Below, one piece after another: positions 1-64,000 of a stretch of 64,000 nucleotides of DNA. The notes under the pieces were generated by a model. The model made no database searches and was not told the DNA's origin. It was given only the letters and a program-made list of their open reading frames with translations. Origin of the DNA: Chromatiales bacterium (GTDB lineage Bacteria > Pseudomonadota > Gammaproteobacteria > Steroidobacterales > GCA-2729495); the NCBI GenBank assembly GCA_020351875.1, contig CP070671.1, positions 2,203,253 to 2,267,252 of the forward strand, written 5' to 3'. The first letter of the stretch is position 1. The number at the start of each line of letters is the position of its first letter. The translations under genes were made by a program, and so were the position numbers.

Positions 1-1716
1 GAGCGACGGCTCGAGGTTCTCGGCCAGCGCCGACAGCCTGACGTTGGAGGTGTCGAGACCCGAACCCGCGTTCAGCGACGCGCCCTGCATCGCCAGCGCC
101 TCGGCGATTTCCAGCGCCGAGCGTTTCCTGGTGCCCTCATCCAGCATGGCCATGGTCATGGCCGACGTGCCCGGCCGGGAAAACTGGTCGGCGGCATAGC
201 CCGCGTCGATCTGCAGGGACATTTCCACCAGCGGCTGGTCCGGCCGCTGCGCGAAAATGATTTCCAGGCCGTTATCGAGCTTGCGTCGGGTGAATGCCGG
301 GAAGTTGACGTCGGGGAAAGTCGTGGGCGCCGGCGGGCCGGCGCTGCGGTCCACGCCGTCCGCATCGGCCTGCAATTGGCCTTCCGGTTGCACGGACAGC
401 ACGAAGGCGCCCTGGCCGAGCCAGCGTGCCGCAACCTCCCGCAGGTCTTCGGTCGTTGCGCCGTCGATGTCGGCCAGTTCCTGCTGCCAGGCGGTCGGGC
501 TGGCGCCGTAAACGGTGCTCTGCGCCAGCACCCCGGATTTGCCGCCGAAGCCGCCGATTCTCTCTATGCCGCGCAAAAAGCTCGCGCGATGCTGCGTGCG
601 GGCACGCTCCAGTTCCCGCTCGGTGGGACCTTCAGCGATGAAGCGCTCGAGTTCTTCGCGCGCGGCGGCTTCCACGGCTGCCAGGTCGGTGCCGGGCTGC
701 GCAGTCGCCACCAGGTAGGTGATGCCGGAGATCTCCAGCGCCAGCGGCGCGAGCGCAGCGTCGGTTGCAATCTGCTCTTCGTAGACCAGCCGCTCGAACA
801 GTCGCGAGTTCTTGCCGCCGCCGATGATGTCGGCCGCAAGCAGCAGCAGGTGGGCGTCGCGCGAGCCCCACTGCGGCCCGCTCCAGGCCATGTAGACGCG
901 CGGCTGCGGCACGCGGTCGGTCATCTGCATGCGCCGGTCGGCCACGTGCCGCGGAATCCAATGGCTCGGGCGGCTCAACGGCGGGCCGGCCGGTATGTCG
1001 CCGAAAAACTTCTCGACCCGGGCGAAAGCATCTTCGGGATCGACGTCACCGGCCACCACCAGCACCGCGTTGTTCGGTCCGTACCAGGTCTTGAACCAGT
1101 CGCGCACGTCTTCCAGCGTGGCGGCTTCCAGGTCGCCCATGGAGCCGATGGTTTCCCAGGAATACGGATGTCCGTCCTTGAACACCTGCGGCAGTATGGC
1201 TTCGAAGACCTTGCCGTAGGGCTGGTTCTCGCCCTGCCGTTTCTCGTTTTGCACCACGCCGCGCTGCTCATCGAGTTTGGCCTGCGTGATCGCGCCGGCG
1301 AAATGCCCCATGCGGTCGGATTCCAGCCACAGCACGGTGTCCAGCGCGTTCTTCGGCACGGTCTGGAAATAGTTGGTGCGGTCGAACCAGGTCGTCGCGT
1401 TCAGGTCGGTCGCACCCAGTTCCTGCAGGTATGACAGGTACTCGTCGTCGAAGTTTTCGGTGCCCTGGAACATCAGGTGTTCGAACAGGTGCGCGAAGCC
1501 GGTCTTGCCCTGCGGTTCGTTCTTCGAGCCCACGTGGTACCAGATGTTGACTGCGACCACCGGTGCCTTGCGATCTTCGTGCACGATCACGGTGAGTCCG
1601 TTGTCCAGCACCCGCATCTGGTACGGAATGTCGACATCGGCAACGGCCGGCGGCAGGCACAGGGCCAGCAACAGGCCGGCAAGCCAGGGGCTCGGGGACA
1701 GGAATCTGCGCAACAT
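1..1716 (-). CDS. M16 family zinc metallopeptidase, exported (3' end beyond window)
   Basis: Translating the minus strand from the ATG at 1716 gives an open frame of 572 codons that runs off the left edge. Residues 1-26 form a signal peptide ending near AVA-D. The inverted zinc motif HLFEH is at residues 76-80, and a downstream glutamate follows in the VQNEKRQGEN stretch, as expected for pitrilysin/insulinase-family peptidases. A second M16-like half begins near residue 400 (DNGLEIIFAQ) and lacks the zinc motif, the usual two-domain layout. The product is probably a periplasmic peptidase. It is divergent from the dihydroorotase gene 95 bases away. M16 genes often occur in pairs, so a partner may lie beyond the edge. 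The family call is firm; the substrate is unknown. Confidence 0.9.
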   Translation of the reverse strand, partial: MLRRFLSPSPWLAGLLLALCLPPAVADVDIPYQMRVLDNGLTVIVHEDRKAPVVAVNIWYHVGSKNEPQGKTGFAHLFEHLMFQGTENFDDEYLSYLQELGATDLNATTWFDRTNYFQTVPKNALDTVLWLESDRMGHFAGAITQAKLDEQRGVVQNEKRQGENQPYGKVFEAILPQVFKDGHPYSWETIGSMGDLEAATLEDVRDWFKTWYGPNNAVLVVAGDVDPEDAFARVEKFFGDIPAGPPLSRPSHWIPRHVADRRMQMTDRVPQPRVYMAWSGPQWGSRDAHLLLLAADIIGGGKNSRLFERLVYEEQIATDAALAPLALEISGITYLVATAQPGTDLAAVEAAAREELERFIAEGPTERELERARTQHRASFLRGIERIGGFGGKSGVLAQSTVYGASPTAWQQELADIDGATTEDLREVAARWLGQGAFVLSVQPEGQLQADADGVDRSAGPPAPTTFPDVNFPAFTRRKLDNGLEIIFAQRPDQPLVEMSLQIDAGYAADQFSRPGTSAMTMAMLDEGTRKRSALEIAEALAMQGASLNAGSGLDTSNVRLSALAENLEPSL

Positions 1717-1811
1717 CAATAACCTCGGGTCAGGGCGGGGCGTCGGGGGCGGTTGAGTATACTGGCCCCTCGAAACGATTTCGTTCTACCAGACCCGGTT
1801 GGATCCTGCCT

Positions 1812-3158
1812 GTGGCTGAAGATTCCCTGCTGATTACCAACGCCCGGCTCGTTAACGAAGGCCATGTCACCGACGGCGACCTGCGCGTGCGCAACGGCCG
1901 CATCGAGACCATCGCGCCGTCGCTGGCCGCGGCCGGCAGCGAGACGGTGCTCGATGCCGCCGGCCGGCACCTGGTGCCGGGCTTCATCGACGACCAGGTG
2001 CATTTCCGCGAGCCCGGCCTGACCCACAAGGGCGATATGGCCACCGAATCCGCCGCCGCGGTCGCTGGGGGCATTACCAGCTTCATGGAAATGCCGAACG
2101 TGAAGCCGCCCACCACCACCCGTGCCGCCGTGGCGGAAAAATATGCACGCGCGGCTGGCCGCGCTCGCGCAAATTTCGCGTTCTACATCGGGGCCACGAA
2201 CGACAACCTCGACGAGCTGCGGGCGGTAACCCCGGCCGAAGCCTGCGGCATCAAGGTGTTCATGGGCGCCTCGACCGGCAACATGCTGGTAGACAAAGCG
2301 GAAGTGCTCGAGCAGCTGTTCGCCGACGCGCCGCTGCTGATTGCGACGCACTGCGAAGATACGCCGATGATCCAGGCGAACGAGGCAGCGGCGCGGCAGA
2401 AATACGGCGACGATGTGCCGATGAGCGAACACAGGCTGATTCGCTCGGAACAGGCCTGCTTCCGGTCTTCGTCCATGGCCGTGGATCTCGCCCGCCGCCA
2501 CGACGCGCGGTTGCATGTGCTGCACCTGACGACCGCGCGGGAGATGGAGTTGTTTCGTTCCGGCCCGCTGGACACCAAGCGCATCACTGCCGAGGTTTGC
2601 GTCCACCACCTGTATTTCTGCGCGGACGACTACGAGCGCCTGGGGACGCGCATCAAGTGCAACCCGGCCATCAAGACCGCCGCCGACCGGCAGTCCCTGC
2701 TGGCAGCGTTCCGCGACGATCGAATCGACGTCGTTGCCACGGACCACGCGCCGCACCTTGCGGACGAAAAGGCGGAGAGTTACTTCAAGGCCCCGGCCGG
2801 CCTGCCGCTCGTGCAGCACGCGTTGCAGAGCCTGCTCGAGTTGTACCACGACGGCCTGCTGCCGCTGGAACTGATCGTGCGCAAGGCCAGTCACGCACCG
2901 GCCCAGCTGTTCGGCATCGCCGACCGCGGCTTCCTGCGCGAAGGCTACTGGGCAGACCTGGTCCTGCTGGACCTCGACCGACCCACGCCAGCCACCGATG
3001 CCACCGCATTATCCAAGTGCGGCTGGACTCCCTTCGACGGCGTGAACTTCCGCTCCACCATCACCGCCACACTCGTGAACGGCCAGTTAGCCTGGCAAGA
3101 CGGCCAACTCACCGGTGCCATCCCCGGCCAACGCCTCAACTGCAACGCCGCTCGCTGA
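1812..3158 (+). CDS. pyrC: dihydroorotase (amidohydrolase superfamily)
   Basis: The 448-residue protein is of the length of multifunctional-type dihydroorotases, which reversibly cyclise carbamoyl aspartate to dihydroorotate in pyrimidine synthesis. It shows the N-terminal beta-sandwich plus TIM-barrel order, DDQVHFREPGL near residues 60-70, a probable carbamylated lysine in GIKVFMGAST, the metal histidine in ATHCED, and the VATDHAPH motif. The first His of the usual HxH is Gln (QVH). I recall this DDQVHFREPG form from other dihydroorotases, so it is probably a subfamily trait. The start is GTG with a weak ribosome site. A TATACT box at 1758-1763 and the AACGATTTCGTT hairpin at 1774-1785 lie in the leader. 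Allantoinase is the main alternative. Confidence 0.85.
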   Translation: MAEDSLLITNARLVNEGHVTDGDLRVRNGRIETIAPSLAAAGSETVLDAAGRHLVPGFIDDQVHFREPGLTHKGDMATESAAAVAGGITSFMEMPNVKPPTTTRAAVAEKYARAAGRARANFAFYIGATNDNLDELRAVTPAEACGIKVFMGASTGNMLVDKAEVLEQLFADAPLLIATHCEDTPMIQANEAAARQKYGDDVPMSEHRLIRSEQACFRSSSMAVDLARRHDARLHVLHLTTAREMELFRSGPLDTKRITAEVCVHHLYFCADDYERLGTRIKCNPAIKTAADRQSLLAAFRDDRIDVVATDHAPHLADEKAESYFKAPAGLPLVQHALQSLLELYHDGLLPLELIVRKASHAPAQLFGIADRGFLREGYWADLVLLDLDRPTPATDATALSKCGWTPFDGVNFRSTITATLVNGQLAWQDGQLTGAIPGQRLNCNAAR

Positions 3159-3186
3159 CGAACTTTCACTGGCAACCCACATCCCG

Positions 3187-3209
3187 GTAGGAGCGGCTTC
3201 AGCCGCGAT
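3187..3209 (+). repeat. REP-like palindrome with GTAG head
   Basis: The tetranucleotide GTAG (3187-3190) is followed by a short hairpin, GCGGCT at 3193-3198 paired with AGCCGC at 3201-3206. A GTAG/GGAG head before a small hairpin is typical of REP sequences handled by REP-associated tyrosine transposases (RAYTs) in Pseudomonas, Stenotrophomonas and relatives. It lies 28 bases after the pyrC stop. No transposase is in the window, so mobility is inferred from resemblance only. Confidence 0.6.
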
Positions 3210-3229
3210 TCCTCAGGGGGCCAGGTGGC

Positions 3230-3585
3230 GAGCCGCGGCGGGGGGCGGGCGGTCTGTCCGGCACGCCGGCTTGCCCTTCGGGTGCGATGGACTGCCGACG
3301 TCGTGGGGCGATCTCCCTTCCGGGCTTAACCTCACCCGGACATCCCTGTCCGGGTTCGGATCGGCCCTCCGTCGCTCCCGCCATCCCTGGCTCCGCTCCT
3401 CCGGGACGACGCCCGGAAGGGAGATCGCCCCACGAAGTCGGCGTGACAGTGCGGTGGGGAGCCCCGGAGCCGCGCATCCCTGCGCGGCCCCTTCGGGCTG
3501 ATCCCTCGCTCGCTCCGCTGCTCGGCAAGCCGGCTGACTGTGCCGGACAGAGCACCCGCCCCCGCCGCGGCCGGCACAGAGCAGC
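3230..3585. repeat. composite foldback (nested inverted repeat) element
   Basis: This tract carries nested inverted repeats. The inner arms, 3294-3325 and 3411-3442, match over about 32 bases with one mismatch. Between them lies a perfect 9-base stem, ACCCGGACA (3334-3342) with TGTCCGGGT (3347-3355). Outer blocks at about 3230-3285 reappear inverted at about 3526-3582 (GCCGCGGCGGGGG, CTGTCCGGCAC, GCCGGCTTGCC), interrupted by roughly 60 extra bases in the right half. No convincing protein is encoded: overlapping frames here are Pro/Arg/Ser-rich and lack family features. It lies between the convergent pyrC and nitrilase-like genes. It may be a foldback mobile element or a structured RNA; neither is shown. 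Confidence 0.6.
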
Positions 3586-3745
3586 GGCGCGATCATCGGA
3601 TCAAGAAACCGCTGCGCTTGGTGGCGACAGCGGCACGCCAACAGAACTCCCCCATCGCCCCCACTCCCAGGAGGCGAACGGAGGTTACCCACCCTCGTGA
3701 GACGGCCCACTCTTCACGCAAAGGGAATCTCCGGCAATGGAGAAA

Positions 3746-3812
3746 GCCGGGTTGGGGATGTCTTCCTTCCCTCCAGTTTTGTAGTCGGTCAGGAAGACAT
3801 CCCCAACCCGGC
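3746..3812. repeat. 21-base perfect inverted repeat hairpin between convergent genes
   Basis: The segment 3746-3766 is exactly complementary to 3792-3812, with a 25-base loop. It lies 44 bases beyond the stop of the nitrilase-like gene and downstream of pyrC, so it could fold in transcripts from both sides and act as a bidirectional terminator. There is no clear T-run. The arm is G-rich like those of the hairpins at 20.05 and 29.4 kb, but the conserved loop core of that family is not recognisable here. Confidence 0.6.
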
Positions 3813-3855
3813 CCTGCACGCCGCTGGATAACCCCTTTCTTCAGAGCTTGAACAA

Positions 3856-4917
3856 CTAGATCAGCCCACTCTTAGCCAACCTCTCAATATCGGCTCTCTG
3901 CCCCGCCACAAACGCCTCCCTCGCCGGCACCCGCACGTCGCCATCCTTCAACAGCGCATTCGGCGCCCGGAATTCCGCCGCCGCATAACTCTCCGCATAC
4001 GCCTGGAATGGCTGCCGGGACAGCATGTTGATCAGGCCGGTGCGCCGGCGCGCTTCCCGTAACGCGGCCAGGTCGATCGTCGCGTTGGCCACCATCGACT
4101 CGCCGCCCGGCATCGCTTCTGCCAGCACGTGGCCGTTGAAGTCCACCACCTTGCTCATGCCGGTGGTGGACTCGGCCGGAATCGGGTTGTCGAGCAGCGC
4201 GGCGGAGTTGGCCGACACCACGTAGGCGAGGTTTTCCAGGGCCCGGGCGCGGCGGGCCGTTTCCTTGATGGAGTCCTGGGGCGTGCCGGCCTCGCTGGTG
4301 GGGTGCACGAAGATTTCCGCGCCCCGCATCGCGTGGCAGCGGGCGATTTCCGGATACAGGATTTCTTCCGACGCGATTGCTGCGATGCGGCCGATCGGGG
4401 TGTCCGCCACCGGGAATACGCCGTCGAGTCCATAGATTTCCAGGTAGCGGTCCCACACGTCATACGGCGTCGGGCCGCTCAGGGAGATCATCCGGCGGTA
4501 GCGCAGCACCACGTCGCCGCCCGGCCCGATCACGAAGCAGCACTGGAAATACAGCTCCGGGAAGTTCGGGTCGACCTCGTAGGCGTTGCCGGCCAGGTAC
4601 AGGTCGAAGTCGGCGGCGATGGCGCCCAGCGCGTCGTACTCGGGACCAACTATGTCTAGTGCCGCCTTGTCGCGCCAGCCCGGCACCGTATCGCCCATCG
4701 GGAAGCCGGTCAGGAAGTACTCGGGCAGCACGACCAGGCGGGCCGTCTCACCGCTGTACTGCTGGATGAAGGCCTTGCTGCCGGCCACGGCCCGGCGCAC
4801 CCGGGCGATGTTTTCCGCCATGCGGGCCCGCGCGCTGTCGCGGTCCGGGCAGGCGTTGACGCAGTGGGTACTCACCTGCAGGGCGAGGGCCGCGAAGCTG
4901 CTGGGGGCGTCGGTCAT
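3856..4917 (-). CDS. carbon-nitrogen hydrolase (nitrilase-fold) with altered triad
   Basis: The 353-residue protein has the nitrilase/amidase fold, seen in LPEYFLTGFP with the catalytic glutamate near residue 66. Where the family has its Lys (usually in YRK), this protein reads YRRMISLSG. Where it has the nucleophilic Cys (ICYD..FPE), it reads IASEEILYPE, so Ser replaces Cys. The downstream AMRGAEIFVHPTSE stretch is typical of the family. With Cys and Lys both changed, ordinary nitrilase or amidase chemistry is doubtful; I recall similar SEE-type sequences, so this may be a conserved divergent branch. I chose ATG 4917, because the frame extends upstream without family similarity. It is divergent from the oxidoreductase operon at 5084. 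The fold is sure, the function unknown. Confidence 0.8.
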   Translation of the reverse strand: MTDAPSSFAALALQVSTHCVNACPDRDSARARMAENIARVRRAVAGSKAFIQQYSGETARLVVLPEYFLTGFPMGDTVPGWRDKAALDIVGPEYDALGAIAADFDLYLAGNAYEVDPNFPELYFQCCFVIGPGGDVVLRYRRMISLSGPTPYDVWDRYLEIYGLDGVFPVADTPIGRIAAIASEEILYPEIARCHAMRGAEIFVHPTSEAGTPQDSIKETARRARALENLAYVVSANSAALLDNPIPAESTTGMSKVVDFNGHVLAEAMPGGESMVANATIDLAALREARRRTGLINMLSRQPFQAYAESYAAAEFRAPNALLKDGDVRVPAREAFVAGQRADIERLAKSGLI

Positions 4918-5004
4918 GATCTGGGTCCTTGGCGGTTTGAACAGGATTCTTTGCCGGTGGGGTATTCCGCTGTCAACCTTAATTCCACTGGAGTTCGCCG
5001 GATG

Positions 5005-5010
5005 TATAAT
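5005..5010 (+). promoter_or_regulatory. candidate -10 box (TATAAT) for the oxidoreductase operon
   Basis: A consensus TATAAT lies 74 bases before the ATG at 5084, inside the 166-base divergent spacer, which is much richer in A/T than its surroundings. No good -35 hexamer is visible at standard spacing. The opposite strand offers TATACA at the same place, possibly for the nitrilase-like gene. Confidence 0.35.
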
Positions 5011-5083
5011 CAACCGCTTAGGCCCGATCGTGGATGCAATGGTCTTTGCGTCGCTGGTGCCTGGAGCGTAATAACAAACTCCG

Positions 5084-6967
5084 ATGAAACCCACCGATAC
5101 CGCTAACCCGGATTATTTCCACCAAGTCGTCGATTGTCAGTGGGCCTGCCCGGCCCACACGGACGTGCCCGGCTATATCCGCCTGATCGCGCAGGGGCGT
5201 TTTGACGACGCCTACATGCTGAACCGCAAGTCGAACGTATTTCCGGCCATTCTGGGCCGCGTGTGCGATCGCCCGTGCGAACCGGCGTGTCGTCGCAGTC
5301 GCGTGGAAGACAAGCCCGTGGCGATCTGTCGCCTGAAGCGCGTGGCGGCGGACAACCGTGGCGACATCATGGATCGACTGCCGACAGCGCCGGCGAAGAA
5401 GAACGGCAAGCGAGTGGCGTGTATCGGTGCCGGCTGCGCGTCGCTGGCCGTGGCGAACGACCTGATCCCGCTGGGTTACGAGATCGTGATGTACGAGGCG
5501 CTGGACAAGCCCGGCGGCCTGATGCGCACGAACATTCCGGCCTTCCGCCTGCCCGTGGACGTGCTCGACGAAGAAATCAACATGATTCTCGACATGGGCG
5601 TGGACCTGCGGCTGAACACGCCGGTCGAAAGCATGGCGGCCTTGCTGGAAGAGAATTACGACGCGGTGTTCGTCGGCAGCGGCGCGCCGAAAGGTAAGAA
5701 CCTCGAAATCCCGGGCCGATATGACGACGAAGATCACGTGCATATCGGTATCAACTGGCTCGAGTCGGTAGCTTTTGGCCACATCGACTCCATCGGTGAG
5801 AAGGTGCTGATCATTGGCGTGGGCAACACCGCGATGGATTGCTGCCGCACGTCGCTCCGGCTCGGTGCCAAAGACGTGAAGGTGATGGCGCGCAAGCCGC
5901 GCGATTTCTTCAAGGCGTCGGACTGGGAGCTGGAGGACGCTGAAGAAGAGAACGTCGAAATCGTCGTGAACCGCCAGCCGAAGGCCTTCGTGATCGAGAA
6001 TGGCAAGCTCGCGGGCATGACCTTCGACGTGATGGAATACGACGTGGACAAGAAGGGCCGGATCACGGACACGCGCATGACCGGCGAGGAGTTTTTCCCG
6101 GCCGACGACGTAGTGCTCGCCATTGGCCAGGAAAATGCGTTCCCGTGGGTCGAACGGGATCTGGGTATCGAGTTCGACAAGTGGGACGTGCCCGTGGTGG
6201 ACCGCACCACGCACGAGTCCACCCGCAAGGGCGTGTTCTTCGGCGGCGACGCGGCCTTCGGCCCCGAGAACATCATCTGGGCCGTGGAGCACGCGCACCA
6301 GTCGGCCATTTCGATTCACAAGCATTGCCTGGGCGAAGACGTTAACAACCGGTTGCCCGACGGCATGAACCTCGTCAGCACCAAGATGGGCATGCACGAG
6401 TGGAGCTACAGCAACGACTACGATCCGCAGGAGCGCAATATCGTGCCCCACGTGGACCTGGCGACGCGCTTCCGCGAGCTGGATATCGAAGTGGAGCTCG
6501 GCTTTTCCGCCGAACAGGCCGCCGAAGAGGTGGAACGTTGCCTGAACTGCGATATACAGACGGTTTTCACCGAGAAGCTCTGCATCGAATGCGACGCATG
6601 CATCGACATTTGCCCGGTGAACTGCCTCACCATCACCCAGAACGGCAGCGAAGAGCACTTGCGCATGCGACTGAACGCCCCGGCCGAGAACCTCGAGCAG
6701 GGCCTTTACGTGTCGGCCGAATTGCCGCAGACGGCGCGGGTCATGGTGAAAGACGAAGACCTCTGCGTGCACTGCGGTCTGTGCGCCGAGCGTTGCCCGA
6801 CGGGGCCTGGGATATGCAGGAATTTGGCCTGCTGCATCCCCACGTGTCTCACGAGGCAGAGCCCGACGCCGCGCAGGAAGTGCGCAAGTTTGGGACCTGA
6901 GCAAAGGCGCAAAGAACAAAATAAACACAGGCGCGTCCAGGTCGATCGATTTCTGACAGGCTTTTAA
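5084..6967 (+). CDS. GltD-like FAD/NAD(P) oxidoreductase with C-terminal ferredoxin domain (apparent frameshift)
   Basis: This is the electron-transfer subunit of the 2-oxoacid oxidoreductase operon. The N-terminal cysteines (CQWACPAHTDVPGYI; RVCDRPCEPACRR) are those of the GltD-type Fe-S domain. A GAGCASLAVANDL nucleotide-binding motif near residue 112 and IGVGNTAMDCCR near 244 bind FAD and NAD(P). Two 4Fe-4S motifs follow: CIECDACIDICPVNC and CVHCGLCAERCP. After CPTG the frame reads GICRNLACC and continues with an implausible tail to 6967. The +1 frame instead gives the expected AWDMQEFGLLHPHV and stops at 6900. A single base is therefore missing in the GGGG run near 6800-6806, by mutation or by sequencing error. 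The intact product would end at 6900. Start ATG 5084. Confidence 0.88.
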   Translation: MKPTDTANPDYFHQVVDCQWACPAHTDVPGYIRLIAQGRFDDAYMLNRKSNVFPAILGRVCDRPCEPACRRSRVEDKPVAICRLKRVAADNRGDIMDRLPTAPAKKNGKRVACIGAGCASLAVANDLIPLGYEIVMYEALDKPGGLMRTNIPAFRLPVDVLDEEINMILDMGVDLRLNTPVESMAALLEENYDAVFVGSGAPKGKNLEIPGRYDDEDHVHIGINWLESVAFGHIDSIGEKVLIIGVGNTAMDCCRTSLRLGAKDVKVMARKPRDFFKASDWELEDAEEENVEIVVNRQPKAFVIENGKLAGMTFDVMEYDVDKKGRITDTRMTGEEFFPADDVVLAIGQENAFPWVERDLGIEFDKWDVPVVDRTTHESTRKGVFFGGDAAFGPENIIWAVEHAHQSAISIHKHCLGEDVNNRLPDGMNLVSTKMGMHEWSYSNDYDPQERNIVPHVDLATRFRELDIEVELGFSAEQAAEEVERCLNCDIQTVFTEKLCIECDACIDICPVNCLTITQNGSEEHLRMRLNAPAENLEQGLYVSAELPQTARVMVKDEDLCVHCGLCAERCPTGPGICRNLACCIPTCLTRQSPTPRRKCASLGPEQRRKEQNKHRRVQVDRFLTGF

Positions 6968-6998
6968 TTTCCAATTTCATGACCATGAAGAACCCGGC

Positions 6999-8807
6999 AT
7001 GAGTACCGGTCCCCAAGACAACGACTTCACCATCAAGATCGCGAACGTGAACGGCACGGGGTCGGCCAGCGCGAATGCGTTGCTGATGAAGACCTTCTTC
7101 CGCATGGGCATTCCGGTGGTGGGCAAGAACTATTTCCCGTCCAACATCCAGGGTTTGCCCACCTGGTACGAGATTCGGGTGAACGGTGACGGGCACCTCG
7201 CGCGCTCCGGGCGCCTAGACCTGATGGTGGCCATGAATGCCGAGACCTATAAGAAGGATCTCGCTGAGGTGGCTCCGGGTGGTTTCCTGATCTACGACTC
7301 CACCTGGCCGCGCCGGCAGATGCTGCACCGGGAGGACATCACGGTGATCGGCATCCCGCTGGCAAAGATGTGCAACGAGCACTTCGACACCGCCCGTGCG
7401 CGCGTGCTGATGAAAAACGTGGCCTATGTCGGCGCGCTCGCCGCGCTGCTCGATCTCGACCTCGACGTGATCCGCGACTCGCTGAAGAAGACTTTCGCTG
7501 TCAAGAAACACCTGGCCGAGGCGAACCAGCAGGCCATCGATCTCGGCTACAAGTACGCCAGCGAGCACTACGATGCGTTGCCGTTCCGTGCCCGCACAGC
7601 CGACAAGACCGACGGACACATCATGATCGACGGCAATACCGCAGCCGCCCTGGGGTGCCTTTACGCCGGCGCAACCCTGGGTGCGTGGTACCCGATCACG
7701 CCGTCGACGTCCGTCATGGACGGCTTCAAGCGTTTCTGCGAGATGTACCGGGTCGACAAGAAGACCGGCAAGCGCGACTACGCGATCATCCAGGCCGAAG
7801 ACGAGCTGGCCGCGGCCGGCATGGTGCTGGGCGCCGGCTGGAACGGTGCGCGGGCCTTTACCCCCACCAGCGGGCCGGGTATTTCGCTGATGAGCGAGTT
7901 CCTGGGTTACGGCTATTTCACCGAGATTCCGTCGGTGTTCATCAACGTGCAGCGGTGTGGGCCGTCCACGGGCATGCCCACGCGCACGCAGCAGGCGGAC
8001 GTGCTCTCCAGCGCCTACGCATCGCACGGCGACACGCGCCACGTGCTGCTGTTCCCGGCAAACCCGGAAGAGTGCTTCTACCTGGCGGTACAGTCCTTCG
8101 ACCTGGCAGAGCGCCTGCAGACGCCGGTGCTCATGCTGACGGATCTGGACATCGGCATGAACGACTGGATGTGCCCGGACCTGGACTGGGACGACAGTTA
8201 CCGGCCGGACCGGGGCAAGGTGCTGAGCGCGAAGGAACTGGAAGAGGTGGAAGCCTTCCACCGCTACTTCGACAAGGACGGCGACGGTATTCCGTACCGG
8301 ACCCTGCCGGGCGTGCACCCGAAAGGCGCGTACTTCACGCGCGGTTCCGGGCACAACATGTACGGGGCCTACACCGAAGACGCGAACGAGTACCAGGAAG
8401 TGGTGGACCGGTTGCGGCGCAAGTGGGAGACCGCAAAAACCTATGTGCCCGAGCCCGTCACCGAGTACTCCGAGAAATATCGCACCGGGATCATCGCCTA
8501 CGGCAGTTCTGACGGCGCGGTGCGCGAGGCCCGCGCCCGGCTGAAAGAATCCGGCGTGGGTACGAACTACCTGCGCGTGCGCGCGTTCCCGTTCACGGAC
8601 GAGGTGCAGCGTTTCCTGGATACCCACGACCGGGTGTACGTGGTGGAGCAGAACCGCGACGCGCAGTTGCGCAGCATGTTGTTGCTCGAAACGCGAGTGA
8701 CGCAGGATAAGCTGATTCCAATCCTGCATTACAACGGCTTGCCCATCGACGCCGTGTCGGTGCTGGACAAGATCAACAAGGATCTCGAAAAGGTGGTGGC
8801 GGCATGA
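6999..8807 (+). CDS. 2-oxoacid:acceptor oxidoreductase, fused gamma-alpha subunit
   Basis: The 602-residue protein joins the gamma domain (about residues 1-190, starting ANVNGTGSASANALLMKTF) to the pyruvate-ferredoxin-oxidoreductase alpha domain (ATLGAWYPITPST, then AEDELAAAGMVLGAGWNGAR and TSGPGISLMSEFLGYG). This is the KorA-type layout of 2-oxoglutarate or branched-chain 2-oxoacid oxidoreductases, which oxidatively decarboxylate a 2-oxoacid with CoA and thiamine diphosphate and reduce an Fe-S carrier. The gene follows the flavoprotein/ferredoxin gene and its last four bases overlap the beta-subunit start (ATGA), so translation of the two is probably coupled. 2-Oxoglutarate is the likeliest substrate, but the sequence alone does not settle it. 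Confidence 0.9.
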   Translation: MSTGPQDNDFTIKIANVNGTGSASANALLMKTFFRMGIPVVGKNYFPSNIQGLPTWYEIRVNGDGHLARSGRLDLMVAMNAETYKKDLAEVAPGGFLIYDSTWPRRQMLHREDITVIGIPLAKMCNEHFDTARARVLMKNVAYVGALAALLDLDLDVIRDSLKKTFAVKKHLAEANQQAIDLGYKYASEHYDALPFRARTADKTDGHIMIDGNTAAALGCLYAGATLGAWYPITPSTSVMDGFKRFCEMYRVDKKTGKRDYAIIQAEDELAAAGMVLGAGWNGARAFTPTSGPGISLMSEFLGYGYFTEIPSVFINVQRCGPSTGMPTRTQQADVLSSAYASHGDTRHVLLFPANPEECFYLAVQSFDLAERLQTPVLMLTDLDIGMNDWMCPDLDWDDSYRPDRGKVLSAKELEEVEAFHRYFDKDGDGIPYRTLPGVHPKGAYFTRGSGHNMYGAYTEDANEYQEVVDRLRRKWETAKTYVPEPVTEYSEKYRTGIIAYGSSDGAVREARARLKESGVGTNYLRVRAFPFTDEVQRFLDTHDRVYVVEQNRDAQLRSMLLLETRVTQDKLIPILHYNGLPIDAVSVLDKINKDLEKVVAA

Positions 8808-9859
8808 GCTACATCCGCAAACCCCGAATCATTCATCGGGGGCTCGCGCGCAACGACCTGGGCCTGACCGTTCGGGACTACGAGGGCGGCATGTCCACGC
8901 TCTGCGCCGGCTGCGGCCACGACTCGGTGACCGGGGCGCTGGTGCAGGCGGCGTTCGAACTCAGCATTCCGCCGCACCAGATGGCGAAGCTGAGTGGCAT
9001 CGGTTGCTCGTCGAAGACGCCGGCCTATTTCCTGCAGCAGTCGCACGGTTTCAACTCCGTGCATGGGCGCATGCCGTCGGTAGCCACCGGGGCCAACGCG
9101 GTGAATGGCGACCTGTACTACGTCGGCGTGTCCGGCGACGGTGACACGTTGTCCATCGGCCTCGGCCAGTTCATGCACGCGGTGCGGCGTAACGTGAACA
9201 TGCTGTACCTGATCGAGAACAATGGCGTTTACGGGCTCACGAAAGGGCAATTCTCCGCATCGGCGGACGTGGGCAGCCGGGCGAAGAAAGGCGAAGAGAA
9301 TATCCAGCCGCCTATCGACCCGTGCCAGACGGTGATCGCGCAGGGCGGCAGCTTCGTGGCGCGAAGTTTCTCCGGCGACAAGGAACAGCTCGTGCCGCTG
9401 ATCAAGGCAGGGCTTGCCCACCGCGGCTTCGCGCTGATCGACATCATCTCACCGTGCGTGACCTTCAATGACCACGAGGGTTCCACGAAGAGCTACCAGT
9501 TCACGCGCGACCACTATCACCCGGCCATCCACGCCGACTACGTGCCCCCCAGCGAGGAAATTCTCGCGGAGTACGAAGAGGGCGCGGCCATGCCGGTGAT
9601 CCTGCACGACGGCAGCACCATCGTGCTGCGCAAGGCGGATGCCGCTTACGATCCCACCAACCGGGCGAAGTCGCTGGCCATGCTGCAGGAATCGCAGGCC
9701 TCGGCCGAGATCATGACCGGCGTGCTCTATATCGACGAGAGCAAGCCGGAGATGCACGAGGTGTACCAGACCACCGACGACCCGTTGCTGGATATCGACT
9801 ACGGGCGCCTGTGCCCGGGCAGCGACAAGCTTGCGGCACTGCAGGAGCGCTTCCGCTAG
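8804..9859 (+). CDS. 2-oxoacid:acceptor oxidoreductase, beta (thiamine diphosphate) subunit
   Basis: The 351-residue protein carries the KorB-type CAGCGHDSV cysteine motif near residue 34, GIGCSSKTP, and the thiamine diphosphate/magnesium motif [13 protein letters not shown] followed about 20 residues later by [12 protein letters not shown]. It forms the active site together with the fused alpha-gamma subunit just upstream, with which it overlaps by four bases. With the GltD-like flavoprotein in the same operon, electrons from the 2-oxoacid may pass to NAD(P)+ or the reverse, rather than to a free ferredoxin only; that link is inferred from gene order. Confidence 0.92.
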
Positions 9860-9863
9860 GGCC

Positions 9864-10184
9864 ATGCTCGTCTCCACCACGCCGGAGCTGCAGGGCCGGG
9901 TGATTCGTGACTACCTCGGCATCGTGACAGGTGAGGCCATCATGGGCGCCAACGTGTTCCGCGACATGTTTGCGGGCCTGCGTGACATCGTTGGCGGACG
10001 TTCCGGCGCCTACGAGAAAGAACTGCGCAAGGCCCGCGAAGTGGCCATGGATGAGCTGAAAGACGCTGCCCGGGACCTGGGTGCGGATGCCGTGGTGGGC
10101 ATCGACCTGGACTACGAAGTCCTGGGTGGTACGAACGGCATGTTGATGGTGAGTATCAGCGGGACGGCGGTGAAACTAGGGTGA
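9864..10184 (+). CDS. YbjQ/UPF0145 family protein
   Basis: The 106-residue protein matches the YbjQ family in length and in its blocks: a [26 protein letters not shown]-like start, a central [13 protein letters not shown] segment, and [15 protein letters not shown] near the end. The family forms small beta-rich homo-oligomers; its biochemical role is not known. I took ATG 9864, four bases after the beta-subunit stop, over an upstream in-frame start inside that gene. It may be cotranscribed with the oxidoreductase operon. Its stop overlaps the region where the next gene could start with GTG. Confidence 0.88.
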
Positions 10185-10192
10185 GGATTTCG

Positions 10193-11032
10193 ATGCGATC
10201 AAGAATTGGGCCGGTATTGCTGGCCAGTTTCGTTTGTAACGGCGCGGCGGCGACAGATTTTGTGGATTCTATGGCCGCCGCGCACGCGAACGACAAACCT
10301 GTGCCCACCCCGGTGGCCACCGCGGCCCCGGATCGTGCAGTCAGCGCAGGGCCGGTGCAGTACGGCGCCATCGACGGCCAGCCGCTCACGGGTTACCTGG
10401 CCGCACCCAAGGACCTTGCGGACGATGCGCCGGCCATCATCGTCATCCACGAGTGGTGGGGACTGAACGACAATATTCGCAGCGTCACCGAACGCCTGGC
10501 CGGCGAAGGCTACCGGGCGCTGGCCGTGGACCTGTACCGTGGCGAACTGGCGGAAGACCCGAAAACGGCCATGAAGCTGAGCCGCGGCCTGCAGCAACAG
10601 GCCGAACAGGCGAACGACAATCTGCGCCAGGCCTACGCGTACCTCGAAGCGCAGTCGGCACCACGGATCGGCGTGATCGGCTGGTGCCTCGGCGGTCGGT
10701 GGTCGTTGCGTACCGCGCTGCTGTTACCGGATCGGGTCGATGCGGCGGTGATCTACTACGGCAGCCTGGTTACCGACCGTGACCAGCTGGCAACCTTACA
10801 GATGCCGATCCTCGGCAACTTCGGCGAAGCCGACCCGATCATTCCGCTGGACGACATTGCGACCTTCGAGCAGACACTGCGCGAACTCGGCAAGGACGTC
10901 GACGTGAAGATCTACCCAGGTGCGCAGCACGCGTTCTCCAATCCCTCTGGCACCGCCTACAACCCCGAGGCGGCGCAGGACGCGTGGGGCCGGACCACCG
11001 GATTTTTCGCCCGACACCTGCAAGCGCAGTAG
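10193..11032 (+). CDS. exported dienelactone hydrolase family protein
   Basis: The 279-residue protein is an alpha/beta hydrolase. The first 21 residues look like a signal peptide (MRSRIGPVLLASF, cleavage near AAA-T). The catalytic core shows IIVIHEWWGLN (oxyanion region), the nucleophile elbow GWCLGGRWS with Cys as in dienelactone hydrolase, an acid in FGEADPIIP, and His in PGAQHAFSNP. Dienelactone hydrolases open cyclic enol-lactones; exported members have mostly unknown substrates. ATG 10193 is preferred to GTG 10181, which overlaps the previous stop; the two choices differ by only four residues. No aromatic degradation genes surround it. Confidence 0.87.
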   Translation: MRSRIGPVLLASFVCNGAAATDFVDSMAAAHANDKPVPTPVATAAPDRAVSAGPVQYGAIDGQPLTGYLAAPKDLADDAPAIIVIHEWWGLNDNIRSVTERLAGEGYRALAVDLYRGELAEDPKTAMKLSRGLQQQAEQANDNLRQAYAYLEAQSAPRIGVIGWCLGGRWSLRTALLLPDRVDAAVIYYGSLVTDRDQLATLQMPILGNFGEADPIIPLDDIATFEQTLRELGKDVDVKIYPGAQHAFSNPSGTAYNPEAAQDAWGRTTGFFARHLQAQ

Positions 11033-11095
11033 AACCACCCGATCAGGCGACTGCCGGCGCGGTCAGCTGGACACGCCCAGGATGCTGCGCCTTCG

Positions 11096-11302
11096 TCAGT
11101 AGTGCGGAGGTTTGTCGACGGCCGGGTCGCTGTCGGTCTGTGTTTCGTTCCCTGCCTGCAGCCGATCCACGAGCCTTTCGAAACCACGTTCCAACGCGTC
11201 AATATACGACTGCTGTCTGACCAGCACGTCGTTTAGTTCGTTCAGAGACTGCTCTAAATGAGCGACCTTTATTTCAATTTCGGTCAGTCGATCTTCCTTC
11301 AT
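11096..11302 (-). CDS. slyX: SlyX family protein
   Basis: The 68-residue acidic coiled-coil protein (EIEIKVAHLEQSLNELNDVL, then QQSYIDALERGFERLVDRL) and its C-terminal DPAVDKPPHY match SlyX, including the terminal PPHY. SlyX is widespread in Gammaproteobacteria and of unknown function despite the lysis-related name. Its start overlaps the stop of the exported protein upstream by four bases, so the two are probably translated together. Confidence 0.93.
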   Translation of the reverse strand: MKEDRLTEIEIKVAHLEQSLNELNDVLVRQQSYIDALERGFERLVDRLQAGNETQTDSDPAVDKPPHY

Positions 11303-11832
11303 CTTGTTGTGCCTGCATCCCCATCGTCCGCGCGTTCTTCGGCTAACTCTGCGGCGGGGTCTTCGGCTGCCTCTTCAGCAGGTTCTTCGCATTCCACCCA
11401 CAAGTCCACGGGCCGGCTCACGGTTGCGACCGTCTCCGCCCCGTCCCCGGCGCGACAGATCAGGGTTGCGAATGCGGTGAGCTGGCCCCGAAACAGGTGG
11501 GGGCCGTTGCCCGGGCAGGCAAGAGATTCGCGCACGCCGCGCAACTGGCTTTCCGGCAAGTTCAGCACCACGGGTTGCGGTGACTTGGCACCCTTGGCCG
11601 TGGTGGCAGAGTTGGCTACCGAGACGAACAGGCCCGCTTCAGCATCGGGCATCCCGCAATCGAAAGTGGCCTGCAGGCGCAGGGTCATGCCGCCACTTTC
11701 GCCAGCCGGCAGCAGCCTGCCGCTGTCCGGGGGCAGGAGTTCCTGGCCCAGCCGCAGCTGCGGTGGCGCTGCGGTTGCCGCTGCCGTGGCGGTGAACAGC
11801 GCGAGAGCGATGAATGGGAATGCGGGCTTCAC
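11299..11832 (-). CDS. hypothetical exported protein upstream of slyX
   Basis: I do not recognise this family. From the GTG at 11832 the protein is 177 residues with a clear signal peptide (KPAFPFIALALFTATAAATA). The mature part is beta-rich with two cysteines and ends in an acidic Ala/Glu-rich tail (EEPAEEAAEDPAAELAEE). The frame is open to ATG 11943, but those extra 37 residues would bury the signal peptide, so the shorter form is preferred. The gene is translationally coupled to slyX. The 269 bases upstream, to the next gene, hold G/C-rich sequence in which I recognise nothing. Confidence 0.6.
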   Translation of the reverse strand: MKPAFPFIALALFTATAAATAAPPQLRLGQELLPPDSGRLLPAGESGGMTLRLQATFDCGMPDAEAGLFVSVANSATTAKGAKSPQPVVLNLPESQLRGVRESLACPGNGPHLFRGQLTAFATLICRAGDGAETVATVSRPVDLWVECEEPAEEAAEDPAAELAEERADDGDAGTTR

Positions 11833-12101
11833 AATATGGGGTAAGGGGAAACAGCGCGCGATTCTAGCAATCGGCGCGGCAAAGCGCGGGGCGGAAAAGA
11901 GTGCGGGGGCGGACGGCCATGGGGGAGAAAACAGTCCTGACACGCAGACCGAGACTGGCCATCTCGCCCCCGCTGGGGGTGCGCCGGACCCGAGGGGGGC
12001 GAGCCCGGCGCTATTTAGGTGCCGCGTTGCGGGGCACCGGGGGCCCTGCCGCCAAGGAGGTTGGAGATTCCAGGCGGCGGGGCCCGATCACTGGCCCGGC
12101 G

Positions 12102-12419
12102 TCAGCCGGTCTTGCTCCAGCTGCCGCCACGGCTCGCGAGCCGGTAGGGGCGATGCTGGACGTTGAGCCTGGCGCTCAGCTGCGAAGCCACGGTGATCCG
12201 CGTGCGCCATGCGGCGTCAGCGGCCGTGTCTTCGATCTGCGCGCGAACAACCTCTGCGTCGGTTGCCGTCAGGCGCGGAGCGGTAACCACCAACTCTTCC
12301 ATCGCTTCCTCTGCCTGCCCAACCGATACGAAACCGTAGCCGGCGATCACCGCCAGCAAGAGCACAGCGTAGGGCAGCGACGCCAATCGAAGCTGGCGAA
12401 TTTTCGTCAGTCTTTCCAT
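12102..12419 (-). CDS. small hypothetical exported or membrane-anchored protein
   Basis: This 105-residue protein is not recognised. It has a hydrophobic N-terminal segment after a basic start (MERLTKIRQLRLASLPYAVLL, core about residues 13-30), a VGQAEEAMEELVVTAPRL segment, and a charged C-terminal half. ATG 12419 places the hydrophobic segment at a normal signal-peptide position; an upstream ATG at 12470 is in frame. It is divergent from the sigma-54 activator gene. The 189-base spacer is A/T-rich and contains two perfect palindromes: GAGTCCGCGGACTC at 12455-12468 and CGGAATTCCG at 12583-12592. Confidence 0.55.
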   Translation of the reverse strand: MERLTKIRQLRLASLPYAVLLLAVIAGYGFVSVGQAEEAMEELVVTAPRLTATDAEVVRAQIEDTAADAAWRTRITVASQLSARLNVQHRPYRLASRGGSWSKTG

Positions 12420-12608
12420 GATATCTGCCTCATCTGTGTAAAATATGCGTTCACGAGTCCGCGGACTCACTATTCCTATAGCAGGAAGCGTGCCAACTCT
12501 GTATTTACATTAGAAACAAGAACTTATGATTCCTCTCCTCTCCCGGTATTCCGTGATACACGAGAATCCGGTAGTCTTTTTACGGAATTCCGGATAAAAT
12601 CTGTGACC

Positions 12609-14416
<1,808 letters not shown>

Positions 14417-14417
<1 letters not shown>

Positions 14418-15880
14418 TGCTGATCCGGATGAGCGTACGCAGAAGATTTCGCCAGCTCGCCTTTGCGGCCGCCGCGGGCCTGTCGCTGGCGGGCGGCGCG
14501 CCAGCGGCAACGAATGCCGAGCACGAGCTTCCGCCCCGGGTGCAACGCGTGCTTGCCGCTTACGACATGGCGCCAGCCAGCTACAGCGCCTGGGTTCAGG
14601 ACGTGGATGCCGACGCACCACTGCTCGCGGTCAATGCCGCGCTCGCCCGCAATCCCGCGTCCACCATCAAGTTGCTGACCACCTTCCTGGCCCTGGAAGA
14701 CCTGGGGCCGGCCTACACCTGGCGCACCGAGGTGTATCTCCACGGCCAGCTCGAAGAGGGCCGGCTGGACGGCGACCTGTACCTGAAAGGCTACGGCGAC
14801 CCCTACCTGGTCACCGAGCGCGTCTGGTTGCTGCTGCGTGGACTGCGGCAGCGCGGCCTGCAGGACATCGAGGGCGATCTGGTGATCGACAACAGTTTCT
14901 TCGAGGTGTCGCCCGAAGACCCCGGGGCCTTCGACGGGCAGCGTTATCGCGTCTATAACGTCGCACCGGAAGCCTTCCTGGTAAATTTTCGCGCGGTGAA
15001 TTTCATCTTCAGGCCCGATCCCGACGACCAGGGCGTGCAGATCGTGGCCGATCCGGCGCCGTCCAACCTCGAGATTCGCAACCAGCTGAAGCTGCGCGAA
15101 GGCCGTTGCGGCGGCTACCAGGGCGGCATCCGGATCGCGCCAGGGGAGACCAATGCCGGCGGTGTGGTGACGTTCTCCGGCCGCTTCGGGCGCGATTGTC
15201 CGGAATACCGCCTGTCGCGGGCCGTGATGGACGCGAGCGAGTTCAGCTACGGCGTGGTGCGCAGCCTGTGGGAGGAGAGCGGTGGCACGCTTAAGGGCAC
15301 CGGGCGCAGCGCCACCGTCGGAGAGGACTGGGAGACCTTCTACGAGTTCGACTCGCCGCCCGTGTCCGAAGTGATTCGCGGCGTGAACAAGTGGAGCAAC
15401 AACGTAATGAGCCGGCAGGTGTTCCTGACCATGGGCGCCGAACGGTTCGGCGCGCCCGGCACCGTCGACAAGGCCCGCGATGCCGCCGCCGCCGCGCTGG
15501 CGGAGCGCGGCCTCGATTTTCCGGAACTGCGTCTCGATAACGGTGCCGGCCTGTCCCGCGATACCCAGATTTCGGCCCGTAACCTTGCACGCCTGCTGCT
15601 GGCCGGCTATGACAGCCCCTACCGGTCGGAGTTCGAGTCGTCACTGGCCCTGGCCGGGCTGGACGGCACTATGCGGCGCCGTTTTCGTGACGACCAGCTC
15701 ACCGGCCAGATGCACATCAAGACCGGGCGGTTGAACGGTGTGTTTGCGATGGCCGGTTACTTGCGTGCGGCTTCGGGCCGGGATTTCGTGGTGGTCGCGA
15801 TGCAGAATCACCCGCAGGCCCATCGGGGTCCGGGCGAAGAGGCACACACGGCCCTGTTGCGCTGGGTATATGCACAATGA
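14417..15880 (+). CDS. dacB: D-alanyl-D-alanine carboxypeptidase/endopeptidase (PBP4, peptidase S13)
   Basis: The 487-residue periplasmic penicillin-binding protein cleaves the terminal D-alanine and/or peptide cross-links of peptidoglycan. A signal peptide (LAFAAAAGLSLAGG...) is followed by the active-site motif S82-T-I-K85, the SNN motif at residues 327-329, and KTG at 435-437. The long insert between the first two motifs is typical of S13 enzymes. It starts at the TGATG junction with the sigma-54 activator and overlaps the following SH3 gene by four bases, so activator, PBP4 and SH3 protein form one unit. Confidence 0.92.
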
Positions 15881-16467
15881 ATTTGTCGCGAGTTGTTTTT
15901 TTCAGCATGTTGCTGGTCGGCCCCGGGCTGGCCGCCGAGACCCTGTACGTCACCGACAAGCTGCGCCTGGGCGTACACCTGACCCGTGACACGAGCGGCA
16001 AGGCCTTCGCGCTGTTGAAAAGCGGTGACCGGGTGGAAGTCCTCGAGCGCGACGGCTCGCTGACGCTGGTCAAGATGGAGGACGAGCGTTCCGGCTGGGT
16101 GCGCGGCTCTTTCCTGCAGCCCGAGGAACCGGCGCTGCGCCGAATCCAGGGTGTGGAGGCCGAACGGGATCGCCTCGCCGCGGAGCTGGAAGCCCTGCGG
16201 TCCAAGGACGGCGCGAAAGAGCGTGCGCGCCTGCAAGCCGCCGCGCGTGAGGCCGCGAAAAAAGCCGAGGCCGCCGACGCCGAGGTCGCCCGCCTGCAAG
16301 CGGAGAATTCCAGCCTGCAGGGCAAGCTCGACAGCCTGAGCGACGGGGTGCCGCGATCCTGGTTACTGGTCGGTATCGCCGCATCCCTGGTGCTCGGCTT
16401 CATGGGCGCGTGGCGCTGGTTCGACTATCGCAGCCGCAAGCGGCACGGGGGCTTCCGGGTTTACTGA
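15877..16467 (+). CDS. YgiM-type SH3 domain protein (TIGR04211 family), membrane anchored
   Basis: The 196-residue protein has a signal peptide (to GLAAE), a bacterial SH3 domain (residues about 20-85, starting TLYVTDKLRLGVHL), a long coiled coil (about 90-155) and one transmembrane helix (SWLLVGIAASLVLGFMGAW, about 165-184) followed by a short basic cytoplasmic tail. This order is that of the TIGR04211/YgiM family. The SH3 domain would face the periplasm. Its four-base overlap with the PBP4 gene fits a role in peptidoglycan, but that is inference. Confidence 0.88.
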   Translation: MNLSRVVFFSMLLVGPGLAAETLYVTDKLRLGVHLTRDTSGKAFALLKSGDRVEVLERDGSLTLVKMEDERSGWVRGSFLQPEEPALRRIQGVEAERDRLAAELEALRSKDGAKERARLQAAAREAAKKAEAADAEVARLQAENSSLQGKLDSLSDGVPRSWLLVGIAASLVLGFMGAWRWFDYRSRKRHGGFRVY

Positions 16468-16481
16468 TCTCCAGCCCCGGC

Positions 16482-16896
<415 letters not shown>

Positions 16897-16964
16897 GGCG
16901 CGGGGACATTCTGTCCGCAAGGTGCCGCTGGCGTGTGGATACCCAGGTGGCGATGGGGGGAACG

Positions 16965-18263
16965 ATGAAGGCGCTGAACCGGGCGGCTGCGCTGCCGCTA
17001 CTCTGTCTCTGGGCGGGCACCGCCGCCGCTGATGGCCTGGACTCGGGCGATACGGCGTGGATGCTCACGTCTACCGCGCTGGTGCTGTTCATGACGCTGC
17101 CGGGCCTGGCACTGTTCTACGGCGGGCTGGTGCGCAGCCGCAATGTGCTGTCGGTGCTGATGCAGTGCTTCGCGATCGCATGCATGGTCTCGGTGTTGTG
17201 GGTGCTGGCCGGATACAGCCTGTTCGCCACCAACGGCGGCGGGCTGCACAGCCTGATCGGCGGCACCGGCAAATTCCTGCTCGCCGGGGTCGGTACCGAT
17301 GCGGTCGAAGGCAGCATGCCGGAAACGGTGTTCGTGATGTTCCAGATGACCTTCGCGATCATCACGCCGGCGCTGATCGTCGGTGGCTTCGCCGAGCGCA
17401 TGCGGTTCAGCGCGATGATGTGGTTTTCTGCGCTGTGGCTGTTTCTCGTCTACCTCCCCGTTGCCCACTGGGTGTGGGGTGGTGGCTGGCTGGCGGGGCG
17501 CGGCTTCATGGATTTCGCCGGCGGGGCAGTCGTGCACATCAACGCCGGCGTTGCGGCCGTGGTTGCGGCGCTGGTCATGGGCAACCGCCGGGGCTTTCCG
17601 GCCACGCCGATGCCGCCGCACAGCCTGCCGCTGACCGTCACCGGCGCGTGCATGCTGTGGGTGGGCTGGTTTGGCTTCAACGCCGGCAGTGCGCTGGCGG
17701 CCGACGGCGCCGCCGGCATGGCAATGCTGGTCACCCACACGGGTGCGGCGGCCGGGTCCCTCGCGTGGATGACCCAGGAATGGATCAAGTTCGGCAAGCC
17801 CAGCGTGCTGGGCATCGTCACCGGCATGGTGGCCGGGCTGGGCACCATCACGCCGGCCTCGGGTTTCGTCGGCCCCGGCGGTGCGCTGGTCATCGGCCTG
17901 GCGGCCGGGGTGATCTGTTTCTGGGCCACCCAGATCATCAAGCGCAAGCTGCAGATCGACGACTCCCTGGACGTGTTCCCGGTGCACGGTGTGGGCGGCT
18001 TTCTGGGCATCCTGTTGACCGCGGTATTCGCCAGCGACGGTCTCGGCGCGTTCAGCGGCCTGGGGCTGGCCGAGGGCAGCACCATCGCCGGCCAGCTCGG
18101 CGTGCAGTTGCTGGGCGCGGTCGCCACGATCGCTTGGTGCGGCATCGGGACCTTCGTGATCCTGAAAATCATCGGCGCGACGGTGGGCCTGCGGGTGGAC
18201 CAGGACGAAGAGACCGAAGGCCTCGACATCACCCAGCACGACGAGCGCGGTTACAACTTATAA
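16965..18263 (+). CDS. amtB: ammonium transporter
   Basis: The 432-residue integral membrane protein has a signal sequence (ALPLLCLWAGTAAAD) followed by eleven predicted membrane segments typical of Amt channels. Family signatures include PGLALFYGGLVRSRNVLSVL near residues 45-65, the FAERMRFS stretch, the conserved histidine in PVAHWVWGGGW, a second conserved His in VFPVHGVGGFLG, and the C-terminal EETEGLD segment that contacts PII. ATG 16965 is preceded by a strong GGGGGGAA ribosome site, so it is preferred to the upstream in-frame start. It conducts ammonium and is blocked by GlnK when nitrogen is plentiful. Confidence 0.95.
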   Translation: MKALNRAAALPLLCLWAGTAAADGLDSGDTAWMLTSTALVLFMTLPGLALFYGGLVRSRNVLSVLMQCFAIACMVSVLWVLAGYSLFATNGGGLHSLIGGTGKFLLAGVGTDAVEGSMPETVFVMFQMTFAIITPALIVGGFAERMRFSAMMWFSALWLFLVYLPVAHWVWGGGWLAGRGFMDFAGGAVVHINAGVAAVVAALVMGNRRGFPATPMPPHSLPLTVTGACMLWVGWFGFNAGSALAADGAAGMAMLVTHTGAAAGSLAWMTQEWIKFGKPSVLGIVTGMVAGLGTITPASGFVGPGGALVIGLAAGVICFWATQIIKRKLQIDDSLDVFPVHGVGGFLGILLTAVFASDGLGAFSGLGLAEGSTIAGQLGVQLLGAVATIAWCGIGTFVILKIIGATVGLRVDQDEETEGLDITQHDERGYNL

Positions 18264-18273
18264 GCCTGCCCGG

Positions 18274-18921
18274 CTAATGTGAATCCTGGGCCATCGTTTC
18301 GCCACCGGCTGTTGGTCGGCCTGGTCCTTTTTTCAGTTCCCGCCACACTCGGATGCCCAGCAGCACGCCGAGGATCGCCGCATAGATCGCGGGTTCCGTG
18401 ATGTCTTTTTTTACCTGCCACCAGAAATGCCAGCAGGCGAGTATTGCCGCGACATACACCACGCGGTGCAATCGCCCCCACCGCGCGCCGAGGCGGCGTT
18501 GCCAGCCCTGCGTTGAGGTCACGGCCAGCGGCAGCAGGATCAGCAGTGCAGTGAAGCCCACGGTAATGAAAGGCCGGTCCAGGATGTCTTCCACGATGAT
18601 CGGCCAGTCGAACTGCTGATCCAGCACCAGGTAGTTTGCAAAGTGCAGCGCTGCGTAAGTGAAGGCAAAGAGCCCGAGCATGCGGCGAAAGCGCAGCGGC
18701 CACGGTTTGCCCAGCGCCACGCGCAGCGGCGTGATGGCCAGTGTCGCCAATAGCATGCGCAGCGCCCACTCGCCGAACTCGTCCTGCAGCACCTCCACCG
18801 GGTTCGGCCCGAGGGATGGTCCGATGCCGGCGATGCGCAGGGCGATATACACCAGCGGGGCCGCGCAGGCCGCGAACACGAAGGGCTTCAGGACGAAACG
18901 AACTTGCCGGGTGGTGGGCAT
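18274..18921 (-). CDS. msrQ: MsrPQ heme-binding membrane subunit
   Basis: The 215-residue protein has about six membrane helices and the ferric-reductase-like conserved histidines (YAALHFANY, GRLHRVVYV, CWHFWWQVKKD). MsrQ passes electrons from the respiratory chain to MsrP, which repairs oxidised methionines in periplasmic proteins. It lies 31 bases after msrP, forming the standard msrPQ operon, and is convergent with amtB. Confidence 0.93.
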   Translation of the reverse strand: MPTTRQVRFVLKPFVFAACAAPLVYIALRIAGIGPSLGPNPVEVLQDEFGEWALRMLLATLAITPLRVALGKPWPLRFRRMLGLFAFTYAALHFANYLVLDQQFDWPIIVEDILDRPFITVGFTALLILLPLAVTSTQGWQRRLGARWGRLHRVVYVAAILACWHFWWQVKKDITEPAIYAAILGVLLGIRVWRELKKGPGRPTAGGETMAQDSH

Positions 18922-18952
18922 CGCCCCACTGTGCCGCAGTTGCCGCGCCGGG

Positions 18953-19921
18953 TCAGAAGAATTTGCGCAGGTCGAGCCCGTCGTAAAGGCTCGCTACCTG
19001 TTCGCCGTAGCCGTTGAACAGCACGGTGGGCTGGCGGTCGCCGAAGAAACCGGTGCCCACGCGCCGCTCGCTGGCCTGGCTCCAGCGCGGGTGGTCGACT
19101 TCGGGATTCACGTTGGCGTAGAAACCATACTCGCGCGGCGCGGCCAGGTTCCAGGTGGTGGGCGGTTCTTTTTCCGTGAAGCTGATGCGCACGATGGACT
19201 TGATGCTCTTGAAGCCGTACTTCCAGGGCACGACCAGGCGAATCGGTGCCCCGTTCTGGTTCGGCAGGGTCACGCCATAGACGCCCACGGCCAGGATCGT
19301 CAGCGGGTGCATCGCCTCGGCCATGGTCAGGCCTTCGACGTAGGGAAAGTCCAGCACGCCGCGGCGCTGCCCGGGCATCTCTTCCGGTCGCACGACCGTT
19401 TCGAAGGCCACGTACTTGGCTCGCGACGTCGGCTTGAAACGCTTCAGCACATCGCCCAGCGGAATGCCGTTCCACGGCACGACCATCGACCACGCTTCCA
19501 CACACCGGAGCCGGTACACGCGTTCTTCGATCGGGTGCGGGCCAATGAAATCGTCGAGGTCGAAGGTGCCGGTGACTTCCGCTTCGCCGTCCACCGTCAC
19601 CGACCAGGGCCGCGGCTGGAAGTCGCCGGACAGCTTTGCCGGGTCCCGCTTGTCAAGCCCGAACTCGTAGAAGTTGCAGTAGCTCATGATGTCTTCCAGC
19701 GAATTCGGCGCTTCGTCCGTGCTGAACGGGCTGCCGCTGGCGACGTCGAGCCTGCGCAGCTCCCCCGGATCTGCCGGCTTGTCGTCCGCTGCGCAGCCGC
19801 TGCCGGCCAAAAGCCCCATGCCGGCCACACCCGCCCGGCGCAGGAATTCGCGACGACCGCGGAAGTCCGCCTCCGGCGTAATCTCCGAAGGCCTGATGTC
19901 AGGTGCTTGGCGAATGATCAT
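18953..19921 (-). CDS. msrP: periplasmic methionine sulfoxide reductase, molybdopterin catalytic subunit
   Basis: The 322-residue protein has a twin-arginine signal ([18 protein letters not shown], about residues 23-42) and the sulfite-oxidase-like molybdopterin fold with the Mo-ligating Cys in [17 protein letters not shown]. It exports folded by Tat and reduces methionine sulfoxide in damaged envelope proteins, with MsrQ supplying electrons. The conserved C-terminal [14 protein letters not shown] segment is present. Together with msrA at 24.8 kb, the window encodes both periplasmic and probably cytoplasmic methionine repair. Confidence 0.95.
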
Positions 19922-20033
19922 CGTTCAGTTCCCTATATCCTCGGGTTGTATTCGTCTGCGCCGTCCCGGCGGTTTACAAGGAAATGGCGGAAACGCCGCC
20001 TTCCGGGCCAAGGCCAGGTGAGCCAGAAAGGTG

Positions 20034-20107
20034 GGGACAGACGGGGTGTGAGACCCAAGTTTCGTCCGTTTTGCTCAGAAACTGGGGGCTCACACCCCGT
20101 CTGTCCC
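20034..20107. repeat. long hairpin element A (conserved core, unique arms)
   Basis: The arms 20034-20052 and 20089-20107 are perfectly complementary over 19 bases and continue inward as CCCAAGTTT/AAACTGGGG with one mismatch. The loop core reads TTTCGTCCGTTTTGCTCAGAAA. Its reverse complement aligns with the loops of the hairpins at 29.4 and 29.7 kb, while the arms differ from those copies. The arm begins GGGACAGAC, a sequence common in short intergenic hairpins of Gammaproteobacteria. It lies between the msrP promoter side and the DUF547 stop and could also stop transcription of the latter. Confidence 0.7.
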
Positions 20108-20140
20108 AATCGCAGCCACCGGCCCGACCTGTTGTCTGCC

Positions 20141-20902
20141 TCAGCGAGACCACCTGCCGTTCAGACCCCAGTCATACTCCCGGAAATTCACCTCGAAATT
20201 CTCGCCCCGCAGCACTCGCGCGCTGGCCTGATCCGTCACGAAACGGGCCATGTAGTTCTGCAGCGATCCCGCGTTGGCCACGAAGTCCTCTTCGAACCAG
20301 TCAAAGATCTGCGACACGTAGGCCACCCGGCGGTTCGAATCGAACACGTTGCGGGTCGGGTCGTTCAAAAACTCCTCGGCCGCGGTGTCGAGCTGCGCGT
20401 CGAGAGTTGCCGGCCGATACGCGCGGCTCGCCAATCTCGGGCACGACAGGGAGGCGCAGACGATCGCGAAATGAATACGCGCATCGCCCATCGGGCGCAG
20501 GCGCCCGTGCTCGATGTCTTCCAGGCTCAAGGATTCGCCCAGCACGTCGAAGCGCATGCGCTTGAAAAAACGCGAGCGGCCGAACAGTGAATCGGGCGAC
20601 TGGCCGTCCAGGATTCCCCGGATCGCGATCGCGTTATATGCGTTGATATAAAAAGCTTTCTGCTCGGCCGGTGTAGACAGGTCTTCGGGGGCCGTGGCGG
20701 CCAGCTGATCGATGAAGTCGTCCAGGCGCGGGTCCAGCGCAATGCCGTCGTAGTCGACAAAGCCGTTGTCCACGTGGGACAGCAGCAGGTCGTCGAGCAT
20801 CGAGTAGTCCGGCTTGGCGAGAACCGGTGCTGTGGCCAGGCAGGCAACGGCCGCCAGGGCAATGCGCCGGCCTGCGTTCGTCCCTGGTAATTCGCTCGTC
20901 AT
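20141..20902 (-). CDS. DUF547 domain-containing exported protein
   Basis: The 253-residue protein has a signal peptide (IALAAVACLATAPVLA, to about residue 28) and the DUF547 core: AFYINAYNAIAIRGIL, the LEDIEHGRLR segment, HFAIVCASLSCPRL with its conserved Cys pair, and a C-terminal VAYVSQIFDWFEEDF. The function of this domain is not established; a papain-like fold has been suggested for related proteins. ATG 20902 places the signal peptide correctly; the frame extends upstream to 21193 without support. It is divergent from the binding-protein gene at 21026. Confidence 0.88.
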   Translation of the reverse strand: MTSELPGTNAGRRIALAAVACLATAPVLAKPDYSMLDDLLLSHVDNGFVDYDGIALDPRLDDFIDQLAATAPEDLSTPAEQKAFYINAYNAIAIRGILDGQSPDSLFGRSRFFKRMRFDVLGESLSLEDIEHGRLRPMGDARIHFAIVCASLSCPRLASRAYRPATLDAQLDTAAEEFLNDPTRNVFDSNRRVAYVSQIFDWFEEDFVANAGSLQNYMARFVTDQASARVLRGENFEVNFREYDWGLNGRWSR

Positions 20903-21025
20903 CGCAATCCTTGTCTCGAATGCACACGCAGCCCGGCGAAGGCGCCCGCGGAAGGCCCGGAGTTTACAGGGGTTTATCCAGCGGGTATCTGGCCTGTGCG
21001 CCTCGCTTTCAGGCAACATGCAGCC

Positions 21026-22069
21026 ATGAAAGTTTCCTTCCCGTTCGTTTTTTTTGCCGCGCTGCTGCTGGTTGCCTGCGGTGGCGATGGGACTCCGCCC
21101 CCGGCACCCGGGGCCACCGGCACGGCCAGCCAGGTGATCACGATTGGCGGCACCTCCACGCCCAACACGCCCGGGTCTGCCATGTGGCTGCAATTCAAGA
21201 GCGATGCGGAAGCGGCGTCGCAGGGCAGGCTGGAGCTCAAGCCGCTGATCTACGGCCAGCTGGGTTCCGAGGAGCAGCTGCTGTCGGGCCTGCGCCGCGG
21301 CCGCATCCAGTTTGCCAACCTGTCGGCCCAGGCCACGTCCACGCTGGCGCCCGAATTATCGCTGCTGTACACGCCGTACCTGTTCCGCGACGAAGCCGAG
21401 GCGGACTACGTCTACGATCGTTACCTCACGGACATCTACAGAGAGTTGCTGGCCGATGTCGGTCTGCACCTGGTGACCTGGTACGAAATCGGCTTCCACT
21501 CGGTATACGGCCGGGAGCAGATCCTGACGCCCGAGCAGGCCAAAGGCCGGCGCTTCCGGGTGTCGGCGAGCCTGAATGCGCGTCTGTTCGCCAAAGCCAT
21601 TGGCGCCGACATGATTCCGCTGGGGTACGGAGAAATCGTGCCGTCATTGCAGACGGGCCTGATCGATGCTGGCGAGAACTCCATCAGTTTGTACGCGCGC
21701 ACCGGCATTTCGGCCGAAGCGCCATATCTCACGCTGACCCGGCACGTGTTCGGTATGTCGGTCATCGTTGCCGACCTGAAGTGGTGGCAGGCGCAGGACG
21801 ACGCCACCCGCCAGATCCTGACGGACACGTTTCCGTCCATCACGGAATCGCGGGCTGCAACCCGGGCGCAGGACGAGACCGACCTGGGGGATCCGGAGCT
21901 CGGCATTCGCTGGCAGGCGCTGACGCCCGAGCAGCGGGACCAGTGGGAGCAGGCCACCAGCGGTGTGGCCGAGCAGCTGCTCGAAGACATCGGCGGCCGG
22001 TCGCGGGAAATCTACGCCATTATCCTGAAGGGCAAAGCGGAATACGCAGCGCAGAAAGACGGCGCCTAG
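21026..22069 (+). CDS. TRAP-type substrate-binding lipoprotein (DctP family), orphan
   Basis: The 347-residue protein starts with a lipoprotein signal (MKVSFPFVFFAALLLVACGG; Cys near residue 16) and then shows the DctP fold: GTSTPNTPGSAMWLQFKSDAE, ELSLLYTPYLFRDEAEADYVYD, KGRRFRVSASLNARLFAKAIGAD with the conserved Arg, and PLGYGEIVPSLQTGLIDAGENS. TRAP binding proteins deliver organic acids to DctQM permeases. No DctQ or DctM gene is present in the window, and lipid anchoring is less usual, so it may be a sensor or serve a remote permease. The ATG at 21026 was chosen for its lipobox. It converges with the dehydrogenase gene, overlapping it by four bases. Confidence 0.88.
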   Translation: MKVSFPFVFFAALLLVACGGDGTPPPAPGATGTASQVITIGGTSTPNTPGSAMWLQFKSDAEAASQGRLELKPLIYGQLGSEEQLLSGLRRGRIQFANLSAQATSTLAPELSLLYTPYLFRDEAEADYVYDRYLTDIYRELLADVGLHLVTWYEIGFHSVYGREQILTPEQAKGRRFRVSASLNARLFAKAIGADMIPLGYGEIVPSLQTGLIDAGENSISLYARTGISAEAPYLTLTRHVFGMSVIVADLKWWQAQDDATRQILTDTFPSITESRAATRAQDETDLGDPELGIRWQALTPEQRDQWEQATSGVAEQLLEDIGGRSREIYAIILKGKAEYAAQKDGA

Positions 22070-23064
22070 GTCGTCATGTCCAGCACGGCAGTGCCGTTGA
22101 TCCTGCCCTCGCGCAGTGCGTCCAGGGCCTCGTTCGCCTGGGCCAGCGAGTAGCGCGTGATCTGCGTGTCGATCGGGTGTGCCGCGGCCAGGGCCATGAA
22201 CTCGCGGCCGTCGCGGCGGGTGAGGTTGGCCACCGAGCGTATCTGGCGTTCACCCCACAGGTCGGCGTAGGGAAAAGCCGGGATGTCGCTCATGTGGATG
22301 CCACCGCACACGACCCGCCCGCCCTTGCGCACATCACGCAAGGCTTTCGGCACCAGCGCGCCGACGGGGGCGAAGATCAGGGCACCGTCGAGGGGTTCGG
22401 GCGCCGGTTCGTCGGAGCCGCCGGCCCACGCGGCGCCGAGTTCGCGGGCGAATGCCTGGGCGGCCTTATCACCGGGACTGGTGAACGCATAGACCTCGCG
22501 ACCTTCCCGCTGTGCCACCTGCGCAATCATGTGCGCCGCCGAACCGAAACCGTAGATGCCCAGCCGCCGGGCATCGCCCGCCATGCGCAGCGCGCGATAG
22601 CCGATCAACCCACCACACAACAGGGGCGTGGTGCGGGCCGGGTCGAGGTCCGCGCTGAGCGGAATCACGAAATCTGCATCGGCCACCATGAATTCCGCAT
22701 AGCCGCCATCGCGCTGGTAACCGTTGAACAAGGCATGGTCGCAAAGGTTTTCCTGGCCGGTCGTGCAGTAATCGCACTCGCCGCAGGCCCAGGCCAGCCA
22801 AGCGATGCCGACGCGCTGTTCCAGCGGCATGTCGACCCCGCTGCCGCGGGCACTCACTGCACCGACAACCTGGTGGCCGGGGACGACGGGATAGGGGATA
22901 TCGGCGAGTTCATTGTCCTGCACGTGCAGGTCGGTGCGGCACACGGCGCAGGCCAGCACGCGCACCTGCACCTGGCCGGGCCCCGGTTGCGGTATGGGCC
23001 GTTGTTCCATGACCAGTGCTCGTGCCGGCCCCGGGCAGACCATGGCCTGCATCTGGCCGGACAT
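22066..23064 (-). CDS. zinc-dependent alcohol dehydrogenase family protein
   Basis: The 332-residue medium-chain dehydrogenase has the catalytic zinc Cys in CAVCRTDLHV, GHQVVG in place of the common GHE, the structural zinc cysteines in CGECDYCTTGQENLC, and the NAD(P) motif GIYGFGSAAH. It probably oxidises a small alcohol or reduces an aldehyde. The layout is that of the AdhA-like branch (TIGR02822 type). ATG 23064 follows the TPR gene stop by seven bases; an in-frame GTG at 23088 would overlap that gene and is less likely. Confidence 0.87.
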   Translation of the reverse strand: MSGQMQAMVCPGPARALVMEQRPIPQPGPGQVQVRVLACAVCRTDLHVQDNELADIPYPVVPGHQVVGAVSARGSGVDMPLEQRVGIAWLAWACGECDYCTTGQENLCDHALFNGYQRDGGYAEFMVADADFVIPLSADLDPARTTPLLCGGLIGYRALRMAGDARRLGIYGFGSAAHMIAQVAQREGREVYAFTSPGDKAAQAFARELGAAWAGGSDEPAPEPLDGALIFAPVGALVPKALRDVRKGGRVVCGGIHMSDIPAFPYADLWGERQIRSVANLTRRDGREFMALAAAHPIDTQITRYSLAQANEALDALREGRINGTAVLDMTT

Positions 23065-23071
23065 GCCGGGC

Positions 23072-24631
23072 TCAGCCGTCACTGGCACCCGGATACTCGA
23101 GCCGGCCGCCGCCGTCGTCGGGCGCTTCGATGGGTTTGCCGGCGTCTTCGCTGCGGCCCGGATCCTTGGGCCGGTAATAAAAGTCGTGCCGGTACAGCAG
23201 ACCTTCCGACACCACGGCCACGCCGTCTGCGAACCGCGGCCGGAAATAAGATCGTCGCAGCGCTTCGGCGACCCGGCGATCCATCAGATCGGACGGGTTC
23301 GACTCGATCACCACGACATCTTTCACGCGCCCCTTCTCGCTCACGTCGTAGCGCACTAGCACGTAACCGTCGCTGAGCAGGTTCCAGTCGCTCACGTCGC
23401 CGGGCGCATAGCGCAGGTTGCCCCAGCCCAGGCCCGTGACGCGTACCGGTTCGCTGAAGAATTCCTCGCGCAGGTCTTCGTAGCCGCTCTCCAGCGACAG
23501 CGCCTGCCAGGCGCGTTCGTAGTAGGCGATGGCCGTGTCGAAGCGGCCGGAACTGCCGTAGAGGTCGCCGAGCTGCACCAGCAGCTCGGCCTGCTTGGGC
23601 CGGTCTATCTCGGGTTGCGCCTCGATGATCTTCAGCGCCTTCTTCAGGCTCCCCGCGCTCTCGGATACCAGGCCCTGGCGTTCGAACGTACCCGCGAGGC
23701 CTTCGTAGGCCGCGACCATTTCCAGCGACTCCTTGCCGTAGGTCCTGCGGATCATCTGTTGGGCGCGCTGGTACATGTAGCGCGATTGCTCCACCTGGCC
23801 CGAGCGTTCGTACCAGCGAGCGAGTTTGTACATCGCGGGCGCCGTTTCCGGATTGTCCTCGCCGAGGCGCCGCTGGTGAATTTCCAGCTGCACCTCCTGG
23901 TGAAAATTCGCTTCTTCGATTTCCTCCAGGCCGATGTAGGTTTCGGTCAGGCCGTCACGAATCTTCATCTGTTCGAGGTTGTAGAAGCCCTCGTTCACAT
24001 TGTTCAGCCGCAGCGCTGTGCTGAACGCTTCTTCGGCCTTGTCGTACAGGCCGGCACGGTTGTAGGTGGCGCCGAGGCCAACCTGGGCATTGATCAGTCG
24101 GGGCGACAGCTGGCCCTCGTTCTGCTTGATGATGGCGATGCTGCGCAGGTAGGCCTGCTCCGCGTCGACCAGATCGCCCTTGAGCATCAGGGTAGTCGCG
24201 AGGTTGTCCAGTGGCGAACTGAGCTCGATGCTGTCCGGCCCGAATTCCTGTTCCGTGAGCTGGGCGACCCCGCGAGCTGCTTCGACGGCGTCAGCGTACC
24301 GGGCCTCGTCAATCGCGGTGACCATGCGCTGGTACAGCACGGTCCGCCTGCCGGGCGGGTCCGGCTCTGCGTCGGCCGGCGCGGCGGATTCCGGCGACGG
24401 GTCGCCGGTCGCATCGCCGGCGTCCACCGCGGCAGGCAAGGGTTCGGCACCGGTGGTCGGCTCGCTCGGTTGCGCACCTTCCGCATCCGGCATGGCCGGA
24501 TCCAGTGGCTGCAAGGGTACGTCGGTGGTCTCGGTTTCGTCGGGTAGCACCGGCCCTTCGGGCTTGTCCTGGGCGATGGCCGGGCCGGCGACGCAGAGCA
24601 TCGCGATGCATGTGAGCGCCTGTTTGGTCAT
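23072..24631 (-). CDS. exported TPR protein with TonB-like C-terminal domain
   Basis: The 519-residue protein has a signal peptide (TKQALTCIAMLCVAGPAIAQ), a Pro/Glu/Ala-rich low-complexity stretch (about residues 25-95), several tetratricopeptide repeats (about 120-400; for example LNNVNEGFYNLEQMKI and a YYERAWQAL motif), and a C-terminal TonB/energy-transducer-like region (YVLVRYDVSEKGRVKDVVVI...AEALRRSYFRPRFADG). That C-terminal motif, tied to TPRs rather than a membrane anchor, occurs in families of unknown function. ATG 24631 was chosen for the signal peptide. Confidence 0.8.
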   Translation of the reverse strand: MTKQALTCIAMLCVAGPAIAQDKPEGPVLPDETETTDVPLQPLDPAMPDAEGAQPSEPTTGAEPLPAAVDAGDATGDPSPESAAPADAEPDPPGRRTVLYQRMVTAIDEARYADAVEAARGVAQLTEQEFGPDSIELSSPLDNLATTLMLKGDLVDAEQAYLRSIAIIKQNEGQLSPRLINAQVGLGATYNRAGLYDKAEEAFSTALRLNNVNEGFYNLEQMKIRDGLTETYIGLEEIEEANFHQEVQLEIHQRRLGEDNPETAPAMYKLARWYERSGQVEQSRYMYQRAQQMIRRTYGKESLEMVAAYEGLAGTFERQGLVSESAGSLKKALKIIEAQPEIDRPKQAELLVQLGDLYGSSGRFDTAIAYYERAWQALSLESGYEDLREEFFSEPVRVTGLGWGNLRYAPGDVSDWNLLSDGYVLVRYDVSEKGRVKDVVVIESNPSDLMDRRVAEALRRSYFRPRFADGVAVVSEGLLYRHDFYYRPKDPGRSEDAGKPIEAPDDGGGRLEYPGASDG

Positions 24632-24757
24632 CCTGAACGTCTTGCAGCGCTTGGGACAGTCAGCGGTTAATGTAGCAGCTTCGCCGGAGCTGGCGGAAAG
24701 CATTGCAGCAGGCCCGCCGGGAACATCCGCGGGCCCGGGATTGTCGAATCGTTAGCC

Positions 24758-25402
24758 ATGTTCATGCGCAGGAAAAACCTGTCCATCCCGGCACCGGAAG
24801 ATGCGCTGCCCGGACGCAGTACGCGCATGCCGGTCGCGAAGCGTCATTTCGTGAACGGCAATCCGCTGGCGACGGAGGTGCCCGCCCACATGGAGCAGGC
24901 CCTGTTCGGCCTCGGCTGCTTCTGGGGCGCGGAGCGGCGTTTCTGGGAGGTTCCCGGCGTCTATCTCACGGCGGTCGGCTATGCGGCCGGCCACACGCCA
25001 AACCCGACCTACGAGGAAGTCTGCTCGGGGATGACTGGGCACAACGAAGTCGTGTGGGTGGTCTTCGACCCGGCGACAGTGAGCTACGAGGAACTGCTGC
25101 AGACCTTCTGGGAAAGCCACGATCCGACCCAGGGCATGCGCCAGGGCAACGATGTGGGCACGCAGTACCGGTCCGGTATCTACTGCTACTCTGCCGATCA
25201 GGAAGCGGCCGCCAGCGAATCCTGCGAGAGCTACCAGGCGGCGTTAAGCGCGGCGGGGCACGGGACCATCACCACGGAAATTCTGCCGGCGCCGCCGTTT
25301 TACTTCGCCGAGAACTACCATCAGCAATACCTGGCAAAAAACCCCAGCGGTTATTGCGGGCTCGGTGGCACCGGCGTGAGCTGCCCGGTGGCGGTCAGTT
25401 GA
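24758..25402 (+). CDS. msrA: peptide-methionine (S)-S-oxide reductase
   Basis: The 214-residue protein carries the MsrA active site [18 protein letters not shown] (Cys near residue 54), [18 protein letters not shown], and the [10 protein letters not shown] and ENYHQQYL blocks. The C-terminal [11 protein letters not shown] carries candidate resolving cysteines. It reduces the S-epimer of methionine sulfoxide. The N-terminal 40 residues before the domain ([20 protein letters not shown]) match those of longer MsrA proteins. It converges with the glycine-zipper gene, overlapping it by eight bases. Confidence 0.95.
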
Positions 25403-25742
25403 GCACGCGGTAGCCCCGACCGCGCATACAGTTCTTTACCACGCGCTGCTTCTCGCGCTCGTTCAGCTGCGCTGACTTGGCGCCCCCCGCCACGGCCCCG
25501 ATGCCGGCACCCCGGCCTGTTTCCCCGCCGATGGCGCCAATCGCGCCGCCCACGGCGGCACCACCGGCCGCGCCTTTGGCCACGCCGACTTCCGTCTGGA
25601 TCTCACGGGTGTAGGCCTTGCAGTCGGCCAGGTCCTGTTCGTACATCACCGGATCCACCCCGCGCATGTCCACGATGGGGTCCGGATTCGCCGCGCAGCC
25701 AGCAGCGCAAAGCGCCAGGGCGGCAACTTTAATGTGATCCAT
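25395..25742 (-). CDS. glycine-zipper lipoprotein
   Basis: The 115-residue protein has a lipoprotein signal ([20 protein letters not shown]; Cys near residue 16), a conserved front half ([18 protein letters not shown]), and a glycine-zipper segment ([20 protein letters not shown]) that can insert in the outer membrane, followed by [18 protein letters not shown] with a Cys. The CK...[11 protein letters not shown] pattern is common in small outer-membrane-associated lipoproteins of unknown role. ATG 25742 was chosen because it gives a normal lipobox. Confidence 0.85.
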
Positions 25743-25900
25743 GCACGGGCTCCCGGGCTCGGTCTCACAGAGTGTAACGCGGCCGCAGCCCGGTGGTTGA
25801 CCGGGCCATTGTGCGGAAATGTGATGCCCGCCACGGCTGAAACGGGCGCCATCCTTATTATGCAAAGCTGGGCCGGGTTGGTCCGTGGGCGGGTCTTTGA

Positions 25901-27235
25901 ATGCTTTCCAAGCGCGTGAAGGTTGACACGATGAACCTCGAGAAGGGCATGTACGTGGCCCTTCTCGACCGGCCGTGGCTGGAGACGCCGTTCCTGTTCC
26001 AGGGTTTCGAGATCCGCGAAGAGAGCGAAATCGGCCTGCTGCGCAAGTTCTGCAATCATGTCTACGTCGACCTGAAGCGCAGCGCATTGCCCGAGAAGCG
26101 CATCATGGAGGCCCGCAGCGTCGCGGGCCAGAGCCGTGACCCCTTTGCGGGCCCGACGAAGGCTCGGGTCAACGGCTACAAGCGCATCACCCTGAGAATG
26201 CGCCTGCTCAGAACTCTCAGCCGGATGGACCCGACCGGCCGGCTCGCCGAAAAAGTGAACGGCGCGCGCCACTACGAGAACAAGGTCACCACCCAGCAGG
26301 AAGCGCCGAAGGCTGCCCACGCCTATGGCATCGCCGTGGACACGATGAGCGAGGTGATCCAGGACCTGCGTGAGGGCGGTGGCATCCAGGTCGACAAGAT
26401 CAAGGACGCAGTCTCGCCAATGATCGACAGCGTGCTGCGCAACCAGGATGCAATGGCGTGGCTGGTCACGCTGCGCAGGCGCGATGAGTACGCCTACAAC
26501 CACTCCATTGCCACGTCCGTGTGGGCCCTGGTGCTTGGCCGGCACCTGGGCTTCGACCGCAACGGTCTGCGCACGCTCGCGATGGGCGGCATCCTGCTGG
26601 AAATCGGCAAGGTCGCGATTCCGGAATCCATCACGAACAAGGAAGGTGCGCTGACGGACGAGGAAGCGGAAATCATGCAGGCCCACGTGCACTACGGTGA
26701 GCGATTGGCGAAAAAAACGCCCGGCATCAGCGAAGAGGTGCTGGAAATGATTCGCAGTCACCACGAGCGCCACGATGGTTCCGGCTACCCGAACGGCATC
26801 GCCGGCAGTGAGATCCCGGTGTACGGGCGCATCGCCGGCCTGGTGGATTGCTACGACGCGATGATCTCCCACCGGCCCTGGGCGAAGGCGAAGTCCTCCT
26901 ACGATGCGGTGCGCGAACTGAACCTGCTGGCCGGCACCGAGTTTCAGCGCGAACTGATCGAGCAGTTCGTGCAGGCGCTGGGCATGTTCCCGACCGGCAC
27001 GATCGTGGAGCTGAACACCGGTGAGGTCGGCATCGTGATCGAGCAGAATCGCATTCGCCGCCTGCGGCCGAAAATCATGCTGGTGCTGGACAAGCACCAC
27101 CAGCCCCTTGGCACGAGCAAGATCATTGATCTGAAGTCGCTGCCCAGTGACGAGAATAACCGTCGCGCGCGCTGGATCGTGAAGGGCCACGAAGCCGGCG
27201 CTTTTGGCCTCGATCCGGAAGACTACTTCCACTGA
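25901..27235 (+). CDS. HD-GYP domain protein with DUF3391, degenerate HD dyad
   Basis: The 444-residue protein has an N-terminal DUF3391 domain (RVKVDTMNLEKGMYVALLDR, to about residue 120) and a C-terminal HD-GYP domain (about 190-400). The GYP part is intact (HHERHDGSGYPNG, near 286-298) and the first His is kept in YNHSIATSVW. The metal-binding HD of the usual LLHDIGK is replaced, however: the protein reads ILLEIGKVAIPE. HD-GYP enzymes degrade cyclic di-GMP; loss of this dyad should weaken or abolish hydrolysis, suggesting a binding or regulatory role. It is followed after 14 bases by an EAL protein, probably in one transcript. Confidence 0.88.
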   Translation: MLSKRVKVDTMNLEKGMYVALLDRPWLETPFLFQGFEIREESEIGLLRKFCNHVYVDLKRSALPEKRIMEARSVAGQSRDPFAGPTKARVNGYKRITLRMRLLRTLSRMDPTGRLAEKVNGARHYENKVTTQQEAPKAAHAYGIAVDTMSEVIQDLREGGGIQVDKIKDAVSPMIDSVLRNQDAMAWLVTLRRRDEYAYNHSIATSVWALVLGRHLGFDRNGLRTLAMGGILLEIGKVAIPESITNKEGALTDEEAEIMQAHVHYGERLAKKTPGISEEVLEMIRSHHERHDGSGYPNGIAGSEIPVYGRIAGLVDCYDAMISHRPWAKAKSSYDAVRELNLLAGTEFQRELIEQFVQALGMFPTGTIVELNTGEVGIVIEQNRIRRLRPKIMLVLDKHHQPLGTSKIIDLKSLPSDENNRRARWIVKGHEAGAFGLDPEDYFH

Positions 27236-27249
27236 GTTGGAACGGCGTC

Positions 27250-28545
27250 ATGGATCTCGCCGGCACACCCCGCTTTCGCTATGCACTGCTGTTGCGTGAG
27301 ATCGACGACATGTGGACGGCCGAAGATTTCCGGTCGGTTGGCCTGGTCCTGATTCGCCTGGCCGGCCTGGAGGCAGTCAATGCCAACTTCGGCTATATCG
27401 GTGGCGACCGGGCGCTGGAGGAATTCGAACAGCGACTGCTCGCGGTGGCGCGCCAGCGCGACCGGGTGTTCCGCGTGGGCAGCACGAGTTTCGCCCTGCT
27501 GATTCACAACCCGACGAACGAGGGCCATGCGGTGCTCGGCGCCGAGCGCATTTCGCGCGAGGCCCGTGAACCCGTGCTGCTCGGTGCGCGCCGGGCGCGG
27601 CTGCAGGCGCACATGGGCGTGTCGCTGCTGCCGGAACTTGCGGGCGGCACGGAAGAACTGTTGCGCCACTGCGAGCTCGCACTGGACGAGTCGCGCGACC
27701 GCGATGAGCCTTACATCGTTTACTCGGACGGGCTCGCGGCGGGCAGCGCCGGCCACGCACGGGCGGACTTCGACATTCATGAAGCCCTCGACAAGGCCGA
27801 GCTGGAAATGTATTTCCAGCCGAAAGTGCACCTCGGCTCGAGGGAACTGGCGGGTGCCGAGGCGCTGATCCGGTGGAACAGTCCGAGGGACGGGGTGCAG
27901 CTGCCCGAGGCCTTCCTGCCCGGCGTAGAGCGCGGCTGGGCCATTCACGCGCTGTTCGGCTTCTCGCTGAACGCCGCGTTGCGCCAGGCCTGCGACTGGT
28001 GCCAGAAAGTGCCGGAATTCGTGATGGCGGTGAACATGTCGCCCGGAAACCTGGAAGACCCGTACCTGATCGATACGGTGACCGACGCACTCGGGGTCTG
28101 GAACCTGGATGCCGACCGGCTCGTGCTGGAAATCACCGAAACTGCGTTGATGCGCGACCCGCGCGCCAGTGCCGCCAAGCTGCAGGCCCTGCACGAACTG
28201 GGCGTGCGCATCGCCATTGACGACTTCGGCACCGGGCACGCGAGCCTCGCCTACCTGCGTGACCTGCCCGCCGACGAACTGAAAATCGACCGCAGCTTTA
28301 TCACGCAGATGCTTACCAGCGACCGCGACCGGCGCATCGTGGCATCCATTATCCAGCTCGCCCACGCGGTGAACATGCAGGTCGTCGCCGAGGGCATCGA
28401 AGACGGGGATGCGGCGCAAGTTCTCCAGGACATGGGCTGCGAAATCGGCCAGGGCTATTTCTTCAATCGTCCCTTGTCGGCCGGGAATTTCGCGACCGCG
28501 TGGCTGCGCGAACGCGAAGCCGCTGAAGCGGGCGCCGACGCATAA
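27250..28545 (+). CDS. EAL-domain cyclic di-GMP phosphodiesterase with degenerate GGDEF
   Basis: The 431-residue protein has an N-terminal GGDEF-like domain (about residues 15-165) whose signature is lost (RVGSTSFALL where GGDEF is expected), so it cannot be a cyclase. The EAL domain (about 175-420) keeps the catalytic set: AEALIRW near 204, NMSPGNL, LEITETAL, DDFGTGHASL, KIDRSFI, AEGIED and GQGYFFNRP. It should hydrolyse cyclic di-GMP to pGpG. No transmembrane segment is seen. The pair with the degenerate HD-GYP protein immediately upstream suggests the two act together. Confidence 0.9.
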   Translation: MDLAGTPRFRYALLLREIDDMWTAEDFRSVGLVLIRLAGLEAVNANFGYIGGDRALEEFEQRLLAVARQRDRVFRVGSTSFALLIHNPTNEGHAVLGAERISREAREPVLLGARRARLQAHMGVSLLPELAGGTEELLRHCELALDESRDRDEPYIVYSDGLAAGSAGHARADFDIHEALDKAELEMYFQPKVHLGSRELAGAEALIRWNSPRDGVQLPEAFLPGVERGWAIHALFGFSLNAALRQACDWCQKVPEFVMAVNMSPGNLEDPYLIDTVTDALGVWNLDADRLVLEITETALMRDPRASAAKLQALHELGVRIAIDDFGTGHASLAYLRDLPADELKIDRSFITQMLTSDRDRRIVASIIQLAHAVNMQVVAEGIEDGDAAQVLQDMGCEIGQGYFFNRPLSAGNFATAWLREREAAEAGADA

Positions 28546-28677
28546 GAGCCACCGCTCCCACGCCTCTGCCTTTGCTCGGTCGCGTTAACGCGAACTGGTT
28601 CGACTCCGCTCTTGGCAGCGCGGGCGTGTATCTTTGAACGGTCCTTTCCAGCCCCACCGGGAGGCCGGCCGGTCATC

Positions 28678-29406
28678 ATGACGAATCGCTCCATTCTGCG
28701 CCGCGGAGCCTGCCTGGCCTTCGCGCTGCTGGTGGCGGGTTGCGCACCCCGCGCGCCCGTCACCCGTGCGCCGGCAGAGAGGCCGCCGGTTGCCGCGCCG
28801 GCGGACGCGGTCGAGTACCGCATCGTGCCGGGGGAGTCTGAGATTCGTATCCTGGCCTATCGAGACGGGCCGCTAGCGTCCCTGGGCCACAATCACGTGA
28901 TCAGCACCGCCGATATCGACGGCGCCGTTGCGCTCGCGTCACCCATCGGTCGTTCCACGGTGCGGGTGAGTTTCCCGGTGCAGTCCCTCCAGGTGGACAT
29001 ACCCGTGCAGCGCGCCGAAGAAGGCGCTGACTTCCCGGGTGCGCTCGACCAGTCGGCCATCGACGGCACGCGGTCGAACATGCTGGGAGAAGAACTGCTC
29101 GATGCGGCCAACTACCCGGACGTGGAATTGCGCAGTCGCGAGATCGGCGGTGAGTTGCCGGCGTTGCAATTGCTGATGGACGTGACGGTGAAGAACCAGG
29201 TGACGCCGGTGACGATGCCGGTGACCGTGACGGTAGATGGTGAACGGCTGGTCGCCACGGGTACTGTCAAGGTGCGCCAGACGGAGCTGGGGTTGCAGCC
29301 GTTCAGCGTTGGGTTGGGGGCGTTGTCTGTGCGGGACGAGTTGGTGTTGAAGTTCCGGCTGGTGGCTTTGTTGGGGCCAGGCGGGGTGGGGGACACCAGT
29401 TTCTAA
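28678..29406 (+). CDS. YceI-like lipoprotein
   Basis: The 242-residue protein has a lipoprotein signal (TNRSILRRGACLAFALLVAG, Cys near residue 22) and a YceI-like lipocalin domain (EYRIVPGESEIRILAYRDG, LGHNHVIST, later VELRSREI and the KNQVTPVTMPVTV stretch). YceI-family proteins bind isoprenoid-like molecules, but the role of this one is unknown. Its last residues (LLGPGGVGDTSF) and stop codon are encoded by the left arm and loop of hairpin element B. ATG 28678 is chosen over 28612 because of the lipobox. The 132-base spacer upstream holds the palindrome CGCGTTAACGCG (28581-28592). Confidence 0.85.
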   Translation: MTNRSILRRGACLAFALLVAGCAPRAPVTRAPAERPPVAAPADAVEYRIVPGESEIRILAYRDGPLASLGHNHVISTADIDGAVALASPIGRSTVRVSFPVQSLQVDIPVQRAEEGADFPGALDQSAIDGTRSNMLGEELLDAANYPDVELRSREIGGELPALQLLMDVTVKNQVTPVTMPVTVTVDGERLVATGTVKVRQTELGLQPFSVGLGALSVRDELVLKFRLVALLGPGGVGDTSF

Positions 29407-29450
29407 GCAGTAACGGACGAAACTTGTGCCCCCCACCCCGCCTGGCCCCA
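29372..29450. repeat. long hairpin element B overlapping a gene end
   Basis: The arms 29372-29402 and 29420-29450 pair over 31 bases with two mismatches. The loop reads CTAAGCAGTAACGGACG and, together with the flanking TTT and AAA, matches the reverse complement of the core in element A and in element C at 29.7 kb. The stop codon of the YceI-like gene (29404-29406) lies in the loop. The arm sequence is unlike that of A or C. Confidence 0.7.
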
Positions 29451-29454
29451 AGCC

Positions 29455-29640
29455 GGCGGTTCACCCGGCGTCCGTCCGATCATTGGGCGCTACTTTCTAC
29501 GTGGCGAACGGCCAAACTTCAGCCTCGCACCCTGTCTGTCCCCAGGTAGCCGGGTAATCCGGCGTCGTCCGACACTTGGGGCGCGGCTTTCTGCGCGGCG
29601 AACGGCCAAACTTCAGCCTCGCACCCTGTCCGTCCCGCGC
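29455..29640. repeat. two tandem degenerate copies of the hairpin family, 94-base period
   Basis: A block at 29503-29543 is repeated almost exactly at 29597-29636. The weaker similarity extends upstream of each block, giving a period of 94 bases. Each unit contains a degenerate form of the conserved core (AACGGCCAAACTT, compared with AACGGACGAAACTT) followed by an arm CAGCCTCGCACCCTGT plus CTGTCC/CCGTCC. That arm is close to the reverse complement of the arm of element A. The facing left arms are decayed. No gene lies in the 425 bases between the YceI-like stop and the adaptor gene; the whole tract is made of these repeats. Confidence 0.65.
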
Positions 29641-29681
29641 AGCTGGCTGACCCGGCGCCTTGTGAAGAGCGGGCAACGCCA

Positions 29682-29756
29682 GGGACGGGAAGGGTATCCG
29701 GCACAAATTTCGTCCGTTACTGCTTAGAAATTGGTGCCGGATACCCTTCCCGTCCC
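29682..29756. repeat. long hairpin element C
   Basis: The arms 29682-29704 and 29734-29756 are perfectly complementary over 23 bases, continued by AAATTT/AAATT. The loop core TTTCGTCCGTTACTGCTTAGAAA matches element B (in inverse orientation) almost exactly. Its arms differ from those of A and B. It lies about 70 bases upstream of the promoter-like box of the exporter operon. Confidence 0.7.
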
Positions 29757-29826
29757 GATGATTCCCACCGACCCCATCCGGGTCCGGCCCCGGAAGCTAC
29801 GTATCAGGTTGCGCGCCCCTGCCCGC

Positions 29827-29832
29827 TATACT
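29827..29832 (+). promoter_or_regulatory. candidate -10 box (TATACT) of the exporter operon
   Basis: TATACT lies 33 bases upstream of the TTG at 29865. If used, transcription would begin near 29839, after the most upstream in-frame start (29832), which supports the later start codon for the adaptor. No good -35 hexamer is evident. Confidence 0.35.
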
Positions 29833-29864
29833 TGCCCGCTGTTTATCCCGCCCGGATCCCCGGT

Positions 29865-30992
29865 TTGAACAAGAAACTCATCGTCGCATTGCTGGTGCTC
29901 GCTGCGGGTATCGCTGCCGCGGCCTGGTGGCTGCAACCGAAACCCGTCAAGGTAGCGGTGGTCGTCGCAGAACGCGGCGAGGTGCGGGCGACGGTGGCCA
30001 ATACCCGCGCCGGTACCGTGGACGCGTGCCGGCGGGCGGGACTGTCGCCGGCGCTCGGCGGGCAGATGGCCACGCTGAACGTCACGGAAGGCGATGCGGT
30101 CACAAAGGACCAGGTGCTCGTGGAGCTCTGGAACGAGGACCTGAAGGCGGAAGTGCTGCTTGCACAGCGGGATACCGTGGCAGCCCGGCGCCGGGCGGAC
30201 GAGGTCTGTGTGCGTTCCAAGGTTGCCGATCGCGAAGCGCAGCGGCTCACACGCCTGCTCGAACGGGGGCTCACCTCGGAAGAAGAAGCCGATCTCGCCG
30301 TCGGTGATGCCGAAGCGAAGGCTGCCGGTTGCAAAGCCGCACGGGAAACGGCCCAGGTGAGCCAGGCCCAGGTCGACGTGTCGAAGGCGCGACTGGAGCG
30401 CACGATTCTGCGCGCGCCCTTCGATGGTGTGGTGGCCGAGATCAACGGCGAGCTGGGTGAATTCGTGACCCCGTCACCGCTCGGCGTCGCGACCCCGCCG
30501 ACCATCGACCTGATTGATGACACTTGCCTGTACATCAGTGCCCCGATCGACGAAGTGGATGCGCCGGCCGTGCGCAAGGACCAGTTGGCCGTGGTCACCA
30601 TGGATGCCTTTGCTGACCAGGAATTTCCCGGCGTGGTGCGACGGGTGGCGCCCTACGTGCTCGACCAGGAGAAGCAGGCCCGTACCGTGGAGATCGAGGT
30701 GGAAATCACCGGCCGCGGCGACAGCAACCTGTTGCCGGGCTACAGCGCCGACGTCGAAGTGCTGTTGGAGACGCGCGATGATGTGCTGCGCATCCCGACC
30801 CAGGTGCTCATGGAAGGCGGCCGGGTGATGGTGCTGAACGCCAGCGGTGTGCTGGAAGTGCGTGAAGTGAGCCGTGGCCTGGCGAACTGGGAATTCACCG
30901 AGATTCTCGACGGTGTGAGCGAGGGTGAGAGGCTCGTTCTGTCGGTCGATCGCGAGGGTGTGGTCGAAGGTGCGGCGGCGAAGCCCGAGTAG
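29865..30992 (+). CDS. periplasmic adaptor (HlyD/MacA-like membrane fusion protein)
   Basis: The 375-residue protein begins with a membrane anchor (NKKLIVALLVLAAGIAAAAWW), then a biotinyl-lipoyl-like half (TLNVTEGDAVTKDQVLVEL), an alpha-helical hairpin (about residues 100-185), the second lipoyl half (TILRAPFDGVVAEINGELGE) and a beta-barrel domain (YSADVEVLLETRDDVLRIP). It links an inner-membrane exporter to the outer membrane. The next three genes encode a MacB-type ATPase and two permeases, so it is the MacA-like part of a tripartite pump. The start is TTG; the longer form from 29832 is less likely. Confidence 0.88.
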   Translation: MNKKLIVALLVLAAGIAAAAWWLQPKPVKVAVVVAERGEVRATVANTRAGTVDACRRAGLSPALGGQMATLNVTEGDAVTKDQVLVELWNEDLKAEVLLAQRDTVAARRRADEVCVRSKVADREAQRLTRLLERGLTSEEEADLAVGDAEAKAAGCKAARETAQVSQAQVDVSKARLERTILRAPFDGVVAEINGELGEFVTPSPLGVATPPTIDLIDDTCLYISAPIDEVDAPAVRKDQLAVVTMDAFADQEFPGVVRRVAPYVLDQEKQARTVEIEVEITGRGDSNLLPGYSADVEVLLETRDDVLRIPTQVLMEGGRVMVLNASGVLEVREVSRGLANWEFTEILDGVSEGERLVLSVDREGVVEGAAAKPE

Positions 30993-30995
30993 CAC

Positions 30996-31676
30996 GTGAT
31001 TCGTCTCGAAGACGTTTGTCGTTACTTCGACGTGGGCGATGAGGTGGTTCACGCGCTCGACCATGTGACAGTCGAAATACCCGACGGCGAGTACGTGTCC
31101 ATCATGGGCCCGTCCGGGTCCGGCAAGTCCACACTGCTGAACATCCTGGGCCTGCTCGACACGCCGTCCTCCGGCAGCTATTCGCTGGACGGTGTGAACA
31201 CGTCGACCATGGATGACGCTGAACTGGCGCACGTTCGGCAGCAGAAGATCGGCTTCGTATTTCAATCCTTTCACCTGGTGCCGCGCCTGAGCGCGCTGGA
31301 AAATGTCGAGCTGCCGATGGTGCTGGCCGGCGACCAGCCCACCGCGCGTCAGGAGCGGGGCATGGCGGCGCTGAATCGTGTCGGGCTCGGCCATCGGGAC
31401 GACCATCGCCCGAGCCAGTTGTCCGGCGGTGAGCGCCAGCGTGTGGCGATCGCGCGGGCCATCGTGATGCAGCCGACCCTGTTGCTCGCGGATGAGCCCA
31501 CCGGCAACCTCGACAGCGCGTCGGGCAAAGAAGTGGTGAAGATCATGGAGGATCTGAACCAGCAGGGCCTGACGCTGCTCGTGGTGACCCATGATCCGGC
31601 CATTGGCGAGCGGGCCCGTCGGCAGCTGAAGTTTCGCGACGGCCGGCTGGCCGAGGACTCGGCGCGCGTGGCATGA
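30996..31676 (+). CDS. ABC transporter ATP-binding protein (MacB/LolD type)
   Basis: The 226-residue ATPase has Walker A GPSGSGKST (about residues 39-47), the Q-loop in FVFQSFHLVPRLSALENVELP, signature LSGGERQRVAIARAIV, Walker B LLLADEPTGNLDS and the H-loop VVTHDP. Its type drives mechanotransmission permeases of the MacB/FtsX class. The start is GTG, three bases after the adaptor stop, and the end overlaps the first permease by four bases. Confidence 0.95.
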   Translation: MIRLEDVCRYFDVGDEVVHALDHVTVEIPDGEYVSIMGPSGSGKSTLLNILGLLDTPSSGSYSLDGVNTSTMDDAELAHVRQQKIGFVFQSFHLVPRLSALENVELPMVLAGDQPTARQERGMAALNRVGLGHRDDHRPSQLSGGERQRVAIARAIVMQPTLLLADEPTGNLDSASGKEVVKIMEDLNQQGLTLLVVTHDPAIGERARRQLKFRDGRLAEDSARVA

Positions 31677-32881
31677 GATTTCTCGACTGCAACCGGATGG
31701 CCGGCGCGTCACTGTGGCGCTACCCGGGCCGCACGTTCATGATGCTGCTGGCCACGGCGATCGGCGTCGCGGCGGTGCTGGTGCTGACCTCGCTCGGGGA
31801 GGCTGCACGCCGTTACGTCAGCGCCGAGTTCCAGTCCCTGGGTACGCACCTGGTCATCGTCGTGCCGGGCCGGTCGGAAACCAGTGGTGCCAACCCGGCC
31901 ATGATGGTGGCGGAAACGCCGCGCGACCTGACGCTGGACGATGCGCGCGCCATCCAGCGCAGTCCCAGCGTGCAGCGGCTGGCGCCGGTGGTCGTGGGCG
32001 CAGCGTCGGTGCAGCGTGGCGGGCTGGAGCGCGAAATCAGCATCCTGGGCACGACCGCGGAATTCCGCCCCATCCGCCAGTGGAAAATGGCGCTGGGCGA
32101 GTTCCTGCCGAACGTCGGCATGGACCGCGCGGCACCCGTCTGTGTGCTGGGCTACACGATTCGCGAGGAGCTGTTCGGCACAGACCCGCCGCTGGGGCAG
32201 TGGGTCCGTGTGGGTGACCGCCGCTGCCGCGTGAGCGGTGTCCTGGCGGAGCAGGGCACGTCCATCATGATCGACGTGGACGAAGTGGTGATGATTCCCG
32301 TCGTTGACGCGCAGGCCCTGTTCGACTCGCCGGGACTGTTCCGGATCGTCATCCAGGCCACGAGTCGCGAAGCCATGCCGCTGGCCCAGCGCGACGCGAA
32401 GCGCATCATCAGGGAGCGACATTACGGGGAAGAAGACGTGACCGTGATCACGCAGGACTCGGTGCTCGCGACCTTCGACAAGATTTTCGGCAACCTGACC
32501 CGGGCCCTGGCCGGGATCGCTTCCGTGAGCCTGGTCGTTGCCGGCGTGCTGATCATGAACGTGATGCTGGTGGCAGTGAGTCAACGCACGGCCGAGGTGG
32601 GGCTGTTGAAAGCGCTGGGCGCGACGCGGCGGCAGATCATCGCGCTGTTCCTGACCGAGGCACTGTTCCTGGCCGCCCTGGGCGGTGTCGTGGGTCTCGG
32701 CGTTGGCTACGGGGCAGTGGCCGGCATGCGCGCGTTCTATGACACGCTGGACTTCGTGCCGCCGGTCTGGGCGGCGGCCGGCGCGTTGGTCGTCGCGATC
32801 GCCTGCGGGGCTTTTTTCGGGATTCTGCCGGCTCGTCGGGCCGCTGATCTCGATCCCATCCAGGCTCTGACGGGACGCTGA
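31673..32881 (+). CDS. ABC exporter permease 1 (MacB/FtsX family)
   Basis: The 402-residue protein has the MacB-type layout: a first membrane helix (MMLLATAIGVAAVLVLTSLG), a large periplasmic domain (about residues 45-270, starting SAEFQSLGTHLVIVVPG), and three C-terminal helices with the conserved RTAEVGLLKALGATRRQI and LPARRAADLDPIQAL segments. It would form a dimer with the second permease and be driven by the upstream ATPase. Its 3' end is partly duplicated 50 bases downstream. Confidence 0.92.
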   Translation: MRFLDCNRMAGASLWRYPGRTFMMLLATAIGVAAVLVLTSLGEAARRYVSAEFQSLGTHLVIVVPGRSETSGANPAMMVAETPRDLTLDDARAIQRSPSVQRLAPVVVGAASVQRGGLEREISILGTTAEFRPIRQWKMALGEFLPNVGMDRAAPVCVLGYTIREELFGTDPPLGQWVRVGDRRCRVSGVLAEQGTSIMIDVDEVVMIPVVDAQALFDSPGLFRIVIQATSREAMPLAQRDAKRIIRERHYGEEDVTVITQDSVLATFDKIFGNLTRALAGIASVSLVVAGVLIMNVMLVAVSQRTAEVGLLKALGATRRQIIALFLTEALFLAALGGVVGLGVGYGAVAGMRAFYDTLDFVPPVWAAAGALVVAIACGAFFGILPARRAADLDPIQALTGR

Positions 32882-32932
32882 CGATGAGTACCCGTGATCT
32901 TCTCCCCATCCAGGCTCTGACGGGACGCTGAC
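32845..32932 (+). repeat. 50-base-period tandem duplication at permease junction
   Basis: The last 28 coding and stop bases of permease 1 (32855-32882) recur identically at 32905-32932, and the preceding TGATCT (32845, 32895) also repeats. The second copy closes a 15-codon frame at 32884-32931 (MSTRDLLPIQALTGR). Its start resembles the beginning of permease 2 (VQTRDLL) and its end is that of permease 1. Confidence 0.75.
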
Positions 32933-32933
32933 A

Positions 32934-34133
32934 GTGCAGACCAGGGACCTGTTGCGCTTCACGGCCGTGTCAGCCCTGTCGCACCGGCTGCGCAGCGCGC
33001 TCACGGCCCTGGGCATCGGCATTGGCGTGACGGCCGTCGTGCTGCTGACGTCCATCGGCGAAGGTCTGCACGAGTTCATGATCGCCGAGTTCACCCAGTT
33101 CGGAACCAATATCGTGGCGATCAACCCCGGCGTGCAGGAGACCTTCGGCGCGTCGGCGGCCGTGCTGAATACCGAGCGGCCGTTGAGCATCGACGACGCG
33201 GAGGCCTTACGGCGCGTGCCCCAGGTGCTGGGGACGATTCCTGCGGTGCAGGGCAACGCGTCGGTGGAAGGCAATGGGCGCGAGCGGCGCGTGATCATCA
33301 GCGGCGTGGGTCCAGACATGCCGGAGATATTCCGCTTCAAGGTAGCGCTGGGGGAGTTCCTGCCCGACGATGACCCCCGTGCGCCGCGCGCCTTCGCCGT
33401 GCTCGGCAGCAAGGTGAGAGATGAACTCTACGGCGACCTGAACCCCCTCGGCGAACGGATTCGTATCGGTGGCGATCGTTACCGGGTCATAGGGGTGATG
33501 GAATCGAAGGGGACCATCCTCGGCATGGACCTCGACGATGCGGTCTACATTCCGGCAGCCCGGGGCCTGGAGATCTTCAATCGCGAAAGCCTGATGGAAA
33601 TCGACGTGCTTTATGCAGAGGGCGCGTCGGTGGAAGAGGTCAAGGAAGGTATACGACGGGTGCTGCTGGCCCGGCACGGCGGGGAAGATTTCACGATCAC
33701 CACGCAGCAGCAAATGCTCGACGTGCTGGGTTCGGTGCTGAACGTGGTCACTTTCGCCGTCGGCGCGCTGGGCAGCATTTCCCTGCTGGTGGGCGGCGTC
33801 GGCATCTTCACCATCATGACCATTGCGGTGCGCGAGCGGACTTTCGAGATCGGCCTGCTGCGGGCGCTGGGTGCGCTGCGCGGCCAGGTGCGCGCGATAT
33901 TCATCGGTGAATCGATACTGCTGGCGGGTATCGGGGGGCTCACCGGGCTGCTGCTGGGCCTGCTGGTCGTCGAGAGCCTGAAGTTGCTGTTTCCCGCGAT
34001 GCCGGCCTCGTACTCGGTTCCCTACGCAATCGCGGCTGAATCCCTGGCCCTGGTCATCGGCCTGATCGCAGGCGTGTGGCCGGCGCAGCGCGCCGCGCGC
34101 ATGGATCCGGTCGACGCGCTGCGGGCGGAATGA
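32934..34133 (+). CDS. ABC exporter permease 2 (MacB/FtsX family)
   Basis: The 399-residue paralogue of permease 1 has the same order: N-terminal helix (LTALGIGIGVTAVVLLTSIG), periplasmic domain opening with EFTQFGTNIVAINPG, then VRERTFEIGLLRALGALRGQVRAIF and the terminal WPAQRAARMDPVDALRAE. Two different permeases with a single ATPase suggest a heterodimeric exporter. The start is GTG at 32934, just after the tandem duplication; whether the duplicated segment affects its translation is unclear. The cargo is unknown. Confidence 0.92.
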   Translation: MQTRDLLRFTAVSALSHRLRSALTALGIGIGVTAVVLLTSIGEGLHEFMIAEFTQFGTNIVAINPGVQETFGASAAVLNTERPLSIDDAEALRRVPQVLGTIPAVQGNASVEGNGRERRVIISGVGPDMPEIFRFKVALGEFLPDDDPRAPRAFAVLGSKVRDELYGDLNPLGERIRIGGDRYRVIGVMESKGTILGMDLDDAVYIPAARGLEIFNRESLMEIDVLYAEGASVEEVKEGIRRVLLARHGGEDFTITTQQQMLDVLGSVLNVVTFAVGALGSISLLVGGVGIFTIMTIAVRERTFEIGLLRALGALRGQVRAIFIGESILLAGIGGLTGLLLGLLVVESLKLLFPAMPASYSVPYAIAAESLALVIGLIAGVWPAQRAARMDPVDALRAE

Positions 34134-34151
34134 ACCGCACGGCGGGCCCGC

Positions 34152-34592
34152 TCAGGGGGCCGCCGAGATGGCCTCGCGGGCCAGCGCGATGATCTCCGGA
34201 TGATCGAACGCGAGTTCCGGCAGTTCGTCCAGGGCAAACCACCGGGCGTCGGCGGCATCGTCGCCGCTGCGTACTTTGGCACCCGGGTCATCGGCGTAGC
34301 CTATGAAGACCACCGTAATCACGCGCTCGCGCGGATCCCGGCCCGGGCGGCCGAAGGTCTGCAGCTGGCGGAGCGGGCCGGACTGCAGTCCCGTTTCTTC
34401 CATCAGTTCTCGCCGCGCCGCCGGCTCCAGGTCTTCGTCGATATTCACAAAGCCGCCCGGCAGCGCCCAGCGCCCGGCGTGAGGCTCCTTCCCGCGCCGG
34501 ATCAGGAGCAGCTCCAGTTGGCCGCCGCGGTTGCGGAACAGCGCCACGTCGGCCGCGACCGCGGGATGAGGATGTTCGTAGGTGTACGGCAC
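34152..34592 (-). CDS. NUDIX hydrolase
   Basis: The 146-residue protein has an intact NUDIX box, GGFVNIDEDLEPAARRELMEETGL (split as GGFVNIDEDLEPAARREL then MEETGL; about residues 46-69), with the metal-binding REL.EE glutamates. The GRWALPGGF lead-in and ADARWFALDELPELAFDH end suggest the ADP-ribose pyrophosphatase-like subgroup. The substrate cannot be told. The start is GTG at 34592, eight bases after the stop of a 26-residue remnant of another gene, whose ribosome site may feed it. It converges with the exporter operon. Confidence 0.9.
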   Translation of the reverse strand: MPYTYEHPHPAVAADVALFRNRGGQLELLLIRRGKEPHAGRWALPGGFVNIDEDLEPAARRELMEETGLQSGPLRQLQTFGRPGRDPRERVITVVFIGYADDPGAKVRSGDDAADARWFALDELPELAFDHPEIIALAREAISAAP

Positions 34593-34600
34593 GCGTCGCG

Positions 34601-34681
34601 TCAGCTTGCCGCCCGCACCCTGATCGGGGCGTCGTCCAGCTCGTCGCTGCCGGCCATCGGGTACCAGAAATTGATCAGCAT
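34601..34681 (-). pseudogene. truncated start of a Rieske-type oxygenase gene
   Basis: A 26-codon frame (MLINFWYPMAGSDELDDAP, then IRVRAAS and stop) begins at ATG 34681 with a good GAGGA ribosome site nine bases upstream. From memory, the MLINFWYPMA...L.D.P.RVRA pattern is that of the N-termini of Rieske [2Fe-2S] aromatic-ring or related oxygenases, which would continue with the Fe-S domain. Here it stops, and the NUDIX gene begins eight bases later. It looks like the head of a lost gene or a leader peptide. The 165 bases beyond it hold nothing recognisable apart from the promoter-like pair at 34810-34840. Confidence 0.45.
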
Positions 34682-34809
34682 GCCGGGTCCTCGTCGTGGC
34701 CTGAGCCTAGGAGGGTGGTTCACCCGGACACAAGATTTGCCGCCCGCCGCACCCGCCCAGCGGGCGAGAGACTGGCGGCTATTCGCGCTGAACGGGCCTG
34801 ATTCACGGG

Positions 34810-34840
34810 TTGCCAGCACGCTGCGACGCCGGGTTAGGAT
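34810..34840 (+). promoter_or_regulatory. candidate promoter, possibly giving a leaderless mRNA
   Basis: TTGCCA (34810-34815) and TAGGAT (34835-34840) are 19 bases apart. The ATG of the glycosylase gene is only six bases after the -10-like box, and no ribosome site precedes it, so the transcript may start at or near the start codon. Confidence 0.35.
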
Positions 34841-34846
34841 CCTCGC

Positions 34847-35515
34847 ATGGAGCCGTTCAACCGGATTTATGAACGTGCGGTCGCACGCAAGGGTGAAGAA
34901 ACGCTGCTCGGCTGGCTGCCAAAACCCCGCAGTGACCTCGGCCTGAAACGCCTGTCTGGTGCAAAGTACCTGTCGGAGATGAGCCGGGCGGTGTTTCGCT
35001 CGGGCTTCGTGTGGAAAATCGTCGACTACAAGTGGCCGACGATGGCAGAGGCGCTGCACGGTTTCGATCCGGTCGCCTGCGCGTTCCAGCCCGACGAGGC
35101 CATCGAGGCCCTGCTGGGTGACGAGCGCGTGATTCGGCACCTGAAGAAACTGCGCAGCGTGCGCGAGAATGCGATGTTTGTCCTGGAAGTCGAGCGCCAG
35201 CAAAAGAGTTTTGGCAAGTACCTGGCCGACTGGCCGGTGGACGACATCATCGGGCTGCACGCCGACCTGAAAAAACGGGGCTCGCGACTGGGCGGGCGCA
35301 CCGGGCAGTTCTTCCTGCGCGGTGTTGGCAAAGACACCTTTTGCCTGACGCGCGACGTGGTGGGCGCACTGATCCGCCAGAAAGTCGTGGACCGGAACCC
35401 GACGGCCAAGCGCGATCTCGCCGCGGTGCAGGCAGCCTTCAACGAATGGCGGGAACAAAGCGGGCGGCCGCTTTGTGAAATCTCGCGCATCCTGTCCTGC
35501 TCGATCGACGGTTAG
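34847..35515 (+). CDS. DNA-3-methyladenine glycosylase I-like protein
   Basis: The 222-residue protein is related to the Tag family (HhH-GPD superfamily): FRSGFVWKIVDYKWPTMAEAL, a GFDP segment, then DERVIRHLKKLRSVRENA, as in many proteobacterial Tag-like proteins. These excise 3-methyladenine from DNA. The classical N-terminal zinc-binding YHDEEWG region of E. coli Tag is not seen, so it belongs to a divergent branch and its substrate range is uncertain. It converges with the regulator gene, overlapping by four bases. Confidence 0.8.
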   Translation: MEPFNRIYERAVARKGEETLLGWLPKPRSDLGLKRLSGAKYLSEMSRAVFRSGFVWKIVDYKWPTMAEALHGFDPVACAFQPDEAIEALLGDERVIRHLKKLRSVRENAMFVLEVERQQKSFGKYLADWPVDDIIGLHADLKKRGSRLGGRTGQFFLRGVGKDTFCLTRDVVGALIRQKVVDRNPTAKRDLAAVQAAFNEWREQSGRPLCEISRILSCSIDG

Positions 35516-37071
35516 CTGTCTGCCTCCAGGATTTCGCGGCGGATGCCGGCCAGGTCGGTGGTCCGGCGCATCAGGGGCAGTCGCTCGCAGGGCCCCGGCC
35601 GGGGGCAGCTCGTGCTGCGCGGGCAAATCACGCGGGCCGGCTTGTCCAGCGCGTCGGCCACCCAGCCGATATTCAGCACGCGCCCGGTGCGCTCGATGGC
35701 CCGCACCGCGCTGCGTGGTGGTTTCGCTTCGCCCTTCTTCGTTGCGCAGGACTCGGCGATCGCGCTGACGATGTCGTCCGCGTCGAAGCCCTGTGAATCC
35801 AGCGCGGGCGCGAGGTCGACGCCGACGGACAGCACGTGCGGGTTACCGGCCATGTCCCGGGTCCGCATTGAATAACAACAGTAGAGCAGGCTGCGATCAC
35901 CGTCGCGCAGAATCGACAGCTGCGACGAAGGTTTTTGCGCATGCGGGCGATGGAGCATCGCAAACACGGCCCAGTGCGGACAGGGGTCCGTGACCATGGT
36001 CATGTTGCCCCAGGGCAACGGGATGCCGTTGCCCCGGTACACGGCCCGCAGGTAGCCCGGCGGATAGGCGTCAAAATAGTGCCAGTAGCGGTAGGGCGAC
36101 ACCGATGTCATGCGGCGCATCACCACGGCCGGCGTCAGTTCGAGCTTTTCGCCTGCCGCGACCTGGTGGCTCTCGCGCATCAGGAACCGGCGGAACGGCT
36201 GCTTCGGGCACAACAGCGCACCGGCAAAGAAACTGCATTCGAAATCGCGCCACGCGAACAGCACGTCCTGGGTATTCATGCCGCCGGACACGGGCTGGCT
36301 CACGTCGGCGATGCCGCCGATATGGCCCCCCGATGCGTGCGCGGAGCGCTGGCCGTCGCCGCCGTGCAGGACCTTGTGGCCGAGGTGGGCTGCGAGGTCG
36401 TACTTCAGGCGCGCCGGCTGCTCCTGCATTCGCAGGTTCACGTAGACGCGTCCGGGCGGTTCGAAGAACGAGCGCACGACGGTCTTTACCGCCCGGTCTT
36501 CGTCGCGCACGCGCTCCGGTGGCCGGTCGAACCAGTGAATTTCCAGCCCGTGCCGTTTGCACAGCCGCAGCAGGTCGTCGACGCCCATCGGAAACCGCCG
36601 GTCACCGGCTTCTTCCGCCGAGCGCTCCAGGTCCGGGAAATGGTTGCGGTGCTTTTCCTGGTAGGAGCGAATCAGCAGGTGCGCGAACTGCCGGCCGGTG
36701 GTGCCGGTTTGTGACAGCAGCTCGGGAATCGCCGCCTCGAGCTGGTCTTTCGTGAACAGGAAGCCCGGTTCCAGCGGCACGCGCGCCGCGCCGCCGGCCG
36801 GCTCCGGGCCCGACGCGGGCATCGCTTCCGTGTTCTCGTCCAGGAACCACTGCGGGTCCTTCTGAAACACCGCCGCGAGCAGCTCCAGCACGTCAGCAGA
36901 CGGGGTGCGCTTGCCGGTTTCGATCATGCTGAGGTAGGACACGGACGGCGCATCGTCGGCATTCAGCTGGATGCAGCGAGAGGATACGTCCTGCAGCGTC
37001 AGGCCGTTGGCCTTGCGCAGGCTGCGGAATTTGGGGCCGAGGAAATGGCTCTTGCGGATCAGATTCGACAT
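35512..37071 (-). CDS. XRE-family regulator of the glyoxylate shunt (DUF3612-type)
   Basis: The 519-residue protein has an N-terminal XRE helix-turn-helix (FRSLRKANGLTLQDVSSRC, SVSYLSMIETGKRTPSADVL, about residues 15-75) and a long C-terminal region with a degenerate IrrE-like part (KYDLAAHLGHKVLHGGDGQ) and Cys-rich CPRSTSCPRPGPC near the end. This resembles large DUF3612/short-chain fatty-acyl regulators often found beside aceB/aceA. Here it is divergent from aceB with 114 bases between them, so it probably controls the shunt, sensing an acyl-CoA or related metabolite. Direction of control is unknown. Confidence 0.82.
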   Translation of the reverse strand: MSNLIRKSHFLGPKFRSLRKANGLTLQDVSSRCIQLNADDAPSVSYLSMIETGKRTPSADVLELLAAVFQKDPQWFLDENTEAMPASGPEPAGGAARVPLEPGFLFTKDQLEAAIPELLSQTGTTGRQFAHLLIRSYQEKHRNHFPDLERSAEEAGDRRFPMGVDDLLRLCKRHGLEIHWFDRPPERVRDEDRAVKTVVRSFFEPPGRVYVNLRMQEQPARLKYDLAAHLGHKVLHGGDGQRSAHASGGHIGGIADVSQPVSGGMNTQDVLFAWRDFECSFFAGALLCPKQPFRRFLMRESHQVAAGEKLELTPAVVMRRMTSVSPYRYWHYFDAYPPGYLRAVYRGNGIPLPWGNMTMVTDPCPHWAVFAMLHRPHAQKPSSQLSILRDGDRSLLYCCYSMRTRDMAGNPHVLSVGVDLAPALDSQGFDADDIVSAIAESCATKKGEAKPPRSAVRAIERTGRVLNIGWVADALDKPARVICPRSTSCPRPGPCERLPLMRRTTDLAGIRREILEADS

Positions 37072-37086
37072 AAGGGGTAAGTAAAA

Positions 37087-37099
37087 TTCACAATGTGAA
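37087..37099. promoter_or_regulatory. candidate operator palindrome in the aceB/regulator spacer
   Basis: The perfect 13-base palindrome TTCACAATGTGAA lies 16 bases from the regulator start codon, in an A/T-rich divergent spacer (37072-37185). Its place and symmetry suit a dimeric XRE-type regulator acting on its own promoter and on aceB. Confidence 0.5.
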
Positions 37100-37185
37100 A
37101 TTTCGCTTGTTTAATTTTTAATAGTAGTCGATCTAGTCTGTGAACACTACTGAGTAAAGCCGCCCCGACACGCGAGAAGAGCGCC

Positions 37186-38796
37186 ATGACGACTGCCCGC
37201 CAGACCCTGCCCCAGCAGGGCCGGATCCAATTTACCGCTGATATCCCGGCCGAGGCTCGACCGATACTGAACGACTCGGCCCTGGCGCTGCTGCTGACCC
37301 TGCACGATCGCTACGACGCCCGCCGGCAGGAACTGCTGGCACGCCGCCAGGCCCGGCAGGCTGAACTCGATGCCGGCCAGCTGCCCGACTTCCTGCCCGA
37401 GACCGCGGTGATCCGGAATTCCGACTGGCAGGTGGAACCGGTGCCCGCCGACCTGCAGGACCGCCGGGTGGAGATCACCGGTCCCGTGGACCGGAAGATG
37501 ATCATCAACGCGCTGAACGCACCGGTGCGCTGCTTCATGGCCGATTTCGAGGATTCCTGCTCACCCACGTGGCAGAACGTGCTGGACGGCCAGGTGAACC
37601 TGCGCGATGCCGTCAACCGCACCATCAGCTACACGGACGACGCGCGCGGCAAACACTACGAGCTCGGCCCGAACCCTGCCACGCTGATCGTCCGGCCGCG
37701 CGGCTGGCACCTGGAGGAGAAGCACTGCCTGATCGACGGGCAGCCGGTGTCGGCCTCGCTGTTCGACTTCAGCCTTTATCTCGCCAATAACTTTGCGCCG
37801 CTGAAGCTTGCGGATACCGGGCCCTATTTCTACCTGCCCAAGATGGAAAGCCACCTGGAAGCGCGGCTCTGGAACGACGTGTTCGTCGATGCGCAGCGTG
37901 CGCTCGGCATCCCTACCGGCACGATCAAGGCTACGGTGTTGATCGAAACCATTCTCGCGGCTTTCGAAATGGACGAGATCCTGTTCGAGCTGCGCGAGCA
38001 TTCCGCCGGCCTCAACTGCGGGCGCTGGGACTACATTTTCAGCTTCATCAAGCGCTTTCGGAACCGCGCCGACTTCCTGCTGCCGGACCGTGCCGACGTC
38101 ACGATGGGCCGCCACTTCCTGAAGTCTTACGTCCAGCTGCTGATCCAGACTTGCCATCGGCGCGGTGCCCACGCGATGGGCGGCATGGCCGCGCAGATTC
38201 CGATCCGCGGCGACGATGCGGCGAACGAAGAAGCGCTGGCGCGGGTGCAGGCCGACAAGGAACGCGAGGCCAAAGCCGGTCACGACGGCACCTGGATCGC
38301 GCACCCCGGGCTGGCAAACATCGCGATGGCGGCCTTCGACGCGGAAATGCCCGGGCCGAACCAGCTCGACCGCCTCCGCGAGGACGTGACGGTCACTGCC
38401 GAAGACCTGCTGCGTGTACCCGCGGGCCAGATCACGGAGGACGGCCTGCGGACCAACATCCGGGTCGGCATCCAGTACGTCGAGGCCTGGCTCGGCGGCA
38501 ACGGCTGCGTGCCGCTGTATCACCTGATGGAAGACGCGGCCACGGCCGAGATCAGCCGGGCGCAGCTCTGGCAGTGCATCCGCCACGGGGCGCAAACGGA
38601 CGACGGCGAACCGATCACGCCCGAGCGTTATGAAAGGCTGCAACTGGAAGAGCTGGCCCGCATCGAGGCCGAGGTCGGCGCCGAGCGCTTTGCGAACGGT
38701 CGCTACCAGCAGGCCGCCGAGCTGTTCGCCCGGATGATTACCAGCGACGAATTCGACGAGTTTCTGACCTTACCCGCTTACGAGCTATTGCCCTGA
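37186..38796 (+). CDS. aceB: malate synthase A
   Basis: The 536-residue protein matches malate synthase A, which condenses glyoxylate and acetyl-CoA to malate. Diagnostic stretches are [19 protein letters not shown], the conserved Arg in [47 protein letters not shown] with the metal-binding Glu, and [14 protein letters not shown]. Its stop is followed ten bases later by aceA. It probably shares one promoter with it and the divergent regulator controls both. Confidence 0.96.
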
Positions 38797-38806
38797 GGAC
38801 CGACAG

Positions 38807-40099
38807 ATGAGCAACGACACGACGACACAACAACTGGAACAGGAGTGGCGCGACAGCCCGCGCTGGGATGGCATCGAACGGCCGTACACGGCCGACGATG
38901 TGGTCCGGCTGCGTGGCTCCATTCACATCGAACACAGCCTGGCTCGCCACGGCGCCGAGAAGTTCTGGCGCATGGTGAACTCGGAGAAGGTCGTGTCGGC
39001 TCTCGGCGCGCTGACCGGCAACCAGGCCATCCAGGAAGTGCAGGCGGGGCTGAAGGCCATCTACTGCTCCGGCTGGCAGGTGGCCGGTGACGGCAACTCG
39101 GCCGGGGAGATGTACCCGGACCAGAGCCTGTACCCGGTGGACTCGGTGCCGAAGATGGTCGAACGCATCAACAATGCGTTGCTGCGCACGGACCAGATTC
39201 ACCACATGCAGGGTGACGACAGCATCGACTGGCTCGCGCCGATCATTGCCGACGCGGAAGCCGGCTTTGGCGGCAACCTGAACGCCTTCGAACTGACCAA
39301 GGCGCTGATTCGCGCCGGAACGGCAGCGATTCACTTCGAAGACCAGCTGTCATCGGCCAAGAAATGCGGCCACATGGGCGGCAAGGTGCTGGTGCCGACG
39401 CAGGATGCCATCAACAAGCTGGTTGCTGCGCGCCTGGCAGCAGATGTCATGGGCGTGCCGACGGTGCTGATCGCGCGCACGGATGCGAACGCGGCCGGAC
39501 TGCTGCAGGCCGACTACGACGAGCGCGACCACAAGTTCCTGACCGGCGAGCGTTCGAGCGACGGCTTCTATAACGTGAATGATGGACTGGACCAGGCCAT
39601 CGATCGGGGCCTGTCCTACGCGCCGTATGCAGACCTGCTGTGGTGCGAGACGGCACGGCCGAACCTGGACGAGGCCCGGCGCTTCGCCGAGGCGATCCAC
39701 GAGCGCTTCCCCGGCAAGCTGCTGGCCTACAACTGTTCGCCGTCCTTCAACTGGCAGGCGAACCTGGACGAAGCCACGCTGATGGAGTTCCGCGAGTCGC
39801 TGGCCGAGATGGGCTACCGCTACCAGTTCATCACGCTGGCCGGGTGGCACGCGCTGAACCTGTCCATGTTCGAACTGGCCAGCGCCTACCGCGACAAAGG
39901 CATGTATGCATACTCGCAGATGCAGGAGCGCGAATTCGCCAGCGAGGCGAACGGGTTCCGCGCTGCGAAGCACCAGGCCTTCGTCGGCACGGGCTATTTC
40001 GACGAGGTGCAGACGGTGATTTCCGCCGGCCAGGCGTCGACCACGGCGATGCAGGGCAGCACCGAGACCGAGCAGTTCAAGTCTGCCGCCAGCGGCTGA
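38807..40099 (+). CDS. aceA: isocitrate lyase
   Basis: The 430-residue enzyme splits isocitrate into succinate and glyoxylate. It carries the active-site loop [11 protein letters not shown] (catalytic Cys near residue 187), the metal-binding [11 protein letters not shown] and HFEDQLSS segments, and NCSPSFNW near residue 310. The length is that of the short (E. coli-like) class. It is the second gene of the aceBA operon and is followed by a terminator-like hairpin at 40117. With aceB it allows growth on acetate and fatty acids. Confidence 0.97.
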
Positions 40100-40116
40100 T
40101 TCTTCCCACGGCCTTG

Positions 40117-40149
40117 AGGGGTGCGGGGTTTGACCTCGCACCCCTTTTT
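40117..40149 (+). terminator. intrinsic terminator after aceBA
   Basis: The stem AGGGGTGCG (40117-40125) pairs perfectly with CGCACCCCT (40137-40145) across an 11-base loop and is followed by a T-run (40145-40149). It lies 18 bases after the aceA stop. The following 255 bases to the next gene contain no recognisable feature. Confidence 0.8.
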
Positions 40150-40404
40150 CTCGGGCAAAAAAAGGCCGGCGCGAACGCCGGGTCCGGTTATCGGACCAGG
40201 CCCGTCGTCCGGCCGGTCAGCTCAGAAGTGCCTTACGCGAAATCACGTGTTGGCGGCGTGACTCGCAAGGACGCTTCAAAACTAGCACGCGCGATGTCCC
40301 GCCTGTGGCCTGCTTTGACATAATCGTGCTTCCTCTGCGCTGCGGCGCCGCCGCATATCGCGTAGGCTCGTTGCCCGGGAATCTGTTCCAGGAGTCGTCC
40401 GAAC

Positions 40405-41148
40405 GTGTATAGCCGATCACGGATGTTGACGCCGCTGCTCGTCGGCGTGCTGGCCTTCGCCACTCACGCGCATGCGCAGGAACTGAAGGTGGTTGCCAGC
40501 ATCTGGGATCCCTATGTCAGCGCGTCGATGGAGCGCAACGGCGTTGCGCCGGCGCTGGTTCGCACCGCATTGCGCCGCGCCGGTTACCGCGTGCAGTTGT
40601 ATCTCGATGACTGGCCGCGGTCCTTGACCGCCACCGAGGCCGGTGATTTCGATGCGATCGTGGGTGTCTGGTACACGGATGAGCGGGCCGGCGTCCTGGC
40701 TTTCAGTGGACCCTTCATGCAGAACCGGCTGCAGTTCATGAAGCGTTCTGCCGACGACATCCAGTTGCGCAACCGTGATGATTTCGTCGGGCTCCGTGTC
40801 GGCATCGTCGAGGACTTCGCCTACAGCGAGCAGCAGTACGACACCACGGGCATCGACATCGTCAGCGGCGGCAGCGTGGGCGAGAACGTGGACCGCCTGC
40901 TCGCCAATGAGCTGGACCTGGTGCTGGGTGATCACCTGGTGCTGCGCCACGAGGCCGACCAGCGGCGGGCGGCCAAGCGCCTGGAAATTCTGCCACTGGT
41001 GCTGGAGAGCCGCAGTCTGCACCTGGCGGTGTCCCGGAAACGGCCGGATCACTCCCAGATCGTCACGGCCTTCGACAAGAGCATCGCGGCGATGAAGGCC
41101 GACGGGACCTACAACAGCATGCTCGCGAATTACCGCATCAGTAACTGA
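40405..41148 (+). CDS. periplasmic solute-binding protein, family 3-like
   Basis: The 247-residue protein has a signal peptide (LTPLLVGVLAFATHAHAQ) and the family 3 binding-protein fold: LKVVASIWDPYVSASMERNG, DDWPRSLTATEAGDFDAIVGVWYTDER, and VGIVEDFAYSEQQYD. Such proteins bind amino acids or similar solutes. No ABC permease genes are adjacent, so it may act as a sensor component or with a remote transporter. The start is GTG 40405, with AGGAG at 40390-40394; ATG 40423 is an alternative that keeps the signal peptide. Confidence 0.85.
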   Translation: MYSRSRMLTPLLVGVLAFATHAHAQELKVVASIWDPYVSASMERNGVAPALVRTALRRAGYRVQLYLDDWPRSLTATEAGDFDAIVGVWYTDERAGVLAFSGPFMQNRLQFMKRSADDIQLRNRDDFVGLRVGIVEDFAYSEQQYDTTGIDIVSGGSVGENVDRLLANELDLVLGDHLVLRHEADQRRAAKRLEILPLVLESRSLHLAVSRKRPDHSQIVTAFDKSIAAMKADGTYNSMLANYRISN

Positions 41149-41160
41149 TTCACACCGGCG

Positions 41161-41718
41161 TCAGAAGCCTTCCAGCCCGTCGTCCAGCGGCGTGCCGAAA
41201 CTTTTCAACGCCATGGCCACCAGCGTGTACTGGCCCACCGCAAACACCACGTCCATCAGCTGCCGCGTGTCATAGCGTTCCGCCAGCGCCTGCCAGGTGG
41301 AATCGGCGACGCATTGGTCGGCGTGCAGTTCATCGGCCGCTCGCAGCAGCGTGGCATCGAAAGCGGGCCAGTTCGGGTCGTCGGGCCCGCGCTGCACCCG
41401 CATGATCTCGCCGTGGCCAAGGCCGGCTTTCAGGCCGATCTGCACGTGTTGCGCCCATTCGTACTCCGCCTGGCACAGCCACGCGGTGCGCAGGATCAGC
41501 AGTTCGCGCTCGCGCGGCGGCAGGGTCGACGTCGGGCCCAGCACGTGGGCGCCCACCTGGCCCAGGGCCCTGGACGCGGGCCAGTGCCGGGCCAGCGTGC
41601 CGATCACGTTATAAAAGCCGCCGCGGCGGTACGCGTATTCGAGCAGTTCACGCTGTTCGTCGGTCCACTCGTGTTCCGCCAGCGGCGGAATCCGTTCCCG
41701 GGGGCGGTCTCTATCCAT
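41161..41718 (-). CDS. carboxymuconolactone decarboxylase family protein
   Basis: The 185-residue protein is of the AhpD/CMD type: RGGFYNVIGTLARHWPAS, LPPRERELLILRTAWLCQAEYEWAQHV (the segment where the family has its conserved residues; here Cys is present in LCQAEYEWAQH), and VFAVGQYTLVAMALKSFG. Function could be a small-molecule decarboxylase or a peroxidase-like helper; with one Cys in the motif rather than CxxC, AhpD-type peroxidase activity is less likely. ATG 41718 is used; a small basic protein gene ends five bases upstream. Confidence 0.85.
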   Translation of the reverse strand: MDRDRPRERIPPLAEHEWTDEQRELLEYAYRRGGFYNVIGTLARHWPASRALGQVGAHVLGPTSTLPPRERELLILRTAWLCQAEYEWAQHVQIGLKAGLGHGEIMRVQRGPDDPNWPAFDATLLRAADELHADQCVADSTWQALAERYDTRQLMDVVFAVGQYTLVAMALKSFGTPLDDGLEGF

Positions 41719-41722
41719 CGCG

Positions 41723-41953
41723 CTAGCGTCGCCCGCTGCGCCCGGCGATGAACCTGGCCCGGTAGTGCCTGGCCAGCGCCTTGCGTCGCTGCCCGGGAAG
41801 CCGCGGATTCTGTCCTGCGGCAAGGCCGCTCTTCTGCCCGCGGGCGCGTCCCGGGGTGGCCGGGGCCTGCCGCGGCGCCGTCTCGCCAGGCTTCGCCCGG
41901 GTCACGGATTTTCTTTTTTCAATCATGTCGTTATGACTCACCTTCTCAGTCAT
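41723..41953 (-). CDS. small basic hypothetical protein
   Basis: A 76-codon frame on the minus strand starts with ATG at 41953 and encodes an Arg/Lys/Ala/Gly-rich, strongly basic protein (for example RAKPGETAPRQAPATPGRAR, then QRRKALARHYRARF). I do not recognise it. It lies four bases before the CMD gene, suggesting coupling, and is divergent from the EF-G-like gene. A basic low-complexity frame in a G/C-rich region could also be spurious, so confidence is low. Confidence 0.35.
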   Translation of the reverse strand: MTEKVSHNDMIEKRKSVTRAKPGETAPRQAPATPGRARGQKSGLAAGQNPRLPGQRRKALARHYRARFIAGRSGRR

Positions 41954-42099
41954 GGATGGCGCGCGGCACGAGCCTGTGGCCAGGCGCTGTCAGTTTTCGC
42001 CATCTCCGGAAGCCGCCGTCAGGCTTCTGCTATATTGTCTGTAAATGCACCCTGGGCCCCCTGGGGGCCCGTCCAATAACTCTAAAACAAGGGGGAACC

Positions 42100-44172
42100 G
42101 TGGCGGCACCTGCAAGACTCCATGACACGGAGCACGTTCGCAATATTGCCCTCGTCGGTCAGGCCGGGTCGGGCAAGACCACGCTACTCGAAACACTGCT
42201 GGCACGATCCGGCGCGATACGTTCGGCCGGCAGCGTCGATCGGGGCGACACGATTTCCGATCACTCGCCCGCGGAAAAGCGCTTGAAGCATTCCCTGGAA
42301 ACCGCCATCTGCCACCTGGAGCACGACGGCGTTTTCATGAACATCCTGGACACCCCCGGCTACCCGGAATTCATGGGCCGCGCGATGAGCGTGTTACCGG
42401 CGGTGGAAACGGCGGCCGTGGTCATCAATGCGCAAACCGGCGTGGAAATGGTGGCCCGGCGCATCATGCGCTTTGCAAAGGAACAGCGGCTGTGTCGCAT
42501 GGTGATCGTAAACCGCGTCGATGCCGAAGGCGTCGATCTCGCCGCCGTGCTGGAAGAGATACGCGAGGTGTTCGGTCCCGAGTGCCTGCCGTTGAACCTG
42601 CCCGCCGACGGCGCGAGCCGGGTGGCCGATTGCTTCTTCACCCACGACGATATCGAGACGGATCTTGCGTCTGTCGAATCCGCGCACACCGAGATCGTCG
42701 ACCAGGTCGTGGAGCTCGATGAAGAGTTGATGGAGGTCTACCTGGAGCAGGGCGAGGAACTGAGTCCCGAGCAGCTGCACGATCCCTTCGAGCGGGCACT
42801 GCGCCGCGGGCACCTGGTGCCGGTTTGTTTCGTGTCCTCAGAGACCGGCGCGGGCATCAACCAGTTGCTGAATATCTTCGCGAAACTGATGCCGAGCCCG
42901 CTGGAGGCCAACCCACCCACATTCATGAAGGGTGAGGGAGAAGACGCGGGTGAGTTCGTCGTGACCGCGGACCCGAAGGACCATTTCATTGGCCACATCT
43001 TCAAGGTCACCGTCGATCCCTACGTGGGCAAGATCGGTGCATTCCGCGTCCACCAGGGCACGATCAGCGTCGGCGACCAGGTTTTCGTGGGCGAGCGCCG
43101 CAAGGGCTTCAAGGCTGCCCATCTGTACCGGCTGCAGGGGGCGCAGACGACCGAAATCAGTTCGGCCGTACCGGGCGATATCTGCGCGGTGGCGAAAGTG
43201 GACGACCTGCGCTTCGATGCGGTGGTCCACTCCAGTCACGACGAAGACCAGTTCCACCTGAAATCCGTGCAGTTGCCGTCACCCATGCACGGTGTGGCGC
43301 TGGCGCTTACGCGCCGCGGGGACGAGAAAAAACTGTCCGACGCGCTGCACAAGCTGACCGCCGAAGATCCGAGCCTGCAACTCGAGTTCAACGCGCAGGC
43401 CAACGAAACCGTGCTGCGCGGCCAGGGCGAACTGCACCTGCGCCTGGTGCTGGAGCGCATGCAGGAAGAATTCGGCCTGGAGGTCGACACCCATCCGCCG
43501 AAGGTTGCCTACCGGGAAACGATCACGCGCGAGGCCGAGGGCCATCATCGCCACAAGAAACAAACCGGCGGTGCCGGGCAGTTCGGCGAGGTCTACCTGC
43601 GGATCGAACCCTTGCCTCGAGGCACCGGGTTCGAGTTCAAGAACAAGGTTGTCGGTGGCGCGATTCCCGGCCAGTTCATCGGCGCCGTGGAGAAGGGCGT
43701 GCGCCAGGTGATATCGGAAGGCGCGGTGGCCGGCTACCCGCTGCAGGACGTGCGCGTGACCGTGTATGACGGCAAGCACCACTCGGTGGATTCGAAAGAA
43801 GTGGCCTTCGTGGCGGCAGCCCGCAAGGCTTTCCTGGACGCCGTGGCGAAGGCCAAGCCGCAGGTACTGGAACCCGTTGCGCACGTCGAGGTCACGGTGA
43901 CCGGCGACAGTGTGGGCGACGTGACCGGGCACCTGGCAGGTATCCGGGGCCGGATCGACGGCAGCACCGCGCTGACCCGGAACCGTTTCCGCGTGTCAGC
44001 CCAGGTGCCGGTCAGCGAACTGGACGATTACCAGACCACGCTGAAGTCCATGACCGGCGGCGAAGGCAGTTTTACGATGTCCTTCGACCACTACGACGTG
44101 GTGCCGCCCGACGTGCAGCGCCAGCTGGAGAAGGAGTTCCATGGAGAAGGGAAAGAACAGGCCCGGGCCTGA
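42100..44172 (+). CDS. elongation factor G-like protein (paralogue)
   Basis: The 690-residue GTPase has EF-G domain order: G1 GQAGSGKTT near residue 20, G3 DTPGYPEF, G4 NRVDAEG (NKxD variant), domain II (HIFKVTVDPYVGKIGAFRVH), domain III-IV (RGQGELHLRLVLERMQEEFG, GAGQFGEVYLRIEPLPRGTGFEF, GGAIPGQFIGAVEKGVRQ) and domain V (VTGDSVGDVTGHLAGIRGRI). It differs from canonical EF-G in G4 and lacks linked rpsL/rpsG/tuf genes, so it is probably a secondary EF-G, perhaps for stress or ribosome recycling. GTG 42100 has GGGGGA upstream, and a TATATT box at 42031-42036 would exclude the longer frame from 41956. Confidence 0.9.
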   Translation: MAAPARLHDTEHVRNIALVGQAGSGKTTLLETLLARSGAIRSAGSVDRGDTISDHSPAEKRLKHSLETAICHLEHDGVFMNILDTPGYPEFMGRAMSVLPAVETAAVVINAQTGVEMVARRIMRFAKEQRLCRMVIVNRVDAEGVDLAAVLEEIREVFGPECLPLNLPADGASRVADCFFTHDDIETDLASVESAHTEIVDQVVELDEELMEVYLEQGEELSPEQLHDPFERALRRGHLVPVCFVSSETGAGINQLLNIFAKLMPSPLEANPPTFMKGEGEDAGEFVVTADPKDHFIGHIFKVTVDPYVGKIGAFRVHQGTISVGDQVFVGERRKGFKAAHLYRLQGAQTTEISSAVPGDICAVAKVDDLRFDAVVHSSHDEDQFHLKSVQLPSPMHGVALALTRRGDEKKLSDALHKLTAEDPSLQLEFNAQANETVLRGQGELHLRLVLERMQEEFGLEVDTHPPKVAYRETITREAEGHHRHKKQTGGAGQFGEVYLRIEPLPRGTGFEFKNKVVGGAIPGQFIGAVEKGVRQVISEGAVAGYPLQDVRVTVYDGKHHSVDSKEVAFVAAARKAFLDAVAKAKPQVLEPVAHVEVTVTGDSVGDVTGHLAGIRGRIDGSTALTRNRFRVSAQVPVSELDDYQTTLKSMTGGEGSFTMSFDHYDVVPPDVQRQLEKEFHGEGKEQARA

Positions 44173-44298
44173 GAGCCAGGGCTGGCGAAAGGCAGTTTTC
44201 TTACATATTTCGGGAGGTTCGCCGCGAAATTTGCACCTTCTTGATCAGTCTGTGTTACAAATAGCGGTGTTGTTGTGCGTAAAACCCGGTCTGGTCTG

Positions 44299-45093
44299 AT
44301 GTTGAACGTTCCTGGCCACCCGGACCTGAAGAAAGTCGTCGTGCTGAACCCGAAGGGCGGGTCCGGCAAATCGACGCTGGTGACCAATCTTGCCGGCATG
44401 CTGGCCGCGCGGAATCAGCCTGTGGCGCTGATGGATTGTGATCCACAAGGGTCCAGTATGCGCTGGCTATCACGGCGCGATACCAGTCGTCCACCCATTC
44501 ACGGTATTGCCGCTTACGAACACGAAGCGGCGATGACGCGCAGTTTCCAGATGCGCGTGCCGTCAGAAGTGCGCTGCCTCGTGGTGGATACGCCCGCGGC
44601 ACTGCCCGTGCAGGAGCTCGCCGCCTACACGCGCGGCGCCCACGCGATACTCGTGCCGGTGCTGCCGTCGGCCATCGACATCCACGCGGTGACGCAACTC
44701 ATCGAAAAACTGTTGCTGGTCGCGAAGGTCAGCCGGCGAATGGGCCGCCTGGGGGTGATCGCGAACCGTGTCCGCGAGAACACGGTGAGTTTCCGCAAGC
44801 TGAAGCTGTTCCTGAACCGCCTGGATATCGCCACGGTCTGCCAGCTGCGCGACAGCCAGAGTTACGTGCACGCAGCGGAACAGGGCATCTGCATTCACGA
44901 GATGCAGCCGTCCCGTGTGGCCAAAGACCTGCTGCAGTGGCAGCCGCTGATCGACTGGCTCGCGCTGCGGTTGGAAACACCGCTGACCGTGCGCGACCTG
45001 CACGACCCGCTGGCGGAACGGCGGGCGGACAAAGGCAATGTCCGTTACCTGGCCGATGCGCTGGTGGAACGCGCGGTGCGCGGGAAGGACTAG
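44299..45093 (+). CDS. ParA-family ATPase, orphan
   Basis: The 264-residue ATPase has the deviant Walker A of ParA/MinD proteins, NPKGGSGKSTLVTNLAG, the A' motif LMDCDPQGSSMRW, and VVDTPAALPVQE. Such proteins position DNA or protein cargo on the nucleoid with a partner. No ParB gene is nearby, so it is an orphan ParA that may place another cargo. It is downstream of the EF-G-like gene by about 125 bases. ATG 44299 is used; GTG 44275 would add eight residues. Confidence 0.88.
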   Translation: MLNVPGHPDLKKVVVLNPKGGSGKSTLVTNLAGMLAARNQPVALMDCDPQGSSMRWLSRRDTSRPPIHGIAAYEHEAAMTRSFQMRVPSEVRCLVVDTPAALPVQELAAYTRGAHAILVPVLPSAIDIHAVTQLIEKLLLVAKVSRRMGRLGVIANRVRENTVSFRKLKLFLNRLDIATVCQLRDSQSYVHAAEQGICIHEMQPSRVAKDLLQWQPLIDWLALRLETPLTVRDLHDPLAERRADKGNVRYLADALVERAVRGKD

Positions 45094-45123
45094 GGCCCGG
45101 CAAACAGCGCCTGCGACGCCGCG

Positions 45124-46074
45124 TCAGGCGGTGGCCATGCCGGTGTCGGATGATCCCGCCAGCTCGCGGGCCTGCTCGATCCACTGATCGCGTTCCGGCA
45201 GCGTCGGAGAAATGGCGAGCTTGTCGGCGAGGTCGGCGAGCTCGACCGGTGCCAGTTCGGCAAGCTGCGCGAAGCGCTGAATGCCCTGGGCATTCAGCCG
45301 CCGTTCCAGCGCGGGCCCGATACCCTTGATCTGCTGCAGCGAATCCGTGCGCAGATCGTCGTCCGGCGCCGCTGCGTCGGGCTCGCCGCTCTGCAGTTTG
45401 CGTACCGCTTCGCGATAGGTCTGCACCTGCCGCGTCAGGGGCATGACGCGGCGCTTCCACGTCTCGACGCTTTCTTCCAGCTTTTCGATGCGCGTTTCGC
45501 GATCGGCGAGCTTCGTTTCCAGCTCGTGCCGGCGATGCTCGGCGGCGGCGAGTTTTTCCCTGAGCTCGCCGCGCTCCGCACGGGCGTCCGCATCCGCGGG
45601 GCTCCTGGCCGTGTCGGTGTGGGCTCGTGCATCGGCTTCGAGTCGGCGCACGCGCGCGCTGAGTTCATCCCGCTCGATCTTCAGCAGGCCCATCGCGTTT
45701 TCTGTGCTCTTGACCCGTTCGCTATCGGCGTCGCTGGCGGCGCGGTGGCGCTCGGCTTCTTCGCGCGCGGCGGCCAGCTGTGTCTGCACCTTTTCCGTCT
45801 GTTGCCGGCTGCTGTCGAGCCTGTCACTCGTTTCGGCGAGTTTCGCGCGCAGCTGATCGCGCGCGGCCTCGTGGCGGCGCACCACCTCGATGACCCGTTG
45901 CACCTGGCCGCGATACCGGCTGCGCTGGGCCTGGAGCAGTGTGTGATGCTTGGCGGCCGAATTGCTGTCGGCACCGACCGGGCTGCCCTTCGCCGTCAGC
46001 CACGCGCGGCAGACCAGCCAACCGGCCGGAAAGGCGACCGCCACTGCGATCAGCAATACCACTACGTAGGCCAT
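45124..46074 (-). CDS. membrane-anchored coiled-coil protein with C-terminal helix-hairpin-helix
   Basis: The 316-residue protein has an N-terminal membrane helix (MAYVVVLLIAVAVAFPAGW), a long coiled coil (about residues 45-230), and a C-terminal helix-hairpin-helix-like domain (LQQIKGIGPALERRLNAQGI, then QLAELAPVELADLADKL), as in predicted 5' endonuclease-like or ribosomal L21-type HhH modules. Its function is unknown. It converges with the orphan ParA gene 30 bases away; proximity to a ParA suggests a possible partner but does not show it. ATG 46074 is preferred; a GTG at 46107 is possible. Confidence 0.8.
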   Translation of the reverse strand: MAYVVVLLIAVAVAFPAGWLVCRAWLTAKGSPVGADSNSAAKHHTLLQAQRSRYRGQVQRVIEVVRRHEAARDQLRAKLAETSDRLDSSRQQTEKVQTQLAAAREEAERHRAASDADSERVKSTENAMGLLKIERDELSARVRRLEADARAHTDTARSPADADARAERGELREKLAAAEHRRHELETKLADRETRIEKLEESVETWKRRVMPLTRQVQTYREAVRKLQSGEPDAAAPDDDLRTDSLQQIKGIGPALERRLNAQGIQRFAQLAELAPVELADLADKLAISPTLPERDQWIEQARELAGSSDTGMATA

Positions 46075-46176
46075 GCGCGAGACCACCCGTGCGCTGGCGC
46101 CATCCACTGGCGCACCCGTGATTTCGTAGCCTAGACGTGGCGGCTGGCGGCGACGTTGCGGCGCATCACGCTTCCG

Positions 46177-47004
46177 TCAGGGGGTGGCGCGGAGACTGCG
46201 GCGCAGCGCGGGCAATGCTGCATTGCAATCAAGCGGGAATTTCACCCGGATCAGCTCGTCTGCCCGCGTCTGGCCGCGGTTGACCGCCGCGATAGGCCGG
46301 CCCAGGCGGTGGGCCTCGCGAGCAAAGCGGAGCCCAGAGTAGACCATCAGCGATGAGCCGACCACGAGCAACGCGTCGGCAGCGTTTAGCGCCCTCATCG
46401 CGTCATTTACCCGCTTTTTAGGCACCGTTTCACCGAAGAACACGACATCTGGTTTCATCACGCCGCCACATCGGGCGCACGGCGGCACCCGGAAGTCCGC
46501 GGTATCGGCATCGGCGATCTGCGCATCTCCGTCCGGCGCCGGCCGCGCCGCCGGCGCCCAGTCGTGGTTCGCACGGTCCAGCGCCCGCTGAAACCGGTCG
46601 CGGGGCTGCACCTGGGCGCAGTCGAGGCAGCGCACCTGGTCCAAGCGCCCGTGCAGGTCGGTGACCCGGCGCGACCCGGCCGCCTGGTGCAGGCCGTCGA
46701 CGTTCTGCGTCACCAGGTGCGCGACCCGGCCGTCCGCTTCCAGCTGCGCCAGTGCCTCGTGGGCCGGGCTGGGCCGGGCGCGGGCAATGCGCGACCAGCC
46801 CACTGCGCTGCGGGCCCAGTAACGGCGTCGCACGCCGGCGCTGCCGACAAAGTCTGCAAATTGCACGGGTCGCGGGTGTTGCCACCGACCGGTGTCGTCC
46901 CGATAGGCCGGAATGCCGGAAGCGGTGCTGCAGCCGGCGCCGGTCAGCACCAGCAGGCGGGGGTGCTGGAGGCAGAACTCCGCCAGCGTGTCGATACCGG
47001 GCAT
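46177..47004 (-). CDS. SIR2-family NAD-dependent protein deacetylase
   Basis: The 275-residue sirtuin has the NAD motif GAGCSTASGIPAYRDDTG, the catalytic TQNVDGLHQAAG and ...VTDLHGRLD (His), and four zinc cysteines (CLDC and CARC, the latter near residue 184). It removes acyl groups from lysines at the cost of NAD. The stretch FRVPPCARCGGVMKPDVVFFGE is typical of class II bacterial sirtuins. An insert of about 15 residues follows the first Cys pair. Substrates unknown. Confidence 0.93.
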   Translation of the reverse strand: MPGIDTLAEFCLQHPRLLVLTGAGCSTASGIPAYRDDTGRWQHPRPVQFADFVGSAGVRRRYWARSAVGWSRIARARPSPAHEALAQLEADGRVAHLVTQNVDGLHQAAGSRRVTDLHGRLDQVRCLDCAQVQPRDRFQRALDRANHDWAPAARPAPDGDAQIADADTADFRVPPCARCGGVMKPDVVFFGETVPKKRVNDAMRALNAADALLVVGSSLMVYSGLRFAREAHRLGRPIAAVNRGQTRADELIRVKFPLDCNAALPALRRSLRATP

Positions 47005-47167
47005 GGTTCAGGCGGCGTAGCTGCAGAGTTCGATGGCGGACATCGGCGGCATCCCGGGTGCACTGGATCAGCGCCCAATGTCCCACATTTGCCGCCAGCG
47101 CCGCAAAGACGGGTGGCGACCGGCTGCCGGTGCACAATCGCGCAATGTGCTGACGCGCCTTCGGCGA

Positions 47168-48337
47168 TTACTGTTCGGCGATCGCTCGTTCCAGGGTCGC
47201 GGGCTCGTGTTCCGGCGAGGCCGGGTCGAGGGCCCGGGCGATATGCCCGCCGATCCCGGCGGGCACCAGCCGCGGCGGCTCGAGGCGCTCCCCATCTTTG
47301 TCGTGGGTCAGCAGGACGGTCGGCCGCAGGGGCCACTCCGGATTCTGGGCGCAGACGATACCCCGGGTGCCGTCCACGAGTTGCACGCGCGTGCCCGTCG
47401 GGTAAACCCCCAGTGCATGCACGAACTCGTCGACCAGCGCGGCGTCGAAACGCTGGCCGCGCTCGTGGTTCAGGTAGCGCAGTGCATCGTGGGCAGACAT
47501 CGCTGCCGCGTAACGGCGGTTCAGCGTGATTGCATCGAAGGTGTCCACGATGCCGGCCACGCGCGCAAACAGCGGAATTTCCGTGCCGCCGAGGCGCCGC
47601 GGGTACCCGCTGCCGTCGATGCGCTCGTGGTGGCCGAGCACCATTTCGGTGACACGCGTGTCGACGGTGTCGCTCAACCGCACCATTGAAAAGCCCTGCT
47701 GCACGTGGCGGTCGACGAACCAGCGTTCGGCAGCGTTCAGTTCGCTCGGTTTGGCCAGTATCGGCACCGGCACGGTGATCTTGCCGATGTCCAGCAACAG
47801 GCCGCCTAGGGCGAGGTGACCGAGTTCTGTGTGGTCGAGGCCAATCTGGCGACCGAAAACCACTGCGTGTATCGCGGTGCCGAGGGAGCGTCGATACAAC
47901 AGCCCGCGGGCGCCGTTCAACCGGATCAGCCACAGGCATGCATCCTGGTGAGCCAGGACTTCATTCACCAGGCTGAAAGCCGCGCGCTGCAGCGGCGGCA
48001 GGTCAATGCGCCCGTGGTGCCGGGCATCCTGAACGGCGTCGGCGAGACGCTGCACGACCTCGGCCAGCGTGTTGCGTGCGGCGGTAAAGCTGCCGTTGGC
48101 CGGCGCCGGCACCGACGTGGTGGGGTTGTCCAGGGCCGGGAGCGCTTCCGGCGCGCTGCGCTGCGGATCCACGTACACGTAGTGGCAGGAGCGTGCGAGC
48201 GCCTCGATCTGCTCGGTCGTGGTCACGAGCATGCCCGGCCCGGCAAATGGCGTGTGCAGCCACGAGCGATCGAGTTCTGCGACGTACATGCCCGTCTCCA
48301 GGCGGTCGCAAGGCAGCGGAATTAGTTGGTCGGCCAA
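47168..48337 (-). CDS. HD-GYP domain protein with DUF3391, degenerate
   Basis: The 389-residue protein resembles the one at 25901: DUF3391 N-terminus (LPCDRLETGMYVAELDRSW) and a C-terminal HD-GYP domain. The GYP motif HHERIDGSGYP is intact, but the HD dyad reads LLLDIGK (His lost) and the first helix His is Arg (LYRRSLGTAIH). The metal site is therefore more damaged than in its relative. Cyclic di-GMP hydrolysis is unlikely; a binding or signalling role is suggested. The frame starts with TTG 48337; a downstream ATG in the MYVAEL motif is too late. A 163-base spacer separates it from the sirtuin gene. Confidence 0.85.
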   Translation of the reverse strand: MADQLIPLPCDRLETGMYVAELDRSWLHTPFAGPGMLVTTTEQIEALARSCHYVYVDPQRSAPEALPALDNPTTSVPAPANGSFTAARNTLAEVVQRLADAVQDARHHGRIDLPPLQRAAFSLVNEVLAHQDACLWLIRLNGARGLLYRRSLGTAIHAVVFGRQIGLDHTELGHLALGGLLLDIGKITVPVPILAKPSELNAAERWFVDRHVQQGFSMVRLSDTVDTRVTEMVLGHHERIDGSGYPRRLGGTEIPLFARVAGIVDTFDAITLNRRYAAAMSAHDALRYLNHERGQRFDAALVDEFVHALGVYPTGTRVQLVDGTRGIVCAQNPEWPLRPTVLLTHDKDGERLEPPRLVPAGIGGHIARALDPASPEHEPATLERAIAEQ

Positions 48338-48444
48338 GGTGATACGGGCCTGCTTGAAAACTGATCTGCCACTCTAGCAGGACCAAGCCGGGCCAGACTG
48401 TGATCACAGCCACGGGCCCGGGGCTTCATGGATTATGTAAAACG

Positions 48445-49023
48445 TCAGTGCGGCAGCGTGATGTTGATGCTGCCTGGGTCCTGCGACAGGTCGCGGCCGT
48501 AAACGTGGATGGAGATCGCGCCATCGCCGCCGCGACACGCGAGACGATGAATGTCGCGCAGGCCGGTCTGCACGCACGAGGTGTCGCCGGGGCCGGCTTC
48601 GCCGCAGGCTGTTTCCGTGCAGGAGAGCAGGCCACTGCCGGCGTCAACCAGGTCGTAGCTGCGGGCTTCCAGCCAGCCCTGGTGTACGCCCACCGCGCCC
48701 CAGGCCGTGTGGCCGTGCACCGGGGTTTGCTGGCCAGGCCGCCACACCAGGGCCAGGATGGTGAAACGTCGCAGCGGGTCGGCGTAGAGCAGGTGGCGGC
48801 GATATTGTTCCACATCGCCTTCCGTGTAACGCGGGTCCAGCAGGTCGGCACGGCCCAGGTAGGGCTGCAGCGCATCGGCGACGGCCGCGGGCAGCGCGGT
48901 CTCGGGAAGCGCATCGGCCAGGGTCGCAATGCGGGCCGCCAGGTCGCGAATGGCAGGTCGCTGCGGCAGGCTGAAACTGCTCAGCTGAGCCCTGGCGAGG
49001 GGGGTATCGAAGCGGGTGGCCAT
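48445..49023 (-). CDS. cysteine dioxygenase family protein
   Basis: The 192-residue cupin has the iron-binding HxH in TPVHGHTAWGAVGVHQGWLEA and a third His in RDIHRLACRG, with the C-terminal SIHVYGRDLSQD. This is the thiol dioxygenase family; members oxidise cysteine or 3-mercaptopropionate to sulfinic acids. ATG 49023 is used; an upstream frame lacks family similarity. It is divergent from an Lrp-type regulator and probably controlled by it, an arrangement that fits sulfur-amino-acid metabolism. Confidence 0.88.
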   Translation of the reverse strand: MATRFDTPLARAQLSSFSLPQRPAIRDLAARIATLADALPETALPAAVADALQPYLGRADLLDPRYTEGDVEQYRRHLLYADPLRRFTILALVWRPGQQTPVHGHTAWGAVGVHQGWLEARSYDLVDAGSGLLSCTETACGEAGPGDTSCVQTGLRDIHRLACRGGDGAISIHVYGRDLSQDPGSINITLPH

Positions 49024-49084
49024 GTCTCCGGGTCCGTCCGTAGAGTTGCCAGTCAGGTTAGCAAAGCGGGTCCGAACGAAGATT

Positions 49085-49095
49085 GCAATTATTGC
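49085..49095. promoter_or_regulatory. candidate operator palindrome between the dioxygenase and Lrp genes
   Basis: GCAATTATTGC (an odd palindrome around the central T) sits in the 117-base A/T-rich divergent spacer, 62 bases from the dioxygenase start and 46 from the regulator start. Lrp/AsnC proteins bind A/T-rich imperfect palindromes, so this is a plausible site. Confidence 0.35.
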
Positions 49096-49140
49096 CGACA
49101 TATCGCCATTTAGTGGGATAAAATCTTTGCATATTTATAA

Positions 49141-49617
49141 ATGATAGAAAAATTATCTATGGATGCGAAGGATAGAAAAATCCTCGCGCTGCTGCAGGAA
49201 AACGCCATGTATACGGCGGCGGAACTCGGCGACAAGGTCGGGCTGAGCACCACGCCCTGCTGGCGGCGGGTGCAGCGACTGGAGCAGGCGGGGTACATCC
49301 GCCAGCGGGTGGCGCTGCTGGACCAGGGCAAGATGAATGTCGGCGTGACCGTGTTCGTGACGGTGCGCACCAGCCGCCACTCGCGGGACTGGCTGGAAGG
49401 GTTTCGTCGCGCGATCAGCACGATCCCGGAGATCGTCGAGGCGCACCGACTGAGTGGCGACGTGGACTACCTGCTGCGAGCCGTGGTGCCCAGCATCGAC
49501 GGCTGGGATGCCGTGTACCGGCGGCTGATCGAAGCGGTGGAGTTTTCCGACGTGAGTTCCAGCTTCTCGATGGAGCCGTTGAAATTCACCACCGCGATCC
49601 CCGTCGACCACGTTTAA
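49141..49617 (+). CDS. Lrp/AsnC-family transcriptional regulator
   Basis: The 158-residue protein has an N-terminal helix-turn-helix (DAKDRKILALLQENAMYTAA, LGDKVGLSTTPCWRRVQRL, to about residue 55) and a C-terminal RAM ligand-binding domain (VTVFVTVRTSRHSRDWLEGF, AHRLSGDVDYLLRAVV). Such octameric or dimeric regulators sense amino acids. It is divergent from cysteine dioxygenase and likely controls it, with cysteine or a related thiol as a plausible signal. The first ATG is 49141; 49159 gives a more usual MDAKDRKIL start and could be the real one. Confidence 0.93.
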   Translation: MIEKLSMDAKDRKILALLQENAMYTAAELGDKVGLSTTPCWRRVQRLEQAGYIRQRVALLDQGKMNVGVTVFVTVRTSRHSRDWLEGFRRAISTIPEIVEAHRLSGDVDYLLRAVVPSIDGWDAVYRRLIEAVEFSDVSSSFSMEPLKFTTAIPVDHV

Positions 49618-49683
49618 CTGCATCGCCCGGGGCCGGGCCGATTACACTAGGTGTCGGGACAGCACCGACAACCAGGAACGAGC

Positions 49684-49953
49684 ATGCCCAAAGAACGACT
49701 GCGCCAGCTGGTTAACAGCCTGCACGAAGAGCTGGAGCGCACGCCACGGGTGGACGCCGAAGGCCGCGAGATGTTGCGGGAACTCACCGGCGATATTGAA
49801 GAGTTGGTGGGCCACGATGCACCGTCGCCGGAGTCGCGCGATTCGGCGACACAACGGGTGGAAACGGCCGCGTTGCGACTGGAAGCCGAACACCCGCGAC
49901 TGGCCGGCATTCTCGGTGAAGTCATGGATGCCCTCGGTCGGCTGGGCATCTAG
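49684..49953 (+). CDS. DUF4404 family protein
   Basis: The 89-residue protein matches DUF4404 in size and charge: KERLRQLVNSLHEELERTP, ELTGDIEELVGHD and EHPRLAGILGEVMDALGRLGI, an all-helical, acidic sequence with no export signal. Its role is unknown. AGGAA lies about ten bases before ATG 49684, and a TACACT box at 49643-49648 is a possible -10. Confidence 0.85.
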   Translation: MPKERLRQLVNSLHEELERTPRVDAEGREMLRELTGDIEELVGHDAPSPESRDSATQRVETAALRLEAEHPRLAGILGEVMDALGRLGI

Positions 49954-49968
49954 CCGGGGCAGACGGCG

Positions 49969-50709
49969 ATGGCGCAACCCGGCAACAATGTTTCCGTCGC
50001 GGCCGCCGCGGTGATGGCCGCGGGCCTGGCCGTGGCAGGCTGGCTGGTGGGGACGGGGTTCGCCGAGGGCCGCCAGTTCGACCGCTACGTGACAGTGAAA
50101 GGCGTGTCCGAGCGCACGGTGACCGCGGACCTGGCGATCTGGCCGCTGCGCGTTGTTGCCACCGGGTCCGAGTTACGCCAGGTGCAGGCCGCCGTCGGCC
50201 AGCAGCAGGCCGCGGTGCTGCAGTTTCTCGCCAGCGCCGGAATTCCCGAGAGCGATATCGAATTGCAGGACCTGCAGGTCACCGACCTGTACGCGCAGGC
50301 CTACCGTTCCGGACCGGTGAACGATCGTTTCATCGTGGCGCAGACGGTCAGCGTGCGTTCGCAGGATGTGCCCCGCATTCGCGCGGCCAGCCAGCAGGTG
50401 GGTGAACTGGTGGACGCCGGTGTGGTGTTGTCGAGCGAGCGCGGCCCCGCCGGCAACAGTCCCGCGTATCTCTATACCGGCCTGGTGTCGCTCAAGCCGG
50501 AGATGATTGCGGAAGCCACCGCGAATGCCCGCGATGCCGCGGAGCAGTTCGCCTTTGACTCGGGCAGCGCACTGGGTGGTATTCGCCGCGCGAACCAGGG
50601 GGTGTTCCAGATCCTCGCCCGCGACAATGCGCCGGGCGTGATGGCCGAGCGCCAGGTGGAGAAAACCGTGCGCGTGGTTTCCACCATCGAATACCTGTTG
50701 CTGGACTGA
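49969..50709 (+). CDS. SIMPL domain-containing protein (DUF541)
   Basis: The 246-residue protein has an N-terminal membrane anchor or signal (VSVAAAAVMAAGLAVAGWLVG) and the SIMPL/DUF541 domain: VTVKGVSERTVTADLAIWPL, QAAVLQFLASAGIPESDIELQD, FIVAQTVSVRSQDVPRIRAA and the C-terminal EKTVRVVSTIEYLL. SIMPL proteins are exported and their role in bacteria is largely unknown, with some linked to oxidative or membrane stress. It follows DUF4404 by 15 bases, probably in one transcript. Confidence 0.92.
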   Translation: MAQPGNNVSVAAAAVMAAGLAVAGWLVGTGFAEGRQFDRYVTVKGVSERTVTADLAIWPLRVVATGSELRQVQAAVGQQQAAVLQFLASAGIPESDIELQDLQVTDLYAQAYRSGPVNDRFIVAQTVSVRSQDVPRIRAASQQVGELVDAGVVLSSERGPAGNSPAYLYTGLVSLKPEMIAEATANARDAAEQFAFDSGSALGGIRRANQGVFQILARDNAPGVMAERQVEKTVRVVSTIEYLLLD

Positions 50710-50716
50710 CAGGTTT

Positions 50717-51625
50717 TCAGTCGGCCGCGAACTCGATCAACCGGCGGGCGAGTTCCTCCGGCTGGTCTTCCACGATGTAGAAGTTTGCATTCTCCAGCAG
50801 CGCATGCGGCTGGCCGGCGCAGCCTGGAATGTGTGCCAGGATGCGCTGCGGGCCCATTGCGGACCCTTCGAAAGTCTTGCTGTACAGGGTGAGCACGGGC
50901 CGGGTCCATTGGCCCAGGCGTTCCCACGCGGCCGTATTGGCGGGTGACGCCGGGTCGTCGGCCGAGATGGGCAGGATCATGGGGAAGCGCCGCGGTCCGG
51001 TCTTGTAGCTCTCGTCCGGGTACGGCGCGTCGAAAGCGGCAACGGTTTCCGGCGTCAGTTCGTGATGGGTGCCTTCGTTCACCATCTCGCCTTGCGGAAA
51101 TTGCGGTTTTGCAAACTGCTCTGCCCGCCATTGCAGAAACCACTGCTTACCCGGCGAGTCGCCGTGGGGCAGGCTGGTATTGCTGAGCGCCAGGCGCGCG
51201 AAGATGTCGGGCCGCTCGGCCGCGATGCGCAGGCCGAAGAATCCGCCCCAGTCGAGCAGGTAGCCGTTGACGTTGCGCAGTTCGAGCCGGTCGAGAAACG
51301 CGACGTTCCAGTCGATGTGCCGCTGGAAGGTGTAGTCGTCCGTGTGTGGCAGTTTGTCGGATTTGCCGAAGCCGATGTAGTCCGGCGCAATGACGCGATA
51401 ACCCGCCGCGGCCAGCGGCGGGATCATGTGCCGGTAGATGTACGACCAGCAGCCCTGGGTGGCCAGCAGCAGCACCGCGTGCCCGGCGCGCGGCCCCTCG
51501 TCGAGGTAGTGCATGCGCAGCTTGCCAAACACCGGGTCCGGCAGTTCGACGTAGTGCGACTCGAACGGGTAGTCCGGCAGGTTGTCGAAGCGCGACTCCG
51601 GCGTGCGCAGCACCGCCGGGCTCAT
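50717..51625 (-). CDS. haloalkane-dehalogenase-like alpha/beta hydrolase lacking the catalytic His
   Basis: The 302-residue protein resembles haloalkane dehalogenases: YVELPDPVFGKLRMHYLDEG, the WSYIYRHMIPPLAAAGYRVIAPDYIGFGKSD lead-in and the nucleophile region YLLDWGGFFGLRIAAERPD with Asp as nucleophile. The oxyanion region reads ATQGCWSYIY where HGEPTWSYLYR is usual. The C-terminal His expected in a GHF context is Asn here (NANFYIVEDQPEELA), so the proton shuttle is missing. It may be a pseudoenzyme or use another base. The first bases overlap the cytochrome gene upstream by four, suggesting one transcript. Confidence 0.8.
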   Translation of the reverse strand: MSPAVLRTPESRFDNLPDYPFESHYVELPDPVFGKLRMHYLDEGPRAGHAVLLLATQGCWSYIYRHMIPPLAAAGYRVIAPDYIGFGKSDKLPHTDDYTFQRHIDWNVAFLDRLELRNVNGYLLDWGGFFGLRIAAERPDIFARLALSNTSLPHGDSPGKQWFLQWRAEQFAKPQFPQGEMVNEGTHHELTPETVAAFDAPYPDESYKTGPRRFPMILPISADDPASPANTAAWERLGQWTRPVLTLYSKTFEGSAMGPQRILAHIPGCAGQPHALLENANFYIVEDQPEELARRLIEFAAD

Positions 51626-52515
51626 CGCGCGGCGCCCGGCAGCGGCGGCAACGACTCGAGGTAGGCCCCGATCGCGGCGCGGTCTTCAGGGGTGAGCTGG
51701 CCGGTGTTGTCGTCGATCACGGCCGTCATGCTGCCGCCGGCGAAGTCGCCATCGGGCATCATGCCCAGTTCCAGGAACAGCGCCAGGTCGCCTGCCGACC
51801 AGCGGCCAATGCCGTCACCCTTGTGGGGCGTGATATTGGGCACCTGTTTGCTTTCTGCAGCGACGCCCCCGGCCATTTCCTGGTCTTTCACGGTGGCGCC
51901 GAAGCGGTTGCGGGGCGAGTGGCACTCGCCGCAATGGCCGAGGTGACGCACCAGGTAAGCGCCACGGTTCCAGGTGGCGTCGCGGTCGGGGTCCGATCGG
52001 AAACGCTCGCTGTCAAAAAACAGCAGTTGCCAGGCGGCGGCGGCGAAACGCGTGTCCACGAACCACGCCAGCTCGTGCGGCAGGTTTTCCTGGCGCACGG
52101 GTTCCAGGCTGAACAGGTAGGCCTTGATGGCCAGCAGGTCTTCCCGGGTAATCCCGGTGTACGACGGGAACGGAAACGCCGGGAAGTAATATCGCCCGCC
52201 CGGCCCGACCCCTTCCCAGAATGCGTTAAGAAACTCTTCGTCGGTCCAGGTGCCGATGCCGGTGTCCCGGTCGGGCGTGATGTTCGGTGAATAGAACGTG
52301 CCGAAGGGCGTGGCCAGCTCGTGGCCGCCGGCCAGGGGCACCGCGCCCTTGTCTTTCGCCGTGTGGCAACTGATGCAGCCGCCGGCGCGGACCAGGTATT
52401 CGCCCCGGACGATGGCCGCGGCGCGTGGCTGGTGCGTGTCTGCCCGGGCCGCGGCAAGGCTGCCCAGCAGCATCAGGGCTAACAGGGTGGGACGCGCGAG
52501 ATCGGTGCCTGGCAT
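51622..52515 (-). CDS. diheme c-type cytochrome, exported
   Basis: The 297-residue protein has a signal peptide (RPTLLALMLLGSLAAARA) and two heme motifs: CISCH near residue 48 and CGECH near residue 195, each followed by cytochrome c-type domains (ATPFGTFYSPNITPDRDTGIG; VPNITPHKGDGIGRWS). This matches the diheme cytochrome subunits of periplasmic alcohol or sugar dehydrogenases. No dehydrogenase subunit is next to it; the coupled gene is the hydrolase-like protein. It probably moves electrons from a periplasmic oxidation to the respiratory chain. Confidence 0.9.
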   Translation of the reverse strand: MPGTDLARPTLLALMLLGSLAAARADTHQPRAAAIVRGEYLVRAGGCISCHTAKDKGAVPLAGGHELATPFGTFYSPNITPDRDTGIGTWTDEEFLNAFWEGVGPGGRYYFPAFPFPSYTGITREDLLAIKAYLFSLEPVRQENLPHELAWFVDTRFAAAAWQLLFFDSERFRSDPDRDATWNRGAYLVRHLGHCGECHSPRNRFGATVKDQEMAGGVAAESKQVPNITPHKGDGIGRWSAGDLALFLELGMMPDGDFAGGSMTAVIDDNTGQLTPEDRAAIGAYLESLPPLPGAAR

Positions 52516-52552
52516 CGGCCAAGCATAACAATGCGCAGCGCCCGGCCGGTGA

Positions 52553-52924
52553 CTACTCGGTGCGGCAGGTCCAGGTGCCCGCGTCGCATCGGATCTGCGC
52601 GCTGTCGTCCTGGGACTTCTTCTGGTTTGACCGGGTGGTGATCACGGTGTTGACCCCGTCCAGGCTTACGCTGATGTGGCCGTCGCGGCGGAAGTCGTCG
52701 CAGCTGCCGTCCATCCGGTAGCGCCAGGTGCCGATGCGCAGCGCGTTCACCCGCGTGTTGCCGTCGGGGCAGGTCTCCAGTTCGGTGGTCACGTCGAGTT
52801 CCGTCGCCACCCCGCGCCGGTTGTAGACGGGGCCAAAGGCGGCGCCGCGTCGCCGACCGCCGACACCGCCGTAGACCGTCATCGTCAGCTCCGACATGCC
52901 GGGTTCCACCCCACGTTCCTGCAT
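52553..52924 (-). CDS. hypothetical protein
   Basis: The 123-residue frame is not recognised. The ATG at 52924 and an internal one nine codons later are both possible starts. It has several Cys residues (ETCPDG, DGSCDD, IRCDAGTWTCR), no signal peptide and no membrane segment. It lies between the cytochrome and a hydrolase gene on the same strand (20-base gap to the latter), so it may be part of that transcript. Confidence 0.5.
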   Translation of the reverse strand: MQERGVEPGMSELTMTVYGGVGGRRRGAAFGPVYNRRGVATELDVTTELETCPDGNTRVNALRIGTWRYRMDGSCDDFRRDGHISVSLDGVNTVITTRSNQKKSQDDSAQIRCDAGTWTCRTE

Positions 52925-52944
52925 GGGTTCGTTATCGACCTTAC

Positions 52945-53919
52945 CTAGCCGGCCTGTGCGGGCTCACTCCCAGCCTCGACGGGCGCATCCTCGTCCAGCC
53001 ACGCCCGCACGTCGACCGCGATTTCGTCTCCCGCCTCCTGCACGGCCATGTGCCCGACGCCCGGGTAGATGATCAGCTCCAGTGATTCCACACCCGTGAG
53101 CATCTCCTCGAGTTCGTAGGCCTGTTCCACCCTGGCCTGCGGATTTGCCTCGCCCCACAGCAGCAGAGTGGGCGCCTGCACCTGGCCGGCAATGCCCCGC
53201 AGATCGCCCGACTCGTATTGCGACAGCCGCTGCAACTGCGCGGCGCGTTGGCCCTCGCGCAGCCACATGTCGTGCCAGCGGTCGATCACCTCGTCGGTGA
53301 GTTTGTCCTTGTCGCCATAGGCTGAACTGAGCATGTATTTCGGCAGTGCGCGGGGCAGGATGTATTCCAGCACGCGAGCCTGTTTCGGGACGCCCCGGCG
53401 CGCCTGCTCGCGGCCTTCCAGCGCGCCCGGGCTCAGCAGTATCAGGCCTTTCACCCGGTCCGGGTGGCTCGCCGCATAATGAATGGAGACCGTGCCGCCG
53501 AGCGACGTCCCGCCTATCGTGAGTTCTTCCAGGCCCAGCGCGTCGATGAAACGTTCGGTGAGTTCGACGGTGCGCGGCAGTGTGTAGTCGCCCGACGGGT
53601 CCGGGCCGGTCAGACCATGACTGGTCATGTCGAAGCGAATCACCCGGTAACTGTCCTTCAGGGCCTCCACCCACGGATCCCACCCGATCAGGCTCGCGAA
53701 ATTCGCATGAATCAGCACGATGGGCGGGCCGCTGCCCTCGTCGCGGTAATGAATGCGCACGCCGTCGACGTTCAGGAAGCGCGATGCCGGGCTCATGTAG
53801 CGGGCTTCCAGCTCTTCGGCCGGAATATCGCGGAACACCCAGATGGCCGCCAGCACCGCCACCACGGACAGGCCCAGCAGCGTAATGCCAATCAGGCCCA
53901 GCACTTTCAGGACTTTCAA
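52945..53919 (-). CDS. membrane-anchored alpha/beta hydrolase
   Basis: The 324-residue protein starts with one membrane helix (LKVLGLIGITLLGLSVVAVL) and continues as an alpha/beta hydrolase: VRIHYRDEGSGPPIVLIHAN, IRFDMTSHGLTGPD, nucleophile elbow GGTSLGGTVS (Ser), acid region in LLLWGEANP and the catalytic His in YPGVGHMAVQEAGDEIA. The triad appears complete. Substrates could be esters or epoxides. It is divergent from the RND adaptor gene; the 140-base spacer is A/T-rich. Confidence 0.88.
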   Translation of the reverse strand: MKVLKVLGLIGITLLGLSVVAVLAAIWVFRDIPAEELEARYMSPASRFLNVDGVRIHYRDEGSGPPIVLIHANFASLIGWDPWVEALKDSYRVIRFDMTSHGLTGPDPSGDYTLPRTVELTERFIDALGLEELTIGGTSLGGTVSIHYAASHPDRVKGLILLSPGALEGREQARRGVPKQARVLEYILPRALPKYMLSSAYGDKDKLTDEVIDRWHDMWLREGQRAAQLQRLSQYESGDLRGIAGQVQAPTLLLWGEANPQARVEQAYELEEMLTGVESLELIIYPGVGHMAVQEAGDEIAVDVRAWLDEDAPVEAGSEPAQAG

Positions 53920-54059
53920 GCTCGCTTCCTCGCCTCCAGACTGGCGTCAAGAATAAACAAAAAAACAACAAAAACAATATGTTGGAGTTAAACTGCCACG
54001 TATGTCGACAGTGATCCGATTCGCAGCCGGCGGCGAAATCTACAGACAAGGCAGGGATC

Positions 54060-55370
54060 ATGAAACAAATCAAGACATTATTTGCACGCCTGCGGCCGGG
54101 GCCGATCACCGTATTGATTGGCGCCATCGTCGCGGCGGCGGCGCTCGTGATGAGTCGGCCGCAGCGCCCGGCCATTGAGATACCGGAGAAGGCCTGGAGC
54201 GTGGACGTGATCCCGGCCGTGCCGTCCGCCATTCGCCCGACGCTGGAACTCTACGCGCGCATCGAGTCGCCGCAGGACGCGCGGCTGAGCGCGGCCGTCG
54301 AGGCCGACATCCTGGTAGTCCTGGTGCAGGACGGTGACACGGTGGCTGCCGGCGACGAACTGCTGGTTCTCGACGACCGGGACGCCCGCTTCGAACTGTT
54401 GCAGCGGGATGCCGACGTGCAGGAGATCCGGGCGCAGATCAATCTCGAAGAGCAGCGATTGCGGAGAAACAAGGAATCACTATTCAAGGAGCGCGAACTC
54501 CTGGAGCTGACGGTCAGCAACGCCGAGCGGGCCCGCAGTCTTTACAAGGACAACCTGGTGTCGTTATCGAATGTCGACGACACTGCAGAAGAGCTGAAGC
54601 GCCAGGAGCTGGCGGTGACGTCCCGGCAGTTGATCATTGAAGAGAGCGACATTCGCAAGCAGCAGCTCACCGCGCAGTTGCAGCGGGCGAAGGCGCTGCG
54701 AGACAAGGCGCAACTCTCGTTGGATCGCACCCGCCTCGTGGCGCCGTTCGCGGGGGTGATTTCCGAAGTGGACGCGTCGGTCGGCGACCGGGTCAGGATT
54801 GGCGACGAGTTAATGCGCCTGCACAATCCGGAAGCGCTGGAACTGCGCACCCAGGTGCCGACACGCTTCGCAGCCCGCGTGCGCGATGCGTTGAGCGCGG
54901 GCGTGCGAATTGGCGCCAACGCTGAGTTCTCGGGCGCGGACTACCCGGCGGTGCTCACGCGCCTGTCGGGTCAGACGCGCGAGGGTTCGGGCAGCGTCGA
55001 CGCCTACCTCGTGTTCGACGCACCACCGCAGGAAGCGCCGCTGGGCTCCACTGTGCCGGTGTTGTTGTCGTTGCCCGCCGAGGTGGACGTCATCGCGGTG
55101 CCGGCCGAGGCACTCTACGGTCGTAACCGCGTCTACAAGCTGGCCGGTGACCGGATGGCGGCGGTTGACGTTGACCGCGTCGGCGAACGGGTCAGCGCCG
55201 ATGGTCGCAGCGAAGTCCTGATCCGGAGCAGCCAGCTGACCTCAGACGATCGCATTATCACCACGAAGGTATCGTCCGCCACGAACGGCCTGCTGGTTCG
55301 CATTCGACAGGGCGGCCCGGGTGACAGCGACGCAATGCTCGCTGCGGGCGAAGGCCGGCCCGGAAGTTAA
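54060..55370 (+). CDS. RND efflux periplasmic adaptor
   Basis: The 436-residue membrane fusion protein has an N-terminal anchor (GPITVLIGAIVAAAALVMS), a lipoyl half (SAAVEADILVVLVQDGDTVA), a long alpha-hairpin (about residues 110-235), the second half (TRLVAPFAGVISEVDASVGD) and a barrel region ending with LTSDDRIITTKVSSATNGL. It joins the RND pump to an outer-membrane channel. No outer-membrane factor gene is in the window. It is followed three bases later by the pump gene. Confidence 0.9.
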   Translation: MKQIKTLFARLRPGPITVLIGAIVAAAALVMSRPQRPAIEIPEKAWSVDVIPAVPSAIRPTLELYARIESPQDARLSAAVEADILVVLVQDGDTVAAGDELLVLDDRDARFELLQRDADVQEIRAQINLEEQRLRRNKESLFKERELLELTVSNAERARSLYKDNLVSLSNVDDTAEELKRQELAVTSRQLIIEESDIRKQQLTAQLQRAKALRDKAQLSLDRTRLVAPFAGVISEVDASVGDRVRIGDELMRLHNPEALELRTQVPTRFAARVRDALSAGVRIGANAEFSGADYPAVLTRLSGQTREGSGSVDAYLVFDAPPQEAPLGSTVPVLLSLPAEVDVIAVPAEALYGRNRVYKLAGDRMAAVDVDRVGERVSADGRSEVLIRSSQLTSDDRIITTKVSSATNGLLVRIRQGGPGDSDAMLAAGEGRPGS

Positions 55371-55373
55371 GCC

Positions 55374-58300
55374 ATGCGCCCGGGGATCATCAGCATGTTC
55401 GTTCGCCACCCGGTGGCGCCGAACCTCGCAATGGGCATCATGATCCTGGCCGGCGTCTGGGCGCTCGGCCAGCTCACCCGGCAGCTGTTACCGGGTTTTG
55501 AGCTAAGCCTCGTCAACGTAGAAGTTGTCTGGCAGGGCGCATCCGCCGAAGACGTGCAGCTGGCCGTCACGCAACCCATCGAAGACCAGCTGCGCGGCCT
55601 GGATCTGCTCGAAGGTATCCGTTCGACTTCCCGGGAGGGCCTGGGCCGCGTCACGCTGGAATATGGCGAAGACGTGGACATGAGCCGTGTGCTGGACCGG
55701 GTGAAGGAACGTGTCAGCCAGGTGCGGAATCTGCCGGCGAACGCGGAAACTCCCACCGTGTCGTTGATACCGCGCAACGAACCGGTCGCGAAACTCGTCG
55801 TCACCGGACCGGAGTTGTCTGTCCTGCGGCCGCTGGTGCGTGGCTTCGAGCGCGAGCTGCGTGGCCTCGGCCTGGCCAAGATCGACATTGAGGGACTGCC
55901 CGAGCAGGAGATCGCGATCCAGTTAACCGGCGAGCGCCTGAATGAGTTGCGACTGTCCCTGCAGGACCTTGGCCAGCGCGTGCGCCAGACCAGCAGCGAT
56001 GTGCCTGCCGGCTCGGTGGGCCGCGCCGAGTCCGCGAGGCAGCTGCGCAGCCTGGACCAGGCGCGCAGCGTCGCCGATTTCGAAGCGCTGCCGGTCGCAG
56101 CCGATGCCGACGGGCGCCTGCTCACTTTGCGCGACATTGCCGAGGTGGAACGCCGTTCGCGCGCCGACCAGCCGACCCTGTTCGTGAATGGTGCGGCGGC
56201 GGTGGAGATCGCCGTGCAGCGCGCCGAAAGCCAGGACGCGATTGACGTGGCCGGCCAGTTATCGGAATGGGTGGAAAGAACCCGTCCCGGTTTGCCCGCG
56301 AACGTGCAGTTGCTCGTCTACGACGAGGAGTGGCGGCTGGTCCAGGATCGCATCGACCTGATGGTGGAGAACTCCGTTGGCGGCCTGGTGCTCGTGGTCA
56401 TCGCGCTGTTTGTGTTCCTGAACGGTCGGGTGGCTTTCTGGGTTGCGATCGGCATTCCGGTGTCGGTGATGGCCGGTCTGATGGCCCTGTACCTGTTTGG
56501 CGGCAGCCTGAACATGATCAGCCTGTTCGCGATGGTGATGGCCCTCGGCATCGTCGTGGACGATGCGATCGTGGTGGGCGAGGAGGCCGTGACGCGCTAC
56601 CAGGCTGGCGCCAAGCCGCTGGATGCGGCCGAGCAGGCGGCCTACCGGATGTTTGGTCCGGTGATGGCGGCGTCGCTCACGACAGTGGCCGCCTTCGTGC
56701 CGCTGATGACCCTCGGCGGCATTGGCGGCACGATCCTGTTCGCGATCCCGCTGATCATGATCTGCGTCGTACTCGCGTCGCTGGCCGAGTGCTTCCTGGT
56801 GCTGCCGGGCCACCTGCGTCATTCGCTGGAGAGTTCGTCCCGCCATGCGCCGTCGCGATGGCGGCTGAAGATGGATACGGCCTACGAGAATTTCCGCTGC
56901 GGCGCGTTTCGCCGATGGGTCACGCGGGCCGTTGAAGATCGGTCCACGACCATCGCGGTGGCGATAGGCTCGTTGATCGTCGCCCTCGGTTTGCTGGCTG
57001 GCGGCCGCATCGGTTTCACGCTGTTCCCGCAGCCGGACAACACCAAGGTGCAGGCCATTGTTCGCTTCACCGCCGGCACCCCGGAGGAACGCGTCAGGGC
57101 CTTCGTGGAACAGGCGCGAGACGCACTGCGGCGTATCGAGGCGGACAGCGGCGAGAAAATCGTGGAGCTCGAGCTCACGAAGCTCGGCGTAGACCCCCGT
57201 GGTACTACCGCGTCGAACGTGGCGACGATGACCGTGCAGCTCACGCCGGACAACCAGCGCAGCCTGCGCAATGCAGAAATCATCCGCGCCTGGCAACGGG
57301 CCGTGCCGCCGCCGGGCGGTCTGGAGAGTTTCTTCATACTGAACACCGCCGGCGGGCCGCACGGGAACGACATCGAACTGGATATTGCCGGCACGAACCC
57401 CGAGGCCCTGAAGGCGGCGGCGGTCGATGTCGTGCAGGCGTTGCGCGGCATCAGCGGCGTCAGCGGTGTGCGCGACGACATGGCCTGGGGCAAGGAACAG
57501 CTGATCTTCGAGCTGTCGCCGAACGGCGAGGCGGTGGGCCTCACCGGCGAAGCCCTGGGCGGTCAGTTGCGCGCGGCCTTTGAAGGTGAACTGGTGCAGA
57601 TCTTCCAGGACCAGGGTGATGAGATTGAGGTGCGCGTGCTGCTGGCAGACCAGGAGCGCAATGCGCTTGGCGCGCTGGAAACCCTGCCAGTCATCCTGAA
57701 CAACGGTGAGACGGCGCCGCTCAGCGACGTGGCGCGACTCAGTTATCAGCGCGGCTTCGAATCCCTGAAGCGCAGTGGCGGCGAACTGTCGGCGCAAATC
57801 ACCGCCGACGTGGACGAGAAGGTGAGCAACAACAACGCGGTGCGTGCAATCCTGGCCTCGGAGGTCCTGCCGGAGCTTGCCGACCGTGACGGCATCAGCT
57901 ACTTCAAGTTCGGCGGTGATGCAGAAAGCCAGGGTCAGACTCTCGGCGACGTGGGTACCGCACTACCGCTGGCCTTGCTGCTGATCTACATCATTCTTGC
58001 CTGGGTCTTCGAATCTTACTTGTGGCCGCTGGCCGTGCTGTCGGTGATTCCCTTCGGCCTGGTCGGCGCGTTGTTTGGTCACTGGCTGCTGAACGTGGAC
58101 CTGACGCTGATGTCAGTCTTCGGGCTGTTCGGCCTGATCGGGATCGTGATCAACGACTCGATCATCCTGGTCAGCGTGTTCCGCGAACTGAGCGCACAGG
58201 GCATGAGCGTGCAGAAGGCGGCCGCAGAGGCTGCTGTGAGTCGCAGCCGGGCGGTGATCCTGACGTCCGTGACCACGGTGTTCGGCGTGATGCCGGTATT

Positions 58301-58502
58301 GCTGGAAACCGACCTGCAGGCCCAGTTCCTGCGTCCGCTGGTGACCTCCCTCGCCTTCGGCCTGATGTTCGGCACCTTCATCGTGCTGTTCCTGCTGCCG
58401 GCCATCCTGGCCAGCCTGCAGGCGAAGCGCGGCCGCCTCGACAGCATCATCCGCCTGTTCCTGAAGCCGGCACCGTCCGAAGGGCCCGACCGACTGATCT
58501 AG
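55374..58502 (+). CDS. RND-family efflux transporter permease
   Basis: The 1042-residue protein is a full-length RND (AcrB-like) pump with twelve predicted membrane helices in two halves. The TM4 proton relay is seen in LGIVVDDAIVVGEEAVTRY (Asp pair near residue 395). The C-terminal half repeats the pattern (GLIGIVINDSIILVSVF), and the intervening periplasmic porter domains are full length. It exports hydrophobic compounds in exchange for protons. The adaptor is just upstream; it probably uses a shared outer-membrane channel. Confidence 0.95.
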   Translation: MRPGIISMFVRHPVAPNLAMGIMILAGVWALGQLTRQLLPGFELSLVNVEVVWQGASAEDVQLAVTQPIEDQLRGLDLLEGIRSTSREGLGRVTLEYGEDVDMSRVLDRVKERVSQVRNLPANAETPTVSLIPRNEPVAKLVVTGPELSVLRPLVRGFERELRGLGLAKIDIEGLPEQEIAIQLTGERLNELRLSLQDLGQRVRQTSSDVPAGSVGRAESARQLRSLDQARSVADFEALPVAADADGRLLTLRDIAEVERRSRADQPTLFVNGAAAVEIAVQRAESQDAIDVAGQLSEWVERTRPGLPANVQLLVYDEEWRLVQDRIDLMVENSVGGLVLVVIALFVFLNGRVAFWVAIGIPVSVMAGLMALYLFGGSLNMISLFAMVMALGIVVDDAIVVGEEAVTRYQAGAKPLDAAEQAAYRMFGPVMAASLTTVAAFVPLMTLGGIGGTILFAIPLIMICVVLASLAECFLVLPGHLRHSLESSSRHAPSRWRLKMDTAYENFRCGAFRRWVTRAVEDRSTTIAVAIGSLIVALGLLAGGRIGFTLFPQPDNTKVQAIVRFTAGTPEERVRAFVEQARDALRRIEADSGEKIVELELTKLGVDPRGTTASNVATMTVQLTPDNQRSLRNAEIIRAWQRAVPPPGGLESFFILNTAGGPHGNDIELDIAGTNPEALKAAAVDVVQALRGISGVSGVRDDMAWGKEQLIFELSPNGEAVGLTGEALGGQLRAAFEGELVQIFQDQGDEIEVRVLLADQERNALGALETLPVILNNGETAPLSDVARLSYQRGFESLKRSGGELSAQITADVDEKVSNNNAVRAILASEVLPELADRDGISYFKFGGDAESQGQTLGDVGTALPLALLLIYIILAWVFESYLWPLAVLSVIPFGLVGALFGHWLLNVDLTLMSVFGLFGLIGIVINDSIILVSVFRELSAQGMSVQKAAAEAAVSRSRAVILTSVTTVFGVMPVLLETDLQAQFLRPLVTSLAFGLMFGTFIVLFLLPAILASLQAKRGRLDSIIRLFLKPAPSEGPDRLI

Positions 58503-58555
58503 GTTCCGCGCCCGTGGGTGCTATGCTCGTCGCCCGCCCGGGCGCGAGTGGCCGT

Positions 58556-59275
58556 ATGTCTGTTGACAAACCCAAGCCGTGGATGGAAGGCATGATCCCG
58601 ACGCTGAACAGCCGCGGGTTCATGTCCGAAACGATGGACCGTTTTTCGATGGCCTTCATCGACTACGCGGCCATCTGCGGCCACGAAGTGCTCGACATGG
58701 GTTGTGCCTATGGCGTGGCCACGCGCGAAGTGCTGGAGCGGGGTGGTTCGGTCATGGCCTGCGACATGGAAGCCGGTCACGTGGAAATCCTCGCCAGGGA
58801 AACGCCGGAAGAATTTCGCGGCCGCCTGCGCACGTCGGTGGGGGAACTGCCCGCGGCGGATTTTCCCGACGGCTCTTTCGGCGCCATCCTGTGTTCCCGC
58901 GTGATTCACTTCCTGACGGGCGACCAGATCCGCCTGTCGCTGGAGAAGATGTACCGGTGGCTGAAACCCGGCGGCCGGCTGTTCCTGGTGGCCGACACGC
59001 CTTACACGGGCTTCTGGTTCAGCACCGCGCCGGAATATGAGCGGCGCAAGGCAGCGGGCGAAGAGTGGCCCGGCTTCATCGACGACATCGCGCCGCTGCT
59101 GAACCGCGCCGCGCCGCCACCCGGCATGCTCGCCTTTTTGAACCCGCTGGACCCGGACATCCTGCGGCGCGAATGTGAGCGCGCCGGCTTCGCGGTCGAA
59201 GAGGCCGCGTTCACCGGTCGCGGCGGTGAACCGGACGGCAACCAGCACGCCGGCGTGATCGCCGTCCGCCGCTGA
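58556..59275 (+). CDS. class I SAM-dependent methyltransferase
   Basis: The 239-residue protein has the methyltransferase motifs: motif I VLDMGCAYGVATREVLERGG, an acidic residue at ACDME, LPAADFPDGSFGAILCSRV (motif II/III) and LKPGGRLFLVADTPY. It resembles type 11 methyltransferases of unknown acceptor. ATG 58556 is chosen; TATGCT at 58522-58527 looks like a -10, which would exclude the ATG at 58523. The gene follows the RND operon and is not clearly part of it. Confidence 0.87.
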   Translation: MSVDKPKPWMEGMIPTLNSRGFMSETMDRFSMAFIDYAAICGHEVLDMGCAYGVATREVLERGGSVMACDMEAGHVEILARETPEEFRGRLRTSVGELPAADFPDGSFGAILCSRVIHFLTGDQIRLSLEKMYRWLKPGGRLFLVADTPYTGFWFSTAPEYERRKAAGEEWPGFIDDIAPLLNRAAPPPGMLAFLNPLDPDILRRECERAGFAVEEAAFTGRGGEPDGNQHAGVIAVRR

Positions 59276-59356
59276 AAGCCCCGGCCAGGCCGGGATTTGA
59301 CGGCCGGTCCCGGAGCCACCAATATAGCGACACACCGTCGCCAAAATAAGATCGCC

Positions 59357-60499
59357 ATGTTTATCGCCCTGAGAGACCTCGCCTATGCCAAGGGCCGCTT
59401 CGCCCTGATGGCCCTCGTGATCGCGCTGATCGCGTTCCTGATGACCTTCCTGACCGGGCTGGCTGCCGGCCTGATCAAGAACAACATCTCCGGGCTGATG
59501 GAGCTGGACGTGTCGCACATCGCCTTCGAGTTCGACGACAAGCCCACCTACCGCAACACGATGATCGAACGCGACCAGTGGGAGGAGTGGGCGCAGCAGC
59601 CGGGCGTGAAGAAGTTGGAGCCCATGGGGCACACCGTGTTCACCGCGCGCACGCAACGGGATGACCCGCTGGAGCTGGTGTTGTGGGGTTTGGCACCCGG
59701 CTCATTGATCGAACCAGAAGTGTTTGACGGGGACCAGTTAGGCGGCGTCAGCAACGGCGTGATCGTCTCCAACCTGCTGGTCGAGCGCGACGGCGTGCAA
59801 ATGGGCGACACGATCACGCTCGACCGCGTGTTGACCGAGCTGGTGGTCATCGGCATCGCCGAAGAGCGCAATATCGGGCACATCCCGATCATCTACGCGC
59901 CGCTGGCAAAGTGGCAGGAAGCCACCTACGGCCCACCGGGCGGACCACCGCCGGGCGAAAAGCTGCCGGATGTCGTGTTCGATTTCGTCAGCATCCTGGC
60001 GCTGCAGCTGGAAGAAGACGTGACGCCCGAGCAGATCGTGGCCATCGATGACGAACTCGGTACCAGCACCCTTGACCGGGCTGCCTTTTACGCGGCCTCT
60101 ACCGGCTACATCGAAGAAGTGCGCACCGTGCAGATCATCCAGGTCTTCCTGTTCCTGATCTCGGCCGTCGTCATCGGTGCGTTCTTCAGCATCTGGACCA
60201 TTCAGCGTACGAAGGAGATCGGGCTGGTGAAGGCGCTCGGCGCGTCCAACGGCTACCTGTTGCGCGACGCGCTGGGCCAGGCGCTGATCCTGATGGCGAT
60301 CGGGGTCGTCCTCGGGCTGGCGCTCGGGCTCTGGTCCGGCCAGGCCTTCATGCAGTCGGGCCGGCCCTTCATGTTCGAGAGCGACAAGATCGTGCAGGCG
60401 ATGACGCTGCTGGTCACGGCCGGGCTGCTCGGCGGGGCTTTGTCCATTCGCCGCATCACCTCGGTGGACCCGATCATTGCGCTGGGGCAGGAACAATGA
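59357..60499 (+). CDS. ABC transporter permease (DevC/FtsX-like)
   Basis: The 380-residue permease has an N-terminal helix (FALMALVIALIAFLMTFLTG), a periplasmic domain (about residues 40-260) and three C-terminal helices containing QRTKEIGLVKALGASNGYLL and RRITSVDPIIALGQEQ. It belongs to the FtsX/MacB class as in DevC-type exporters. It overlaps the ATPase gene by four bases and is encoded in an operon with it and a TetR regulator. No adaptor gene is directly linked. Confidence 0.9.
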   Translation: MFIALRDLAYAKGRFALMALVIALIAFLMTFLTGLAAGLIKNNISGLMELDVSHIAFEFDDKPTYRNTMIERDQWEEWAQQPGVKKLEPMGHTVFTARTQRDDPLELVLWGLAPGSLIEPEVFDGDQLGGVSNGVIVSNLLVERDGVQMGDTITLDRVLTELVVIGIAEERNIGHIPIIYAPLAKWQEATYGPPGGPPPGEKLPDVVFDFVSILALQLEEDVTPEQIVAIDDELGTSTLDRAAFYAASTGYIEEVRTVQIIQVFLFLISAVVIGAFFSIWTIQRTKEIGLVKALGASNGYLLRDALGQALILMAIGVVLGLALGLWSGQAFMQSGRPFMFESDKIVQAMTLLVTAGLLGGALSIRRITSVDPIIALGQEQ

Positions 60500-61218
60500 C
60501 ACTAAGAGCCGAAAACGTATCGCTGCTGCTCGGCGACGGTGATGAGCAGATCAAGGCGCTGGACCAGGTCAGCATCGAAATCGCTGCGGGGGAACTGGTG
60601 GTGGTGCTGGGACCCAGCGGGGCCGGCAAGTCTTCCCTGCTGGCCGTATGCGGCGGTTTGCGCACACCGACGACCGGCAGGGTCTGGATCGACGGTACCG
60701 ACATCACGGGCCTGAAGCCCGCGGTGCTGACGAAGCTGCGTCGCGACCAAATTGGTTTCGTGTTCCAGCAGTCGAATCTCGTGCCGTCGCTGTCGGCGCT
60801 GGACCAGCTGCTGTTGCTCGTGCACATGCAGGGTCGCAAGCCGCGCGCGGACGATCGCGCCAAGGCGCTGGCGCTGCTCGAGGAAGTGGGTATGGCGGAG
60901 AAAAAGAATCGGCGCGGCAACCAGCTGTCTGGCGGTGAGCGTCAGCGCGTGGGCATCGCCCGTGCGTTCATGACCGACCCGTCACTGCTGCTGGTGGACG
61001 AACCGACATCCATGCTCGATACGCAGCGCGGCCACGCGATTGTGGAACTGCTGCGTCGTGCCTGCCACGATCATAAGGTGGCGACGATGATGGTGACCCA
61101 CGATCGTGGCGTGCTGGATGTGGCCGACCGGGTCCTGGAAATCCGCGACGGGCGGCTCGGCGGTGCGAGTGAGGATGCCACCGTCGAGATGCCGAGGATC
61201 GTCGATGCCGCGCATTGA
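60496..61218 (+). CDS. ABC transporter ATP-binding protein
   Basis: The 240-residue ATPase has Walker A GPSGAGKSSLLAV (about residues 39-51), Q-loop FVFQQSNLVPSLSALDQLLLL, signature LSGGERQRVGIARAFM, Walker B LLLVDEPTSMLD and MVTHDRGVLD. It is the LolD/DevA-type partner of the upstream permease. Its 3' end overlaps the TetR gene by 14 bases. Confidence 0.94.
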   Translation: MTLRAENVSLLLGDGDEQIKALDQVSIEIAAGELVVVLGPSGAGKSSLLAVCGGLRTPTTGRVWIDGTDITGLKPAVLTKLRRDQIGFVFQQSNLVPSLSALDQLLLLVHMQGRKPRADDRAKALALLEEVGMAEKKNRRGNQLSGGERQRVGIARAFMTDPSLLLVDEPTSMLDTQRGHAIVELLRRACHDHKVATMMVTHDRGVLDVADRVLEIRDGRLGGASEDATVEMPRIVDAAH

Positions 61219-61822
61219 GGCTGAGAGCATCGAGGCCCACGTCGAGGCGCAGAACCAGCGCATACTCGACGCTGCGATGGCGCTGTTCGAAGAGCGCGGC
61301 TATGCGGGCACGGAGTTGCGCGATATCGCCGGCAGCGTGGGGCTCGCGCGCAACTCCCTGTACCGGTACTACCCTGGCAAGGACCATATTCTGCTGGCTT
61401 GCCTGCATCGCGAGATGGGACCGCGACTGGAGCGCATCCGCACCCTCGACGAACAATTCCCGGATGCGCAGGCACGCATCGACGCGTGGCTCGATGTGCA
61501 GATGGATATCGCGGCAACGTCTTGCCACGGCGCGATACGCCTGGTGGAGAATCTCCGGGATCATTCACCGGAATTTCGCGACGAGGTTCACAAACTCCAC
61601 GAGCCGGCTGCCGATGTGTTGCAGCGGGCTGTGGGCGAGTTACTGGCCAGCAGTGGCCGGGATGTCGAATTGGTGGCGGCCATGGTCAGCAGCCTGCTGA
61701 ACGCGGCAGCCAGGAAGATGATGGAGAGCGGTGGCCGCCACGAAGTGATGGCTGAATTGAAGCGCTCCGTGCAATCCCTGCTGGAAGCGGGCAGCGGTGA
61801 CGCTGTAGCCGCGACCGGTTGA
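61205..61822 (+). CDS. TetR-family transcriptional regulator
   Basis: The 205-residue protein has an N-terminal TetR helix-turn-helix (ILDAAMALFEERGYAGTELR, then IAGSVGLARNSLYRYYPGKD, about residues 20-65) and an all-helical ligand domain. It lies at the end of, and overlaps, the ABC exporter genes, so it probably represses that operon and responds to its substrate. ATG 61205 overlaps the ATPase end by 14 bases; the longer frame from 61106 is rejected since the MPRIEAES start fits family length. Confidence 0.92.
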   Translation: MPRIEAESIEAHVEAQNQRILDAAMALFEERGYAGTELRDIAGSVGLARNSLYRYYPGKDHILLACLHREMGPRLERIRTLDEQFPDAQARIDAWLDVQMDIAATSCHGAIRLVENLRDHSPEFRDEVHKLHEPAADVLQRAVGELLASSGRDVELVAAMVSSLLNAAARKMMESGGRHEVMAELKRSVQSLLEAGSGDAVAATG

Positions 61823-61845
61823 TTCAGGAAGAAGTGATCAGCGCC

Positions 61846-62961
61846 ATGAAAAGAACAGAATCGATTTCGTTTCACGCGGCCTTGCTCGCGGCCTTGCTAT
61901 TGGCAGCGGCTGCACCCGCTTTTGGCCAGGATGAGCATGCCCACCACCATCACGGTGGCGGTGTGCCCGACATGGACGCCGACGGCAAGCGCCTCGAGAG
62001 CTACCAGGTCAAGCACGATATGGACCAGGCCACTCTCGACGCGCTGCGCGCAAAAATCGCGCTGTACCGAGGCATGACCGACATGGAACTCAACCTGAAC
62101 ATGTCGGCGATGGGCCCGAACTACGAGTGGTATGCCAGCGATGTCGCGATGCAGGGCGATATCGGTGTGCTGATTCTTTCACACGGCGTGGGTCAGAACA
62201 GCGATCGCATGCTGAAGGATGCGCTCGCGCCGGTGTCCGAGCGCTGGCCGACCGCCATTGGATTCGGCATGGCCATGATGCAGTCGGCTCACCTGCAATC
62301 GGCAGTGGACGACCTCCAGGAGCGCGGCGCGACGACCATAGTCCTGGTGCCGAACGGCACGACTACCGAGTACAACACGCTGACGCGACAGTGGAAGTAC
62401 ATCTTCGACATCGATGACGAGGAAGCGACCTATCTCGAGGTACCCAAAGTCGAGAGTGATGCTCGCTTCGTCATGACCAACCATTTTGCTGACAGCCAGT
62501 TGATCACCGATATCCTCTATGACCATGCGAAGGAAGTCAGCAAGGATCCGGCGAACGAAGTGGTCATCATCGTCGGCCACGGGCCGGAAGATACCGAGGA
62601 CAACGGTCCGGACCTCGAGATCCTGCAGGCGCACGTGGACCGTATCGTGGCGAAGAACGAGTTTGCCGACGTCAAGATCATCAACCTGCAGGATGACGCG
62701 ATCCCGGCGATTCGTGAATCCAACGTCCGCAAGCTGCGACGCTGGGTGAAACAGGCCAACAAGAAGGGCCAGACGCCGATCGTGGTCGCGCTGGCAGCCG
62801 CCAGTCACGGTGTGCAGACCCACATCCGCCAGGATCTGCGCGGTCTGGACTACGTGTTTGCCGACAAGGGCATGTCCGAGAATCCGAAGTATATTGAGTG
62901 GATCGCGTCGGTGATCGAACAGGCCATCGACGCGGAGCAGCTTGCACAGGCGCGGCGGTAG
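61846..62961 (+). CDS. exported His-rich protein with CbiX/chelatase-like fold
   Basis: The 371-residue protein has a signal peptide (SFHAALLAALLLAAAAPAFG) and a His-rich start of the mature chain (HAHHHHGGG). Then it shows a CbiX-like module (IGVLILSHGVGQNSDRMLKD, MMQSAHLQSAVDDLQERGAT, VLVPNGT) and a second similar part (EVVIIVGHGPEDTEDNGPDL, KIINLQDDAIPAI). CbiX-type folds chelate metals into tetrapyrroles, but an exported two-module form with a His cluster could instead bind or move a metal. ATG 61846 keeps the signal peptide; GTG 61834 is possible. The ABC/TetR operon precedes it. Confidence 0.75.
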   Translation: MKRTESISFHAALLAALLLAAAAPAFGQDEHAHHHHGGGVPDMDADGKRLESYQVKHDMDQATLDALRAKIALYRGMTDMELNLNMSAMGPNYEWYASDVAMQGDIGVLILSHGVGQNSDRMLKDALAPVSERWPTAIGFGMAMMQSAHLQSAVDDLQERGATTIVLVPNGTTTEYNTLTRQWKYIFDIDDEEATYLEVPKVESDARFVMTNHFADSQLITDILYDHAKEVSKDPANEVVIIVGHGPEDTEDNGPDLEILQAHVDRIVAKNEFADVKIINLQDDAIPAIRESNVRKLRRWVKQANKKGQTPIVVALAAASHGVQTHIRQDLRGLDYVFADKGMSENPKYIEWIASVIEQAIDAEQLAQARR

Positions 62962-63047
62962 TTCGACCAGCACGTCGTGCCAGCGCCCGGGCGCTCGGTG
63001 GAAGGCCGTATAAGCCTCTGATAATAAAAGATAATCAGGAGTCCACG

Positions 63048-64000
63048 ATGACCCGAGAGTCCACGATGCAACCCTTCGCGAAGGGCGACATTTTTATCGC
63101 GTGCACGTTACTGAACGTGCCCGACGACGACCATGCCGGCGAGGGTCGCATCTGGCAGTACGACAAGGACATGAACTTCAAGGGCGAGCTGTGGACCGAA
63201 GGCGGCAATCACTTCGTCGGCGGCCTGGAGTTCGATCCGAACGGCCCTCTCTGGGCTTTCAACGACTTCGCGGTCATCCACGTCGACCCGAAGACCGGCC
63301 GCCAGCTGCCGCTCAGCGACAAGTTCCTGCCGCGCTGTTACCGCAGCGCGAGTTTCGACCAGGACGGCAACGTGTATCTCGGCGAGCACATGAAGGCAAA
63401 GAAGAGACCTGACAACCCGATCGCGAGCCGCACGACGACGAAATTCCCGGTGATTCCGGGCGAGGGCGTGCTCGGCTTCGGCTACGTGTACAAGTACGAC
63501 AAGGACTGGAACCTGGTAAAGGTCTTCCACACCGAGTGCGCGCCGGACATGACACAGTTCAAGGGCGTCACGCATTCCAGCCTGCACCCCAGCGGTGAGT
63601 TCATTATCTACGCCACTGAAACCGGCAAGCGGCTGATGCGCTATGACGTCATCAACGACCGGCAGATGCCCGACCTGGTCACCTACCCCGGCGAAGACAT
63701 CATGGATCGCGTGTGGGTCATCGCGGTGAAGTACCTGCCTGACGGTCGCTTGCTGATCACGCGCGGTGACTTCATGGAAATGCTCGACGAAGACGGCAAT
63801 GTGCTGAAGAGCTACCCGCTGGAAACCTACGGGTGGTCAGATATCGAGATTTGCCACGATGGCGAGCACTGCCTGGTCAGCAACATCTGGGAAGGCACCG
63901 TAGTCAAGGTCAACGTCGAGAGCGGTGACATCGTCGCTACCATCGACACCGGTTTCAAGGCGCCGAACCGCTGCGTGGCCGGCGTGGCCGAATACCCGGG
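63048..64000 (+). CDS. beta-propeller protein (SMP-30/NHL/YVTN-like), 3' end beyond window
   Basis: The open frame from ATG 63048 runs to the right edge (317 codons seen). It has repeated beta-propeller blades: HFVGGLEFDPNGPLWAFNDF, ASFDQDGNVYLGEH, VTHSSLHPSGEFIIYATETG, RLMRYDVI and SGDIVATIDTGFKAPN. There is no signal peptide. Such proteins are often lactonases, hydrolases or scaffold proteins. The start region contains GAGTCCACGATG twice (63039 and 63057), giving two starts, ATG 63048 and ATG 63066, six codons apart; AGGAG at 63037 suits 63048. Confidence 0.8.
   Translation, partial: MTRESTMQPFAKGDIFIACTLLNVPDDDHAGEGRIWQYDKDMNFKGELWTEGGNHFVGGLEFDPNGPLWAFNDFAVIHVDPKTGRQLPLSDKFLPRCYRSASFDQDGNVYLGEHMKAKKRPDNPIASRTTTKFPVIPGEGVLGFGYVYKYDKDWNLVKVFHTECAPDMTQFKGVTHSSLHPSGEFIIYATETGKRLMRYDVINDRQMPDLVTYPGEDIMDRVWVIAVKYLPDGRLLITRGDFMEMLDEDGNVLKSYPLETYGWSDIEICHDGEHCLVSNIWEGTVVKVNVESGDIVATIDTGFKAPNRCVAGVAEYP

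Follow-up and report, generated by a model that had tools for sequence, protein, structure and literature searches.

Hairpins with a conserved apex and diverged, still paired arms look like a low-copy variant related to the TIRYT/TIR repeats

The window, i.e., the whole stretch of 64,000 nucleotides that was analyzed, contains three long hairpins, A, B, and C, which share a conserved apex, while their arms have diverged between the copies and are still paired within each of them. They look like a new low-copy variant related to the known TIRYT/TIR-repeat class. The divergence of the arms is compensated, the wider class of hairpins has Y1-associated ends, the hairpins are absent from the junctions of same-genus genomes, and the flanks show flush inverted repeats and no target-site duplication. 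The explanation that we propose, and to which we give an even chance, is that A, B, and C are orphan, low-copy palindromic TIR repeats, that they were spread in trans by a Y1-type enzyme, and that their arms were re-paired by template switching. The features are:

20034..20107, plus strand: hairpin A, 30-nt arms GGGACAGACGGGGTGTGAG-A-CCC-A-AGTTTC, 14-nt loop; left end GGGGACAG (given the G at 20033), right end CTGTCCCA
20141..21193, minus strand: DUF547 gene; hairpin A lies downstream of it, ahead of a molybdopterin oxidoreductase gene
28612..29406, plus strand: YceI-like ORF, the final 10-11 residues and the stop of which are supplied by hairpin B
29371..29451, minus strand: hairpin B, 33-nt arms, minus-strand core, ends GGGGCCAG
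29400..29422, minus strand: loop core of B (TTTCGTCCGTTACTGCTTAGAAA)
29471..29544, minus strand: one-armed relative half2, 5' arm plus AAGTTT..CCGTT..AGAAA skeleton
29563..29637, minus strand: one-armed relative half1, in tandem with half2 at a spacing of ~94 nt
29682..29756, plus strand: hairpin C, 30-nt arms, core the same as that of B, left end AGGGACGG
29708..29730, plus strand: loop core of C, the same as that of B

The positions given for the three hairpins by the sequence-only reading were confirmed (29374-29448 of B were aligned), and so were the common core at the loop or apex and the near-perfect pairing within each copy. The core is longer than had been stated, and B is not purely intergenic, since it forms part of the end of the YceI-like ORF. 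The stop codon of this ORF sits in the loop of B, and the C-terminus of the ortholog in the same-genus genome G001 is FRLIARAKPD*. Eight of the nine ORFs near the hairpins match ordinary Pfam families, and one matches none.

The whole genome of 3.49 Mb contains three copies of the core, and all of them are inside the window. The exact core TTTCGTCCGTTACTGCTTAGAAA is present in B (minus strand) and C (plus strand), and it was matched in none of 100 shuffles of the window. The core of A, TTTCGTCCGTTTTGCTCAGAAA, is one base shorter. An apical stem of 6 bp (ARTTTC/GAAAYT) with an A.G mismatch beneath it is common to all three hairpins. Folding was far more stable than that of 200 dinucleotide shuffles, both as RNA (z = -7.5 to -10.6) and as DNA (z = -9.3 to -11.2).

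The three hairpins can be aligned throughout with one gap, which is located in the loop. The left arms share 17, 14, and 15 of 23 positions, values that were reached by 1, 66, and 42 of 20,000 shuffles, respectively. Judged from this alignment, the arms are homologous and descended from one sequence. They are thus not unrelated between the copies, as had been supposed; a common origin of all arms, which had been taken to speak against the first proposal, was found, yet the later divergence was compensated. The arms changed in step, as 11 of the 12 variable pairs were altered on both sides, a value that was reached by none of 500 shuffles. In the alignment 98.9% of 87 cells are paired, and in the outer arms 2 of 69 cells are imperfect, while transversions account for 12 of the 21 pairwise double changes. 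The core is more conserved than the left arm in the comparison of B and C (2 of 29 versus 8 of 23 differences, Fisher p = 0.015), while this contrast was not significant for A and B (0.16) and for A and C (0.12). The G020 set is the reverse of this family, with nearly fixed arms and varying loops.

Two one-armed relatives, half1 and half2, are located between B and C and had been missed before. In both, 19-24 of the first 30 bases are identical to the 5' arm. A complementary 3' arm was sought in both and not found, and their folding was no better than that of shuffles. They carry a diverged core without a second arm, a point on which the first interpretation was not upheld.

Further copies of the core were sought more widely. 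At up to three mismatches, a search of 60 relatives gave matches in 8 genomes, including the own genome, versus 9 for a reversed-pattern control, and none of the seven loci in other genomes (L004-L010) had a hairpin at the threshold applied. A scan of 84,980 species genomes yielded four matches, none with complementary arms within 60 bases on either side. Viral contigs did not contain the core, and a plasmid search with hairpin C as the only query resulted in two weak partial matches (best E 0.9). A covariance-model search of 99 genomes recovered the three hairpins and, in five other genomes, other classes of palindromes; its match at L048 is a GGTACCGG hairpin. The A-type arm had no further site in this genome at 0-1 mismatch, and at 2-3 mismatches the count was like that of the reversed-pattern control. 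As the searches gave no relative of these hairpins in other genomes, the polarity of the changes among A, B, and C cannot be set. Among the papers listed on covarying palindrome arms in bacteria none dealt with this core, which does not prove its absence from print, and those listed for the end motifs were unrelated by title.

Hairpin A is missing from the junction of the DUF547 and molybdopterin oxidoreductase genes in the same-genus genomes G001-G004, and the orthologous junctions of three same-genus genomes are without the hairpins.

This genome and its relatives also contain other long hairpins, the arms of which pair but differ from copy to copy, while the ends recur (GGGGACA, GGTGCCGG). 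A 400-kb sample of this genome contained five GGGGACA hairpins, versus no hairpin in three 400-kb mononucleotide shuffles. The pattern GGGACAN{32,62}TGTCCC, which requires a perfect outer 6 bp, had 11 forward matches in this genome versus four with the reversed pattern. In a set made up of A, B, C, and nine further hairpins with GGGACA in this genome (outer 17-23 bp), 4 of 222 cells were imperfect, and in a genus set of 25 rows (this genome, G002, G003, and G004) the value was 19 of 443. In the other genomes, the imperfect pairs were found in G003 (11 of 102 cells), G004 (3 of 51), and G002 (1 of 68). Ten of the 19 are one-sided transitions, wobble-type on one strand, showing that stepwise change occurs too. 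Pairwise comparisons within the subfamilies, the counts of which are not independent of each other, revealed 155 both-arm differences that are paired in both copies (85 transversions and 70 transitions), 86 one-arm differences, and 21 others. The one-arm differences are more than half as many as the both-arm differences and the pairing is worse in some other species, observations that speak against arm copying. A narrower set of 17 rows, without L230, the GTGACC and GCC types, and two G003 copies, all of which are included in the 25 rows, had 9 imperfect cells of 337, and 105 both-arm versus 31 one-arm differences.

The flanks were analyzed for the 59 distinct end-motif copies that were collected in the clade, with innermost partners and without the GGTACCGG copies; two L104 rows share one end. 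At 17 of the 59 copies the flanks were flush and inverted over 4 bp or more (300 shuffles gave a mean of 0.72 and a maximum of 3), and one of the remaining 42 had a gapped inverted flank (null 0.43). An earlier count had used 66 pairs, including some nested double counts. The five GGTACCGG copies have flanks in common and, thus, no excess of inverted flanks over shuffles. The flanks GAGAAAT (L210 and L211 of G025) and GARTTCY (L226, L238, and L239) may be parts of longer elements and not captured flank. Target-site duplications were absent at A, B, and C, and one of at least 3 bp was found at 1 of the 59 related copies (null 0.99). A mirrored indel was observed at L216, which has one extra T in each arm compared to the eight other listed G020 hairpins; this T is also found in a one-armed piece next to L216, and thus this indel may have another history.

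A link to transposases comes from the Y1 (RAYT-type) loci of the order, 26 of 30 of which have flanking inverted repeats, versus 4 of 55 control loci. The repeats have hairpin-type ends at 22 of the 30 loci and are of the GTAG type at four, while no control had the motif; the value of 22 of 30 is descriptive, because the list of end motifs was written after the hairpins and the TIRs had been viewed, which does not affect the comparison of 26 of 30 with 4 of 55. In this order there is a class of end-motif hairpins the ends of which are shared by Y1 TIRs. The TIR of the own Y1 gene (NF047646), GAAAAAGGTGCCGGGTCTATTT, coincides at 21 of 22 bases with an arm of the GGTGCCGGG hairpin of this genome, and hairpin L194:7859-7909 has a 13-base match to the TIR of the Y1 gene at L019.

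For A, B, and C themselves the link is less direct. A Y1 gene flanked by the hairpin core, as had been envisaged, was not found; the single Y1 gene of the genome is outside the window and has other ends. The statement that no transposase is in the window holds for Y1, the only family tested, with a profile that in effect stems from one sequence, because L019 alone passed the motif filter; with this profile, 29 of the 30 Y1 loci were recovered. The arms of A, B, and C had no match longer than 8 bases to 22 Y1 TIRs (8 of the 30 loci were omitted, as no TIR was found or it was of the GTAG type or weak), and therefore the three hairpins are not classed as proven TIRYT TIR repeats. According to passages of two reports, TIRYT are mostly TnpAREP subclass 2.1 or RAYT group 1, the system also being named TIRtrons, and their TIRs have the consensus GGGGWSAS, are in some cases self-complementary, and form repeat families (PMC3733652, PMC6006769). 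A fits this consensus exactly, on the left side only (GGGGACAG), B has one mismatch (GGGGCCAG), and C does not fit (AGGGACGG). At the loci L001-L240 no Y1 genes were found beside GGGGACA hairpins beyond the Y1 loci themselves and overlaps, and long end-motif hairpins showed no more than a weak enrichment around Y1 genes (6 in 95 kb versus 6 in 209 kb), the informative signal being the TIRs on either side of the gene. The Y...NP pattern is missing in 7 of 29 Y1 proteins, including all four with GGGGACA-type repeats (L019, L020, L022, and L034). Of seven Y1 proteins scanned, all matched Y1_Tnp, and the search for the C-terminal helix-turn-helix of subclass 2.1 gave one sub-threshold HTH match.

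The proposed explanation builds on the likeness to long hairpins whose ends match the TIRs of Y1 (HUH) REP-type tyrosine transposases (TIRYT/TIRtron). A Y1 enzyme would act in trans on single-stranded hairpin DNA, although a matching enzyme was not found in the genome. It would recognize the conserved apex, i.e., the loop, the 6-bp stem, and the A.G mismatch, and the outer arms would merely need to be paired. Occasionally, as the hairpin forms during replication, intrastrand template switching might copy one arm anew from the other, and mainly this recopying would explain arms that are diverged but still paired. A single event could alter both arms at once and add symmetric indels or flanking bases. 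The double transversions, the mirrored indel, the flush flanks, and the absence of target-site duplications favor arm copying over RNA selection or a DDE-type MITE. The A.G mismatch, kept in all three copies, argues against a complete recopying of arms, which would erase it. If arm copying maintains the pairing, covariation, the usual proof of a selected structure, can arise without structural selection. The clade, with its 59 end-motif copies and Y1 genes bearing comparable ends, is a natural testing ground for arm copying.

Among the causes considered by the sequence-only reading, arm-to-arm copying and a mobilizing process are best supported, structural selection is less favored, and RNA selection is disfavored. 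A selected structure of single-stranded DNA, where a Y1/HUH enzyme binds and moves, or tolerates, well-paired copies only and compensation proceeds one base at a time, is possible but doubtful. The higher conservation of the core than of the left arm between B and C fits with it, as do the one-sided changes that are common among the G003 and G004 hairpins, and the conserved apex with its internal mismatch resembles the bulge that is needed by E. coli TnpAREP, as described in part of PMC8266576. However, the few intermediates and the many double transversions in A, B, and C speak against it, it does not predict the mirrored indel and the flush inverted flanks, and an inserted copy should decay unless still in use. 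It is unlikely that the apex alone is inherited, i.e., that the loop and the short apical stem provide a snap-back primer, from which every copy makes its second arm again on the model of the first, in some cases together with DNA of the flank. The one-armed units half1 and half2 would in that case represent precursors or remnants, and the arms could drift freely while the hairpin stayed near-perfect.

That the stem is selected at the RNA level, as part of an attenuator, a terminator, or a small RNA, is improbable: the folds are very stable and A, B, and C lie between co-directional genes, but the window has no Rfam 15 match at the gathering score, no U-run follows any stem on either strand, as an intrinsic terminator would have, the hairpins are missing at orthologous same-genus junctions, and related hairpins also occur between apparently divergent ORFs (L194:6137, L199:16436). 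Quite improbable is also a core module that was put separately into the centers of older, already diverged palindromes. The perfect, nested hairpins of relatives, with arms of 58 and 60 bp (L219:5999-6117, L204:1003-1127), and the identical 23-nt core of B and C within different arms would agree with it, but the genome has no other A-type arm at 0-1 mismatch, and the one-armed units carry a diverged core too. The least probable reading is a MITE of the classical type, which has long terminal inverted repeats and belongs to a DDE transposase. It would account for a short non-coding unit with two inverted arms and dispersed copies, but not for the missing target-site duplications at A, B, and C, the lack of an excess of them in the 59 related copies, and the recurrence of the end motifs as TIRs of Y1 genes.

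Fungal mitochondria contain double-hairpin elements, which are mobile and have variable but paired stems. A, B, and C are like them in being apparently mobile hairpins with variable paired stems, whereas the fungal elements are organellar, have two hairpins per unit, and are not known to be linked to a transposase. The GTAG/CGTC REPs and REPINs, which are associated with RAYTs, are likewise small, mobile-looking palindromes, in which stem changes preserve the pairing and, in E. coli, a mismatch is present inside. The earlier view that REPs keep their stem was not upheld, as passages of published work describe subfamilies with alternative complementary stem residues (PMC3733652) and modified REPs with a preserved palindrome (PMC2817692). 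In contrast to these REPs, A, B, and C have no GTAG (GTRG)/CGTC tag at a fixed place, although the foot of A, but not of B and C, can be read as GTGG. About 29 bp are paired, versus 5-13 bp in the stems of GTAG REPs as given in part of PMC3733652, and three copies are present in 3.49 Mb, versus usually more than 100 for REPs in the portion of PMC2817692 concerned. Template switching at quasipalindromes is described, in parts of three reports, to cause simultaneous multi-base compensatory changes and stem extension (PMC8794818, PMC8604942, PMC7202029). Such changes would be common to the hairpins here, in which footprints of them were seen, but those passages concern a mutation mechanism, described for RNA genes, for coding inverted repeats of yeast, and for E. 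coli, and no family of mobile palindromes in bacteria. Differences from the TIRYT TIR repeats are the conserved 14-15-nt loop, the covarying arms, and the lack of a Y1 gene with matching ends in the genome. Long inverted-repeat ends, moderately abundant families, dimers, and clusters, as given in sections of PMC3733652 and PMC6006769, are shared with them, and comparable ends are frequent among the Y1 genes of this order. The family, in which the apex is conserved and the arms drift, would extend the little-studied TIRYT/TIR-repeat class.

The hairpins A, B and C lie at the positions assigned to them by the sequence-only reading, and their folding is far beyond chance (z values of -7.5 to -10.6 as RNA and -9.3 to -11.2 as DNA). 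They and the other repeats found in the window are the following:

20034-20107, plus strand: hairpin A, flanked by the genes of a DUF547 protein and a molybdopterin oxidoreductase
29371-29451, minus strand: hairpin B, flanked by a YceI-like and an HlyD-type gene
29682-29756, plus strand: hairpin C, between the same two genes as B
29563-29637, minus strand: half1, a one-armed relative between B and C
29471-29544, minus strand: half2, a second one-armed relative between B and C
3746-3812: long hairpin with perfect arms of 22 bp around a loop of 23 nt, without evident likeness to A, B and C
3294-3442: inverted repeat of 32 bp, 97% complementary, its arms 85 nt apart, in a region rich in palindromes

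One gap, located in the loop, was sufficient to align A (plus), B (minus) and C (plus) in core orientation. A common loop core had been proposed and was indeed present, but it is larger than described (CAARTTTC-loop-GAAAYTGG), and in all three hairpins it comprises a loop of 14-15 nt and an apical stem of 6 bp, together with an A.G mismatch. Outside this apex there are 23 paired columns. Among the 29 pairs 17 were invariant, 11 were altered on both sides and only one on one side. Paired cells made up 98.9% of the alignment, compared with 85.2% in shuffles, and the observed pairing and covariation counts were reached by none of 500 shuffles. The left arms were identical at 17/23 positions for A-B, 14/23 for A-C and 15/23 for B-C, values that were equalled by 1, 66 and 42 of 20,000 shuffles, respectively. 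These identities indicate that the arms are homologous, i.e., that they had a single ancestor and then diverged in step. The arms proposed earlier to be copy-specific do pair, but they derive from one sequence. The 23-nt cores of B and C are identical, and their left arms differ at 8/23 positions; the difference between arm and core divergence was significant for this pair only (Fisher p 0.015; A-B 0.16, A-C 0.12).

The core occurs three times in the genome of 3,488,936 bp, every time within the window. No hairpin with the core was recovered in 60 relatives or, outside its own genome, in a covariance-model search of 99 relatives. A scan of 84,980 species genomes gave four matches, all without arms, and viral contigs gave none. 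Because no homologs were found outside this genome, none of the changes in A, B and C can be polarised, a point that weighs against the arm-copying reading given below. In three genomes of the same genus (G001, G002, G004) both junctions were present without hairpins; in a fourth, G003, the A junction was present without a hairpin, and the HlyD gene was divided between two contigs. A, B and C look like insertions at these junctions. The YceI-like ORF (28612-29406) terminates within hairpin B, so that its last 10-11 residues and the stop codon are element-derived; the protein ends with VALL-GPGGVGDTSF (stop in the B loop), compared with IARAKPD in the G001 ortholog. Upstream of the HlyD-type gene in L105 (G005) a very long inverted repeat was seen around CCGCCGTGAACCCATCCATGGGGG, with arms of roughly 70 bp as judged by eye.

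The two one-armed units are arranged in tandem with a spacing of about 94 nt. They match the 5' arm and core skeleton at 19-24 of the first 30 bases (equalled by at most 2 of 20,000 shuffles), the complementary 3' arm is absent from both, and their DNA folding was no better than that of shuffles (z 1.49 and -0.09). Either they have decayed from complete copies, or a second arm was never present. Similarly, one-armed or tandem pieces of hairpin sequence adjoin complete hairpins at four loci (L216:1024-1104, L222:1058-1125, L221:977-1071, L211:1048-1141).

Long hairpins were also found elsewhere. A 400-kb sample of the own genome (20 segments of 20 kb out of 3.49 Mb) contained ten further ones, compared with none in three 400-kb mononucleotide shuffles. 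Five of the ten carry GGGGACA and have differing arms, i.e., GGGGACATTGTGCTTTTTCCAC, GGGGACATTCCTCGATATCCG, GGGGACAGTTTACCTATTTC (twice) and GGGGACAGTTTACTCATTTC. The pattern GGGACAN{32,62}TGTCCC had 11 forward places in this genome versus four for the reversed pattern; the respective numbers were 5/1 in G004, 4/3 in G002, 6/0 in G003 and 1/4 in G001. The GGTGCCGG...CCGGCACC pattern was present in 31/40 family genomes at 138 forward places (reversed: 22 places, 12 genomes), many of the matches listed being plainly non-hairpin; among them were sets of perfect hairpins in several family genomes. GGGACAGAC palindromes were found in 4/246 genomes of the order, outside this family. In their hairpin sets (L204-L218) the related genomes G025 and G020 have opposite conservation patterns: the G025 hairpins have copy-specific arms and fixed ends, the G020 hairpins nearly fixed arms and variable loops.

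For a pair count over the outer 17-23 bp, A, B and C were combined with the GGGACA-type hairpins of the own genome, G002, G003 and G004, which gave 25 rows. Imperfect cells amounted to 19/443 (own genome 4/222, G002 1/68, G003 11/102, G004 3/51), and ten of the 19 were one-sided transitions (G-T on one strand); a narrower hairpin set had given a cleaner picture. Pairwise comparison within subfamilies revealed 155 differences in both arms that were paired in both copies, 86 in one arm and 21 others. Transversions, which have no wobble intermediate, made up 85 of the 155. In one G020 hairpin (L216) both arms contain an additional T that is missing from the eight other listed G020 hairpins, though the adjoining one-armed piece has it as well. 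A flush palindrome extended at least 4 bp beyond the end motif into the flank in 17/59 related copies (null mean 0.72, maximum 3, 300 shuffles), while gapped flank palindromes, the expected outcome of a jump into a looped hairpin, were near chance (1/42 copies, null 0.43). In L204, L208 and L219 nested arms are perfect over 48-60 bp, their internal repeats being mirrored on either side. The mirrored T, the flush flanks and the nested arms suggest that one arm was copied from the other. Template switching would recopy one arm from the other, so that both change together; it has been described as creating and repairing hairpins, with compensatory changes of several bases (PMC8794818), and as homogenising arms (PMC8604942). 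This proposed rewriting is the most interesting and testable feature of the family.

The frequent one-sided differences in the G003 and G004 hairpins count against arm copying, and selection on structure by a single-strand-binding transposase, which would keep the arms paired, is a serious if less likely rival. The A.G mismatch was retained in all three hairpins, and therefore either copying halts outside of it or the mismatch is selected, in which case it would resemble the bulge of the E. coli REP, described as selected (PMC8266576). Some flush flanks are common to copies of one genome and may belong to longer elements. Some of the symmetric structures could also stem from nested insertion at the centres of hairpins. 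A DDE-type MITE is disfavoured, as target-site duplications were not in excess. Two GGGACAT-type hairpins of G003, L241 and L242, are at opposite stages, one perfect over 17 bp and the other with 4/17 imperfect pairs, and are a possible series for decay versus repair.

Y1 transposases (Y1_Tnp) were present in 18/37 genomes, with a single gene in the own genome that NCBIfam assigns to the REP-associated tyrosine transposases (81.2 bits, cut-off 80). From 33 listed matches 30 loci were examined, three being without a locus. Inverted repeats (score at least 13 within 700 bp) flanked 26/30 Y1 loci versus 4/55 control loci. The repeat ends were of the GGTGCC, GGTGTC, GGTACC, GGGGACA or GGGGTCAGA type in 22 cases and of the GTAG type in four; these motifs were absent from the inverted repeats of the four repeat-bearing loci among the 55 controls. 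A GTAG-type REP-like sequence (GTAGGAGCGGCTTCAGCCGCGAT) is also present in the window at 3187-3209; Y1 genes are flanked by repeats like it in L035 (G011), L040 (G019), L041 (G020) and L045 (G014). Hairpins of the own genome also match Y1 terminal inverted repeats (TIRs): a GGTGCCGGG hairpin matches that of the own Y1 gene, and for one GGGGACATTCC hairpin the match is to the L019 Y1 gene TIR, across 13 bases. The Y...NP signature, described as the mark of the TnpAREP class (PMC6006769), was found in 22/29 distinct Y1 loci and was absent from all four with GGGGACA-type repeats (L019, L020, L022, L034); the L020 protein, the one scanned among these four, scored 68.4, below the NCBIfam cut-off of 80.

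Between A, B and C and 22 compared Y1 TIRs no match was longer than 8 bases. The TIR consensus given for the published TIRYT/TIRtron system is GGGGWSAS (PMC3733652); one end of A fits it, B deviates by one mismatch, and C fits poorly. Therefore, A, B and C resemble TIR repeats and may be descended from them, as candidate members of that class. Taken together, they form a real and well-documented palindrome family of low copy number, most likely a new variant of the TIR/REP-like palindromes of Y1 transposases.
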